Shown: in pieces, positions 1 to 40,711 of the stretch
Layout: every line of letters starts with the position of its first letter
Numbering within the stretch: position 1 is the stretch's first letter
Origin: Deltaproteobacteria bacterium HGW-Deltaproteobacteria-19
GTDB taxonomy: Bacteria > Desulfobacterota > Syntrophia > Syntrophales > PHBD01
Assembly (NCBI GenBank): GCA_002841865.1
Contig: PHBD01000027.1
Span: 1 to 40,711 of the forward strand
Direction: 5' to 3'
DNA: 40,711 nucleotides
Notes under the pieces: model-generated
Database searches by the model: none
Seen by the model: only the letters and a program-made list of their open reading frames with translations
Told to the model about the DNA's origin: nothing
Translations under genes and position numbers: made by a program

Positions 1-1656
1 GGCGTTCATCTCTTCCGATGCGGATGCGGACTCTTCGGCGTTTGCCGCCGTCTGCTGGGTGACCTTGTCCATCTCCGCGACGGCCTTGTTGATCTGGTCG
101 ATGCCTTGGGCCTGCTCGCTGGAGGCGGCGGAGATCTCCCCGACCAGTTCGCCGACCTTGGCGGCGCTGCCGGCGACTTCGCTGAAGGCCTCACTCGTCT
201 TCCCGACCAGCTCGGACCCTTCCCGGATTTTCTTGACGGTACCCTCGATCAGGCCCGAGGTGTTCTTCGCGGCCTCTGCGGCCCGCATGGCCAGGTTCCG
301 GACTTCCTCCGCCACGACGGCGAATCCCGCTCCCGCTTCCCCGGCCCGGGCCGCTTCCACGGCCGCGTTCAGGGCCAGCAGGTTGGTCTGGAAGGCGATC
401 TCGTCGATCGTCTTGATGATCTTGGAAGTCTCCTCGCTGGCGACAGTGATCTCCCGCATGGAACTGGTCAGGTGCCCCATGGAGTCATTGGCCTTCTTCA
501 CGACGGAGTTGGCCTGCTTCATGAGGGCATCCGCCTGGGAGGCATTGCCGGCGTTCTGTTTCGTCATGGAAGACATCTCTTCCAGGGAGGAGGATGTCTC
601 TTCGAGTGCCGCTGCCTGCTCGGAGGCGCCTTCCGCCAGGGACTGGCTGGAAGCGGACACCTCTCCCGCTGCGGCGGAGACCTGCTGCGCCGCCTCGCCC
701 AGCTGGTCGGCGGACATCGCGAGGGGGCGGCTGATGCTGCGGGCAAAGAAGAGAACGCCGACAATGGTCAAGGCCAGGAATGCCACGGCGATGATCAGGA
801 TGAAGTTCCGGATTGTGTGGGCAGAAGCGAGAAATTCCTTTTCGTCCTGGGTGAAGCAGACCGACCAGCCGGTGAGCTGCACCGGGGCGAAGCCCGCGAT
901 CTTGGGGGTACCGTTGAAGTTATAGTTCGCCGAGCCACTTTCGCGAGCCATCATGCGGTGGGCGATCTGTTCCATCCCATTGATCTTGTTTACGTTCAAC
1001 TCAAGGATGTATTCCTTCTTTGGATGCGCGATGGTGGTCCCGGCGTTGTCGGTCATGAAGGCGTACCCAGTCTTGCCGACCTTGATCGAGACGACCTGCT
1101 CGACGAGGAAGTCGATTTTCAGGGCAGCCGCTACGATGCCCTGAAATTCACCATTCTTTCCCAGGATGGGGGCGGCGACGACCGCGACGGGAGTGCCTGT
1201 CTTCTTGGACTTGATGACGGATCCGACATTGGCCTTGCCGGCCTTGGCCGCGGCGAAATAGTCTCGCTCGCCGATGTTGAGCCCCACGTATGAGCCCCCG
1301 ACGCCGTCCGCGCGGATTGCGCCGGTAGAGTCGCTGACGAAGATCGTTTCGTAGTCGTGGCCGATTTTCTTGAAAGTTGCAGTCAGGCGCTGGGTTGCCC
1401 CATCGGTCTTGCCTGTTGCTGCTTCCATCACGCTCGAATCGGCGGCGATACCCGAAATGAGCTTGATCTCTTCTGTGAGTGCCATGTTGACGAGGCCGCT
1501 CACGTTCTTTGCGACCATCTCGGACTGGCTTACGGCGTTCGCGGTCAATGCTTCAGAGGATTTCCAGGCGCTGAAGGCTCCAACCACGAGCAGAGGAATC
1601 AAAACGATCAGGATGCCACCGGTCATCAACTTGGAATTCAAAGACATTTTCTTCAT
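1..1656 (-). CDS. Methyl-accepting chemotaxis protein, C-terminus beyond the window edge
   Basis: Transmembrane chemoreceptor that senses a ligand outside the cytoplasm and controls the CheA kinase. The minus-strand translation begins [20 protein letters not shown], giving an N-terminal membrane segment. A periplasmic dCache-like region follows ([20 protein letters not shown], then [19 protein letters not shown]), then a second membrane segment ([20 protein letters not shown]), a short HAMP stretch and a long methyl-accepting helical domain. The conserved hairpin tip is visible as [20 protein letters not shown], followed by [18 protein letters not shown]. The start at 1656 was chosen because AGGTGG lies 7 nt upstream; an in-frame ATG at 1662 sits almost on top of that ribosome site. 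The gene is open to position 1, so the C-terminus is missing. Its high G+C and chromosomal type differ from the AT-rich cargo to the right. Family assignment is secure; the ligand is unknown. Confidence 0.95.
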
Positions 1657-1730
1657 ATACATTCCACCTCGCACAGTATTTTTTTCGCCCCTTGCGGGTT
1701 CATTACGGGAATTGTGTCCGTGTTGGCCGA

Positions 1731-1746
1731 AGCAATATTGGGGCCA
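1731..1746 (-). promoter_or_regulatory. Candidate sigma-54 promoter for the chemoreceptor gene
   Basis: Read on the minus strand the sequence is TGGCCCCAATATTGCT. It has the -24 GG and -12 GC dinucleotides separated by exactly ten bases, as in the sigma-54 consensus TGGCACN5TTGCW. It would start transcription near 1720, about 64 nt before the ATG at 1656. No activator site was identified. Spacing is right, but the match in the -24 half is partial. Confidence 0.45.
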
Positions 1747-2151
1747 TGGCCACTTTCTCCTTTGTTCACATATGCGGCCACAAATTCACGAGCGGCCATG
1801 GATGGCTTTCCTGGCTGCGCAGGCTGCCGTCCTGTCCTTTGTTCGGGACACGCCGGAACGGATCAAAAAGCAAATGTCCCGGTCTTTGGACCAACAGGGG
1901 AAGAGGATCTTCATTCCGGGGCGCAATAAAAATTGACAATTCCCGTCATGAAAGTGACGATCCATCGGTCATGATTCTTATCCGTGTCTGGCAATGCGTG
2001 ATTCCAGGTGGAGGGAGGCAGGCCGGGCTGTCAAGCGAGAGCCGTCGTATGAACTGCCGGCCGGAACGGGAAGGCAAAGAGCGGGGAGATGCGAGTGGGC
2101 ATTCCCGTGGCGAGGGTTGTGGAATGCAATGGAGCTATGGATCAAAAAACG
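1747..2151. other. Gene-free stretch upstream of the chemoreceptor
   Basis: Open frames here have no ribosome site, no recognisable protein and compositional patterns of frame shadows. A TTGACA hexamer lies near 1934 without a convincing -10 partner. I see no RNA gene in it. Confidence 0.5.
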
Positions 2152-2195
2152 AAAAAAGGGGCCGCAAATGAATGACACCTGCGGGCCCCTTTTTT
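2152..2195 (-). terminator. Bidirectional intrinsic terminator at the tRNA 3' side
   Basis: GGGGCCGCA (2158-2166) pairs with TGCGGGCCCC (2180-2189) with one bulged G. It is flanked by an A-run on the left and a T-run on the right, so it can stop transcription both ways. On the minus strand it lies directly after the tRNA-Lys 3' sequence, where the terminator of that tRNA gene would be expected. Confidence 0.8.
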
Positions 2196-2200
2196 ATGGA

Positions 2201-2246
2201 TGGTGGGACGTATCGGGATCGAACCGACGACCAACGGATTAAAAGT
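2201..2246 (-). repeat. 46-bp attachment-site repeat: tRNA-Lys(UUU) 3' half, copy 1
   Basis: On the minus strand this reads as an anticodon stem-loop (CGGA-CTTTTAA-TCCG after the first bases, anticodon UUU), variable loop, T arm with GGTTCGATCCC, the 3' acceptor strand ACGTCCC and an encoded ACCA end. The adjoining sequence to the right does not form a D arm or a 5' acceptor strand, so it is only a 3' half. An identical copy lies at 4661-4706. Tyrosine recombinases commonly use exactly this part of a tRNA gene as attB, so this is read as an att site left by integration. Confidence 0.85.
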
Positions 2247-2369
2247 CCCTCAATGTCCCTGTGCTGGTGCGGGTTTGCTGGCCATTGGTTTGGTCATAAT
2301 TTACCAATGCCTTTATTCATAGGGATTCCCCGTCTCAGGTATGGTCACAGCCTTACACCGTCATCCTAA

Positions 2370-2401
2370 CTTTAAAAATGGACCGGTTTTGGGGAAGGTC
2401 A
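2370..2401 (-). mobile_element. Left-end remnant of a second, diverged IS3-family element
   Basis: Minus-strand reading from 2401 gives TGACCTTCCCCAAAACCGG, followed by a tail ending GTTAGGAT. It aligns with the complete left end at 2806 (TGACCTGCCCCCCAAAAACG, also ending GTTAGGAT). Only a few dozen bases of this copy remain. It abuts the broken OrfB reading frame of the neighbouring copy. Confidence 0.6.
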
Positions 2402-2455
2402 ATCCAGCCTTGACCGAACGTGTTCCACGCAGCGCCGGCGTCTGTCGGGACTTAA
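2402..2455 (-). pseudogene. IS3 OrfB N-terminal stub
   Basis: Directly after OrfA, in a different frame, the minus strand encodes SPDRRRRCVEHVRSRLD and then a stop. This matches the usual start of IS3-family OrfB (a Ser-Pro-x-Arg-Arg run followed by Val-Glu-His). It is cut where the neighbouring IS terminus begins at 2401. Confidence 0.65.
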
Positions 2456-2730
2456 TAGTTTCCCTCAAGCGCCTCCTTCAGGATCAACTTGTCCAGGGTC
2501 AGATCGGCCACTGCCTTCTTGAGCCGCGTGTTTTCCTTCTCCAGACCCCTCAACCGCCGGGCCTGGTCCACCTTCATCCCGCCATACTCCCGGCGCCAAC
2601 GATAATACGTCTGCTCCGCTATCCCCATCTCCCGGCAGATCTGGAGCACGTTGACCCCCTGGGGAATCTTTACATCCGCTTCCCGAAGATGCCCAATGAT
2701 TTGCTCCGCTGTAAACCGTTTCCGACCCAT
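2452..2730 (-). CDS. IS3-family transposase OrfA
   Basis: A 92-residue OrfA, the DNA-binding subunit made from the first frame of IS3-type elements. The N-terminal helix-turn-helix is visible (FTAEQIIGHLREADV, then VLQICREMGIAEQTYYRWRR). A leucine-zipper-like segment follows (LRGLEKENTRLKKAVADLTL), used for dimerisation with the OrfAB transposase. The start at 2730 has AGGAGG a few bases upstream. The gene is intact, but the OrfB that should follow is truncated, so it cannot support transposition alone. It could still act as a repressor of related elements. Confidence 0.92.
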   Translation of the reverse strand: MGRKRFTAEQIIGHLREADVKIPQGVNVLQICREMGIAEQTYYRWRREYGGMKVDQARRLRGLEKENTRLKKAVADLTLDKLILKEALEGNY

Positions 2731-2806
2731 TCTGACCTCCTCACTGATCCAGATCTGTGCCGCTATCCTAACATAAAAACTGGATCCGTTTTTGGGGGGC
2801 AGGTCA

Positions 2807-3466
2807 CCAGGTCAACCACAAACGGGTGGAGCGGATCTGGCGGGAGGAAGGATTAAAGGTTCCCAGGAGACAGCGGAAGCGGGGCCGCCTGTGGCTCAAT
2901 GACGGTTCCTGCGTCCGCCTTCGACCGACTCATCGGAATCATGTCTGGTCGTATGACTTTGTGGCCGACCGGACCCATGACGGGCGTCCCCTGAGGATCC
3001 TGACCGTCATCGACGAATACAGCCGGGAGTGCCTGGCCCTTGTGGTGGAGCGACGCCTGCAGTCGGATGATGTTCTGTACTGTTTGGCAGAGCTTTTTGT
3101 AAAGCATGGCGTTCCCGAGTGCATCCGCTCGGACAATGGTTACGAGTTCACGGCCCGGGTAGTTCGGCAGTGGTTGAGCCAGGTTGGTGTTCAAACGCTC
3201 TACATTGAACCGGGCAGTCCCTGGGAGAACGGTTACAACGAGAGCTTCAACGGGAAGTTCCGGAATGAGTTGCTCAACGGAGAGATCTTCTATACCTTGA
3301 AGGAGGCCCAGGTACTGATCGAGCGGTGGAGGGTGGAATACAACACGGTCAGGCCTCACAGCTCATTGAACTATCGCCCCCCGGCACCAGAGGTATGGCT
3401 TCACTGAAGGGCATCCAGATGCAGAATACTAACTCTGGATGTGGTACATGGTTTGGGGGCAGGTCA
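2807..3466 (+). mobile_element. IS3-family insertion sequence, 3' fragment in inverted orientation
   Basis: It begins inside OrfB immediately after the left terminus of the neighbouring fragment at 2806. It runs rightward to a terminal GGGGGCAGGTCA at 3466, the expected right end. It faces away from the OrfA fragment, which implies an inversion or a deletion between two copies. Confidence 0.85.
2808..3407 (+). pseudogene. IS3-family transposase OrfB, N-terminally truncated
   Basis: Encodes the C-terminal two thirds of an IS3-type DDE transposase. The reading frame enters as QVNHKRVERIWREEGLKVP. It contains the rve integrase core: the first Asp in WSYDFVADRT, the second Asp in CIRSDNGYEFTA, and the Glu in ENGYNESFNGKFRNELL. 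The C-terminus YNTVRPHSSLNYRPPAPEVW is typical of the family. The DDE residues survive, but the N-terminal region is missing, so the fragment is not expected to transpose. A GTG at 2826 could start translation, but it lacks a convincing ribosome site. Confidence 0.9.
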
Positions 3467-3507
3467 AGTTGGAAGTGCTCATCGAGAGCCTGGAAAGGCA
3501 CCATAAA

Positions 3508-4560
3508 TTGAATAAAGAACCTTTGATATACATTGCCATTTCAGCCGCCTTGTTTGGAATCAGCCCACCTCTCGCCAAGCTGCTCGTGAAGAATATCCCC
3601 CCGGTTGCCTTGGCCGGATTTCTTTATTTGGGAGCGTTCCTGGGGCTCCTTGTGTATTCTGGTATAACAAGGATCGTCTCTCCAGAGGATAAAAGAAGCG
3701 CGAATCTGAAAAGGACCGATTACCCGTGGCTGTTCGGTGCAATCCTCTCGGGCGGGATCATCGCTCCAATATGTCTGATGTTCGGATTGAGGCAGGTTTC
3801 CGGCTTTAGTGCATCACTGTTACTCAATCTGGAAGGGATCTTTACGGCGGTTATTGCCGTTATATTTTTCAAGGAGAAAGCAGGGGGAAGGCTGTGGCTG
3901 GCATTATTATGCATGACTGCAGCAGGAGTGCTCTTAACATGGGATTCAAACCAGGGTCAGTTCAATGTTTTCGGCCCCTTATTGGTTACTCTTTCCATGA
4001 TGTGCTGGGGCATTGACAATAACCTGACCCGCAACATCTCAGCGAGAAATCCAGTACAGATCACCAGAATTAAAGGATTGGTGGCCGGCTTGGTCTCAAT
4101 CTCTCTGGCTTTTGCTCTCGGGATGGACATAAATTGGGATTCAGCGGTTATTTACGCTCTCTTACTTGGCTCTTTCAGCTATGGGATCAGCCTTGTGCTA
4201 TTTATTAAAGCCCTCGAGGGATTAGGCTCTTTCAGAGCAGGTATGTTCTTCAGTCTTGCTCCGTTCATCGGTGCCGTAACATCCCTTGTGTTGCTGCAAG
4301 AATGGATCGGTTGGGTAATGTTCCTGGCTCTGATTCTTACCGTCGCTGGCTTCTGGCTCATAAGCACAGAAAATCATATGCATTCTCATTCACATCAAGC
4401 GATGATTCATACGCATTTTCACAATCACGGGGATCTTCATCATATTCACGAACATGACGGAATCATTCATGAACCGCATGTTCACGAACACAACCACCTT
4501 GAAGAGAATCATGTGCATCCACATTGGCCAGACTCACATCATAGGCACTTACACAAATGA
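3508..4560 (+). CDS. EamA/DMT-family membrane transporter with a histidine-rich tail
   Basis: An inner-membrane protein of about 350 residues with roughly ten hydrophobic helices in two EamA repeats (for example ISAALFGISPPLAKLLVK and LLLGSFSYGISLVLFIKALE). The last 60 residues are extremely His-rich (HMHSHSHQAMIHTHFHNHGD, and further HxH pairs to the end). Such tails bind Ni, Co, Zn or Cu and are seen on metal transporters and chaperones, so a metal role is inferred; the substrate is unknown. I chose the TTG at 3508 because GGAAAGG lies 9-10 nt upstream and the protein then begins LNKEPLIYIAISAALFG. An upstream in-frame ATG at 3439 lies inside the IS terminus. The IS end is 42 bp away and may have replaced the native promoter. 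The gene is intact. Confidence 0.85.
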   Translation: MNKEPLIYIAISAALFGISPPLAKLLVKNIPPVALAGFLYLGAFLGLLVYSGITRIVSPEDKRSANLKRTDYPWLFGAILSGGIIAPICLMFGLRQVSGFSASLLLNLEGIFTAVIAVIFFKEKAGGRLWLALLCMTAAGVLLTWDSNQGQFNVFGPLLVTLSMMCWGIDNNLTRNISARNPVQITRIKGLVAGLVSISLAFALGMDINWDSAVIYALLLGSFSYGISLVLFIKALEGLGSFRAGMFFSLAPFIGAVTSLVLLQEWIGWVMFLALILTVAGFWLISTENHMHSHSHQAMIHTHFHNHGDLHHIHEHDGIIHEPHVHEHNHLEENHVHPHWPDSHHRHLHK

Positions 4561-4631
4561 GTCATATTGGGAAAAGGGGGTTGCCAGTATCTCACGGAAA
4601 GAATTTGGTCACAACATGGTCACAATGAGAA

Positions 4632-4656
4632 AAGGGCTCCCTTGCGGGAGCCCTTG
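4632..4656 (-). terminator. Intrinsic terminator between the transporter and attachment repeat 2
   Basis: AAGGGCTCC and GGAGCCCTT form a strong stem over a short loop. Read leftward it is followed by TTTTCTC, so it best fits as the terminator of the tRNA whose 3' half is at 4661-4706. It can also end the plus-strand transporter transcript. Confidence 0.7.
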
Positions 4657-4660
4657 ATAT

Positions 4661-4706
4661 TGGTGGGACGTATCGGGATCGAACCGACGACCAACGGATT
4701 AAAAGT
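4661..4706 (-). repeat. 46-bp attachment-site repeat: tRNA-Lys(UUU) 3' half, copy 2
   Basis: Identical over 46 bases to 2201-2246; the identity stops abruptly on both sides. It again contains only anticodon loop, T arm, acceptor 3' strand and CCA. To the right the sequence (TCATACAAAACAACC) is not tRNA. It is read as the left boundary of the large element that fills the rest of the window, with the intact tRNA expected at its far end. Confidence 0.85.
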
Positions 4707-4794
4707 TCATACAAAACAACCACTTATAACAACATAACCCTTTGATTTTACGTCTGGTTTCCCGGCAGTACCCCTTCACAACCCCCTTTTCCTA

Positions 4795-4830
4795 AGTCCT
4801 TGTAATTCCTTCTATTCCATTTTAGTCCTT
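4795..4830 (-). repeat. Four helically phased short repeats near the attachment site
   Basis: AGTCCTT (4795), ATTCCTT (4805), ATTCCAT (4814) and AGTCCTT (4824) recur every 9-10 bp, about 90-125 bp from the attachment core. Phased short repeats at this distance are typical of integrase arm-type or excisionase binding sites. The assignment is tentative. Confidence 0.35.
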
Positions 4831-4969
4831 TTCTGTCTATCACAATTTTAGCACAGTCCCAAAGAGGGTCAAAAAAGTGAGGCACCCGGATTTTTGGTCC
4901 GTGTGTCTTATTCGCCTTTAACTCATTTGAGGGTTTCAAAAAAATCGGGAAAAGTTCGCGTGAACTACA

Positions 4970-5236
4970 TCAGCGGTCAAAAAAACTTTCTTCTTCATCT
5001 TCTGTTAGAAAAAACATTCTGTACTCCTTCGCGGTGAAGTCATCAACAATCATCATTCGTGAGTGTTTAGGTGATTCAGGCATTCGAAGCATACATCTCA
5101 TGGGAGGATCTTTCTCTTTTTCGTAAAACTTGTCCCAGTACTCTTGAGTCCAGCCCGTGATTCCTTTTCCATATCTAAAATACATTTCTTTGAACTGCTG
5201 TTTCGTAACCTCCCGCATTCGCTCATCTGCCTTCAT
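4970..5236 (-). CDS. Conserved-looking small acidic hypothetical protein
   Basis: An 88-residue soluble protein with no motif I can assign. It begins MKADERMREVTKQQFKEMYF and ends in an acidic segment (LTEDEEESFFDR). The aromatic-rich centre (GWTQEYWDKFYEKEKDPPMR) and MMIVDDFTAKEYRMFFLTED suggest a small alpha/beta fold. The start at 5236 was chosen because GAGGTGG lies 3 nt upstream of that ATG; a longer TTG-initiated version lacks a ribosome site. It is the first gene inside the element, transcribed toward the attachment site, the position where small excision or regulatory genes are often found. Nothing in the sequence proves such a role. Confidence 0.7.
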   Translation of the reverse strand: MKADERMREVTKQQFKEMYFRYGKGITGWTQEYWDKFYEKEKDPPMRCMLRMPESPKHSRMMIVDDFTAKEYRMFFLTEDEEESFFDR

Positions 5237-5362
5237 TGCCCACCTCAACGCCTATAAGATCAATCTTATTATGCATAATAAATTTGAAATGTTGCAAGAA
5301 TTTTCTCATCCAGTCGTCAAGTCTCCCGGGGAGTCATGACCTATATCCCAGCCAGATACAAC

Positions 5363-5384
5363 AAAAGCGCAGTTTCCTGCGCTT
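5363..5384 (-). terminator. Intrinsic terminator after the MucR-like gene
   Basis: GCGCAG-TTTC-CTGCGC forms a perfect 6-bp stem, extended by A-T pairs. On the minus strand it is followed by TTTTGTTG. It lies about 50 bp after the stop codon at 5435. Very similar GCAG...CTGCGC terminators occur at 19737 and 33605. Confidence 0.8.
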
Positions 5385-5434
5385 CCATTGTCCATCCATT
5401 ATCCAGATATCCATCCAGTCAGATATGACCAGCT

Positions 5435-5959
5435 CTATTTCTTCCCTCTCAGCGCTCTCGCAGCAGCCAACTTTTCCGGCAACCCTCTCGCAATCGCCTG
5501 TTCCCGCCTCATTGCTGCATACTTGGGAGCCACCAGGTCCACATCTTTCGGGATCTTGAATTTGCGCTTATACTGGCCAGGTTTCAATCCGTGCTCGACC
5601 ATCAAATGCTTCTTGAGGGTCTTGAATCCCTTCTTCCCACAGATCATGCACCCCACTTCGTCCGGCTGGAATGCTTCGTCGAAAGACAATGCAGGCCCTT
5701 CAGGAGCAGCTGGTTTCACAGGTTCAGCAACGACAGGAGCAGGTGTCTCAGCAACCTCTTTCTTGGGACGACCTCTCTTACCCTTGACCTTGGGTGCAAC
5801 TGCTTTCTTGGGAACGGTCACCGTCTCGCCACTTTCCAATGCTGCCAGGGTTGCGTAGACTTCGTTGATGGTGTCCAGAAGCTCCTTCTTGGTTAATGCT
5901 GTACCGGCTGCATGGGAGATGACAATTTCTGCTGCCATTTCGACGAGTGGATTGGGCAT
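5435..5959 (-). CDS. Ros/MucR-family zinc-finger transcriptional regulator
   Basis: A 174-residue DNA-binding regulator. The C-terminal half carries the prokaryotic C2H2 finger: Cys104, Cys107, His118 and His123 in CMICGKKGFKTLKKHLMVEH. It is followed by the family hallmark GLKPGQYKRKFKIP. An AT-hook-like KGKRGRPKKE lies at residues 59-68 in a Pro/Ala/Val-rich linker, which is unusual for classical MucR and should strengthen binding to AT-rich DNA. The N-terminus (LVEMAAEIVISHAAGTALTK) matches the MucR oligomerisation helix. The start at 5959 has AGGAGG upstream. Ros/MucR proteins silence AT-rich, horizontally acquired promoters, which suits an element with much AT-rich cargo. Target genes here are unknown. 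Confidence 0.92.
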   Translation of the reverse strand: MPNPLVEMAAEIVISHAAGTALTKKELLDTINEVYATLAALESGETVTVPKKAVAPKVKGKRGRPKKEVAETPAPVVAEPVKPAAPEGPALSFDEAFQPDEVGCMICGKKGFKTLKKHLMVEHGLKPGQYKRKFKIPKDVDLVAPKYAAMRREQAIARGLPEKLAAARALRGKK

Positions 5960-5988
5960 GGGGGAGTCCTCCTATGGTTAGATGGTAA

Positions 5989-6018
5989 ATAAATGCTTGA
6001 TTGTCTAAATATTGTCAA
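5989..6018 (-). promoter_or_regulatory. Probable promoter of the MucR-like gene
   Basis: The minus strand has a perfect -35 TTGACA (6018-6013) and an AT-rich CATTTA/ATTTAT -10 region 17-18 bp further on. Transcription would start about 25 bp before the ribosome site at 5964-5972. A GACAAT direct repeat overlaps the -35 and might be an autoregulatory site. Confidence 0.4.
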
Positions 6019-6077
6019 TATAATTTCTTCTTCTTGAGCATAAATCCCAATATTGTGTTAAAAATCTTCTTTATAAA

Positions 6078-6320
6078 CTATCCATCACGAGGTAGCCATC
6101 CTTTACTGTTCATTTTTGGTATTGCAAGATTATTCTCTTTCAAATGTTCAATGATTTTTTCCATGTTTGGCGATGTCCACCCATCCCAATTCGATTCATA
6201 ACAAGATTTGCACACTATAATTTGATAATTTGGGATGAGGGTTCCTGCATAAATGCCGTGACTATATTGAAACTGCCTTTTGCAAACGAAACAAGTGACT
6301 TTATATACATCCTCAGCCAT
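6078..6320 (-). CDS. Small zinc-ribbon-like hypothetical protein
   Basis: An 80-residue protein with two Cys pairs, VTCFVCKRQF (residues 9-18) and IVCKSCYESNWDG, spaced as in a small zinc ribbon. The start ATG at 6320 is preceded by AAAGGAG at good spacing. A C-terminal helix (NMEKIIEHLKENNLAIPKMN) follows. I do not recognise a named family. Metal binding is inferred from the Cys pairs only. It is followed on the minus strand by the MucR-like gene but separated from it by about 120 bp containing a promoter, so the two are probably separate transcripts. Confidence 0.7.
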   Translation of the reverse strand: MAEDVYKVTCFVCKRQFQYSHGIYAGTLIPNYQIIVCKSCYESNWDGWTSPNMEKIIEHLKENNLAIPKMNSKGWLPRDG

Positions 6321-6349
6321 CTTAATTCTCCTTTCTTATTGAAAAGTAA

Positions 6350-7087
6350 CTACAAATCAATAATATGAAGTCTGAATGAATTTTCCGCGATCACAGCTTG
6401 TCTATATTTAATTTCTTTTATGTCACGTGTGACTTTTTTTATTATTTCCTTATGTGAATCCGGCATTTCTAGACCATATATTATTGAGGACATTTCAATA
6501 TCCGATAGCGGTTCTTCTACATTTCCTTGGTCATTTACTAATCGCCATTCACGTTCGTATGCCCAATCAAGCGACTTTGTAAAATACTTAAGTTCAAAAA
6601 CATCCTTTTTTGTTGGATTAATAATCGGGTAGTCACGCTTATATTGAACACGAAGAGTCCTGTTATAATCACCCAATTGATTGCTTCGACTTCTTATAAA
6701 TTCAATACAAAATCCTCTGTGTGCATCAGCGTAGTGGGCCCATAACAAGATATTATTATTTGTTTCACTCAGGGTAAATACGCCAATATTTTTGAGTTCC
6801 TCTTCTGATTTATTAAGTGCCTCTATCCATTTCTGAATAAATTCATCTTGAATATTCCCCGATGTATCGAGAATGGTAGCTATAATGTCCTCTGTGAGTC
6901 CGATTCTTCGTGCATATTCGACAGCTTCATTTGGTGTTAGCTTGTGACTATAAGGAATTTTGCAGTCAAAGGGATCATTAAACGAATTTGGATTTGCAAA
7001 CCAGACCTTTCTGTTTATAAGAATTGATAGAGAGTGAATATTAAATGCCCGATATTTATATAAATGAGTTATTTCGGGATATTTCAT
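6350..7087 (-). CDS. DUF2971 domain protein
   Basis: A 245-residue cytoplasmic protein of the DUF2971 family. Diagnostic segments are LYKYRAFN near the N-terminus, RKVWFANPNSFNDPFDCKIP, ILLWAHYADAHRGFCIEF in the centre, and YFTKSLDWAYEREWRL toward the C-terminus. The biochemical function of DUF2971 is not established. Members occur frequently in defence islands and on mobile elements, and some sit beside toxin-like genes. The ribosome site GAGGAGG is only 2 nt from the ATG at 7087, closer than usual. The gene is AT-rich relative to the flanking replication genes, consistent with recent acquisition. Confidence 0.85.
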   Translation of the reverse strand: MKYPEITHLYKYRAFNIHSLSILINRKVWFANPNSFNDPFDCKIPYSHKLTPNEAVEYARRIGLTEDIIATILDTSGNIQDEFIQKWIEALNKSEEELKNIGVFTLSETNNNILLWAHYADAHRGFCIEFIRSRSNQLGDYNRTLRVQYKRDYPIINPTKKDVFELKYFTKSLDWAYEREWRLVNDQGNVEEPLSDIEMSSIIYGLEMPDSHKEIIKKVTRDIKEIKYRQAVIAENSFRLHIIDL

Positions 7088-7130
7088 TGCCTCCTCGACT
7101 ATTTTAGTTAAGCTTCACGTAGGATCGGAT

Positions 7131-7685
7131 TTATCTTTTCTCAATTGCATTCTCGACATGCTCCACTAATTCCTCCATATATATTCTTAATGTTGCATCT
7201 ATTTCTCGCGTTAATCGCTCATCTTCCTTATCACGTTCTTCATCTAATTCATCGATATTGTTTACATTAGTAAATTCTTTAGCCCTTGGAGCATCATAAT
7301 CTTCAAACCTCCTCGTGAGTTTTTTAAAGATACTATCATTACCAATAAGTGCTGAATATGAAACAATAACCTTGTCCCATTCAATCTCAAGAGAAAGATA
7401 TTTGAGTTTAAATTCCTCATATTGTCGAAGTTTTCTATTACCCTCATCACGATGATATGTGTCCTTAGTTAATTCGTAAGACGCTTTGTAGTAGTTACTA
7501 AATACATCAGCTTGAGCTTCAAGAATTGCATATCTATAAATGTGTCGAGACAATGATTTAATATTTTGGAGTACCTCTATCTTTTTTTCTTTCTTATTTC
7601 GCTTACTACGAAGATATTCTGCAAAATAGACAGCTATTAGTGAAATAGCACTTCCAACAATTACAGCTATTACGTGGCTATTCAA
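7131..7685 (-). CDS. Membrane-anchored coiled-coil hypothetical protein
   Basis: A 184-residue protein with one N-terminal membrane segment (HVIAVIVGSAISLIAVYFAEYL, residues about 4-25) followed by a basic stop-transfer stretch (RSKRNKKEKK). A long charged helical cytoplasmic part follows. The start is TTG at 7685 with a GAGGGC ribosome site 8 nt upstream. The fold resembles small single-pass proteins that accompany defence or toxin genes, but I cannot assign a family. It lies 43 bp upstream of the DUF2971 gene on the same strand, so the two probably form an operon. Confidence 0.7.
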   Translation of the reverse strand: MNSHVIAVIVGSAISLIAVYFAEYLRSKRNKKEKKIEVLQNIKSLSRHIYRYAILEAQADVFSNYYKASYELTKDTYHRDEGNRKLRQYEEFKLKYLSLEIEWDKVIVSYSALIGNDSIFKKLTRRFEDYDAPRAKEFTNVNNIDELDEERDKEDERLTREIDATLRIYMEELVEHVENAIEKR

Positions 7686-7764
7686 AATTCTGCCCTCACA
7701 TACTACGTATTTTAGTATAAGAGTAAAATTATTGTTATTTGTTGTACAGAACCCCAGTTCGCTT

Positions 7765-8052
7765 TTACTCCACTCTCTCCCTCATCCTCTTCCGGAATTC
7801 ACTGGGTCTCTCATACCCATCCTGAGACCAGATCCCAATCCTTTTCGCTTTCGCCTCTCGTTCTGCTCCAATAAACTGACCCCTGTAGGGTTCCCGTAGA
7901 TATTCCCGGTACGCCTCTGCCATCCCGGCCTGGATCATCTCCAGGTTAATGTTCCTGTCTCCCAACCAGACAATCGCCACCATTCTTCGGTGAGAAAATT
8001 GTCTTGAGTCATGACGCCGTTTCTCTTTTTCTAAGCTCTCTTTCAACCTCAA
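7765..8052 (-). pseudogene. Thermonuclease (SNase-like) C-terminal remnant
   Basis: Residues from about 24 on match the C-terminal third of staphylococcal-nuclease-type proteins: MVAIVWLGDRNINLEMIQAG, then MAEAYREYLREP and AEREAKAKRIGIW. The catalytic N-terminal half (the Asp/Arg/Glu cluster of the OB fold) is missing. The upstream part of the frame has no ribosome site and overlaps another gene, so this is most likely a truncated, inactive remnant. It does keep an open frame of 95 codons, so a short expressed product cannot be excluded. Confidence 0.75.
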
Positions 8053-8257
8053 CAGCTTCTTTCATTTTTAAATCAAGTTCAGTTTGAAGTGGTAATATAT
8101 TCATATTGTTCATCCTCGCTAATTCAATACTATTCTTCTTTTTTTCAATTTGATCTTGTAATAGTTCAATCAATAATTCTAATTCTTCATTTGAATGTTT
8201 TGCATTTTCAATTCGTTTCAATTCGTTATAACGTATTATTTTCATCAGTTCATTCAT
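8009..8257 (-). CDS. Small coiled-coil hypothetical protein
   Basis: An 82-residue charged helical protein (for example ELELLIELLQDQIEKKKNSI, then ELDLKMKEAVEVERELRKRE) likely to form a coiled coil. The start at ATG 8257 is preferred over an upstream TTG at 8305 because the longer form would overlap the end of the HsdMS gene; neither start has a strong ribosome site. It lies directly after hsdMS on the same strand and its end overlaps the thermonuclease remnant by 44 bp. A role with the restriction system is possible but unsupported by any motif. Confidence 0.5.
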   Translation of the reverse strand: MNELMKIIRYNELKRIENAKHSNEELELLIELLQDQIEKKKNSIELARMNNMNILPLQTELDLKMKEAVEVERELRKRETAS

Positions 8258-8292
8258 TACGAACACCACGTTCAAATCGAATTTACATTTAT

Positions 8293-10827
8293 TTAGCTTC
8301 CCCAAAGATCATTAATATCCTCTTTTATTTTATTTTCATACATTTTAATTAGATTGAATGTAGCTTTTACTAATCGCTGCTCCTCATCAATTCTGGCTAT
8401 AATATTTCTCTGAATATTGAGCTCAGGAAGAGGTAATTTTGTGTTTTTCAAAAGCTCTGCATTAAAATTTGTCTGATTTACGGCTTGTCTTGAATGTCGT
8501 TTAAAATATTCTTCCCTCCTTAATCTGTTTAACCAGATCCAACAGAATTTGTTTTCTATATCATTAGATTTTTTTGTCAGGGCTAATAAAAAAGATGCAA
8601 AGATATATTGTTGATCAGTATCGTTAAAAATGGCAGTCTTACCGACATGCTTAGGAGCATTTCGCCAGTTAAAAAGTAATGTGTCTGGTCTAAGAATATA
8701 TTTGCGATATTCATCCTTGAATGTAATTTTTCTAATACTAGATAAATCTAATGCGCCATCAAGTTTTAATTCCGCGGTTGAAATTATATTAATTCCGGTA
8801 CAATCGATTTTATCGGGTATAGATTCTGAAACTCCATATTGAATGTCATAAACATCACCAATATCAACCATTTTCCAATCAGGGTCAATTTTAATCTCTG
8901 GAATATAATTGTCGATAACCTGCCTTGCACCATCAATGATCTTCTTATAACGATCAAGTTGAGAGACAATATCCTTCTGGACTTTGAACGGAGGGAGGGG
9001 GATTCCAAGTCTTGAAATATTGGTTTTTGATATTTCCTTGAAAGTTCCACCAGACGCCACATTTTTCATGGTTTCTACAAGATTGGTCACCATATATGCG
9101 ACAAAAGAAGGATTTGTTCGATCAGAATCCTTAATGATAATGTTCTTGAATCCTTGGTTGGTTGCTACCGGTATTTTATTTACCGCAACCCTCCCAATTG
9201 TCGCTCGTGAAGAGACAAGAATGGAATTGACTGGTAATATTTTTGCCGATGATTGTCGAAGACCTTCTTCTGAGATCGTTCTTTCAGTATCTGTAATTAT
9301 TGTTATAAAATTTCTCTGTGGTAAATCACTCAATGTAACCCAATTGACTTCACCGTTCCACAACAATGGATTTGATGAATCGGGTGTACCTCCCGATTCT
9401 ATTGTGAAGTACGCATCATTCCCCAACTCCACCAATGGCCATCGCTGATTTTTAAATGCTACTGTTTCCTTATACCGGTCACCAGACAGATTATAATCTC
9501 CTGATTTTGATATTTTCTCTATAGGAGCTAAACTTGCTATTAGTATATCTTCTTCAGAAAGTACGAAAGATTCCCCTGTCTGGATACATGTCTTGAATTT
9601 CTGAAGGATCTTTACAGCATTCGGTAGATCATTTTTATCACTAGGTCTTCTCTGAGCACCCAGATCAAATCCATCATTCTCAATCTTGATAAACAAAATA
9701 TCCTTGGTCTTTTTTGCTAAAACCCTGTCCATCAGGACGATACTGGTCTTGACTCCTGAATAGGGCTGAAAGATTCCTGCAGGAAGGGAAACCACAGCAT
9801 AGAGATAATTCTGATCAACCATCATCTTTCGGAGCGCTTTATATGCATTAGCGGATTGAAAGATGATCCCCTCCGGCACAATGATCCCAGCTTTTCCGTT
9901 CGGATTCAGGTGCTCCATGATATAGTCAACAAACAGGACTTCTGACCTCTTTGCTTGAATGGAAAATCTTTTATGAGGTTTCACTCCACCCTTGGGTGTC
10001 ATAAATGGGGGATTGGTCAGAATACAGTCAAAATCGTCATCCCATTTATCTAGATTACCTAGCGTGTCATATTCATGGATCTTGGGGTCAGGAAAATCAT
10101 GGAGGTACATATTGACAAGGGAAAGACGGACCATGTCATGGGAAATGTCGTACCCTACGAAGTTATTTGCAAATCTTTTCCTCTCATCAGTAGTAAGAGA
10201 TGATCCAGGCTTATTAAACCCCTCTTTCGTGTTCATTCTCAGGAGATGATGATATGTGGAGATAAGAAATCCTGCTGTTCCGACTGCCGGATCAAGAATC
10301 TTGTCCGTCTTCTGGGGATCCACGACACTGACAATAAAATTGATGATATGGCGAGGGGTCAGGAATTGACCTGCATCCCCCTGTGTTCCCATAACCTGGA
10401 GGAGATATTCAAACGCATCTCCAAGATCACCGTTGTGGCCATATTTAAAACCATCAATCTCTTTCAAGAACAGGGTGAGTACTTCCGGATCCCTGAACGG
10501 GAGAAATGCACTTTTGAAGACATTCCGAAAAAACTGGGGGAGATTCGGGTTGAGATGCATCTTTTCCAACCCTTCTCCATACAGGGTAACCCTTTCGTAT
10601 GCAGATAGGCTCTTATCCAAAAGATGCTTCCAGGCGTATTTCTGGTACTCACCAGTGAAAAATTTATGTGATCCTCCCAATTCGACATTCTGATCATCAA
10701 TGTCATTCATGAATTTGAAGACTAACGCCAATGTAATCTGCTCAACCTGACCGGTGGGGGTAGGAATCTTCCCAACAAGAATATTCCTTGCACTATCAAT
10801 TTTTTGTTTAATCTCCTGAGTCAACAT
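8293..10827 (-). CDS. hsdM: Fused type I restriction-modification subunits M and S
   Basis: An 844-residue fusion. Residues 1-430 are the HsdM N6-adenine methyltransferase: a helical N-domain, the SAM motif DPAVGTAGF at 179-187 and the catalytic NPPF at 272-275. Residues from about 445 are an HsdS specificity subunit with two target-recognition domains. The first begins WPLVELGNDAYFTIESGGTP and ends near ISRLGIPLPPFKVQKDIVSQ; the second begins DWKMVDIGDVYDIQYGVSES and ends LKNTKLPLPELNIQRNIIAR. Normally M and S are separate genes in an M2S complex; here both activities are in one chain. The start ATG at 10827 has GGGGAG upstream. It lies 17 bp after hsdR, so the order is R then MS. The two recognition domains define a bipartite target that cannot be predicted by eye. 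Confidence 0.95.
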   Translation of the reverse strand: MLTQEIKQKIDSARNILVGKIPTPTGQVEQITLALVFKFMNDIDDQNVELGGSHKFFTGEYQKYAWKHLLDKSLSAYERVTLYGEGLEKMHLNPNLPQFFRNVFKSAFLPFRDPEVLTLFLKEIDGFKYGHNGDLGDAFEYLLQVMGTQGDAGQFLTPRHIINFIVSVVDPQKTDKILDPAVGTAGFLISTYHHLLRMNTKEGFNKPGSSLTTDERKRFANNFVGYDISHDMVRLSLVNMYLHDFPDPKIHEYDTLGNLDKWDDDFDCILTNPPFMTPKGGVKPHKRFSIQAKRSEVLFVDYIMEHLNPNGKAGIIVPEGIIFQSANAYKALRKMMVDQNYLYAVVSLPAGIFQPYSGVKTSIVLMDRVLAKKTKDILFIKIENDGFDLGAQRRPSDKNDLPNAVKILQKFKTCIQTGESFVLSEEDILIASLAPIEKISKSGDYNLSGDRYKETVAFKNQRWPLVELGNDAYFTIESGGTPDSSNPLLWNGEVNWVTLSDLPQRNFITIITDTERTISEEGLRQSSAKILPVNSILVSSRATIGRVAVNKIPVATNQGFKNIIIKDSDRTNPSFVAYMVTNLVETMKNVASGGTFKEISKTNISRLGIPLPPFKVQKDIVSQLDRYKKIIDGARQVIDNYIPEIKIDPDWKMVDIGDVYDIQYGVSESIPDKIDCTGINIISTAELKLDGALDLSSIRKITFKDEYRKYILRPDTLLFNWRNAPKHVGKTAIFNDTDQQYIFASFLLALTKKSNDIENKFCWIWLNRLRREEYFKRHSRQAVNQTNFNAELLKNTKLPLPELNIQRNIIARIDEEQRLVKATFNLIKMYENKIKEDINDLWGS

Positions 10828-10844
10828 TCACGTCACTCCCCATT

Positions 10845-13364
10845 TTACATGAATCGGTTAATGTTTACGTTATCCTTAATGTATTCAGGAATCTCCCTTA
10901 ATCGTTTCTGTCCCAACTGCGTAAGGATATGCATCATCATGGGATCACCTGCAAACGCCCCATAATCCTTCTTGTTGATGCGGGTTCTTGTCTCCTCGTC
11001 CACAATGTATGTTTTAAAAAACTCCCTGGTCTCATAGAATAGATTTGGAGGAATACTTGTACTGACGAAATATTTCTCAAACTCTTCCTCCGCAATCTCA
11101 TCCTTACTCTTGAATCGATTGATCTTTCCAAATATTTTATCCAGAATTTCCCATAATCCTAGACGACGATCTGCATTATACCCCTGTCTCAACTTATCCA
11201 GATTGAAATACTCCTCCGGTTTTTCAAACAGATGTGCACGGACATACTGTTCCATTTCCTCATAATTGCCACTATCTACATGATCCTTGAACTCTTCTGA
11301 TTTCTCGTAGGTATCCTTGACTTTGCTCTCGAACTGATGAGAGTAGAGCTCCTTATCAATTCTCCATTCCTCACCATTCGGTTTAAAGATGATCATTGTC
11401 TTTAAAGGGTCAGGGATATCAATGACAGCTGTATCTTTCGGAGGTGGCGGAGGTGGAGGTGGGACACCCTTTGGATATGTTGGTGGCGGTAGTTCAATCA
11501 CATCATCGTAAGGATATTTCTCTTCAAAATATTCACAATTTGCAAAAAAGTCGAATAGCTTGAAATTCTGCTTCTCCTGTCTTTTGGTTACTTCCTGGCC
11601 ACTATCCCTCTGCGTATAAGAGAAGGTGTATTTCCGTGTTCCCCTTCCTCTGATTTGGACAAAATCCGTAGGAGAGAAGATGGGTCGTAACAAACAGATA
11701 TTTAGGAGATCCCTACAGTCATAACCGGTGGTCATCATTCCCACGGTGACACAGACCCTAGTCTTACTGGTCTTATATCCTTCGAGAAAATTGGTGAATC
11801 CACGAAGATTATTGTTGGCAAAATTAATTGTGAATAACTGAGCGTCCGTTATGTCCGAAGTGATCTGTAGTGCAAAGTCGGATTGATATTTGCCTGGAAA
11901 CATCCCCATGGCGTACTCGTTCAGGATTTGTGTTATTTTTCCTGCATGTTTCCTGCTGACACAAAAAATGATCGTTTTCCCGATTTCTTTTGAGATTGGA
12001 TCACGGTTAGCATTTTCAAGAAAGGTCTTGATAAACTGCCCGTTGGTCAGATCGGAGAAGAACCTCTTTTCAAAATCTTTTTGTTTGTAGATTACCTCTT
12101 CTTCGTCTCCCTGTTCGTTCTTGACCATGACTGCATATCCTTGATCCGAAAGGAGCTTAGTGGTGATATCGGTTCTGCAGTCAATTGCCAATGGTCTGAT
12201 TAGATACTTCTGCTGAATTCCATCCTCCAGGGTGTAGCGAAAGGTGGGAACACCACTTTCACATCCAAAGGTTTTGTAGGTGGATAGCAAGACCCTTCTT
12301 TCATACTCCCGTGGGTCGGTGTCCGCCAATTCCTTCTCATCCAGATTTTTCAGATAATCCTTTGGAGTCGCTGTCAGTCCCAGTTTAGCACCAATAAAAT
12401 ATTCAAAGATGACCCGACTATTCCCAGAAATCGAGCGGTGCGCTTCATCAGAGATGATCAGGTCGAAATCGGTGGGGGAGAACAACTTCAAGTATTTGTT
12501 TTCGTACGAGATGCTCTGGATGGTGGTGACAACAACTTCTGCGTTCTTCCAGTCATCGCGGTTTTCTTTAAAAATAACCGAATGATAATCTGGATTGAGA
12601 TAACTTTTTAAATCCTTCCTTGCTTGAGTTTCCAATTCTAGACGATCAACAAGAAACAGTACCCTACTGGCGTTATTTGTCCTGAGATAAAGTTTGATAA
12701 TTGCTCCTGCTACAAGAGTCTTTCCCGTCCCTGTGGCCATCTCAAAAAGGAATCGGTTTTTTCCTTTGGAAACCTCCTTTTGAATCGTTTTAACTGCATC
12801 CAGTTGATAGGGTCTCAGGAATTTTAATCCCGTATCCTCAATAAATTGTGACTGTTGAGATTCGTCCTTCCATCTGGGATCTTGTTGATAGTAGGGATTC
12901 TGAGTCAGGACAACGTAATCTTTATTGACTTCCTCATTGACTAGCTTGGTTGTGTCTGGATTGTACTTCTTGCGATTATTTAGGGTCTCCAGAGATGGGA
13001 AATGGGATATTCTGGTGGGATTCCCCAATTCCTTGTCCCAGAAGTAATGAATGTTTCCATTAGACAGAAGAATGAATCGGACCTTTTGGGATTTTGCGTA
13101 ATCCCTCGCCTGTTCTTTGCCAATGAGGGGGTCCTTGTCCTCCGACTTTGCTTCCAGGACCCCAACAGGAAAACCCTCATTATTAAGGAGAAGGTAATCG
13201 ATATACCCCTTCTTGACCTTCTCGAAGTTATCACCCACTTCTTCGATCTTGACTCCTGGTTCAACCATGATGGTTTCAGGACCCTCAGGAGTCTTGAAAA
13301 ATCTCCATCCTGAATTTTCAAGGAGTTTATTGATCTTGATACGGGCTTTTGCTTCTTTTTGCAT
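10845..13364 (-). CDS. hsdR: Type I restriction endonuclease subunit R
   Basis: An 839-residue motor nuclease that translocates and cuts DNA lacking the host methylation. The N-terminal PD-(D/E)xK nuclease is seen as Asp56 (GYIDYLLLN) and Glu71-x-Lys73 (VLEAKSED). The SF2 helicase has Walker A MATGTGKT at 209-216, the DEAH box at 306-309 (ISDEAHRS) and motif III LTATP. A proline-rich hinge (GVPPPPPPPPKD) separates the motor from a C-terminal helical domain that docks on the methylase. The length fits the shorter HsdR group. The start at 13364 has AAAGGA upstream. It is co-transcribed with the fused MS gene. All key residues are present, so it should be active. Confidence 0.96.
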   Translation of the reverse strand: MQKEAKARIKINKLLENSGWRFFKTPEGPETIMVEPGVKIEEVGDNFEKVKKGYIDYLLLNNEGFPVGVLEAKSEDKDPLIGKEQARDYAKSQKVRFILLSNGNIHYFWDKELGNPTRISHFPSLETLNNRKKYNPDTTKLVNEEVNKDYVVLTQNPYYQQDPRWKDESQQSQFIEDTGLKFLRPYQLDAVKTIQKEVSKGKNRFLFEMATGTGKTLVAGAIIKLYLRTNNASRVLFLVDRLELETQARKDLKSYLNPDYHSVIFKENRDDWKNAEVVVTTIQSISYENKYLKLFSPTDFDLIISDEAHRSISGNSRVIFEYFIGAKLGLTATPKDYLKNLDEKELADTDPREYERRVLLSTYKTFGCESGVPTFRYTLEDGIQQKYLIRPLAIDCRTDITTKLLSDQGYAVMVKNEQGDEEEVIYKQKDFEKRFFSDLTNGQFIKTFLENANRDPISKEIGKTIIFCVSRKHAGKITQILNEYAMGMFPGKYQSDFALQITSDITDAQLFTINFANNNLRGFTNFLEGYKTSKTRVCVTVGMMTTGYDCRDLLNICLLRPIFSPTDFVQIRGRGTRKYTFSYTQRDSGQEVTKRQEKQNFKLFDFFANCEYFEEKYPYDDVIELPPPTYPKGVPPPPPPPPKDTAVIDIPDPLKTMIIFKPNGEEWRIDKELYSHQFESKVKDTYEKSEEFKDHVDSGNYEEMEQYVRAHLFEKPEEYFNLDKLRQGYNADRRLGLWEILDKIFGKINRFKSKDEIAEEEFEKYFVSTSIPPNLFYETREFFKTYIVDEETRTRINKKDYGAFAGDPMMMHILTQLGQKRLREIPEYIKDNVNINRFM

Positions 13365-13415
13365 ACAAATCCTTTATGGTAACGATAATTAAATGATTCG
13401 GACAGATGATAAATA

Positions 13416-14576
13416 CTAATCAAAATATTTCTGCAGTGCGATATATTCTGGGCGGTCAAAGATATCCAACCCATTCTTTGTAGCAAATAAAATTTCCTTT
13501 CGACATTTATTGAGGCGATCAAGCATAGGAAAAACTATAGAGTTGGAGTGATTGATAAAATCATAAATATCGTTAACATTTACCGGAAGCTTGTATCCTT
13601 TTGGACTGCTTGATATTATGACTCTATTGTCACGCAACTTTGATATTATATTCGATCTTAAATAATAAGTCGATATTTCTTTTTCTCGATTATAACTCAC
13701 ATGAGATTTAATTTCCCTTGTCTTCACATATTTATATGGACTGATATATTTAAAATGGAATAGTAAAAATTTTAAGCAATTAACTTGATCCCTAATAATT
13801 GGGTCACGGTCATCTTCATATTGGTCAATAAATATTCTCGCAAGATTTATTGATTGCGATGCAATTGTCTCATTATATTCCGATATTTCATCCTTTGAAT
13901 CGAAAAAATATGGTTTCCTTTCTTCTGGCCAAGGAGCAATATTTATGATTCGTCTTTTTAATATCTTAATAAAAGTTTGTCCTTCTTCTGACCTAACAGA
14001 ATAATCAAAACATCTTGCGAGGGTGCCGCAGATAAAATCCGCCAGTTGTATTAAGAGATTTGATTTACTTGTTGTGAAACCAAAATCTGCTTGGTCGAAT
14101 AAATCTGGCATGTGATTTTCTCGTACATACTTTATAAAACCATCCATAAACTCTTTTGAACCATATTGGTCCGCACTAATCTTAAGATTTGGATATGTCC
14201 GATATAATGCACCATCTACAAGGGTATGAAGGTATTTATAAAACGATGATTTATATCTGAATCCCTCTGAAGTTAATTTTGCTTTATCGACAACTACTGA
14301 GAAGACATGAAAATCTAATTCTGATAATTCATTAAGAATTCTCTTTCTTCTTGCGTCGTTATCTCCGACAGTTTTTGATCTAAGTTGTCCTGTTTGAAAA
14401 AATCTGCTTCTTATATCGTCTAATTTATCTTCCAGTAAAGGTATCTTATATTCATCAACAATTACTGCAGAAACAATAAAATGCGAGGATGCACCTTCTT
14501 TAGTTACATCAAGATCAGCGTTACCAAATTCATCTATAAATGCGTGTTGATTCCGAATTGACAAAGAAACCCTCAT
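13416..14576 (-). CDS. DUF3800 domain protein
   Basis: A 386-residue protein. The N-terminal half is DUF3800: it opens with HAFIDEFGNADLD (the conserved F-I-D-E motif), has a central VVVDKAKL, and later ISADQYG and LLIQLADFICGTLARCFD with the Asp characteristic of this RNase H-like family. The C-terminal 150 residues are helical and unassigned. DUF3800 proteins are predicted nucleases or nucleic-acid-binding proteins and are frequent in defence islands. The gene ends 51 bp before hsdR on the same strand and may be transcribed with the restriction genes. The ribosome site before the ATG at 14576 is weak. Confidence 0.85.
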   Translation of the reverse strand: MRVSLSIRNQHAFIDEFGNADLDVTKEGASSHFIVSAVIVDEYKIPLLEDKLDDIRSRFFQTGQLRSKTVGDNDARRKRILNELSELDFHVFSVVVDKAKLTSEGFRYKSSFYKYLHTLVDGALYRTYPNLKISADQYGSKEFMDGFIKYVRENHMPDLFDQADFGFTTSKSNLLIQLADFICGTLARCFDYSVRSEEGQTFIKILKRRIINIAPWPEERKPYFFDSKDEISEYNETIASQSINLARIFIDQYEDDRDPIIRDQVNCLKFLLFHFKYISPYKYVKTREIKSHVSYNREKEISTYYLRSNIISKLRDNRVIISSSPKGYKLPVNVNDIYDFINHSNSIVFPMLDRLNKCRKEILFATKNGLDIFDRPEYIALQKYFD

Positions 14577-14586
14577 AAAATGGAAA

Positions 14587-14643
14587 GGGTCAACACAAAG
14601 AAAAGAAAGAATACTTACGTTTCCTTTTCAATAATGTTGACCC
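14587..14643. repeat. Perfect 9-bp inverted repeat upstream of the DUF3800 gene
   Basis: GGGTCAACA (14587-14595) and TGTTGACCC (14635-14643) are exact reverse complements, separated by 39 bp of A/T-rich sequence. They lie between the stop of the DUF932 gene and the start of the DUF3800 gene. They could be a two-site operator or the stem of a leader hairpin. Confidence 0.5.
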
Positions 14644-14651
14644 CTTGTATT

Positions 14652-15578
14652 CTACCCAACCATCTCCAGTATCATCCCGCCAACCCTCTGAAGACGATAC
14701 CTGCTTTCCGCCGGTAACTCCTTGTACTGAGCTGCTTTCGTGTACGTGTTGACCACATGGAACATGGTTTCCCCGTATTCCTGGGGAAGAGCCCACTCCA
14801 CCGCTTCTTTCTCGGTCTTGTTCAGGAGGAACTGCTTATTGAACCGGTCAATGGTGGACTCAATGTGATCCACTCTGCTGGCCAGGGACAACTTGAACTG
14901 ATCCTTCTTGAGCGTCAGCTCCTGCGAGACCTTGGTGAAGACGTCAGGCAATTCTTTGATGATCTTGGTGGAGATGTGCCTGTAGGATGCGGAGACTTCC
15001 GTCTTGGAGATAGACCCGTTGGTGCAGACCAGTCGCAGGACAAATGCCGCGATGGAGAGAGAAGCCAGACCCACCTCCGAGTTGGAGAGAGAAATACCCG
15101 GGGTCATCTTTTCTCCGTTGATGGTAAAGGACTGCCTACCGTCAGGGATGTTGACCATCATGAAATGGTCGTCGAGAGAGCACTGTACTACTTCGTCCCT
15201 GCCATATCCCAATGACAGTATTCTGTCAATGACCTCTAAGTTATCCGTAGGTATGTACCTGGGAGTAAAAATCGCCCGAACCTCTGTCCCGTAGAATCGG
15301 AAGAAGAGCTGCTCATTCCTTTCCTTCTCAATCCAGTGGTTCAGGTTGATCTCCTGGATCTCAGGCGGACATTTCTGGAGGTACTGATATGGGATTCCTA
15401 ACCTCGTTGAAATGGACTGCTGGGCGATGGGTCTCATCCTGTGGGGCTCCCCTGCCAGCTTCACGGTCTCCAGGTCCTGAAATTCAATGTCTCCCACGTC
15501 AATCAAGGCGTCGTTGTGGTTCCTGGCCATATTCTCGACCCGGTCAATCACTTTTCCCAGGGTGGTCATGTTCGTCAT
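14652..15578 (-). CDS. DUF932 (phage/plasmid-type) protein
   Basis: A 308-residue cytoplasmic protein of the DUF932 type, common on phages and plasmids and of unknown biochemical function. Family segments are RAIFTPRYIPTDNLEVIDRI in the first half and GISLSNSEVGLASLSIAAFV followed by LRLVCTNGSI in the centre. The C-terminal part is helical (EYGETMFHVVNTYTKAAQYK). The start at 15578 has AAAGGAGA at good spacing and follows the 59-aa gene by 22 bp, so they are likely co-transcribed. It closes the long minus-strand operon that begins with ssb. A role in plasmid maintenance or recombination is inferred only from context. Confidence 0.8.
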   Translation of the reverse strand: MTNMTTLGKVIDRVENMARNHNDALIDVGDIEFQDLETVKLAGEPHRMRPIAQQSISTRLGIPYQYLQKCPPEIQEINLNHWIEKERNEQLFFRFYGTEVRAIFTPRYIPTDNLEVIDRILSLGYGRDEVVQCSLDDHFMMVNIPDGRQSFTINGEKMTPGISLSNSEVGLASLSIAAFVLRLVCTNGSISKTEVSASYRHISTKIIKELPDVFTKVSQELTLKKDQFKLSLASRVDHIESTIDRFNKQFLLNKTEKEAVEWALPQEYGETMFHVVNTYTKAAQYKELPAESRYRLQRVGGMILEMVG

Positions 15579-15600
15579 CCTATATCTCCTTTCTCTGCAT

Positions 15601-15780
15601 TCAGACCTTCTCTTCGTTCATCGGATAGGTCTGGGACACGTCTTTCCGGATGTTTTGAATCAGCTTCAGTTTCCCGGCATTCGCGTAAGGATCTGCCTCA
15701 ATCTTCCGGTCCATTTCCAGATCCCGGGTCACCTGATCTTCATAGTGGTCCAGGATCTCCAATATCTTCGACGTAGGCAC
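15601..15780 (-). CDS. 59-residue conserved-looking hypothetical protein
   Basis: A short gene starting at GTG 15780, with AAGGAGAG 7 nt upstream. It encodes MPTSKILEILDHYEDQVTRD at its start and SQTYPMNEEKV at its end. It is mostly helical and charged, with no motif I recognise. It lies 22 bp upstream of the DUF932 start. Its ribosome site, position and G+C content match its operon neighbours, which supports it as real although it is very short. Confidence 0.65.
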   Translation of the reverse strand: MPTSKILEILDHYEDQVTRDLEMDRKIEADPYANAGKLKLIQNIRKDVSQTYPMNEEKV

Positions 15781-15874
15781 GGATACTCTCCTTCCTGTTC
15801 AATTTTATTAGGCATTATAAAATTGTCCCCGAGAGGTTCAGTCCCAGGGACAATCCGGAAATGGTCTTGAATCT

Positions 15875-16546
15875 TCATTTGGGACGGATGGTCTCATGGG
15901 TCAGGTCGTTGATGACCTTCTTCCTGCGTCCTCTCTTTTTCTTCGGTTGAAGGTCCTCCACATTGACAGGAGGAACATTCCCCACAGGAACCACCGCAGG
16001 ATCGGGAACCTCGTTCTCAAGATTTTCATGACTCCCGGAAGTTTTGGAATCAGCTTCATCCCTCTTCTCCTCGTAGGCGCTCCCCGGTCTTCCCAGATCA
16101 AACAGGACGACGGTGACCGGTAACGTGATGGTGGGTTCGAGGTACTTCACTTCCTGTTCCACGAGCTGTTTTGTGGACCCGTAGGGACTCTTCTCGCTTC
16201 TCTGTGCAGTCAGGAGGAGGATCCCCATGTCAATCTTTCCCTTGTCGAATCCGATCTGGAGCCGGAGCAGTCCATCCAGAATGAATTCATAGGAGGAGAA
16301 GTTTCCGTCAATGGCGACCCGCTTCTTGAATCCCTTGTAGAAGTATCTCCTCCCCTCCAGAATATTCAGGTCTCCGTTCGTTCTCCAGTCCATGTCGTCA
16401 AGGGCTTGTCGCAAAATCTCTCGTCGGTGATAGGAACCGTACAAAGCGCTGTCGAGATATTCCATGGTGTAGCGGACGTCTCTCGACATGTTCTTCTCTT
16501 CCAGGATCTTGTCGGACCCCCGGAAATGCAGGATTTCAAAGGACAT
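15875..16546 (-). CDS. Possible BglII-like restriction-fold protein with an AT-hook tail
   Basis: A 223-residue protein starting at ATG 16546, with AAGGAG 8-10 nt upstream (the ATG at 16552 is too close to it). Residues from about 68 on (YFYKGFKKRVAIDGNFSSYE, then LLRLQIGFDKGKIDMGILLL) recall the core strand-helix-strand of BglII/BstYI-type endonucleases. There a basic residue precedes a V-x-[DE]-x-[QN] strand and a G-x-I-[DE]-x-G-[IV] strand follows. Here the presumed catalytic Glu-x-Gln is Asp-x-Asn, so activity is uncertain. The C-terminal third is a disordered Pro/Val-rich linker ending in an AT-hook-like KKKRGRRKK. It is downstream of the UvrD-like gene. The nuclease link is a pattern-based guess; an unrelated DNA-binding role is equally possible. 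Confidence 0.5.
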   Translation of the reverse strand: MSFEILHFRGSDKILEEKNMSRDVRYTMEYLDSALYGSYHRREILRQALDDMDWRTNGDLNILEGRRYFYKGFKKRVAIDGNFSSYEFILDGLLRLQIGFDKGKIDMGILLLTAQRSEKSPYGSTKQLVEQEVKYLEPTITLPVTVVLFDLGRPGSAYEEKRDEADSKTSGSHENLENEVPDPAVVPVGNVPPVNVEDLQPKKKRGRRKKVINDLTHETIRPK

Positions 16547-16600
16547 GATCATGTCTCCTTTTCAATAATGGTCGTGATTGAATTGGTTTCAAACGATGAA

Positions 16601-16624
16601 GGGGAAGGTTTTAGACCCTTCCCC
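16601..16624 (-). terminator. Hairpin after the UvrD-like gene
   Basis: GGGGAAGG and CCTTCCCC form a perfect 8-bp stem around an 8-nt loop. It lies about 100 bp after the stop at 16720. The following bases on the minus strand are only moderately T-rich, so it may be a partial or attenuating terminator rather than a full stop. Confidence 0.55.
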
Positions 16625-16719
16625 CATTGGGATATACCTTCACCAGGATCTCTTTCCCTGGAGGCGTATAACGATTGTGGGTGGGTGTTACAGGTGGATC
16701 TCTGAAAAGTTGAATGGAC

Positions 16720-18579
16720 CTATTCCGGTTCTTTGGTCCCGGTGATCTCGTCCAGGAAGATGGATCTCTTCACCGACTGACCGATGTAGGTGTGGGAATA
16801 GGACAGGTATAGGAGATTCATGGCTCTTGAGATTCCCACGAAGACAATTCTCCTCTCCTCCTCGATGTCCCCCTTCTTGGTCGGGGTGATCCCTTCGACG
16901 AGTCCAATGACAAAGACCACGGGGAACTCAAGACCCTTCGCCTTGTGGATGGTCATGAGTGCGACTCCCTCCTTGTCGTTCACCTGTTCGTCCTGAAAGG
17001 TCTCCGTGTATTCCAGGAAGGACTGGATGGTTGAATACCGTGTCGCCGAAAGCTGGAACTGGTTCAGGTTCTGAATCTTCACATCGTCAATGGCGGGAAT
17101 GTCCTCGTCCGTGATCCAGCGATCGTAATCCAACGTGTTCCGGATGATCCCGATCACTTCTGCAGGGGTCAGGTTTGCAGCGTAATCCATCAGGGGATCC
17201 AGGAAAGCGACCAGTTCCCTGACATTCTTCCGGACGTAGGGAAGGTCTATCCCCATCTCCTTCAATCCCTGGTAGAGATGGATTCCCCGCTTGCTGGAAA
17301 ACTCCTCCAGTTCTTTTGACAATTTTCGGGAGATGTACCGGTTGGGGACATTCAGAATGTTGAGAAGAGATTCATCCCCTGTTTCGGAATCCGGATTGGA
17401 TATGACCCGCAGGTATTCCAGCAAATGCCTCACTTCCGGCCGGGTGTAAAAATTCAATCCGTTCTGGATGTGATAGGGAACCTTGTGCTGGGAGAAGACC
17501 TCCTCCACGACCCGGGATTGAAAGTTTGCCCGATACAGGACCGCTATGTCCAGGTGCTCGTATCCATGATTGACCAGTTCATGGATCTCGTTGACCAGGT
17601 TGAGCGCTTCTCCTTCTTCGGATGATGCTTCCAGGACAATGACGTCATCTCCGTCTTCGTTGTTGGTCACCAGGGTCTTTTCAATCTTTCGCTTGTTGTG
17701 ACGGATCAGGTTCTGACAGGCGTTCAGGATCTGCGGGGTGCTGCGGTAATTCAAATTGAGAATGAAGATCCTGGATCCCTCGAAGATCCTCTGGAAGTGA
17801 AGGATGTTCCCGACAGAGGCTCCCGTGAAGGCATAGATGCTCTGCCAGTCGTCTCCACAGACCCAGAAGCTGGAATCGTTTCCGTTGACCTGTATCAGTC
17901 CGTCTATCAGGGTCTTCAATATCTCCAGCTGGACCGGATTCGTGTCCTGGTATTCATCAACCAGAAGATGGGTGTACCTCTCCGCGTATTTGTCCCGGAC
18001 ATGGGACTGGTCGGACAAGAGGCGAAAGGTATCCAGCAAGAGGTCATCAAAATCCAGGAGGTATTTCTTCTCCTTTTCCCGGTCGTACCTCTCGTAGATC
18101 TCAGCTACCTTCAGCATGGTCCGGTCTCCCTCGTAGAGGATTTTGAATTCCTCCACGGAGATGAGATTGTTCTTGGCCAGACTGATCTCACCCAAGACCA
18201 TTCCCAGGGATATATCCTTCAGGCGCATATGTTTCATGATGTCCCGGAGGAAAACAATTTGCTCCTTACCCTGGAGGATCTGGAAAACCTTTCCTTCGCT
18301 TCTCAAGACGTAGTGACACCAGGAATGAATTGTCGAGAGTGTTACCCGTGATGCTTTCTCGCCCAGGACCGGAACCAGTCGCTGTCTCATTTCCTCTGCT
18401 GCATTTCTCGTAAAGGTCAGTCCCAATATCTGCTCAGGCGATACACCGTGTCTCGTCACCAGGAGTCCTATCCTCTCCATCATGGTCCTCGTCTTGCCCG
18501 ACCCCGGCACGGCTATGACCGCTGCTATCCCTTTTTGAAAGTTTGCTGCTTTGACCTGTTCTGGATTTAGTTCCGACAA
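16720..18579 (-). CDS. UvrD/Rep-family superfamily 1 DNA helicase
   Basis: A 619-residue 3'-5' helicase. Motifs in order: the Q motif region LNPEQVKAAN, Walker A AVPGSGKT at 23-30, motif Ia GLTFTRNAAEEM, motif II LLVDEYQDTNPVQ, motif III VCGDDWQSIYAFTGAS, motif IV LNLNYRSTPQILNACQNLI, motif V VALMTIHKAKGLEFPVVFVI and motif VI EERRIVFVGISRAMNLLYLS. It is shorter than typical UvrD (about 720) and lacks the long C-terminal extension. The start is TTG at 18579, preceded by a strong AAAGGAGGTGA. It lies downstream of an Fe-S RecB-type nuclease gene, so the two may form an AddAB-like split helicase-nuclease. It could feed single strands to the SSB/annealing proteins encoded upstream. Confidence 0.96.
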   Translation of the reverse strand: MSELNPEQVKAANFQKGIAAVIAVPGSGKTRTMMERIGLLVTRHGVSPEQILGLTFTRNAAEEMRQRLVPVLGEKASRVTLSTIHSWCHYVLRSEGKVFQILQGKEQIVFLRDIMKHMRLKDISLGMVLGEISLAKNNLISVEEFKILYEGDRTMLKVAEIYERYDREKEKKYLLDFDDLLLDTFRLLSDQSHVRDKYAERYTHLLVDEYQDTNPVQLEILKTLIDGLIQVNGNDSSFWVCGDDWQSIYAFTGASVGNILHFQRIFEGSRIFILNLNYRSTPQILNACQNLIRHNKRKIEKTLVTNNEDGDDVIVLEASSEEGEALNLVNEIHELVNHGYEHLDIAVLYRANFQSRVVEEVFSQHKVPYHIQNGLNFYTRPEVRHLLEYLRVISNPDSETGDESLLNILNVPNRYISRKLSKELEEFSSKRGIHLYQGLKEMGIDLPYVRKNVRELVAFLDPLMDYAANLTPAEVIGIIRNTLDYDRWITDEDIPAIDDVKIQNLNQFQLSATRYSTIQSFLEYTETFQDEQVNDKEGVALMTIHKAKGLEFPVVFVIGLVEGITPTKKGDIEEERRIVFVGISRAMNLLYLSYSHTYIGQSVKRSIFLDEITGTKEPE

Positions 18580-18898
18580 TCTTTCTCACCTCCTTTCCAT
18601 CGCTGACTGGATCTACGCGGTGAACGTGAATGACCTCACCATCCTCAAGGGTTTTGATGGCCATGTAGATCCGGAAGATGGAAGCCACCAGTTGGTCTAC
18701 TTTCCGATGGGTCTTATCAATCAGAATCATGTTGCGTAGCGCTCTCTCCTTCTCCTTCCGGTAGTCCTTGAGAAAGGAGAGGATCTCGGTCGTGTTGTGC
18801 TTGGACCGGAGATGTTCCAGGTCAATCAGTCTCCGGCTTTCCCCGTTCCTCTCCTGGGTCAAGTATGCTTGCGCCTCCTGCAGGGTTTCATAGGTCAT
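18434..18898 (-). CDS. Small helical protein overlapping the helicase start
   Basis: A 154-residue frame starting at ATG 18898, which overlaps the stop of the nuclease gene (ATGA), with AGGAGGGGG upstream. Residues 1-100 are a charged helical domain (SRRLIDLEHLRSKHNTTEIL, then KDYRKEKERALRNMILID) with no family I can name. The last 48 residues are low-complexity and polar (SGHSRAGVGQDEDHDGEDRT) and lie in a different frame across the first 48 codons of the helicase. The overlap is therefore 146 bp. Either the overlap is real and couples translation, or a frameshift has destroyed an earlier stop. The N-terminal part is probably a real protein; the tail is doubtful. Confidence 0.6.
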   Translation of the reverse strand: MTYETLQEAQAYLTQERNGESRRLIDLEHLRSKHNTTEILSFLKDYRKEKERALRNMILIDKTHRKVDQLVASIFRIYMAIKTLEDGEVIHVHRVDPVSDGKEVRKIVGTKSRTGQSSKLSKRDSSGHSRAGVGQDEDHDGEDRTPGDETRCIA

Positions 18899-19716
18899 GA
18901 TTCCCCCTCCTGTTCAAACCACTCGTCACAGGGTTTCTTGAAAGAGCACCCCTTGCACTTCCAGTTTCCCGCACTGTCGTTGGGTATGAATATACCCTTG
19001 GAGATTCCCTTCCAGACCTCGTGGATCTTCCTGACCGCCCGTCGTTCATCAATCTCGCTTCGGGTCGTGTAATACTGCTCGAACTTGGGGGTCCTGGTCT
19101 TGATGAGACAGTCAAAGCGAAGGAGGATCTCCCTGTCTCCATATCCGTTGTGTCTTGCCGCCATCTGGTAGAGGGTCAGCTGAAAGTTCCTGTCCACCTC
19201 GTCACGGGAATACGCTCTACCCGACGTCTTGAAGTCCGTGATGATGACGGTTCCGGAGTCGTCCTCTTCAATCATGTCCATGGCTCCAATGATGGGGATC
19301 TGGATATCCGACAATTTGAAGGAGAATGGTTCTTCGATAGCGGTCACCTGGTAGCGGTTGTCTCTCGGGAGCTTGTGATAAAAAGTGGTGAGCAGTTCTT
19401 TCCCTTCCAGCATCAGGGTCTCGAAGGATTTTCCTTCCTGGTACTGGATCTCCCCATTCCCCTCTGCGAGATTCCTCCAGTGCTTTTCAAAGAGGTCGTG
19501 CAGGTCCTTTGCCGACAGCTCCTCTCCAATCATCTTCATCTGGTAATACTCCGCCAGGACGAGATGGATGGCAGACCCGAATTCCATGGCGTCGCTTCTG
19601 AATTCCGGTTTCAATTTCAAGATCCGTCCGAATTTGTAGAGGAGCCCGCAGTCGATATAGTCGTTGATGGATGATGCCGACAAATGGGGAACTCCTCTCA
19701 GTTCCTGTAATCCCAT
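18895..19716 (-). CDS. RecB/Cas4-type PD-(D/E)XK nuclease with a 4-Cys iron-sulfur site
   Basis: A 273-residue nuclease of the PDDEXK_1 group. The active site is visible as His51 (FGSAIHLVLAEY), Asp147 (IIGAMDMIEE), Asp161-Phe-Lys163 (VIITDFKTSGRA) and the trailing QLTLYQMAA (Gln179, Tyr183). Cys23 at the N-terminus plus Cys254, Cys257 and Cys263 (KCKGCSFKKPCDEW) form the 4-Cys pattern that holds a 4Fe-4S cluster in AddB and Cas4. Such enzymes trim DNA ends to give single strands. The start at 19716 has CAGGAGG upstream. Its stop overlaps the next start. The chain is like Cas4 but longer, and no cas genes are present, so a recombination exonuclease partner of the SSAP-like protein is the better reading. 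Confidence 0.93.
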   Translation of the reverse strand: MGLQELRGVPHLSASSINDYIDCGLLYKFGRILKLKPEFRSDAMEFGSAIHLVLAEYYQMKMIGEELSAKDLHDLFEKHWRNLAEGNGEIQYQEGKSFETLMLEGKELLTTFYHKLPRDNRYQVTAIEEPFSFKLSDIQIPIIGAMDMIEEDDSGTVIITDFKTSGRAYSRDEVDRNFQLTLYQMAARHNGYGDREILLRFDCLIKTRTPKFEQYYTTRSEIDERRAVRKIHEVWKGISKGIFIPNDSAGNWKCKGCSFKKPCDEWFEQEGES

Positions 19717-19736
19717 GGTTTCCTCCTGATATGATC

Positions 19737-19755
19737 AAAAGCGCAGGATCCTGCG
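19737..19755 (-). terminator. Intrinsic terminator between the annealing-protein and nuclease genes
   Basis: CGCAGGATCCTGCG is a perfect 14-bp palindrome. On the minus strand it is followed by CTTTTGATC. It separates the ssb-peptide-SSAP transcript from the nuclease-helicase genes and may allow partial readthrough. It is the same sequence as the terminator at 33605-33630 apart from flanking bases. Confidence 0.7.
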
Positions 19756-19958
19756 TATTCCGGACAGGGACACCAATCCCCGAAATGTCCCCGTCATATA
19801 AAGATAAAGGAAGGTCCGGTATCCCGTGATTCCCCCTGCCTGTGCGAGAGAAGACCCATTGGGAATCTCTGGATGGGAAAGGGTTTGAGATGAACCGGAC
19901 CCTCTGGAATGAATCGTTCTGAATGATGGAATGAAGGGGATTGTCTTGCGGTGAAGGG

Positions 19959-20987
19959 TTACGCGGACTGCTGGAGTTGGCGGATAAAGGTCTTGGCGTC
20001 TTCCCCTGTCAGGTTCTCCAGGGACACCAAATAGGTCTCCTGGACCATCTTCTCCAGTTCTTCGACAGAGATCCCACGCCGGCGGGAGAGATTGAAGATG
20101 GCGTTCTTCTGTGCTTCCGACATTCCGGGAACTTTGGATTTGCCATTCCCGTTGTCGCCGGATTTTCGGGCAGGAGATTTCTCAACCGGTTTGTCCTGGG
20201 TAACAGGAGGTTGTGATTCCTGCTGTGACTGAGAGGATTCCTGAATGGGAGAAGATTTTTCTTCCTTCTGGTTTGCGGATTCTTGTTTTCTGGGTCTTCC
20301 GGGAAATCGTTTGATGTTGTCCTTCTGAACCGGTTCGGTGCTGACCTTCTCTTCCTTGGCTCCAATCACTTCCGTCAGGTCTCCCAGTTCCTCCAGTGCA
20401 GTCATCCCAATGTTCGTAAGGTCTCGGAGACATCTTGCCTTCGCTCTGGTTGATGCCATCCGGATCAGATGTCTTGCCACCTTGGAATTGCAGTTCGTTG
20501 GATTGGCGTCTCCAATGTCCGAGAACACTCCACCGTTCATGGTCTGGGCGACTGCTTTGCAAATCGCTGTGTGATCGTTCTCCTTCGAGGGAAACTGGAT
20601 CAGCTCCGTCTCCATCCGGTGCATATTTTTCTGGTGCGCCATATCCAGGAGACCGGAGTAGACCACAAAATCCTTCTGGTCGATGGTGACGATGAATCTT
20701 TCGTCCAGCTTAGGTTTCCGTCTTTCCAGGAACAATGCCTGCAGAACCTCTCCCTTTGGAATGCTGTTCATGACCGCGAGGATGTGCTTGCACTTGAAAG
20801 AATTGTCGGTCTTGTACCGGTTGGCAAAATCCGCGCAGGTGCAGGACTCTCCCGCATCCCCGAAGAACACCTTGTAGCAGACCTTCCCTTCGTCGGACTC
20901 GACATAGAACCAGGTCTCGTCCACCTGCCAGACTTTCAGTGCCTGGGATTTCTCACTTCTCTTTGCTGCTGCCTCTTGTGCTGTCAT
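19959..20987 (-). CDS. SWIM zinc-finger protein resembling a single-strand annealing recombinase
   Basis: A 342-residue protein. Residues 49-68 form a SWIM finger, CxC...CxH (Cys49, Cys51, Cys66, His68). The middle (FVVYSGLLDMAHQKNMHRME, then GDANPTNCN and LIRMASTRAKARCLRDLTNI) resembles proteins with the [TS]RAxAR-type helix found in Rad52/Erf-like annealing proteins. A disordered Gln/Lys/Pro-rich linker follows. The C-terminal domain (MSEAQKNAIFNLSRRRGISV, then LTGEDAKTFIRQLQ) is like the tail domain of many phage annealing proteins. It lies in an operon after ssb and a 33-aa peptide, and is followed by a nuclease and helicase, a context typical of recombinases. The SSAP call is inference; the SWIM finger is seen directly. 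Confidence 0.7.
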   Translation of the reverse strand: MTAQEAAAKRSEKSQALKVWQVDETWFYVESDEGKVCYKVFFGDAGESCTCADFANRYKTDNSFKCKHILAVMNSIPKGEVLQALFLERRKPKLDERFIVTIDQKDFVVYSGLLDMAHQKNMHRMETELIQFPSKENDHTAICKAVAQTMNGGVFSDIGDANPTNCNSKVARHLIRMASTRAKARCLRDLTNIGMTALEELGDLTEVIGAKEEKVSTEPVQKDNIKRFPGRPRKQESANQKEEKSSPIQESSQSQQESQPPVTQDKPVEKSPARKSGDNGNGKSKVPGMSEAQKNAIFNLSRRRGISVEELEKMVQETYLVSLENLTGEDAKTFIRQLQQSA

Positions 20988-21085
20988 TTCTTTTCTCCTT
21001 CCTTGAAGGTGTCTTTCAAAAGGACCAGGACATTGGTGACAATCTCCGCAATCCTGATGATGATCTCGATCGTGATCTTCCCCAT
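20984..21085 (-). CDS. 33-residue peptide between ssb and the annealing-like gene
   Basis: The start ATG at 21085 has AAAGGAGGGG at ideal spacing. The product MGKITIEIIIRIAEIVTNVL continues to a Lys-rich end (KDTFKEGEKK). It is an amphipathic/hydrophobic helix with a charged tail, perhaps membrane-associated. Its stop overlaps the next start in an ATGA arrangement, so translation is coupled to the SWIM/SSAP-like gene. The gene lies 24 bp after ssb. The ribosome site and coupling make it a likely real gene despite its length. Function unknown. Confidence 0.65.
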   Translation of the reverse strand: MGKITIEIIIRIAEIVTNVLVLLKDTFKEGEKK

Positions 21086-21109
21086 GACCCCTCCTTTCTC
21101 AGTAGATGA

Positions 21110-21463
21110 TCAGAAGGGAACCTCGTCGTTGTTCTCACCTTCCTTGAATCCCCGACCGTCTGTCTTGATGAACTCCACGGTGCTGGCGATGATCTGGAAG
21201 GTGCTCCGGGTATTTCCGTCGTCTCCGGTCCATTTGTGCTGGTCCAGGGTTCCGACAATCCCCACCCGGGCTCCCTTGTGGAGATACTGGGAGGCCACTT
21301 CCGCGAGTTTCTGGAAACAGGTCACCTTGATCCAGTTGGGAGCCTTCTTCTTGTGGGACGTGTTGAAGGCAAGACTGAACGTTGCAACCGCTGTGCCTTC
21401 TGGGGTGTAGTGGGACACGGGGTCGTCTCCCAGGTTTCCGGTCAGTACGCATTGGTTGAGCAT
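21110..21463 (-). CDS. ssb: Single-stranded DNA-binding protein
   Basis: A 117-residue SSB. The OB fold is recognisable (MLNQCVLTGNLGDDPVSHYT, then VATFSLAFN and NWIKVTCFQKLAEVASQYLH, then GARVGIVGTLDQHKW). The C-terminus ends in the acidic tip DEVPF, the SSB-Ct that recruits partner proteins. It is shorter than the chromosomal type (about 150-180) because the linker is brief, as in many phage or plasmid SSBs. The start at 21463 has AAAGGAGA upstream; the longer in-frame form has no ribosome site. It heads the recombination operon and should coat strands produced by the helicase and nuclease. Confidence 0.95.
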   Translation of the reverse strand: MLNQCVLTGNLGDDPVSHYTPEGTAVATFSLAFNTSHKKKAPNWIKVTCFQKLAEVASQYLHKGARVGIVGTLDQHKWTGDDGNTRSTFQIIASTVEFIKTDGRGFKEGENNDEVPF

Positions 21464-21514
21464 GGTTGTTCTCCTTTCAAAAAGAAATTTTCTTGACATT
21501 TAATATTTATATAT

Positions 21515-21552
21515 TTAGTGTTTTTGTACTTTCCTGAAACTGTTAGTGTTTT
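21515..21552. repeat. Pair of TTAGTGTTTT direct repeats upstream of ssb
   Basis: TTAGTGTTTT occurs at 21515-21524 and 21543-21552, 28 bp apart, in the AT-rich divergent region between ssb (minus) and the secreted-protein gene (plus). The distance and position suggest operator half-sites controlling the operon. No regulator has been tied to them. Confidence 0.4.
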
Positions 21553-21627
21553 ACTAGCTGTCGATACACGCCCCAAAATTCTAATCTCAATCTTTTTTAC
21601 GATAATTGTATAATGGAAGGTAAATAC

Positions 21628-21957
21628 ATGAATAATTCGATGGTTACTAAAAAAACAATATTAACAAGTGTTTGTTTATGGATATTTTTATTATCAGTAA
21701 GCTTAAGTAATGCTGAAATGAATTGTAATTATATTAAAGAAGGGATGAATGAAGAACAACTTACTGAAGACTGTCAAGACTGTAGAGAAATCGCTGAAGA
21801 CTATCTGCACAAACAACAAACAAATTTAATTCCACTAGCTACACGTCCAATGCTATTTTCACGAATTAAATACAAAAAAAAGCTGAGGGAAGCTGAAACA
21901 CGTTCTGAAGAAATGTTTAATGAATGCATGAATAAGAAAGGGTATAGACTGCCCTGA
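21628..21957 (+). CDS. Small secreted hypothetical protein
   Basis: A 109-residue protein starting MNNSMVTKKTILTSVCLWIF, a Lys-led hydrophobic signal peptide likely cut near SNA-EMN. The mature part has several Cys (NCNYIKEGM, EDCQDCREIAEDY, FNECMNKKGYRLP) that may form disulfides in the periplasm. ATG 21628 was chosen because GGAAGG lies 7 nt upstream; an ATG at 21613 overlaps a TATAAT-like box. It is divergent from the recombination operon and is the first of the AT-rich cargo genes. No family recognised. Confidence 0.65.
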   Translation: MNNSMVTKKTILTSVCLWIFLLSVSLSNAEMNCNYIKEGMNEEQLTEDCQDCREIAEDYLHKQQTNLIPLATRPMLFSRIKYKKKLREAETRSEEMFNECMNKKGYRLP

Positions 21958-21992
21958 AATAATTATCTAATGGATAGTTTGCTTTAATAAAA

Positions 21993-22817
21993 ATGAAAAC
22001 TTATGACCACAATGAAAAAGCTGGCAATCAAGGTGATGTGGTAAAACACACTGCTTTATTGGCTGCTGCTGACTCAATCATCAGTTTGCTAAATGGCTCC
22101 TTTGAGTATGCGGATACATTTGCAGGTTACGCATTTAATCCTCTCAAGCCCGAAGGAGAATGGAGGAACGGAATCGGTACATTCAAGAGATTTGCTAGTA
22201 AATGTTACAATAAACATATCAATTACTGGCGTTCATTATGGGACACTAAAGATGACTTGATAGATTCAGAATATCCAGGTTCTTCACTATTTATTCAGAA
22301 ATTGTGTATATCAAGAGCCAAACACTTTAAGGCTCAACTTTGGGATATTTCTTCAAGAGTAGTTAAAGAATTAAGAATTTCGTACGATAATCAAGATGTA
22401 ACTATCTATGATAGCTCTGCATCAATAGCTGACTTCCTAGGGAGAGCGCCTGATCTCTTATTAATAGACCCTCCTGGTTTAAAATCTAAGTCAAAGAAAC
22501 AGTATCCTGACATTACTGAATTGATTCGTTTCTTTAATGTGGTTCCAAACACCATTCTTTGGTTTCCTATGACTGCGCAAGGATCAGGTTCACCAGCACC
22601 TGAAACGAAACCGTCCTTATATTCTAGGGATATGTGCCTCGAATATGGGTTATCAGTAGTCTCTGTTCGTTGGTCAAACGGTATTCGTACATGTGGATGT
22701 CGTCTAGCGTATTGTCTTCCAAATGTAGCTGCACTTGCACTGCGATCTACCGTCAATGATGTGGCCACAATTATGAAATGGAATGTGATTCATGATTTTA
22801 TAATGGACCATGTTTAA
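21993..22817 (+). CDS. RlmJ-like methyltransferase family protein
   Basis: A 274-residue protein. The N-terminus DHNEKAGNQGDVVKHTALLA matches the AGN-x-x-D-V-x-KH motif that opens RlmJ, the 23S rRNA m6A2030 methyltransferase. A later LLLIDPPGLKS (residues 156-164) occupies the position of the catalytic DPP[YW]-type motif of N6-adenine enzymes, but with Gly in place of the aromatic residue. RlmJ is normally about 280 residues, so the length fits. Identity outside the motifs appears low, and the element context makes an alternative nucleic-acid target possible. The ribosome site before ATG 21993 is weak. A related but different family, the three-Cys-motif partner proteins, has a similar N-terminus. 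Confidence 0.7.
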   Translation: MKTYDHNEKAGNQGDVVKHTALLAAADSIISLLNGSFEYADTFAGYAFNPLKPEGEWRNGIGTFKRFASKCYNKHINYWRSLWDTKDDLIDSEYPGSSLFIQKLCISRAKHFKAQLWDISSRVVKELRISYDNQDVTIYDSSASIADFLGRAPDLLLIDPPGLKSKSKKQYPDITELIRFFNVVPNTILWFPMTAQGSGSPAPETKPSLYSRDMCLEYGLSVVSVRWSNGIRTCGCRLAYCLPNVAALALRSTVNDVATIMKWNVIHDFIMDHV

Positions 22818-22874
22818 TATGATAAATCACCATAACTATTGAGGCCATACTTCTCTAGCTGGAACCGTAAATAA

Positions 22875-24275
22875 ATGTCTAGTAAATGGTTTTATGATTC
22901 TAAAGGAGAACCACAAGGACCGGTCACCGAGGATGACCTGAGGGCCATTCTGCAAAAGCTTCCTTCAGGACGCACAACACTTGTTTGGTGTGAAGGAATG
23001 AAACAATGGAAACGTACTATTGACATAGAGCAATTCAACTCATTATCTGTCCCACCACCTATCTCAAAGGTTTCCAATGAAACATTTCAACAGTTTTTTT
23101 CTGTAAGTATGCAGGACAATGAAATAAGAATAGGCACGAAGAAAAGCACTACTCCGTATAAACCCCTGCATAAATTATTTATTATTGTCATAATGTTAAC
23201 AGTCATTGCTATAATTTTTGGTTACTGCTCAAACACTTTCCGACAGCAACCGTTATCCTTACCTGGGGATCCTGTGCAGGAAAAACATTATATTGATCAA
23301 AACAAATGGAAGGTAGTAAGTGATAGCAATGATATTAATCAATTAGCTGAGGAAGCTTGTATTAAGACTTATAATCCATGGGTAACACTTAAAGTTAATA
23401 GTTGTTATAAATTTGATTGGCAAGAATGGGTGAATAATAGATTCAAAATTGTTGCTGGCAATAATGAAATGTTGATTAATGCAGATTCAGATGTTGCGAG
23501 CCCTGCAGATAAAATAATTATTTACCCAGATGGTAGCAAGCGATTGGTCTTTTCGGGATGTCGTCCGCACTCGTGCCCATCAGCAATGGGACTATTTCTT
23601 CTGGATACAAAGAAGAAAGATATGGATATTATATGGCAGGCAGATGGTAAGATAAAATATTTAGGTGCAAACGCCAAACTACTTGAGCAGAATAACGTCA
23701 TTAATTATCTCATAAGCAGTAAGGAAATGAATCGAGAAGAGAGTTCCCAAGGCAAAGATAAAGGAAGTATCTTATACCAGATAGAGCAAAAAATGAGCGG
23801 CAGAGCGGATGGAAATTATAGTACGACTCAAAAAGAGAATGTTTCGAGAAAAAGTGAATCCTCCATCGCTGCTGACGACCTTATGCGTAATTGTATGATT
23901 GATTATGAAGCTGCCTATGAAATGGGAATAAAGGGTTGGAATGCAAAAGAGTTAAAGAATGAAAATCAATATATGAAAAAAAGTATCTCTGTGAATGGAA
24001 GAGTTTCCGAAATTCAACGTAACAGAGATGATGGTGCTATTTCTTGCATTCTATTTGATGCATCATTACCTCTCTGTGACGTTGCAAAAGGGAATGTAAT
24101 ATTTGTCTATCCGCAAGAAGATTATAGAAATGTATTTGATAATATACGACTGGGACAGTCTCTTACCGTTGTTGGAATGTTTGATAATTATGGGCGATTA
24201 CCAGTTGGAAGAACAGAAAGGATGAAACGCTGTGGTTATTATATAATACTAAAGGAATCTATGATTACTAATTAA
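22875..24275 (+). CDS. Membrane protein with N-terminal GYF_2 and C-terminal OB-like domains
   Basis: A 466-residue protein. Residues 4-55 are a GYF_2 domain (KWFYDSKGEPQGPVTEDDLR, later TLVWCEGMKQWKR), a peptide-binding module often at the start of bacterial membrane proteins. A single membrane helix follows at about 100-117 (KLFIIVIMLTVIAIIFGYC). The extracytoplasmic part contains a beta-rich region (FKIVAGNNEMLINADSDVAS). The last 110 residues look like a tRNA_anti-like OB fold (SISVNGRVSEIQRNRDDGAI, then IRLGQSLTVVGMFDNYGRLP). The role is unknown; binding of an extracytoplasmic ligand is a fair guess. Low G+C and weak ribosome site fit imported cargo. Confidence 0.75.
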   Translation: MSSKWFYDSKGEPQGPVTEDDLRAILQKLPSGRTTLVWCEGMKQWKRTIDIEQFNSLSVPPPISKVSNETFQQFFSVSMQDNEIRIGTKKSTTPYKPLHKLFIIVIMLTVIAIIFGYCSNTFRQQPLSLPGDPVQEKHYIDQNKWKVVSDSNDINQLAEEACIKTYNPWVTLKVNSCYKFDWQEWVNNRFKIVAGNNEMLINADSDVASPADKIIIYPDGSKRLVFSGCRPHSCPSAMGLFLLDTKKKDMDIIWQADGKIKYLGANAKLLEQNNVINYLISSKEMNREESSQGKDKGSILYQIEQKMSGRADGNYSTTQKENVSRKSESSIAADDLMRNCMIDYEAAYEMGIKGWNAKELKNENQYMKKSISVNGRVSEIQRNRDDGAISCILFDASLPLCDVAKGNVIFVYPQEDYRNVFDNIRLGQSLTVVGMFDNYGRLPVGRTERMKRCGYYIILKESMITN

Positions 24276-24346
24276 AGAGCAATAATATCAACTTTTCTGG
24301 TTGCACTCCATCGAGATAAAATGAATAGACGAAAGAAGAATATTTT

Positions 24347-24625
24347 ATGAAAATATCACACCTCATCGCATCCCTAGCCAAACGCGAAAACCTAACTGAC
24401 AAACAATCCAGCACCATCATTGACCTGATCTTTGACGGATTCACCGAGACCCTGAAACAAGGAGGTCGGGTCGAGATTATGGGGTTTGGGGCGTTCACGG
24501 TCAGGCATTATGGGGAATACAGGGGGAGGAATCCAAAGACAGGTAGTTCGATTGATATTAAGGAGAAAAGATCTGCTTTCTTTAAGGTCGGGAATGACTT
24601 GAAGGAGAGGGTTAATGGAACCTAA
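24347..24625 (+). CDS. HU/IHF-family DNA-binding protein
   Basis: A 92-residue histone-like protein that bends DNA. It has the two N-terminal dimerisation helices (ISHLIASLAKRENLTDKQSS), the GGRVEIMGFGAFTVR beta section and the DNA-binding arm RGRNPKTG at 59-66 with the conserved Pro that wedges DNA. The C-terminus FFKVGNDLKERVNG is canonical. The 3' end overlaps the next gene by 11 bp. A decayed C-terminal copy of a related HU gene lies at 26124-26231. On an integrative element HU/IHF may assist excision, iteron initiation or silencing. Confidence 0.95.
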   Translation: MKISHLIASLAKRENLTDKQSSTIIDLIFDGFTETLKQGGRVEIMGFGAFTVRHYGEYRGRNPKTGSSIDIKEKRSAFFKVGNDLKERVNGT

Positions 24626-25154
24626 CTGCTTAAGTTACTATGAAGAAAAAATAAAGATCAGCTTAAGAAAGCTATATGAGAAAGATTTTCATCTTATAGT
24701 AAATGATTTAAATGAAAGGACTATTGCGCACAGGTTAGCTTGTTATATTCAAGAACAATTTGATGAATATAATGTTGACTGTGAATACAATGGAAATGCA
24801 GAACATCCTGATAGACGGAAATTGATAGATATTATGACTAGGCAGGGTCAAACATTTTATGATGAAGAAGAACATTGTGTTTATCCAGACATTATTGTGC
24901 ACAAAAGGAAAGTTAATGAATATAATGAATTAATTATAGAAATGAAGAAAAGCACAAACACTAAATGTCTATTTGATTATGACAAGTTGATATTTTATAC
25001 GGATAAATATAGAAATACTTATTACCCTTACAAATACGGATGTTTCATAAAAATCACGACGAGTAATAATAATATTAAGCAGTTCGCATTAGAATGGTAT
25101 AAGGATGGGAAGTCAATAAAAGAAGAATTGGTAAATCTATCTGAATTGGATTGA
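24615..25154 (+). CDS. Possible PD-(D/E)XK-like hypothetical protein
   Basis: A 179-residue soluble protein. It has an early helical segment with NDLNERTIAHRLACYIQEQF and then a strand pair VYPDIIVHKR and NELIIEMKKSTN. The Pro-Asp followed by Glu-x-Lys on the next strand is the layout of a PD-(D/E)xK nuclease core, and this combination recurs in small uncharacterised proteins on mobile DNA. The final segment (GCFIKITTSNNNIKQFALEW) completes an alpha/beta fold. The start ATG overlaps the HU gene by 11 bp, indicating translational coupling. The nuclease assignment is inference and has not been checked by structure. Confidence 0.6.
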   Translation: MEPNCLSYYEEKIKISLRKLYEKDFHLIVNDLNERTIAHRLACYIQEQFDEYNVDCEYNGNAEHPDRRKLIDIMTRQGQTFYDEEEHCVYPDIIVHKRKVNEYNELIIEMKKSTNTKCLFDYDKLIFYTDKYRNTYYPYKYGCFIKITTSNNNIKQFALEWYKDGKSIKEELVNLSELD

Positions 25155-25221
25155 TATTCCATCGGAATAAAATATTTTGGTACTCCAAGAAATGGGAAAT
25201 AGGTTGATTGGAGGTCGTGAC

Positions 25222-26112
25222 ATGATTAGAAGAAATGTCTCTTTTTTTATGTTACTATGTTTTCTTATTTCTACACCTGTGTCTTGGAGCTTTGATAAGA
25301 TTACGGGCGATGCTTGTTACACTTATGGTGACAATGAAAGTCTTATTCAGGCAGAGCAGACAGCGAAAACACTTGCTCTTAAATATGCAATTGAATCTTA
25401 CAGTATTTTTATTGAATCCAAAACAAATGTAAAGAATTACGAGGTTATAAGCGATATCATCGCTTCCATAAGTGCTGAACAGGTTTATAATATCAAGTAT
25501 TTTAAACGAACTCCGTCAGCGCGTAAAATTTGCTTTGCAGTTCAAGGTTATATAAGTCCTGAAAAAATGAAAAAAGCAATCAAAAACTATTCATCGGATT
25601 CAAGTTCAGATGTTCAGCTTCAGGACAATGGATATTTCAGAATAATTGGGGAGCCATTTTATTCAAGGGCTTGTTTCCATGGACCTTCAATCGAAAATAT
25701 CGAATTCATATCAGAATCTGATTACGAGAATCTTGATGAATTTAAAAAGGGAGAAAGAGGTGCAAGTAAGGCGGATTGTTTTTTAAGATCTCTTTTGGTT
25801 CATTTGCAGTTTCTGAAACCTTGTATAGCTAACACAATTCCATCAGACGAGCCTGGGGGAATTATTGTGGACATGGCTAAGGAAAATTATGAATCTTTTC
25901 TGCCACGTTTTAGATGTAATTATAGATTTAAGGTGTTTGTTACTTTTTTCTCTGAAGATGGGAAGGAAATAGAAACAATAGGTGAATATCCAAGAGCTTG
26001 GTTGGTTGGCGAAAATCACCCAATAACAGAGAGGTCTCCAGGAGAGAAAATATCTCATAGCTTTTCTCTACCTGAGAATGCGAAATCTTGGAAGGTATGG
26101 TTGCCAAAATAG
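25222..26112 (+). CDS. Secreted hypothetical protein with a FlgT/LPP20-like N-terminal region
   Basis: A 296-residue exported protein. ATG 25222 with GGAGG 7 nt upstream starts a signal peptide, MIRRNVSFFMLLCFLISTPV, cut near SWS-FDK. The following segment (GDACYTYGDNESLIQAEQTA, then KTLALKYAIESYSIFIESKT and KICFAVQGYISPEKM) resembles FlgT/LPP20-type periplasmic domains that oligomerise on the outer membrane. The C-terminal half is beta-rich (FRCNYRFKVFVTFFSEDGKE) and unassigned. Function unknown. It is AT-rich and precedes the HU remnant. Confidence 0.65.
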   Translation: MIRRNVSFFMLLCFLISTPVSWSFDKITGDACYTYGDNESLIQAEQTAKTLALKYAIESYSIFIESKTNVKNYEVISDIIASISAEQVYNIKYFKRTPSARKICFAVQGYISPEKMKKAIKNYSSDSSSDVQLQDNGYFRIIGEPFYSRACFHGPSIENIEFISESDYENLDEFKKGERGASKADCFLRSLLVHLQFLKPCIANTIPSDEPGGIIVDMAKENYESFLPRFRCNYRFKVFVTFFSEDGKEIETIGEYPRAWLVGENHPITERSPGEKISHSFSLPENAKSWKVWLPK

Positions 26113-26123
26113 AGATAGCAGGA

Positions 26124-26231
26124 AGCTGTAGACGGAGGAGCCCAAAGACCAAAAGAAAGATAAACGTAAAGGAGAAGAAGGGTTCTTTCTTTAAGGTGGG
26201 GAAGGAGTTGAAGGAGAGGGTGGATGGGTAG
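26124..26231 (+). pseudogene. HU gene remnant: 3' end only
   Basis: The plus strand encodes SCRRRSPKTKRKINVKEKKG followed by SFFKVGKELKERVDG and a stop. This aligns with the C-terminus of the intact HU at 24347 (RGRNPKTGSSIDIKEKRSAF, then FKVGNDLKERVNG) but is clearly diverged. There is no N-terminal half. It marks an old HU-encoding segment that was cut, so the genes between the two HU sequences may have arrived by recombination at the HU 3' end. Confidence 0.8.
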
Positions 26232-26446
26232 CCAAGTCCGTTTAGACAAACATTTCTTCATTCATCATTCTATGTAGTTCGCAAAACATCAAGTGGCATG
26301 AATCGTATCATTTCGACATTATTACTTATTGCACCGTTTCTTGACTTATCTTGCTTCTCCCTATATTCTAATAATAGCAATTTAGACAGGTCACTCGAAT
26401 GTAGCCACATTTTGAAACAGAAAATAATATACAAGATAACATCACC

Positions 26447-27505
26447 ATGACTGAAAATTACGAACTTTTTGATCGCTCTTCAGATACGGATAGTCACTTC
26501 TTATTCTCATACAAGAAGACGAAAGAAAATATGGTGAGTTATAGTAACATCATGGAGGGTATATCAAAGGATAAAGAACCTTTCATGATCAGTTCAGATG
26601 TGGCTAGAGAAATCAATGATAATTCCGATTTAATTACTGATAGTTTTTATAATTCAATTAAGCATATGAGTGATAAGTGGTATGAAAGAAAATATAATAT
26701 GAAGATCAAAGACCTTCATTATGCTTCAAAACAAAATATACTGAATTACTATTATCATAGGCATTTCAATAACTATCAGGGTTGGTCAATTGCGCCTTAT
26801 GATCCGAACGAGTTATTGAACGCTTATCCCTGCCTTCGCGTAAAGCATGCTTACAAGCTCGCAGCTTACCAATTTCAATTCGCCAGTGATAGTGGGTATG
26901 CGAGGATTTTTGTTATACCAATAGATACGTTCCTTCCACTTCATCCACCCGTTTTTGATTTGCTCGATGTTATTTGTCTAGCCTCATTAAGAATTGCATT
27001 CGAAAGGGAGTTTAATGAGTCAAATACTTATCGGGAGAAATTTAAAAAGTTACAAGAAAGAATCAATTTGCGTTGTCTAAAGATGAAGAGAGGATTGCTT
27101 AAGTATTTTAATCCTGCATATAGACCGCTACCGAGTTGGGCGCAAGAGAATATTATGGACTACATCGAAGGGGATCAGAGTGTTCACTCATATTTTCAAT
27201 TTTCATTATTCAGTAGAGAAATATATCAAATTGGACGATTTGGACATATGCCTTCGTCTGGACCCAGATTGTTAGTTCTCTCATGGGACGACCTACCAGA
27301 TGAGAGCACAATGTTTTTTGATAGACCAAGCGATTTCCGACCCGTTGTTTGGAATAGTAACGGAAGTACTAATGTTTCCTATTATGGTTCAAATAGAATA
27401 CAGGGTGATATCTATCTTGTGAATGATGAATACCCAGCGGGCCTGCAGTCAATTAAGTCTAATGAGATTGTAATTGGTCACACCGGGGAAATACTCGACA
27501 TATAA
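26447..27505 (+). CDS. Large hypothetical protein of unknown function
   Basis: A 352-residue soluble protein with no motif I recognise. It is rich in aromatic residues (YASKQNILNYYYHRHFNNYQ, WSIAPYDPNELLNAYPCLRV). The middle contains a hydrophobic stretch (IFVIPIDTFLPLHPPVFDLL) that might be a buried strand or a peripheral membrane element. The C-terminal half has alternating strands (GPRLLVLSWDDLPDE). The ribosome site before ATG 26447 is poor. It is preceded by 215 bp with no gene. Codon use is AT-rich, unlike the replication genes. Function cannot be assigned. Confidence 0.6.
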   Translation: MTENYELFDRSSDTDSHFLFSYKKTKENMVSYSNIMEGISKDKEPFMISSDVAREINDNSDLITDSFYNSIKHMSDKWYERKYNMKIKDLHYASKQNILNYYYHRHFNNYQGWSIAPYDPNELLNAYPCLRVKHAYKLAAYQFQFASDSGYARIFVIPIDTFLPLHPPVFDLLDVICLASLRIAFEREFNESNTYREKFKKLQERINLRCLKMKRGLLKYFNPAYRPLPSWAQENIMDYIEGDQSVHSYFQFSLFSREIYQIGRFGHMPSSGPRLLVLSWDDLPDESTMFFDRPSDFRPVVWNSNGSTNVSYYGSNRIQGDIYLVNDEYPAGLQSIKSNEIVIGHTGEILDI

Positions 27506-27591
27506 TTAGATTATCATTCGCGTCCATTAAACGTGTTTCGGTAGTTTATCAAGAGAGTCTCATCGATTTAATATGATGTAAGAGGGATAAA

Positions 27592-28311
27592 ATGAGCGAT
27601 TCACAAATAATATTATCAATAGCAATCTTACTGTGGCCGGTATGTTTATTGATAATTATAATCTTATTCCGCAAGGAAATTAGTGCGTTATTGAATAGAT
27701 GTATTACTCCTCGAGTTGAAGAAAAGAAGCAACATGAAGTATCATCCAAAGCTGTAACAAAGACTGATACAGTAGGTAAAAGAGGGGAGACAGACCTTGA
27801 AGATGAATATATACCTGTTGTAAGGAACAAGAATACAAATCTATACTTCATTGTATTGGAGGATAATGATGGTGGGGATGAATACAAATTAATTAATCCT
27901 GAACCGAGGATACTGGATCAAAGAAAAGATAATTATCATGCAATCGAACGTGTCTCCTCTCAAGAGATTGAAAAACAGAATCCCGAACAATTACAGAAAT
28001 ACTACAAGTACATTGAATCAGATCAATCACGAATTGCGTCACAACCTACCAAGAAGCGTCCTTTTTACCTATCATCGTATATCAGAATGTTAGAAAGTAA
28101 GACAACACTGCCCTCAAGAATGTTTCGTATCATAACAGAGAATGGAAAGATTGAATGGGGTGATTTAAGGCAGGAATTAAATGAATTATATGGATATCAG
28201 CTAAATTCCGGGTCAATGGGTGCGTCATTAAAGGCTCTAGAAACATTAGGTATGGTAAAGATCTCTGGTAATGGCGGGAATAATAAGACAATTATCGTTA
28301 ATAATGAATAA
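27592..28311 (+). CDS. Membrane-anchored protein with a C-terminal winged-helix-like domain
   Basis: A 239-residue protein. Residues 6-26 are a strong membrane helix (ILSIAILLWPVCLLIIIILF). A charged linker and a beta segment follow (NLYFIVLEDNDGGDEYKLIN). The last 70 residues look like a winged helix (SRMFRIITENGKIEWGDLRQ, then GASLKALETLGMVKISGNGG). A membrane-tethered DNA-binding protein is one reading. The start has GAGGGATAAA just upstream. Function unknown. Confidence 0.65.
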   Translation: MSDSQIILSIAILLWPVCLLIIIILFRKEISALLNRCITPRVEEKKQHEVSSKAVTKTDTVGKRGETDLEDEYIPVVRNKNTNLYFIVLEDNDGGDEYKLINPEPRILDQRKDNYHAIERVSSQEIEKQNPEQLQKYYKYIESDQSRIASQPTKKRPFYLSSYIRMLESKTTLPSRMFRIITENGKIEWGDLRQELNELYGYQLNSGSMGASLKALETLGMVKISGNGGNNKTIIVNNE

Positions 28312-28363
28312 TCAGAAAAATAAATTAGAATGGTCGAAATCGATCGAACGTCAATTAATTTTA

Positions 28364-28391
28364 TTGACATCCCCCACGCACCCTCTATAAT
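28364..28391 (+). promoter_or_regulatory. Near-perfect sigma-70 promoter for the candidate small RNA
   Basis: TTGACA (28364-28369) and TATAAT (28386-28391) are both exact consensus hexamers, with a 16-bp spacer. The likely start is near A28397. There is no protein start in the next 120 bp, which is why a non-coding RNA is proposed. Confidence 0.85.
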
Positions 28392-28396
28392 CCTCC

Positions 28397-28514
28397 AGTA
28401 GACAACATTGCCTGTGAATCCACCCGACCGGTAGAGACGGACAGGCCCTACGAGATCTGCAAAAGTTGGTCTCCTGAGAAATGTTCTCATGCATTTTGAC
28501 GGAGGCCTTTTTTA
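28397..28514 (+). ncRNA. Candidate small non-coding RNA, about 118 nt
   Basis: Bounded by a consensus promoter upstream and an intrinsic terminator at 28468-28514. The transcript has CCTGT...ACAGG pairing at its 5' part (28411-28445), a GAGAC element (28434-28438) that can alternatively pair with GTCTC in the terminator stem, and an inner TGAGAA/TTCTCA hairpin. No known RNA class fits: it lacks the 4.5S tetraloop motif and the tmRNA or 6S pattern. The alternative pairing could also make it an attenuator-like leader, but the next gene on this strand begins 437 bp after the terminator. Confidence 0.6.
28468..28514 (+). terminator. Terminator of the candidate small RNA
   Basis: GGTCTCC pairs with GGAGGCC (seven pairs, one G-U), enclosing a TGAGAA-ATG-TTCTCA hairpin. 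It is followed directly by six T. This is a strong intrinsic terminator. Confidence 0.8.
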
Positions 28515-28540
28515 TTTGGTGCAGAGGGGGAAGGAGGTGA

Positions 28541-28792
28541 TCAGGAAGGGTCGGAGGATTTCTGTTTCTCTTCGGTGAGGGAGATGATCTTGGAGGGGGA
28601 AACCTTCAGCGCTTTGGCCAATTGAAAGATGGTGACCAGACTGGGCTGTTTCTTTCCGCATTCCAAGAGGGAGATGAAGCTTCGGTCCAAGTTGCTCTTT
28701 TCCGCAAGGGTTTCCTGGGACATCTTGTGCACTCGTCGCAGTTCCTTGACGGTCTGACCGAACGCGTCCTCGATGGTTAGGCTTGATCCCAT
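28541..28792 (-). CDS. XRE-family helix-turn-helix repressor
   Basis: An 83-residue Cro/CI-type DNA-binding protein. The HTH is clear: FGQTVKELRRVHKMSQETLA, then EKSNLDRSFISLLECGKKQP and SLVTIFQLAKALKVSPSKI. The DNA-recognition helix is around LDRSFISLLE. The ribosome site before ATG 28792 is weak. A 20-bp palindrome at 28826-28845, overlapping a TATAGT-like -10, is its likely autoregulatory operator. It lies next to, and is convergent with, the candidate small RNA. Confidence 0.92.
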   Translation of the reverse strand: MGSSLTIEDAFGQTVKELRRVHKMSQETLAEKSNLDRSFISLLECGKKQPSLVTIFQLAKALKVSPSKIISLTEEKQKSSDPS

Positions 28793-28825
28793 GAGAGGAT
28801 CATTAGCAAAGATGGGGGATTAATT

Positions 28826-28845
28826 CTGTTGACTATAGTCTACAG
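28826..28845. promoter_or_regulatory. Palindromic operator upstream of the XRE repressor
   Basis: CTGTTGACTATAGTCTACAG is a 20-bp dyad that is perfect except for one T/T pair on each side of the central GACTATAGTC. It overlaps a TATAGT -10-like element for the minus strand and lies 33 bp before the XRE start codon. Its size and place fit a dimeric XRE repressor site. Confidence 0.7.
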
Positions 28846-28950
28846 GAGTGTTAGCTATCCCTCGGTGGTTCGTCATGGTTCCCGTTTCACTGTATGGCAA
28901 GATCTTCTTTCTTAAATGCCGAATAACACCAACTCGGAAAGGAGACTTAG

Positions 28951-29343
28951 ATGACAACTGTAACGCAGCAACAGGCTAAAGAACAATTGATGAAGGGTGC
29001 AGAGAAAGTCACCGAAGACGATATCAAGAAGGTGATCGACAAACAGGCTGAAATTGAAGATAAATTTAGGAGTAGTGGTCCACTCGGCAGGTTCATTACA
29101 GACCTAAAGCTTCTCTTCTCGATCATTCAAGACTACTTTAAGGGCACGTATCGTGAGGTTCCTTTTTGGGCGATAGCCGCGATCACAGCCGCTCTGTTAT
29201 ACGTTTTGAGTCCCATTGACCTGATTCCGGACTTTATTCCCGTTATCGGTTTGGTCGATGACGCTCTTGTGGTCGCAGCATGTTTGGCGATGGTTGAGCA
29301 GGATTTACACAGATACAGGGAATGGAAAATCAAACAGGTGTAA
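28951..29343 (+). CDS. YkvA/DUF1232 membrane protein
   Basis: A 130-residue protein with the diagnostic DUF1232 sequence ALLYVLSPIDLIPDFIPVIG, followed by LVDDALVVAACLAMV, a re-entrant hydrophobic segment. The N-terminal half is helical and charged (ITDLKLLFSIIQDYFKGTYR). YkvA proteins are small inner-membrane proteins of unknown function. The start has AAAGGAG upstream. Its G+C is higher than that of the cargo to the left, and it may be an older part of the element. Confidence 0.9.
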   Translation: MTTVTQQQAKEQLMKGAEKVTEDDIKKVIDKQAEIEDKFRSSGPLGRFITDLKLLFSIIQDYFKGTYREVPFWAIAAITAALLYVLSPIDLIPDFIPVIGLVDDALVVAACLAMVEQDLHRYREWKIKQV

Positions 29344-29421
29344 ATTTCAGACAATTGAATGCCATGGATCTTCCCAGCCGTCTATAGGACTGTCAATTCC
29401 AATACATTTTAGGGAAGATAG

Positions 29422-29451
29422 GACCCGACTTGGATCTCTCCTTGTCGGGTC
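29422..29451. terminator. Bidirectional-looking terminator
   Basis: GACCCGAC (29422-29429) and GTCGGGTC (29444-29451) form a perfect 8-bp stem. It is followed by TTCATTTTC on the plus strand. It separates the convergent YkvA (plus) and DUF1016-like (minus) genes. Confidence 0.75.
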
Positions 29452-29466
29452 TTCATTTTCAACCTA

Positions 29467-30468
29467 TCAACCATCCGACTCAAGCCACCGCATAATATCC
29501 ACAAGCCCGCCTCCATCATTGATGATCTCGATGACCCCATCAATCTTCTTTTCTACTCTGTCAGCTCGATCGTACTGCTGATCCAGATCCCGGTTCGTGT
29601 CAGATAATTCCTTCTCCAAAGCTTTTATCCTCTGATCCTTCTTAATCCCCTCTTGGGTCAACCTCGCAATCTCATCCCTGAGGTCTTTCAATTCCTTCTC
29701 ATAGGCCCGGTACTGCTCGTTGATCTCCTCTTGATCTTGGTCATCAGCTGCTGGATAATCATCAGGCAGGGGCGCTTCTGTGTCCTCTGGAGCCATTCTC
29801 TCGGGTTGAATGTCAATGACCTCTGGTTCAACACTCCTGGGGAGTCTTGACTTTCCCCTCCTCTCGCCCGGGTTCTTCAATTTTATTATGCCATTATGAA
29901 ATTGATCTGGAGTCTCAGATTTCTGAAGAGTCTCGATGAATCGCTCGGATGGGATGGTCAGGTTCTGAGCGATGCGATTCCAAGGGATGAGAAAATGGGA
30001 TTGGATCAAAATCTGGACCTGTTCATGGTCGTACTTCTTCGCAAACCCGCACATCTTGGCCAGGGTGTCTCTCCCAACCCCGGTCGCTTCTGCAATCCGG
30101 TCAAGCTCCTTGGATCCATACTTCCCCTTATAGAAGGAATTAATACTGTGTCCAATCTCCCAGTAGGATAGAACATTGACTACGTTCGTTCTCTGAAAGA
30201 CCTCCCGGGTGTGCTGGATCAGGTCCGCTTCTGTGTCAAACTGTGCTTCATTCACCTGGATGATCTTGGTTTCGTCATTCACAGGCACAGGTACGTTTGA
30301 TTCCTGCAGGTCTCTTGTCTCCTTCAATGACGCCGGCGGCTCCAGATTCATTTCAATATCGTCAAAGGACAGGATCTCCGGTTGGTTATTGGTTAAAGTC
30401 TCTATGGGACTTTCCAGGCGTTCTTCTTGTTCCTGGATCATGTTGGTTAAGTTCTCGTTCATGGTCAT
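29467..30468 (-). CDS. DUF1016_N (YhcG-like) protein with a C-terminal coiled coil
   Basis: A 333-residue protein starting at ATG 30468, with AAAGGAG upstream (a longer form overlaps the next gene). After a disordered acidic N-terminus, the segment VVNVLSYWEIGHSINSFYKG, then KYGSKELDRIAEATGVGRDT and LAKMCGFAKKYDHE, matches the YhcG N-terminal domain (DUF1016_N), a helical DNA/partner-binding module. The usual YhcG C-terminal PD-(D/E)xK nuclease is absent. A Pro-rich linker and a long coiled coil (YEKELKDLRDEIARLTQEGI, then IKALEKELSDTNRDLDQQYD) follow. It lies 10 bp downstream of a ribbon-helix-helix gene. A KfrA/partition-like or DNA-organising role is plausible. Confidence 0.75.
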   Translation of the reverse strand: MTMNENLTNMIQEQEERLESPIETLTNNQPEILSFDDIEMNLEPPASLKETRDLQESNVPVPVNDETKIIQVNEAQFDTEADLIQHTREVFQRTNVVNVLSYWEIGHSINSFYKGKYGSKELDRIAEATGVGRDTLAKMCGFAKKYDHEQVQILIQSHFLIPWNRIAQNLTIPSERFIETLQKSETPDQFHNGIIKLKNPGERRGKSRLPRSVEPEVIDIQPERMAPEDTEAPLPDDYPAADDQDQEEINEQYRAYEKELKDLRDEIARLTQEGIKKDQRIKALEKELSDTNRDLDQQYDRADRVEKKIDGVIEIINDGGGLVDIMRWLESDG

Positions 30469-30478
30469 TTTCTCCTTT

Positions 30479-30676
30479 TTAGATGTCACTGAATCCATCG
30501 AATTGGTGTTCTTTCTTTTCCTGTGCTTTCCTGTCCTGACTCAGCTTTCTTTTGATCGCGTCTCTCAGGAATGCAGAGAAGCTGATCTTCCGTTCCGTGG
30601 TGTATTCCTGGACCTGGGTGAAGAGGTCGACCGGCAACAGGACTGCTATGGGTCGGACATACTTCTTTTCCATCAT
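30479..30676 (-). CDS. Ribbon-helix-helix DNA-binding protein
   Basis: A 65-residue protein with the CopG/Arc-like pattern: a strand KYVRPIAVLLPVDLFTQVQE and helices EYTTERKISFSAFLRDAIKR. ATG 30676 is preferred because AAGGAGG sits 9-10 nt upstream. An identical control element, ATTT(T)GTTCTAG, lies upstream of both this and the other ribbon-helix-helix gene at 37577. It is probably a repressor of its own operon with the DUF1016-like gene. Confidence 0.75.
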   Translation of the reverse strand: MMEKKYVRPIAVLLPVDLFTQVQEYTTERKISFSAFLRDAIKRKLSQDRKAQEKKEHQFDGFSDI

Positions 30677-30711
30677 GAGTCTCATCCTCCTTAAGAATTG
30701 ATTTAATTTAT

Positions 30712-30723
30712 ATTTTGTTCTAG
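30712..30723 (-). promoter_or_regulatory. Shared upstream motif, copy 1
   Basis: CTAGAACAAAAT on the minus strand, about 36 bp before the ribbon-helix-helix start. CTAGAACAAAT occurs at the same type of position before the other ribbon-helix-helix gene (37787-37797), in both cases followed by an AT-rich stretch and an AGGAGGAT-type ribosome site. It may be an operator or part of a promoter. Confidence 0.45.
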
Positions 30724-30790
30724 GTTGGAGGACAGATCAGATGGTGTGAAACGAACTGGGGTGCGTTTTTTTTAAAAAAGGAGGTTTGAT

Positions 30791-31096
30791 ATGCCGAGCA
30801 TAACATTGGACGGGATGGTTAATCGAAGTGGGAGAGGAAATGATGCGGTTGTCTTTATTGATAAGAAGGATTTGAAGAGATTAGATACTTGGTGGAGGGG
30901 AAATAGGATAGATACAAAACTAGGAGAAATGTATAATCCCGTTACAAGAAAAAGCGAAGTTCAAATTAATGCTAATACAAAGGCAAAGATCTTTGATGAC
31001 AGAACAATAGTCAAGATTACAATCGACGTACGTCCATGGAAAAAGGCAGGAGTTGACCGGATTGGCATAAAGATTCTTGAGGTTGTTAGATTATGA
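30791..31096 (+). CDS. Hypothetical protein, 101 residues
   Basis: Begins MPSITLDGMVNRSGRGNDAV. It has a strong AAAGGAGG ribosome site 6 nt upstream. It looks like a small beta-rich protein (FIDKKDLKRLDTWWRGNRID, then KAKIFDDRTIVKITIDVRPW). No family recognised. It faces the ribbon-helix-helix operon divergently and may share its control region. Confidence 0.65.
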   Translation: MPSITLDGMVNRSGRGNDAVVFIDKKDLKRLDTWWRGNRIDTKLGEMYNPVTRKSEVQINANTKAKIFDDRTIVKITIDVRPWKKAGVDRIGIKILEVVRL

Positions 31097-31126
31097 TAGA
31101 GCACATGGAAACCACTTTAAACAAGT

Positions 31127-31486
31127 TCACCTTTCATTGATTAATTTTGCATACTTATTTTTTATATCTTCAACGATTTTTACTTTTATACCATCTAAAT
31201 TTGAAATACAGACAAGGACGATATCACCTATTTTAAGGTGACCGAAACAGTCGGACGAATAACCCATCTGAGCCCGAATTTGATAGTATTTTCCATAACC
31301 AGATTTTCCTTTGTATATTCTCCCCTGAAGACATTTATTATTTTCAGCTAAAATCTTTATCGGTGTGTTTCCTGATTGTTCAACATATTTATTCTGCTCG
31401 AGTTCATGGTTAAATTTCTTTGGAATTGTGATTGGGTGGGGTTCATTAAGGAACGACTTGTTAACGGTAAAGAAAAAAGTAATCAT
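31127..31486 (-). CDS. Hypothetical protein, 119 residues
   Basis: A beta-rich protein (CLQGRIYKGKSGYGKYYQIR, then HLKIGDIVLVCISNLDGIKV). The shape is compatible with a B3- or PUA-like fold that binds DNA or RNA, but the similarity is only visual. The ATG at 31486 has AAAGGAGG upstream. It lies 49 bp downstream of the alpha-CTD gene on the same strand and may share its transcript. Confidence 0.55.
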   Translation of the reverse strand: MITFFFTVNKSFLNEPHPITIPKKFNHELEQNKYVEQSGNTPIKILAENNKCLQGRIYKGKSGYGKYYQIRAQMGYSSDCFGHLKIGDIVLVCISNLDGIKVKIVEDIKNKYAKLINER

Positions 31487-31534
31487 TTAATTCCTCCTTT
31501 CTGTAAAGGTCGTTCTAATAACCCAAGAACACAG

Positions 31535-32125
31535 TTATCCGAGCATTAATTGAATTCTCTCCTCTATCCACTTTTCAAAGGGTAAACCGTCTATCGTTGG
31601 GGTACTATATTTAATTGATCTTTGTAACCACTTACGATGCATCATAATAATATCAGACATGAATGGTCGTTCCATGCTGAATTTTTTCTCTAATGTCGGG
31701 ATCAATATCACTGTTGAAAGAATGGCCATTTTGTCACATTCTTCTTTAATAACAATTCTCTTTTCTGTTTTTAGAAGATCACTAAAAGATAATCCAAGTC
31801 TCTCACTCACATATTTATTAATTTTAAAACCACCATTATTTTGTTGGAGCCTCATAATTTGAATTAAAACATCATCTGTTGCACGTTCTCTATTCCATGG
31901 AGGTATTGTCAACTGAGTATCAAGGTCCAGCTTCACATGTACCTTCTCCCCTACCTCCTGAAGCGCAAACTGAATATTCTCTACTGATCGCTTACCCATA
32001 CCTCGCAATCGAATTAATTCGTCCGGTGTCTTCTGGATCAATTCTCCAACCAAGATTATACCAGCCCTTTCAAGACAATTAGCGGAGCGAACGGAAAGAT
32101 CCAATTCGGATGACACAGTACCCAA
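31535..32125 (-). CDS. Orphan RNA polymerase alpha C-terminal domain protein
   Basis: A 196-residue protein. Residues 7-58 match the alpha-CTD of RpoA closely: LDLSVRSANCLERAGIILVG, then ELIQKTPDELIRLRGMGKRS and VENIQFALQEVG. The rest (IQIMRLQQNNGGFKINKYVS, then EERIQLMLG) is unassigned. A free alpha-CTD lacks the part needed to assemble RNA polymerase. It may bind UP elements, compete with the host alpha, or recruit a partner through the extra domain. The start is TTG at 32125 (a GTG is 9 bp further in); no clear ribosome site. Such proteins occur occasionally on mobile elements. Confidence 0.85.
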   Translation of the reverse strand: MGTVSSELDLSVRSANCLERAGIILVGELIQKTPDELIRLRGMGKRSVENIQFALQEVGEKVHVKLDLDTQLTIPPWNRERATDDVLIQIMRLQQNNGGFKINKYVSERLGLSFSDLLKTEKRIVIKEECDKMAILSTVILIPTLEKKFSMERPFMSDIIMMHRKWLQRSIKYSTPTIDGLPFEKWIEERIQLMLG

Positions 32126-32525
32126 AAGCAGACCGCAGACTTTGCTTCTCTATTTAGCCCTTTCTGTATCTTGTTCCTTGGATCGGATCATTCCAGAAGA
32201 TACTCTTCTTTCATAGGTATTCAATCTCTGATAAAAACCCGACATTAATCAGATCGCCTTTTTGCTGTGTTTTGTGTGATGATAGTCAGAGAAAATGTGT
32301 CGAGTCAATAACGAATATTGAGTAATGATATCAATTGGAAGAACTCTTAATAGTAGATTAATTACATAATAAATGCTGTTATATTCTGATGGTCACATGT
32401 AATAACAACTACTTATGCATTATGAATCCGACCATTTCCATAGTTCGCTAATATTCTCACTCTTGACATCTCCCTCAATCTCGTTCACGCTCTTTCCCGA
32501 ACCATACACAACAGGGGTCTCCCCC
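32126..32525. other. Gene-free stretch before the small lipoprotein operon
   Basis: AT-rich, with no open frame that has a ribosome site. A TTGACA hexamer at about 32463 lacks a good -10. The following sequence begins like that of the small-RNA promoter but diverges. I see no RNA structure. Confidence 0.4.
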
Positions 32526-32684
32526 ATGAAAAAGAAATACTCCAGATTTCAAGACGCCATCCTCTGTCGGGCGAAGGACTTTCAATTGGTCCAAGAGACA
32601 CAGATAGCTGACGATGGATCTGTGAAGGTCATTGGGTGGGGAAAGGATGAGACCGAATTTCCCCCCCTCTCAAAATATCTTTAG
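32526..32684 (+). CDS. Small hypothetical protein, 52 residues
   Basis: MKKKYSRFQDAILCRAKDFQ, then LVQETQIADDGSVKVIGWGK. Start at ATG 32526, with AGGGG about 8 nt upstream; a GGGGTCTCCCC hairpin overlaps this site and could limit translation. The stop overlaps the ribosome site of the lipoprotein gene, suggesting coupling. No family recognised. Confidence 0.5.
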   Translation: MKKKYSRFQDAILCRAKDFQLVQETQIADDGSVKVIGWGKDETEFPPLSKYL

Positions 32685-32694
32685 GGGGTGGGCA

Positions 32695-33477
32695 ATGCAA
32701 AGAATAATCATCGTTATACTTGTTGCCTCGGTTCTCTCCGGATGTTCAACACTTGGTTCTCTTCGACCGTTAGAAGCTAATATGTTGGAAGTTCCAAAGT
32801 TAGGCATTGTGACGCAGACAAAAAATTATAAACTCGTTGTTCAGGAAGTAGAAAAAGGAAATTCTGGAGACTCTGCTGGGGTTAAGTACGGAGATATAAT
32901 TGAATCGGTTGATGGTAAAGTAATTACAACTCCCCTTGAATTACTATCTATAATTCATAGCAAGGGACTTGGTCAGCACGTAATAATTGTGATTAATCGA
33001 TACGGGCAACAAATTAGATTAGACTTTGTTCCAATTGTTGGGAAGTTATTACCGACCGCCGTTAAGATTCGCGAACTCTTAATTAATAATGACAGGGTTG
33101 CCGTTGCAATAATTGTCAGTGAAGTAAGAAACTCTTTTAGAAATGTTCCAAGTGATTGGGCGGAATCAATGAAGAACAATGCTCAGTTCACATACGAAAG
33201 TGGTTTAGCAAGAGCATATGGTAATATAGAATCATTTTCTATAGTAGATCGATTAAGGTTGAAAGAAATACTAGATGAATATAAATTCAGCCAATCGGGA
33301 TTAGTTTCTGATAAAATCAGAACAAGAATTGGTGAAATGACGGGGGCAACTAATATAATTGATATTTCCTATACTCGCTATCCAAGTTCTTTCGGAAAAG
33401 ACGACGTAATGAGTGCTCGTCTTATCGATATCGGAACCGGGAAAATATTAGCAGTTGATCGAGTGGTTGCACATTAA
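32695..33477 (+). CDS. Lipoprotein with PDZ and CsgG-like domains
   Basis: A 260-residue outer-envelope lipoprotein. The signal MQRIIIVILVASVLSGCSTL has the lipobox LSGC at residues 15-18. Residues about 48-110 form a PDZ domain (GNSGDSAGVKYGDIIESVDG, then GQHVIIVINRYGQQIRLDF). The C-terminal half resembles the CsgG/LpoB-type fold (NIESFSIVDRLRLKEILDEY, then VSDKIRTRIGEMTGATNIID and MSARLIDIGTGKILAVDRVV). ATG 32695 has AGGGGGTGGG directly upstream; a longer frame runs into the preceding gene. PDZ plus CsgG-like domains on one lipoprotein suggest assembly or regulation of an envelope structure. Confidence 0.8.
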   Translation: MQRIIIVILVASVLSGCSTLGSLRPLEANMLEVPKLGIVTQTKNYKLVVQEVEKGNSGDSAGVKYGDIIESVDGKVITTPLELLSIIHSKGLGQHVIIVINRYGQQIRLDFVPIVGKLLPTAVKIRELLINNDRVAVAIIVSEVRNSFRNVPSDWAESMKNNAQFTYESGLARAYGNIESFSIVDRLRLKEILDEYKFSQSGLVSDKIRTRIGEMTGATNIIDISYTRYPSSFGKDDVMSARLIDIGTGKILAVDRVVAH

Positions 33478-33604
33478 AAGAATGGAATCGCTAAATAGTA
33501 ATTGGCGCCCCCCGCCCGCTGGACGATTGATCAGAGAGTAACTTGCTCTTTGTTATGTCATTGTCTACGACGTCGGCGGCACCCGGCTTGCCTGTAGGGC
33601 CCAA

Positions 33605-33630
33605 GAAGACGCAGGATCCTGCGCTTTCTT
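33605..33630 (+). terminator. Terminator after the lipoprotein gene
   Basis: CGCAGGATCCTGCG (33610-33623), then CTTTCTT. It is the same palindrome as at 19742-19755 and differs from the 5363 terminator only in the loop. It is 130 bp after the lipoprotein stop, on the same strand. Confidence 0.65.
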
Positions 33631-33722
33631 AGTCCATACCAGCACCACTCACAATCCCCCATTCCCTCTCAGGGACACGTTCCCGACTAATCCTCCCCCT
33701 ATATAACGACCGCCACTGATCT

Positions 33723-33756
33723 CCTTCCCAAGAGGACTGGAGAAGGTTTGGGAAGG
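33723..33756. repeat. 9-bp inverted repeat in the origin-side spacer
   Basis: CCTTCCCAA (33723-33731) and TTGGGAAGG (33748-33756) are exact complements around 16 bp. It is followed by GGGTG rather than a T-run, so it is more likely a protein site or structural hairpin than a terminator. It lies in the non-coding spacer between the lipoprotein and the origin. Confidence 0.5.
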
Positions 33757-34062
33757 GGTGTCAGGTTATGATCCATATATTGTGCTTTTTAAAAACATGA
33801 ATATTGAAAATTCCTCTTCGATATAAAACGAGTACAAAGAAAGGTAATTGAAGGGATTTTACAAGAACAACCTTATTACATTGAACCCGGAAAATCAGCC
33901 ATTATTCCAGAATGATTATAACCATCTCCAACCGTAAATTCAACAGAACAGAACCATCTGCTTTACTGGAGTATTCACCTAAAATAACCATCAATCAGTA
34001 ACCCCAGTCAATCTCGGAATCAACCTCTGGTCAAACGCAGAAGAAGAACCACTCCTTTATAT

Positions 34063-34231
34063 GACCATTTTGTTTTATATGTAGAAGTAGCAGGAGAATA
34101 CTTCTATATATGGACCATTTATTTTTTGTTTTTTTATGACTAAGACCATTCTCATCTATTCGACTTGATCCTGAAAGAATTCTTCTAGAAAGAATTAAAA
34201 TCTTACAACAAAAAAATAAAAACAAATGGTC
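34063..34231. repeat. Repeated GACCATTT sites and a 13-bp hairpin near the origin
   Basis: GACCATTT occurs at 34063-34070 and 34113-34120, and in inverse form at 34224-34231. Between the first two is a dyad, ATATGTAGAAGTA (34077-34089) with TACTTCTATATAT (34099-34111): 13 pairs including one G-U, with a 9-nt loop. These could bind Rep, HU/IHF or a partition protein. Confidence 0.55.
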
Positions 34232-34268
34232 CTTCTGGAAACCCGACCCGCCAGGGAAGGGGTTCCTG

Positions 34269-34300
34269 ATTAATATATCTTATAATATCTTATTATTTCA
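34269..34300. other. Likely DNA-unwinding AT-rich segment of the origin
   Basis: Almost pure A/T with a repeated TATCTTATAATATCTTAT unit, 50-80 bp before the iteron block. AT-rich repeats at this distance are typical of DNA-unwinding elements in iteron origins. Confidence 0.5.
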
Positions 34301-34348
34301 TGTTGTTTTCAGTTCCCCACCATTATGAATGGTTTAGGTTAATTTTCG

Positions 34349-34436
34349 TTTTACAGACCCTCTATCTTTCTTTTACAGACCCTCCATCCTTTTTTTACAG
34401 ACCCTGTATCCATCTTTTACAGACCCTCCATCCCCC
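34349..34436 (+). repeat. Four 22-bp iterons: probable replication origin
   Basis: Each unit begins TTTTACAGACCCT, followed by [CG][CT]ATC and 4 variable bases. Units start at 34349, 34371, 34393 and 34415, an exact 22-bp period (two helical turns). The first 13 bases are identical in all four. They begin 18 bp past the stop codon of the Rep gene at 34455 and lie beside an AT-rich segment. This is the standard layout of an iteron-controlled theta origin. Confidence 0.92.
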
Positions 34437-34454
34437 TCGATGATCTTCGTCGAT

Positions 34455-35651
34455 TCAAGTGCTGATCTCCTCCGTGGGTTTGACCTTCCTCGTGCGATAA
34501 AGGATGAACTTGATCCCATCCAGACCATCGTTCTTTTCGTATCGGTCAATGAGCCCCTGTTTTACCAGAGGTTGGAGTGCGCTCTCTTCGATGGTCCGGA
34601 CCAGGTTTGTACGGTTCTTGTCCTGCAGGTTGATCTTGTCCGCAATGGTCTGGAGGTTGAGCGTTATCCTGGGAAAGTTGTTGTTCAGAAGGAACCTCCG
34701 GTACAGAAGCTGGGCGCTCTGGGGGAGCTGATAAAACGAGTGATCCAGCCAATCATAATTCTTCGTCAGGAGGTTGTGGGCTAACATTTCTCCGAGCAGG
34801 GTATTGAAGGAAACGTAGTATTCCCTGCACACCACCACCCCGTCACTGCGAATCTCCTTGTCGAGATAACCAAATTCAAAGGGTCTGCTGAACATGTTCA
34901 TTCGGTAGGATTTCTCCTTTGCGGTCTTCGATTCCAGCAGTCGGACCGGGAATACAATCTTGAATTCCACCCGGGATGTCTCCAGGAGAAGGTTCATGAT
35001 CTCGTTGGAATTGAGATCCACGGATGTGAACTTCCGGAAATCCCGGTCCGTGAATTTGATAAAGTACCTTTCCTTCCGGATCCGCTCAATGTCCGGTGAT
35101 TCAGCGTCGGATGGATTTGAGGGCTTAGGAACCTTACCTGTGTCCAATTCCTTTTCCCGCCTGGATATGCTTTCAAGATTTTCAAAAAGGGGGGCGTTCT
35201 CTTTGGGCAGGATGTCTTTCCCTTCCTTCAGGAGAAGGATGTACCCGAGAACATCCATGGCCATGAAATTCCTGCACCCCCAGAGTCCCTTGTTGATCTC
35301 GCAGGTCTGACCGGTCTTGTCCTCTGTCCATTGAAAGGGAGACTCTTTATCTTGGTTCCTTTTCCGGACGACGGGGACAATTGCTTTGTTAACCCCCCTT
35401 TCAGAGACCGTTCTCCAGTTGGATTCGGGAGCACCATGGACATTCAATTCCAGTCTACGGATCACCTGGGAGAGCCCGTTGACTAGGTTCTGATATCGGG
35501 GATCCACTTTGACATGGTCCCGGATCTGGAGAAGTTCCTCATATTCCCGTTTTAGGGTATCCAGGTCCGCTTCCTTGTATTTTGGATTCTTGAGGGACTC
35601 ATAGCCCCTCAGAATCTCTTCAAACCGCTGCATTGCTTCCATTGCTGTCAT
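34455..35651 (-). CDS. Plasmid-type replication initiator (Rep)
   Basis: A 398-residue initiator adjacent to the iterons. The C-terminal region (FYQLPQSAQLLYRRFLLNNN, then FPRITLNLQTIADKINLQDK and EESALQPLVKQGLIDRYEKN) looks like the winged-helix of plasmid Rep proteins. The middle carries another folded block (YFIKFTDRDFRKFTSVDLNS). The start ATG 35651 was chosen because GGAAGGAAA lies upstream and it avoids overlap with the previous gene; an in-frame ATG at 35714 is possible. It is the last gene of the three-gene replication operon with the primase-helicase. The iterons just after it are its likely binding sites. No nickase motif is present, fitting theta rather than rolling-circle replication. 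Confidence 0.8.
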   Translation of the reverse strand: MTAMEAMQRFEEILRGYESLKNPKYKEADLDTLKREYEELLQIRDHVKVDPRYQNLVNGLSQVIRRLELNVHGAPESNWRTVSERGVNKAIVPVVRKRNQDKESPFQWTEDKTGQTCEINKGLWGCRNFMAMDVLGYILLLKEGKDILPKENAPLFENLESISRREKELDTGKVPKPSNPSDAESPDIERIRKERYFIKFTDRDFRKFTSVDLNSNEIMNLLLETSRVEFKIVFPVRLLESKTAKEKSYRMNMFSRPFEFGYLDKEIRSDGVVVCREYYVSFNTLLGEMLAHNLLTKNYDWLDHSFYQLPQSAQLLYRRFLLNNNFPRITLNLQTIADKINLQDKNRTNLVRTIEESALQPLVKQGLIDRYEKNDGLDGIKFILYRTRKVKPTEEIST

Positions 35652-35667
35652 GGACGTTTCCTTCCAT

Positions 35668-37575
35668 TCATTCGAATCTGGATTTTTTGGAGGACTGGAG
35701 AGGGATCTTTTCATTTCTGTCCTCCCGGTTCGTCACTGTCATCAGGATCTTGTCCACTTTCAGAGGGACTTTCCCGGTGCTCCCTGTTCCCCGTTTCGCC
35801 TTGAAGACAATCAGGTCAATGTTCCCGTCGTGTTCGATGATGGTGTCCCAGTTCTCCTTGAGTTTGTATTCCCCGTCATCCTCTTCCACAGCGCCCAGAA
35901 TCCCCAGCCAGGACGCCTCGTATTCGATGGAACCGGATTCCTTGAAGGACGCCATGGACAATCTCTGGCCGGATTTGTAGGAATCCCTGGCCAGCTCAGA
36001 GATGGCGATGACGGGAATGTTGTAGTTCTTGGCGATCTGGTTCAATTTGCCGATAATGTCATCCACCCGCAGGCGCTCATCTCCTGATCCCTTCTCAGTC
36101 CTCAATTTTCGGAGGTAGTCGATGATGATGACCGGACCCCTTCCGTGCTTCTTCACGATCTGATCAATCAGGTCGCACCACTTCTCGACCGGGATCATCT
36201 CCTGGACAACATATTTCAGGGACATGATGGTTTGGATGGATTGATTCTCACAGATCCCATGAAGGTCCTTCAGCTGTCTGGTATTGAACACATCAATGGG
36301 ATACTTCGAGAATCGGGAGAATGTGCGGTAGCGGATCTCCGACCTCCCGTCGTCGTAACTGAAGAACAGAACAGGTTGACCGGCAAGACAGATGTTGTCG
36401 GCGATGTTGTTCAAGAGGACGGTCTTTCCAGAAGAAGGGATTCCTCCAAAGATGTAGAACCTTCCCCCCACGAACCCACCATTCATCTGACTTTCCAGGA
36501 GGGTCAGGTTGTCACCGGCGAAAGGGATCCGGACATAATTCTTCTGGTACTCCGCAGTCGCTTTCTCGGAGCTGTCCAGAAAGGTTTCAATACTGACCTT
36601 CGCCTGTTTCTTTGCATTGCTGTTCTTCTCCTCCAGGGACTTGACCGACTCGAAGGTCCTTTTCAGTTCATCCAGATCCAGTGGTGGTTTCACCTTGGTC
36701 TGATTCCAGATTATGACCGTCTCCCAGATCTCTTCCGGTTTCATTCCCGTCTTGAAGAGGTGTCCAATGAAGCTGGTCGTCACATGATTCCGTTCACCCT
36801 CCTGGCAACCCTCCTGTAGGAGCCTTGAAAATTCTCCGGTGGAATTCTCCTTGACGGGTTTTTTGTTGTCCTGGTCGGGAATCTCCCGGTTCAGCTCATT
36901 GTCTCCGTCCTTGGGAGCTTTCTTCTTCCCAACCTGTTCGTTGACGTCCTTGAGGTATTGAATCATCCAAGGTTCACAGGGCGCGGGATCAAGCTCCCAG
37001 ATGGAATGTCCCTCTTCCCACCAGTACTGATGACCGGACCCGTGAATGGAAGGAGGAGCCACCACGTATCCCCCGTCAGACCTGATATCAATGGCCAGAT
37101 CCTTGTTGACGCTGTTCTTTACCGGGAACCCCGGATGCTTCATGTAGACGTGATAACCCTTTCCCGTCTTAACCTTCACCGTTTCCGGGAATCCTCCCTC
37201 TTCTTCCGCGTAGGCGACCGCGTCTTCCGAATCCAGGTCAAAGACGACAAGGTTGGAGACCGTTCCGGTGATGATGGCGATGTTTGGTTCAGGATTCTGA
37301 CCAAACCATGTCCCCACCTCTTCTTCGGTAGGGAGGCGTTTCTGGTATTCCGTCCAACCCGAGATGCAGGGTTTCTTGCACTGTCGTGTCAGGACCATCT
37401 CCCGCACCTTTTCTTTCGGTTTGGGATTCTCCTCATTGGCGTTCTTCTCCAGTTCCTTCTGGAGTGCTTCATGATATCCGTATGGCGGGTTCTTCCTGAC
37501 CATCTCCGGGCTCCAGAGGGGAATGGTTGAAAATCCTTTCTGCAGGTAACGGAGTGCGTAATCCACGTTTGTCAT
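35668..37575 (-). CDS. Primase-polymerase / DnaB-type helicase fusion
   Basis: A 635-residue two-domain replication enzyme. Residues 1-210 are a bifunctional primase-polymerase (Prim-Pol): Asp113 and Asp115 in VVFDLDSEDA, His142 in TGKGYHVYM and Asp163 in AIDIRSDGGYVVAPPS. Residues about 260-315 form a primase C-terminal helical region (IGHLFKTGMKPEEIWETVII). Residues 355-590 are a DnaB/RecA-like ATPase: Walker A GGIPSSGKT at 377-385, Walker B PVIIIDYLRKL at 481-491 and the sensor AISELARD. It can prime and unwind from the origin. Translation is coupled to the ribbon-helix-helix gene, whose end holds its ribosome site (GGAGGAAC). Confidence 0.95.
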   Translation of the reverse strand: MTNVDYALRYLQKGFSTIPLWSPEMVRKNPPYGYHEALQKELEKNANEENPKPKEKVREMVLTRQCKKPCISGWTEYQKRLPTEEEVGTWFGQNPEPNIAIITGTVSNLVVFDLDSEDAVAYAEEEGGFPETVKVKTGKGYHVYMKHPGFPVKNSVNKDLAIDIRSDGGYVVAPPSIHGSGHQYWWEEGHSIWELDPAPCEPWMIQYLKDVNEQVGKKKAPKDGDNELNREIPDQDNKKPVKENSTGEFSRLLQEGCQEGERNHVTTSFIGHLFKTGMKPEEIWETVIIWNQTKVKPPLDLDELKRTFESVKSLEEKNSNAKKQAKVSIETFLDSSEKATAEYQKNYVRIPFAGDNLTLLESQMNGGFVGGRFYIFGGIPSSGKTVLLNNIADNICLAGQPVLFFSYDDGRSEIRYRTFSRFSKYPIDVFNTRQLKDLHGICENQSIQTIMSLKYVVQEMIPVEKWCDLIDQIVKKHGRGPVIIIDYLRKLRTEKGSGDERLRVDDIIGKLNQIAKNYNIPVIAISELARDSYKSGQRLSMASFKESGSIEYEASWLGILGAVEEDDGEYKLKENWDTIIEHDGNIDLIVFKAKRGTGSTGKVPLKVDKILMTVTNREDRNEKIPLQSSKKSRFE

Positions 37576-37576
37576 C

Positions 37577-37759
37577 TTACCGTTCCTCCTTCTCCATCAA
37601 CTGATCCAAGTGCTCGATGATGATTCCTGCCGCTATGGACGCGCCCGTGACGTTCTTCCCGGGGTCCTCCAGGATTTCCTTTGCTGCGATGGTCCGGAGA
37701 TAGTCCCGGTATCGCTTGGGCAGGGTAATGTTGAATTGAACATTCTGCTGTCTTTCCAT
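37577..37759 (-). CDS. Ribbon-helix-helix DNA-binding protein of the replication operon
   Basis: A 60-residue protein (MERQQNVQFNITLPKRYRDY, then ATIAAKEILE-like helix and GASIAAGIIIEHLDQLMEKE). The strand QFNITLPKRY with two following helices fits CopG/Arc. The start at 37759 has AGGAGGATAG upstream. It ends two bases before the primase-helicase start. It probably represses this replication operon, like CopG proteins that control plasmid copy number. Confidence 0.8.
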   Translation of the reverse strand: MERQQNVQFNITLPKRYRDYLRTIAAKEILEDPGKNVTGASIAAGIIIEHLDQLMEKEER

Positions 37760-37786
37760 GTGCCTATCCTCCTGTTTAAATTGTTT

Positions 37787-37797
37787 ATTTGTTCTAG
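37787..37797 (-). promoter_or_regulatory. Shared upstream motif, copy 2
   Basis: CTAGAACAAAT on the minus strand, 28 bp before the start of the ribbon-helix-helix gene. It matches the sequence at 30712-30723 before the other ribbon-helix-helix gene. See that entry. Confidence 0.45.
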
Positions 37798-37861
37798 TCG
37801 GATAGGCAGAACGGTGACGGGTCTGTTTCCTGCCGACGCATCCACGAACCTGAAAAAGAGC

Positions 37862-37905
37862 AAAAAAAGGGGACCGACCTCTTGCGTGCCGGATCCCCTT
37901 TTTTT
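37862..37905 (-). terminator. Bidirectional terminator between the replication operon and the right-hand genes
   Basis: GGGGA with TCCCC, and CCG with CGG, form a stem around a short loop, flanked by seven A on the left and seven T on the right. It lies 18 bp after the stop of the 333-aa gene. It protects the replication operon from readthrough. Confidence 0.85.
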
Positions 37906-37922
37906 AAATCTTTCTGAATTTC

Positions 37923-38924
37923 CTACAGGCGCTTACGCCACCATTCGATTCCTTCCCGGTAATATTCTTCCGTCATGGAATGATCATCTCCCACCAAGTA
38001 GATCTGGACGAACCAGGCGTTGGGATTGGACAAGATCGCGGCGTTCTCGCCATAAGCTTTCTTCGCCATCTCCGAGTCCGGAGAGATCCTGCGAAAACCC
38101 AGTTGGTAACTCATGTCGCGGATGTCTTGGTTTATGTCATTCATGGTTAACAGGATCGTCTTGCCATTTCTGATGTCATCCAACTTCTCTACATTCCTGC
38201 GTTCACAAAAGAAATGGCTGCAAAGTTCAATTCTTGTCGAATTGCCCTGACTACCGAATGCCATGCAGTCCATCAAAAGCTCTGGCAGTCCGATGTTGGT
38301 CAAGCCTGTCGTACTATTGGGCCTCATCTCACTCTTCATAAACTTGAAAGCGTATGATGGAATCTGGGTGAAATGCTCTGGAAGTATTTCCCGAACATGA
38401 TCGAGAGGAACCCACGGTAAATATTCTTCCTGTGAATAACTCTCGCTAACCATAGCTTCTTCGATAATGGACCGAGGATTTTCATAGAGCAATTCTCGGC
38501 AGAGAATCGGAATGACACAGTCATTAAGAGCCAGAATCGTTATTATTGCTTTCTTGAATCTCGCCTTATTTAATCTTCCACCTATTAATGGGAAAGACGT
38601 GATATACTGAACTGTACCCGTCTGAGACTCCCACTGAAAATGCCCAGTAGACACCTCACAGTTCATTTCGTTCAGAAGACTCAAGTAACGGGGCACAAGA
38701 CGTCTGTCTGGGCTCATATAAGAATTCGTTAAGCAAATATTTCCTGTGCGGTAGTCATAAATTGCAGTTCCAGGAATCTGGAAACCAAGGCATTTCAACT
38801 CATAACTGAGCATATGGTCAAACGTCTTCTTATTGGACACGTTGATATCTAATTCCTTCAAACATTCATATATGGCACTTATTGCAGCATTCGTCTTTTT
38901 GTTTTCTAAACTGCCTTTAACCAT
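37923..38924 (-). CDS. Hypothetical protein, 333 residues
   Basis: No family assigned. The N-terminal half (ICLTNSYMSPDRRLVPRYLS, then LLNEMNCEVSTGHFQWESQT and FKKAIITILALNDCVIPILC) resembles a YbjN/type-III-chaperone-like alpha-beta fold. The C-terminal half carries segments such as ICLTMND-like strands and EYYREGIEWWRKRL at the end. ATG 38924 has GGAGAAA upstream. It is located downstream of the TGT-like gene after a terminator hairpin. A connection with DNA modification is possible but unproven. Confidence 0.6.
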   Translation of the reverse strand: MVKGSLENKKTNAAISAIYECLKELDINVSNKKTFDHMLSYELKCLGFQIPGTAIYDYRTGNICLTNSYMSPDRRLVPRYLSLLNEMNCEVSTGHFQWESQTGTVQYITSFPLIGGRLNKARFKKAIITILALNDCVIPILCRELLYENPRSIIEEAMVSESYSQEEYLPWVPLDHVREILPEHFTQIPSYAFKFMKSEMRPNSTTGLTNIGLPELLMDCMAFGSQGNSTRIELCSHFFCERRNVEKLDDIRNGKTILLTMNDINQDIRDMSYQLGFRRISPDSEMAKKAYGENAAILSNPNAWFVQIYLVGDDHSMTEEYYREGIEWWRKRL

Positions 38925-38946
38925 TTTTTCTCCATTTCTTATAATT

Positions 38947-38978
38947 GGGAGCCCACCCTTATAAGAAGGTGGACTCCC
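38947..38978 (-). terminator. Hairpin after the TGT-like gene
   Basis: GGGAG-CCCACC pairs with GGTGG-CTCCC (one bulge). It lies just after the stop at 38986. On the minus strand the following bases are AATTATAAG, so termination may be incomplete and leave some readthrough into the next gene. Confidence 0.6.
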
Positions 38979-38985
38979 TCTGTGA

Positions 38986-40083
38986 TTAGTTTGTCAGAAA
39001 ACCCTTCACGATACTGAAATCCTGATCCCCAAAGTTCTCGACCACGGACAGGGCGCGTATGAGCTTGTCATAGCCCCTGACCGGTCTTTCCATCCTGCTC
39101 CGAAGAAACCGGTCCAGCGATGCGACACTTCCCGCGTGCTGGAACGCCTGGCGACACAGGTTGTTGATGGCCCAGTTATTATGATTCCGAAGAAAATATC
39201 GCCTATCCGTCTCGGGAGTGTTCACGATCTGGAAGGCAGTATAATGGTGGCACCAGGGACATTCACACCGCGCCCGTACCCTGTCATTGAATGGCGTCCC
39301 CTCTTTCGCGGGCCATTGTCGGAGGGACCATGGGTCCAGATAAATCATCTTGTCGGAGTTCATGCGCCAGCTCGTCGCATCGATGGAAACCCACTCGAAA
39401 ATATGTCGGGCGAAGAACGACGCGAGCACAATCCCTGTGAAGCTTGAGTAACTGAGGATATGGACTCGTCGAACCCCCATTTGACGGAACTTCATAAGAA
39501 ACAACGACACCCCCAGTGGGTCCAGGTTCCGGGTCGGCAATGCGAGCCCGCTGTAATCCAGGTCCGCGAGATATCTCTCCAGAATCCTGAACTGCTCCAG
39601 GTCATAGGCCTGAACCGGGACCAGCAATTGAATCTCCGGGCAGTATTTATTTCGTAGTTTCGCTGTCTCTTCCGTCCACATGATGTTGAACCCCAATTTC
39701 TCCATAAATTCGTGTTGCTGCCTTGACCTGTCGGAAATCTTCGATATGGGGCGGTCCAGAGCCACCAGAAAGTCTGGTCTGACCCTGAGGGCTGCTTGTA
39801 TCACGTGGATGGGATGGAGATTGATCCCGTCCGGCCCGTAAAGCAACGTTTTGTCCGAGTCGGAATCAACCAGCACCCCAGCCAGTTCTTTTTGCAGAAC
39901 CTGATACCCTCCGCTGTCCAGCATGGTGTACCGGGGCCGCAGCTTCTCGATCAAATTCAGGCTATGCCTGACAAGGATTTCGCTCGCTGCGTTCTGCGGT
40001 ACGTTGAGGAGTACACCCTCAATGTCGCTGTCCGGCGCTACCGCCTCATTGATTCCCGCCAGGAAGTTGACGAGAACCCCCAC
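38986..40083 (-). CDS. TGT/DpdA-like 7-deazaguanine transglycosylase family protein
   Basis: A 365-residue protein of the tRNA-guanine transglycosylase superfamily. It has the substrate motif MLDSGGYQ (Asp56; TGT Asp102 region), VALDRP (Asp110), a VPVQAYDLEQFR strand, and VSIDATSW (Asp235), which sits where the catalytic nucleophile lies. The zinc site is CxCxxC (Cys273, Cys275, Cys278) and His301. The group is related to DpdA, which exchanges guanine in DNA for 7-deazaguanine bases, rather than to tRNA TGT, but the exact substrate is inferred. The GTG start at 40083 is weak; a strong AGGAGG lies in the end of the ParB-like gene, so translation is likely coupled. Confidence 0.8.
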   Translation of the reverse strand: MGVLVNFLAGINEAVAPDSDIEGVLLNVPQNAASEILVRHSLNLIEKLRPRYTMLDSGGYQVLQKELAGVLVDSDSDKTLLYGPDGINLHPIHVIQAALRVRPDFLVALDRPISKISDRSRQQHEFMEKLGFNIMWTEETAKLRNKYCPEIQLLVPVQAYDLEQFRILERYLADLDYSGLALPTRNLDPLGVSLFLMKFRQMGVRRVHILSYSSFTGIVLASFFARHIFEWVSIDATSWRMNSDKMIYLDPWSLRQWPAKEGTPFNDRVRARCECPWCHHYTAFQIVNTPETDRRYFLRNHNNWAINNLCRQAFQHAGSVASLDRFLRSRMERPVRGYDKLIRALSVVENFGDQDFSIVKGFLTN

Positions 40084-40085
40084 GT

Positions 40086-40711
40086 CTATCTCACGGTCTC
40101 ACCTCCTTGCTCCCCTCTGAGGGTGTTCAGGGTGGTCAGCAGGGCCTGCAGGGCCACCATCTCATCCCTGAGCCGCTCCACCATCTCGTTGAGATCTACC
40201 TCTTCCTGGACGACCGCCTCGATTCTCTGGGCGACTGTCCGGACCGACTGCTTGATGGCCGGAAGAGAATTGTTGTCGTCGGGTGCGGGTGTAGTCTCGG
40301 AGACTTCTGAAGCCCGAGAGGCATCCGTGTCATCATCGTTGTTGTCACCATTCGTATCGACCGGGGGCGCCGCTACGGTCCGATTCTGTTTTGCCCGCCG
40401 GGCTTTCCGGGCCGACTTCTTGCCCGCCTTCTTGCTATCAAAAAAAATCGAGATGAAGCTGATAGCCGCCGCGGAGATCTCCTGAGTGATGCAGATGGCG
40501 TCAGCGTTCTCCTTCTGGAGTCTCGCGAGCAGTTGCCTCTTTACCCGTCGATTGAACGTCTCGAAGAACTCCTTGGGCATGCGCTCAGCAATAAGACGCT
40601 CAATCGTCTCATGGCTGAGATGCTCGACGTAGGAAATGTGGTCGTTAATGGTGTCACGGTCCTTTCCCAGCCGGGTGGCCAGGATCTGGCGGGCATTGTT
40701 CTGCTTGTCCT
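40086..40711 (-). CDS. ParB-like protein, N-terminus beyond the window
   Basis: The frame enters from the right edge as DKQNNARQILATRLGKDRDT, then INDHISYVEHLSHETIERLI, an HTH of ParB/KorB type. An Ala/Lys-rich basic segment follows (DSKKAGKKSARKARRAKQNR), then a disordered Asp/Asn tract (TNGDNNDDDTDASRASEVSE) and a final coiled coil (VDLNEMVERLRDEMVALQAL). Its last codons contain the ribosome site for the TGT-like gene, so the two are coupled. In dpd DNA-modification clusters a ParB-domain partner (DpdB) accompanies DpdA. A plain partition or replication role is the alternative. The catalytic N-terminal ParB/Srx part is outside the window. Confidence 0.75.
   Translation of the reverse strand, partial: DKQNNARQILATRLGKDRDTINDHISYVEHLSHETIERLIAERMPKEFFETFNRRVKRQLLARLQKENADAICITQEISAAAISFISIFFDSKKAGKKSARKARRAKQNRTVAAPPVDTNGDNNDDDTDASRASEVSETTPAPDDNNSLPAIKQSVRTVAQRIEAVVQEEVDLNEMVERLRDEMVALQALLTTLNTLRGEQGGETVR

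Follow-up and report, generated by a model that had tools for sequence, protein, structure and literature searches.

Does a mobile element in a deltaproteobacterium carry its own enzyme for exchanging a base in DNA? Modification of DNA with 7-deazaguanine bases has been described for dpd islands and for phages. A 40,711-nucleotide stretch of DNA from Deltaproteobacteria bacterium HGW-Deltaproteobacteria-19 (the window; contig PHBD01000027.1) ends with a TGT-superfamily gene and the adjoining part of a ParB-like gene, which the original prediction took for a DpdA-like enzyme and its DpdB-like partner. The best reading of the present analysis, to which we give about an even chance, is that the pair encodes a ParB-partnered DNA transglycosylase using host-supplied 7-deazaguanine.

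The TGT-superfamily protein

The gene and its motifs are as follows.

38986..40083, minus strand: TGT-superfamily gene, 365 aa, GTG start (ORF, Pfam TGT, Foldseek and VIA matches to solved TGTs, relatives)
39901..39918, minus strand: DSGGYQ, residues 56-61, the first catalytic Asp motif, aligned with DSGGFQ of E. coli TGT
39367..39384, minus strand: IDATSW, residues 234-239, in which D235 falls on the DSASY strand when aligned with archaeal TgtA (1iq8)
39250..39267, minus strand: CECPWC, residues 273-278, putative zinc-site cysteines
39181-39183, minus strand: H301, the His after CECPWC in the sequence

The GTG start is supported by the relatives, which start at the same residue (MG..). The TgtA counterpart of D235 is an Asp that we take to be the nucleophile. 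Against the Pfam TGT family (PF01702), the window protein scores 29.8 bits, over the curated cut-off of 26.3, and the related proteins of L012 and L043 score 36.1 and 41.3 bits; the L044 protein has no Pfam TGT match at E<=1. Eight residues (D56, S57, G59, Q61, D110, Q158, D235 and N302) are invariant in a seven-sequence alignment including the window protein. CxCxxC with the following His is found in all four close members and is absent from the three distant ones (L044, L010 and L011).

A structure model built from three sequences (mean pLDDT 70, pTM 0.76, residues 58-91 poor) has the solved TGT 1s39 as its best Foldseek match (E 4e-6, prob 1.0), and VIA aligns it with 7b2i_C (Z 17.6, rmsd 4.3, 304 aligned) and with TgtA (1iq8, Z 16.7). 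The search of BFVD structures with this model gave three matches at E<=0.001, phage or unnamed proteins with no function name; phage proteins annotated as queuosine/queuine tRNA-ribosyltransferase reached only E 0.28 and 0.72. The window protein is a member of the TGT superfamily with a predicted TIM-barrel TGT fold and the catalytic Asp residues. The original call of a TGT-superfamily gene with DSGGYQ, IDATSW and CxCxxC...H is thereby confirmed by the sequence, the Pfam score, the fold match and the invariant residues. The gene is beyond chance, because intact full-length homologues exist at 36-43% identity to the window protein.

The ParB-like partner and the gene junction

The partner gene runs across the window edge.

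40086..40711, minus strand: ParB-like gene, 3' part with the HTH region and the C-terminal helices, truncated at the window edge
C73:40727-41368, beyond the window across a 15-N assembly gap: ParB-like gene, 5' part, a 214-aa N-terminal part
40102..40106, minus strand: GGAGG inside the end of the ParB-like gene, 18 nt ahead of the GTG

The stop codon of the ParB-like gene lies 2 bp ahead of the GTG of the TGT-like gene. A ribosome site in the end of the ParB-like gene, as originally described, is indeed present as GGAGG, though the distance of 18 nt to the GTG is longer than the usual spacing.

The 214-aa N-terminal part aligns by BLAST with the N-terminal half of intact ParB-like proteins (L009, 5e-28; L043, 7e-27; L012, 7e-19). 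Five ParB-like proteins scanned against Pfam gave no match at E<=1 pointing to ParB. The structure model, that of the UBA1163 protein, is of low confidence (mean pLDDT 56, N-terminal half poor); its best Foldseek matches are Spo0J/ParB at E 0.04-0.8, led by 1vz0 (E 0.042, prob 0.96), and no match reaches E<=0.001. VIA on the same low-confidence model gives ParB chains Z values of 4.9-6.2, no higher than those of unrelated rows in a list dominated by long helices. The label derives from the intact copies in relatives together with these Foldseek matches, and the partner is best named, with low confidence, "ParB-like" rather than ParB. A search of phages with the ParB-like protein P0004 gave no match at E<=0.1. 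Two other matches were taken as chance: a weak PHROGs match of the ParB-like part to "tail completion" (E 0.024), and Cas9 (E 0.51), the single match of the ParB-like profile to PDB sequences.

The integrated element

The surroundings of the pair place it on an integrated element.

4661..4706, no strand: left attachment repeat, a perfect 46-bp copy of the portion of tRNA-Lys at C73:43992, next to the integrase
2201..2248, no strand: second left repeat copy, 48 bp of the tRNA gene
C73:42891-43985, beyond the window: tyrosine integrase
C73:43992-44067: intact tRNA-Lys(TTT), 6 bp past the integrase
35668..37575, minus strand: Prim-Pol / DnaB-like helicase, an element replication gene downstream of the pair (Pfam Prim-Pol 1.5e-29, DnaB_C 4.7e-27)
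8293-13364: HsdM-S and HsdR-like genes, a type I-like restriction set

The integrase, the intact tRNA-Lys and the 46-48-bp repeats mark out an integrated element of 39.4 kb (4661-44039, 39,379 bp) with 44.1% GC versus 62.9% in the right flank, which bears out the claim that the pair is on an integrating element. To the right of the pair lie an ORF with a weak CGNR zinc-finger match (18 bits, cut-off 24), an excisionase-like HTH_17 ORF and the integrase; past the tRNA-Lys, reading of translations gives purA, serA, serC, radA, purH and purD. The element also encodes UvrD, a PD-(D/E)XK nuclease and the restriction set. Of 15 element proteins compared with PHROGs, none was recognisable as a phage structural protein, and Rfam gave no match on the window. 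Reading further to the right, the check proposed with the original prediction, brought up no genes for preQ0 synthesis or of dpdC/D type: Pfam scans of the element proteins, which covered part of the small ORFs, identified no preQ0-synthesis, dpdC or dpdD-K gene.

The restriction set raises the idea that the modification is the self-mark of a defence system, labelling self DNA for the restriction activity on the same element. The accessible text of PMC11888242 describes dpd islands as coupling synthesis (dpdA-C) with restriction (dpdD-K), and a type I-like set is present here. This idea is nevertheless very unlikely to be right: methylation is already supplied by HsdM-S, the restriction genes lie about 25 kb from the pair, and reading of 11.5 kb at L009, 6.8 kb at L012 and 20 kb at L043 showed no restriction genes.

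Conservation and distribution of the gene pair

The window protein and three relatives (UBA1163, UBA4088 and G534) share 36-49% identity; a related ParB-like gene is directly upstream in all four, and in three of the four an integrase and a tRNA are adjacent. UBA4088 is represented by a 6.8-kb contig of a MAG, for which mis-binning is possible. Across seven loci with TGT-like genes, a ParB-like gene is directly upstream in five: clearly so in the window, L009, L012 and L043, and by weak similarity only in L011 (hhalign E 0.0016, prob 16%). It was not found directly upstream in L010 and L044. The two genes are separated by 2 bp in the window and by 12-22 bp in L009, L012 and L043, and overlap in L011.

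In the window, L012 and L009, 6-14 bp separate the integrase from a tRNA, and in L043 and L044 a tRNA lies no more than about 0.5 kb from the first element-like gene; no tRNA occurs in the loci examined for L010 and L011. The integrases of the window and L012 are 61% identical, though their tRNAs differ (Lys and Phe). In the stretches examined for L043, L009 and L012, no repeat of the respective tRNA was seen. Replication genes are nearby in the window (by Pfam) and in L043, L044, L010 and L011 (by reading of translations). The ParB-like/TGT-like pair is kept together while other element genes vary; it is conserved and mobile, on several elements. The claimed coupling of the enzyme to a ParB-like partner therefore stands, with its 2-bp junction and its conservation in other elements.

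The ParB-like protein might instead serve the element in partition or regulation, with the TGT-like protein as accessory cargo of unrelated role. The ParB-type HTH in the model would suit this, as would the two of seven TGT-like loci (L010 and L044) without a ParB-like neighbour. However, a nearby parA, the finding that the original prediction had set against itself, was not recognised in the Pfam scans of the element proteins, which covered part of the small ORFs, and the pair stays joined by coupled junctions while other element genes differ, so that we consider this explanation distinctly improbable.

The family of the window TGT-like protein is rare and patchily distributed. A search with the window protein found matches in three of 395 genomes of the phylum sample, its own included, and only in its own among the 60 nearest relatives (1/60). 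Profile A3 matched 4/155 genomes of the class, again with its own; one of these matches, that in G527, is a 33-aa fragment containing a stop and is left out of the relatives. Profile A7 matched 3/395 in the phylum sample and 1/185 in the phylum of UBA4088. The pattern scan of genome_contigs yielded Synergistaceae UBA4088 and Syntrophaceae UBA1163. With a single protein, the scan of genome_contigs and viral_contigs gave no close relatives, and viral_contigs gave none with three alignments. The window protein had no match at E<=0.01 in phage and plasmid collections, nor the L011 protein at E<=1 in phages.

Relationship to DpdA, tRNA TGT and TgtA

The NCBIfam DpdA model (NF041059) does not match the window protein at E<=10, four relatives at E<=1, or any protein of the window's own genome. 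This model is narrow, because the DpdA of phage 9g itself scores 13.9 bits against a cut-off of 200. Across 198 genomes, none exceeds the cut-off and 26 have matches far below it; nine of ten such loci contain an ORF that combines DSGG[FY]Q with CxCxxC in the manner of canonical TGT, and L017 gave no such ORF. PADLOC, which may hold no DpdA model, matches neither the TGT-like nor the ParB-like protein. PHROGs gave no match for the window protein at E<=10 or for four relatives at E<=0.1; the control DpdAs of 9g and MasterPo match PHROGs 887 and 7068. A profile of the four close members is nearest to large-phage TGT-like proteins (E 2e-6), then bacterial TGT (E 4e-5) and phage DpdA (E 0.01). The best-scoring solved protein by profile is archaeal TgtA (1iq8, E 1e-7), in which the zinc region aligns and DSASY aligns with DATSW; on the NCBIfam TgtA model TIGR00432, the window protein scores 21.8 bits against a cut-off of 350. 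The DpdA structure 7UI4, named in the accessible part of PMC12137116, is missing among the structure and profile matches shown; this is no evidence, because a phmmer control with 9g DpdA as the query likewise retrieved no DpdA among PDB sequences.

A 30-row tree separates the window group (seven rows, 98/94), phage DpdA (100/98), bacterial TGT (100/100) and the large-phage proteins (98/98), and places the window group beside bacterial TGT with a support of 93/86, less than the program counts as strong. These groups hold in a second tree, which adds the DpdA2 of nt-1 and leaves out the long branches DpdA_7-11, DpdA_DshR26L and W2_L044 (window group 100/99, bacterial TGT 100/99; deeper order not supported). 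Both trees are without archaeal TgtA and bacterial DpdA rows and are further limited by long branches. Grouping with tRNA TGTs, another outcome that would have spoken against the original prediction, was not obtained, as the 11 bacterial TGTs form their own clade (100/100 and 100/99) with the window protein outside.

The motifs divide along similar lines. CxCxxC is present in 11/11 bacterial TGTs and 4/4 large-phage proteins, and absent from all eight phage DpdAs and from DpdA2; a DSGA first motif occurs in 7/8 phage DpdAs and in none of the seven members of the window group. The strand D-[AS]-x-[ST]-[WYF] is found in the whole window group (7/7), in 5/8 phage DpdAs, in 3/4 large-phage proteins and in 0/11 bacterial TGTs. 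It is no proof of a DNA target, because TgtA has it too (DSASY), and DSGG-Q is no proof of a tRNA target, because DpdA2 has it. By the tests made (models, two trees and the zinc motif), the window protein appears not to be a DpdA, and on this ground it is filed as a separate variant in the TGT superfamily with a putative function. The predicted DpdA membership is not upheld by the model searches, by its place outside phage DpdA in both trees or by the profile E-values of 0.01 for DpdA versus 4e-5 for tRNA TGT.

The main rival to a DNA transglycosylase is a diverged tRNA (or other RNA) transglycosylase acting on host or element RNA, with the ParB-like protein as a mere operon neighbour. The closest profiles of known role, TgtA and tRNA TGT, point this way, as do the retained zinc motif and the 93/86 joining with bacterial TGT in the first tree. 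On the other hand, the window protein, at 365 aa, lacks the long C-terminal region present in the 582-aa TgtA (1iq8), a region that presumably has a role in tRNA binding; the host already has a canonical TGT with QueA on C43; and a conserved, HTH-bearing partner suits DNA better. We regard an RNA target as unlikely.

Comparison with known systems

As far as the accessible text of PMC12839542 goes, DpdB is a ParB-like ATPase acting with DpdA. A DpdB in the strict sense would have an ATPase activity needed for base insertion. In mycobacteriophage CRB2, an ORF suggested as a ParB-superfamily DpdB precedes a DpdA-like ORF (PMC6392294, in part). In phage MasterPo (Rosebushvirus), the ParB-like and DpdA genes overlap by 4 bp, and QueC, QueD, QueE and FolE genes follow in a row. 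The window resembles MasterPo genes 1-2 and CRB2 ORF1-2 in having a TGT-superfamily enzyme right after a ParB-like gene, and the DSSGW strand (D-S-x-x-W) of MasterPo DpdA is similar to DATSW. In contrast, phage DpdA has no zinc motif, has DSGA[FH] (7/8) in place of DSGGYQ, forms a separate clade and, in MasterPo, is followed by preQ0 genes; the mycobacteriophage ParB-like proteins show no detectable similarity to the window partner (hhalign prob 0.1). The asserted likeness to DpdA and DpdB holds in part: the literature does describe DpdB as a partner of DpdA from the ParB superfamily (PMC12839542, PMC6392294, each in its accessible part) and the MasterPo genes overlap, but membership in Dpd is not supported. 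A stripped-down yet true DpdA-DpdB system in the strict sense, favoured by the same two partner kinds and a gene order as in phages, is highly improbable, as NF041059 matches neither the protein at E<=10 nor its own genome, and tree and profiles exclude phage DpdA.

The DpdA2 of Vibrio phage nt-1 (YP_008125322) shares DSGG-Q and a DSST strand and also falls outside the main phage DpdA clade; it differs in its 464 aa, the lack of a zinc motif and its place in a preQ0 cluster, and as a single row on a long branch it matches the window group weakly (hhalign E 0.0056). Archaeal TgtA shares the zinc region and the DSASY strand but has 582 aa versus 365 aa. Bacterial tRNA TGT (E. coli; host C43) shares the fold, DSGG[FY]Q and the zinc motif, whereas the D-[AS]-x-[ST]-[WYF] strand is absent (11/11). 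The large-phage TGT-like proteins (GR7B, GR11A, Voja-6 and PhiXhv-15) have DSGGFQ with the zinc motif in 4/4 and a DASTW strand in 3/4, but are longer (456-568 aa), form their own clade and have no known function. BREX-related capture (BRC) systems, in the portion available of PMC12839542, have a TGT homologue without a DpdB homologue, and DNA marking is proposed for them; their TGT likewise lies in a defence locus, with HerA, PglZ and GNAT as companions, a likeness drawn from their description. A ParB-like/TGT-like pair on integrative elements was not found in the literature searched, which left most subscription papers outside.

Possible source of the base in host genomes

QueA (PF02547) is present in all six host genomes. 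A full-length QueC match (>250 bits) occurs in three (G246, G094 and G461); those in G000, G443 and G534 are short, at 20-25 bits, some of them above the cut-off of 22, which is low for Pfam. Three genomes (G000, G534 and G246), the window host among them, have a YhhQ-family importer (PF02592). In the window host, none of the QueC matches is full-length; they lie on C28 and C35, and C73 has none. In G443, neither a full-length QueC match nor a YhhQ-family importer was found. Judged from these gene contents, the precursor could be made or imported in five of the six hosts.

Phages offer a parallel. The accessible text of PMC6884629 describes phages with DpdA alone, possibly using host precursor, in hosts with a queuosine pathway. 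The same text reports about 28% of G as dPreQ0 in Rosebush DNA, about 0.02% of G modified in the DpdA-only phage 7-11, no DNA modification in the DpdA-only phage Orion, whose host makes no precursor, and only about 0.02-0.11% modified in nt-1 with DpdA2.

Proposed mechanism and significance

In the proposed mechanism of the ParB-partnered DNA transglycosylase, the TGT-like enzyme would cut the glycosidic bond of guanine in nucleic acid through an Asp nucleophile, and guanine would be swapped for a 7-deazaguanine precursor from the host queuosine pathway. The ParB-like protein with its HTH may bring or load the enzyme onto DNA, and the element (or replicating) DNA, thereby marked, would escape restriction. 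The TGT fold, the catalytic residues invariant in 7/7 sequences and the D-[AS]-x-[ST]-[WYF] strand count for this reading, as do the five of seven upstream ParB-like genes with their coupled junctions, and QueA, QueC or the importer in hosts. So do the MasterPo gene order (ParB-like, then DpdA) together with Rosebush dPreQ0, and the DpdA-alone phages. The replication genes nearby add to these, along with the ParBc proteins that, according to the part of PMC12783734 available, lie near the phage cytosine-modification gene CmoX with no known role.

Several observations count against this reading. The protein lies outside phage DpdA in trees and profile, nearer to tRNA TGT and TgtA, which act on tRNA; it keeps the zinc motif of bacterial TGTs, and its strand is shared with TgtA. 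The ParB-like call comes from a low-confidence model. The element has no recognised ParA, preQ0 or dpdC gene, the window host has no full QueC, and G443 has neither full QueC nor importer. Modified G in DpdA-alone phages is none or about 0.02%.

A more far-reaching proposal, which we put somewhat short of an even chance, is that tRNA-integrated elements gave rise to a further transglycosylase lineage of their own, independent of both DpdA and DpdA2. Its ParB-like partner would target element DNA and its base would come from the host queuosine pathway or a preQ0 importer, so that two genes would suffice. If this is true, the known 7-deazaguanine systems would gain a new lineage of enzymes and a new kind of carrier from a conserved ParB-TGT pair on integrative elements without recognised preQ0 genes, and ParB-like proteins would be suggested as general partners of base-exchange enzymes. 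If the best reading is true, the element may chemically mark DNA using queuosine precursors of its host.

TGT-like Genes at Other Loci

Large phages encode TGT-like proteins that are 456-568 aa long and have the CxCxxC zinc motif, with 19 records matched; in the four of these loci that were viewed (L032-L035), no gene for preQ0, a 7-deazaguanine precursor, is annotated within 4 kb. Genome G094 carries two loci, L010 and L011. In each, the TGT-like gene lacks CxCxxC, and reading of the translations points to genes for an initiator-like protein and for a UvrD-like helicase as well. Between these two loci, the TGT-like proteins share 43% identity, and two adjoining genes are 85-95% identical.

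Other Genes and the Left End of the Window Element

The element that bears the TGT/ParB-like pair also encodes a type I-like restriction set and a protein bearing the C-terminal domain of RNA polymerase alpha. Both this element and that of the relative at locus L009 have a cysteine-rich ORF close to the integrase; the one of the window element lies in L003, beyond the window.

8293-13364, (-), HsdM and HsdS in one fused protein (N6_Mtase and, over two stretches, Methylase_S); HsdR-like helicase
31535-32125, (-), RNA polymerase alpha C-terminal domain protein (PF03118, 63.7 bits)
L003:3635-4378, cysteine-rich ORF, window element (weak CGNR zinc-finger match)
L009:6947-7738, cysteine-rich ORF, L009 element

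At the left end, the tRNA-Lys repeat is present twice, its two copies flanking a 2.4-kb segment (window 2201-4661) that contains an EamA transporter gene, and the doubled repeat looks as if two insertions had been stacked there.
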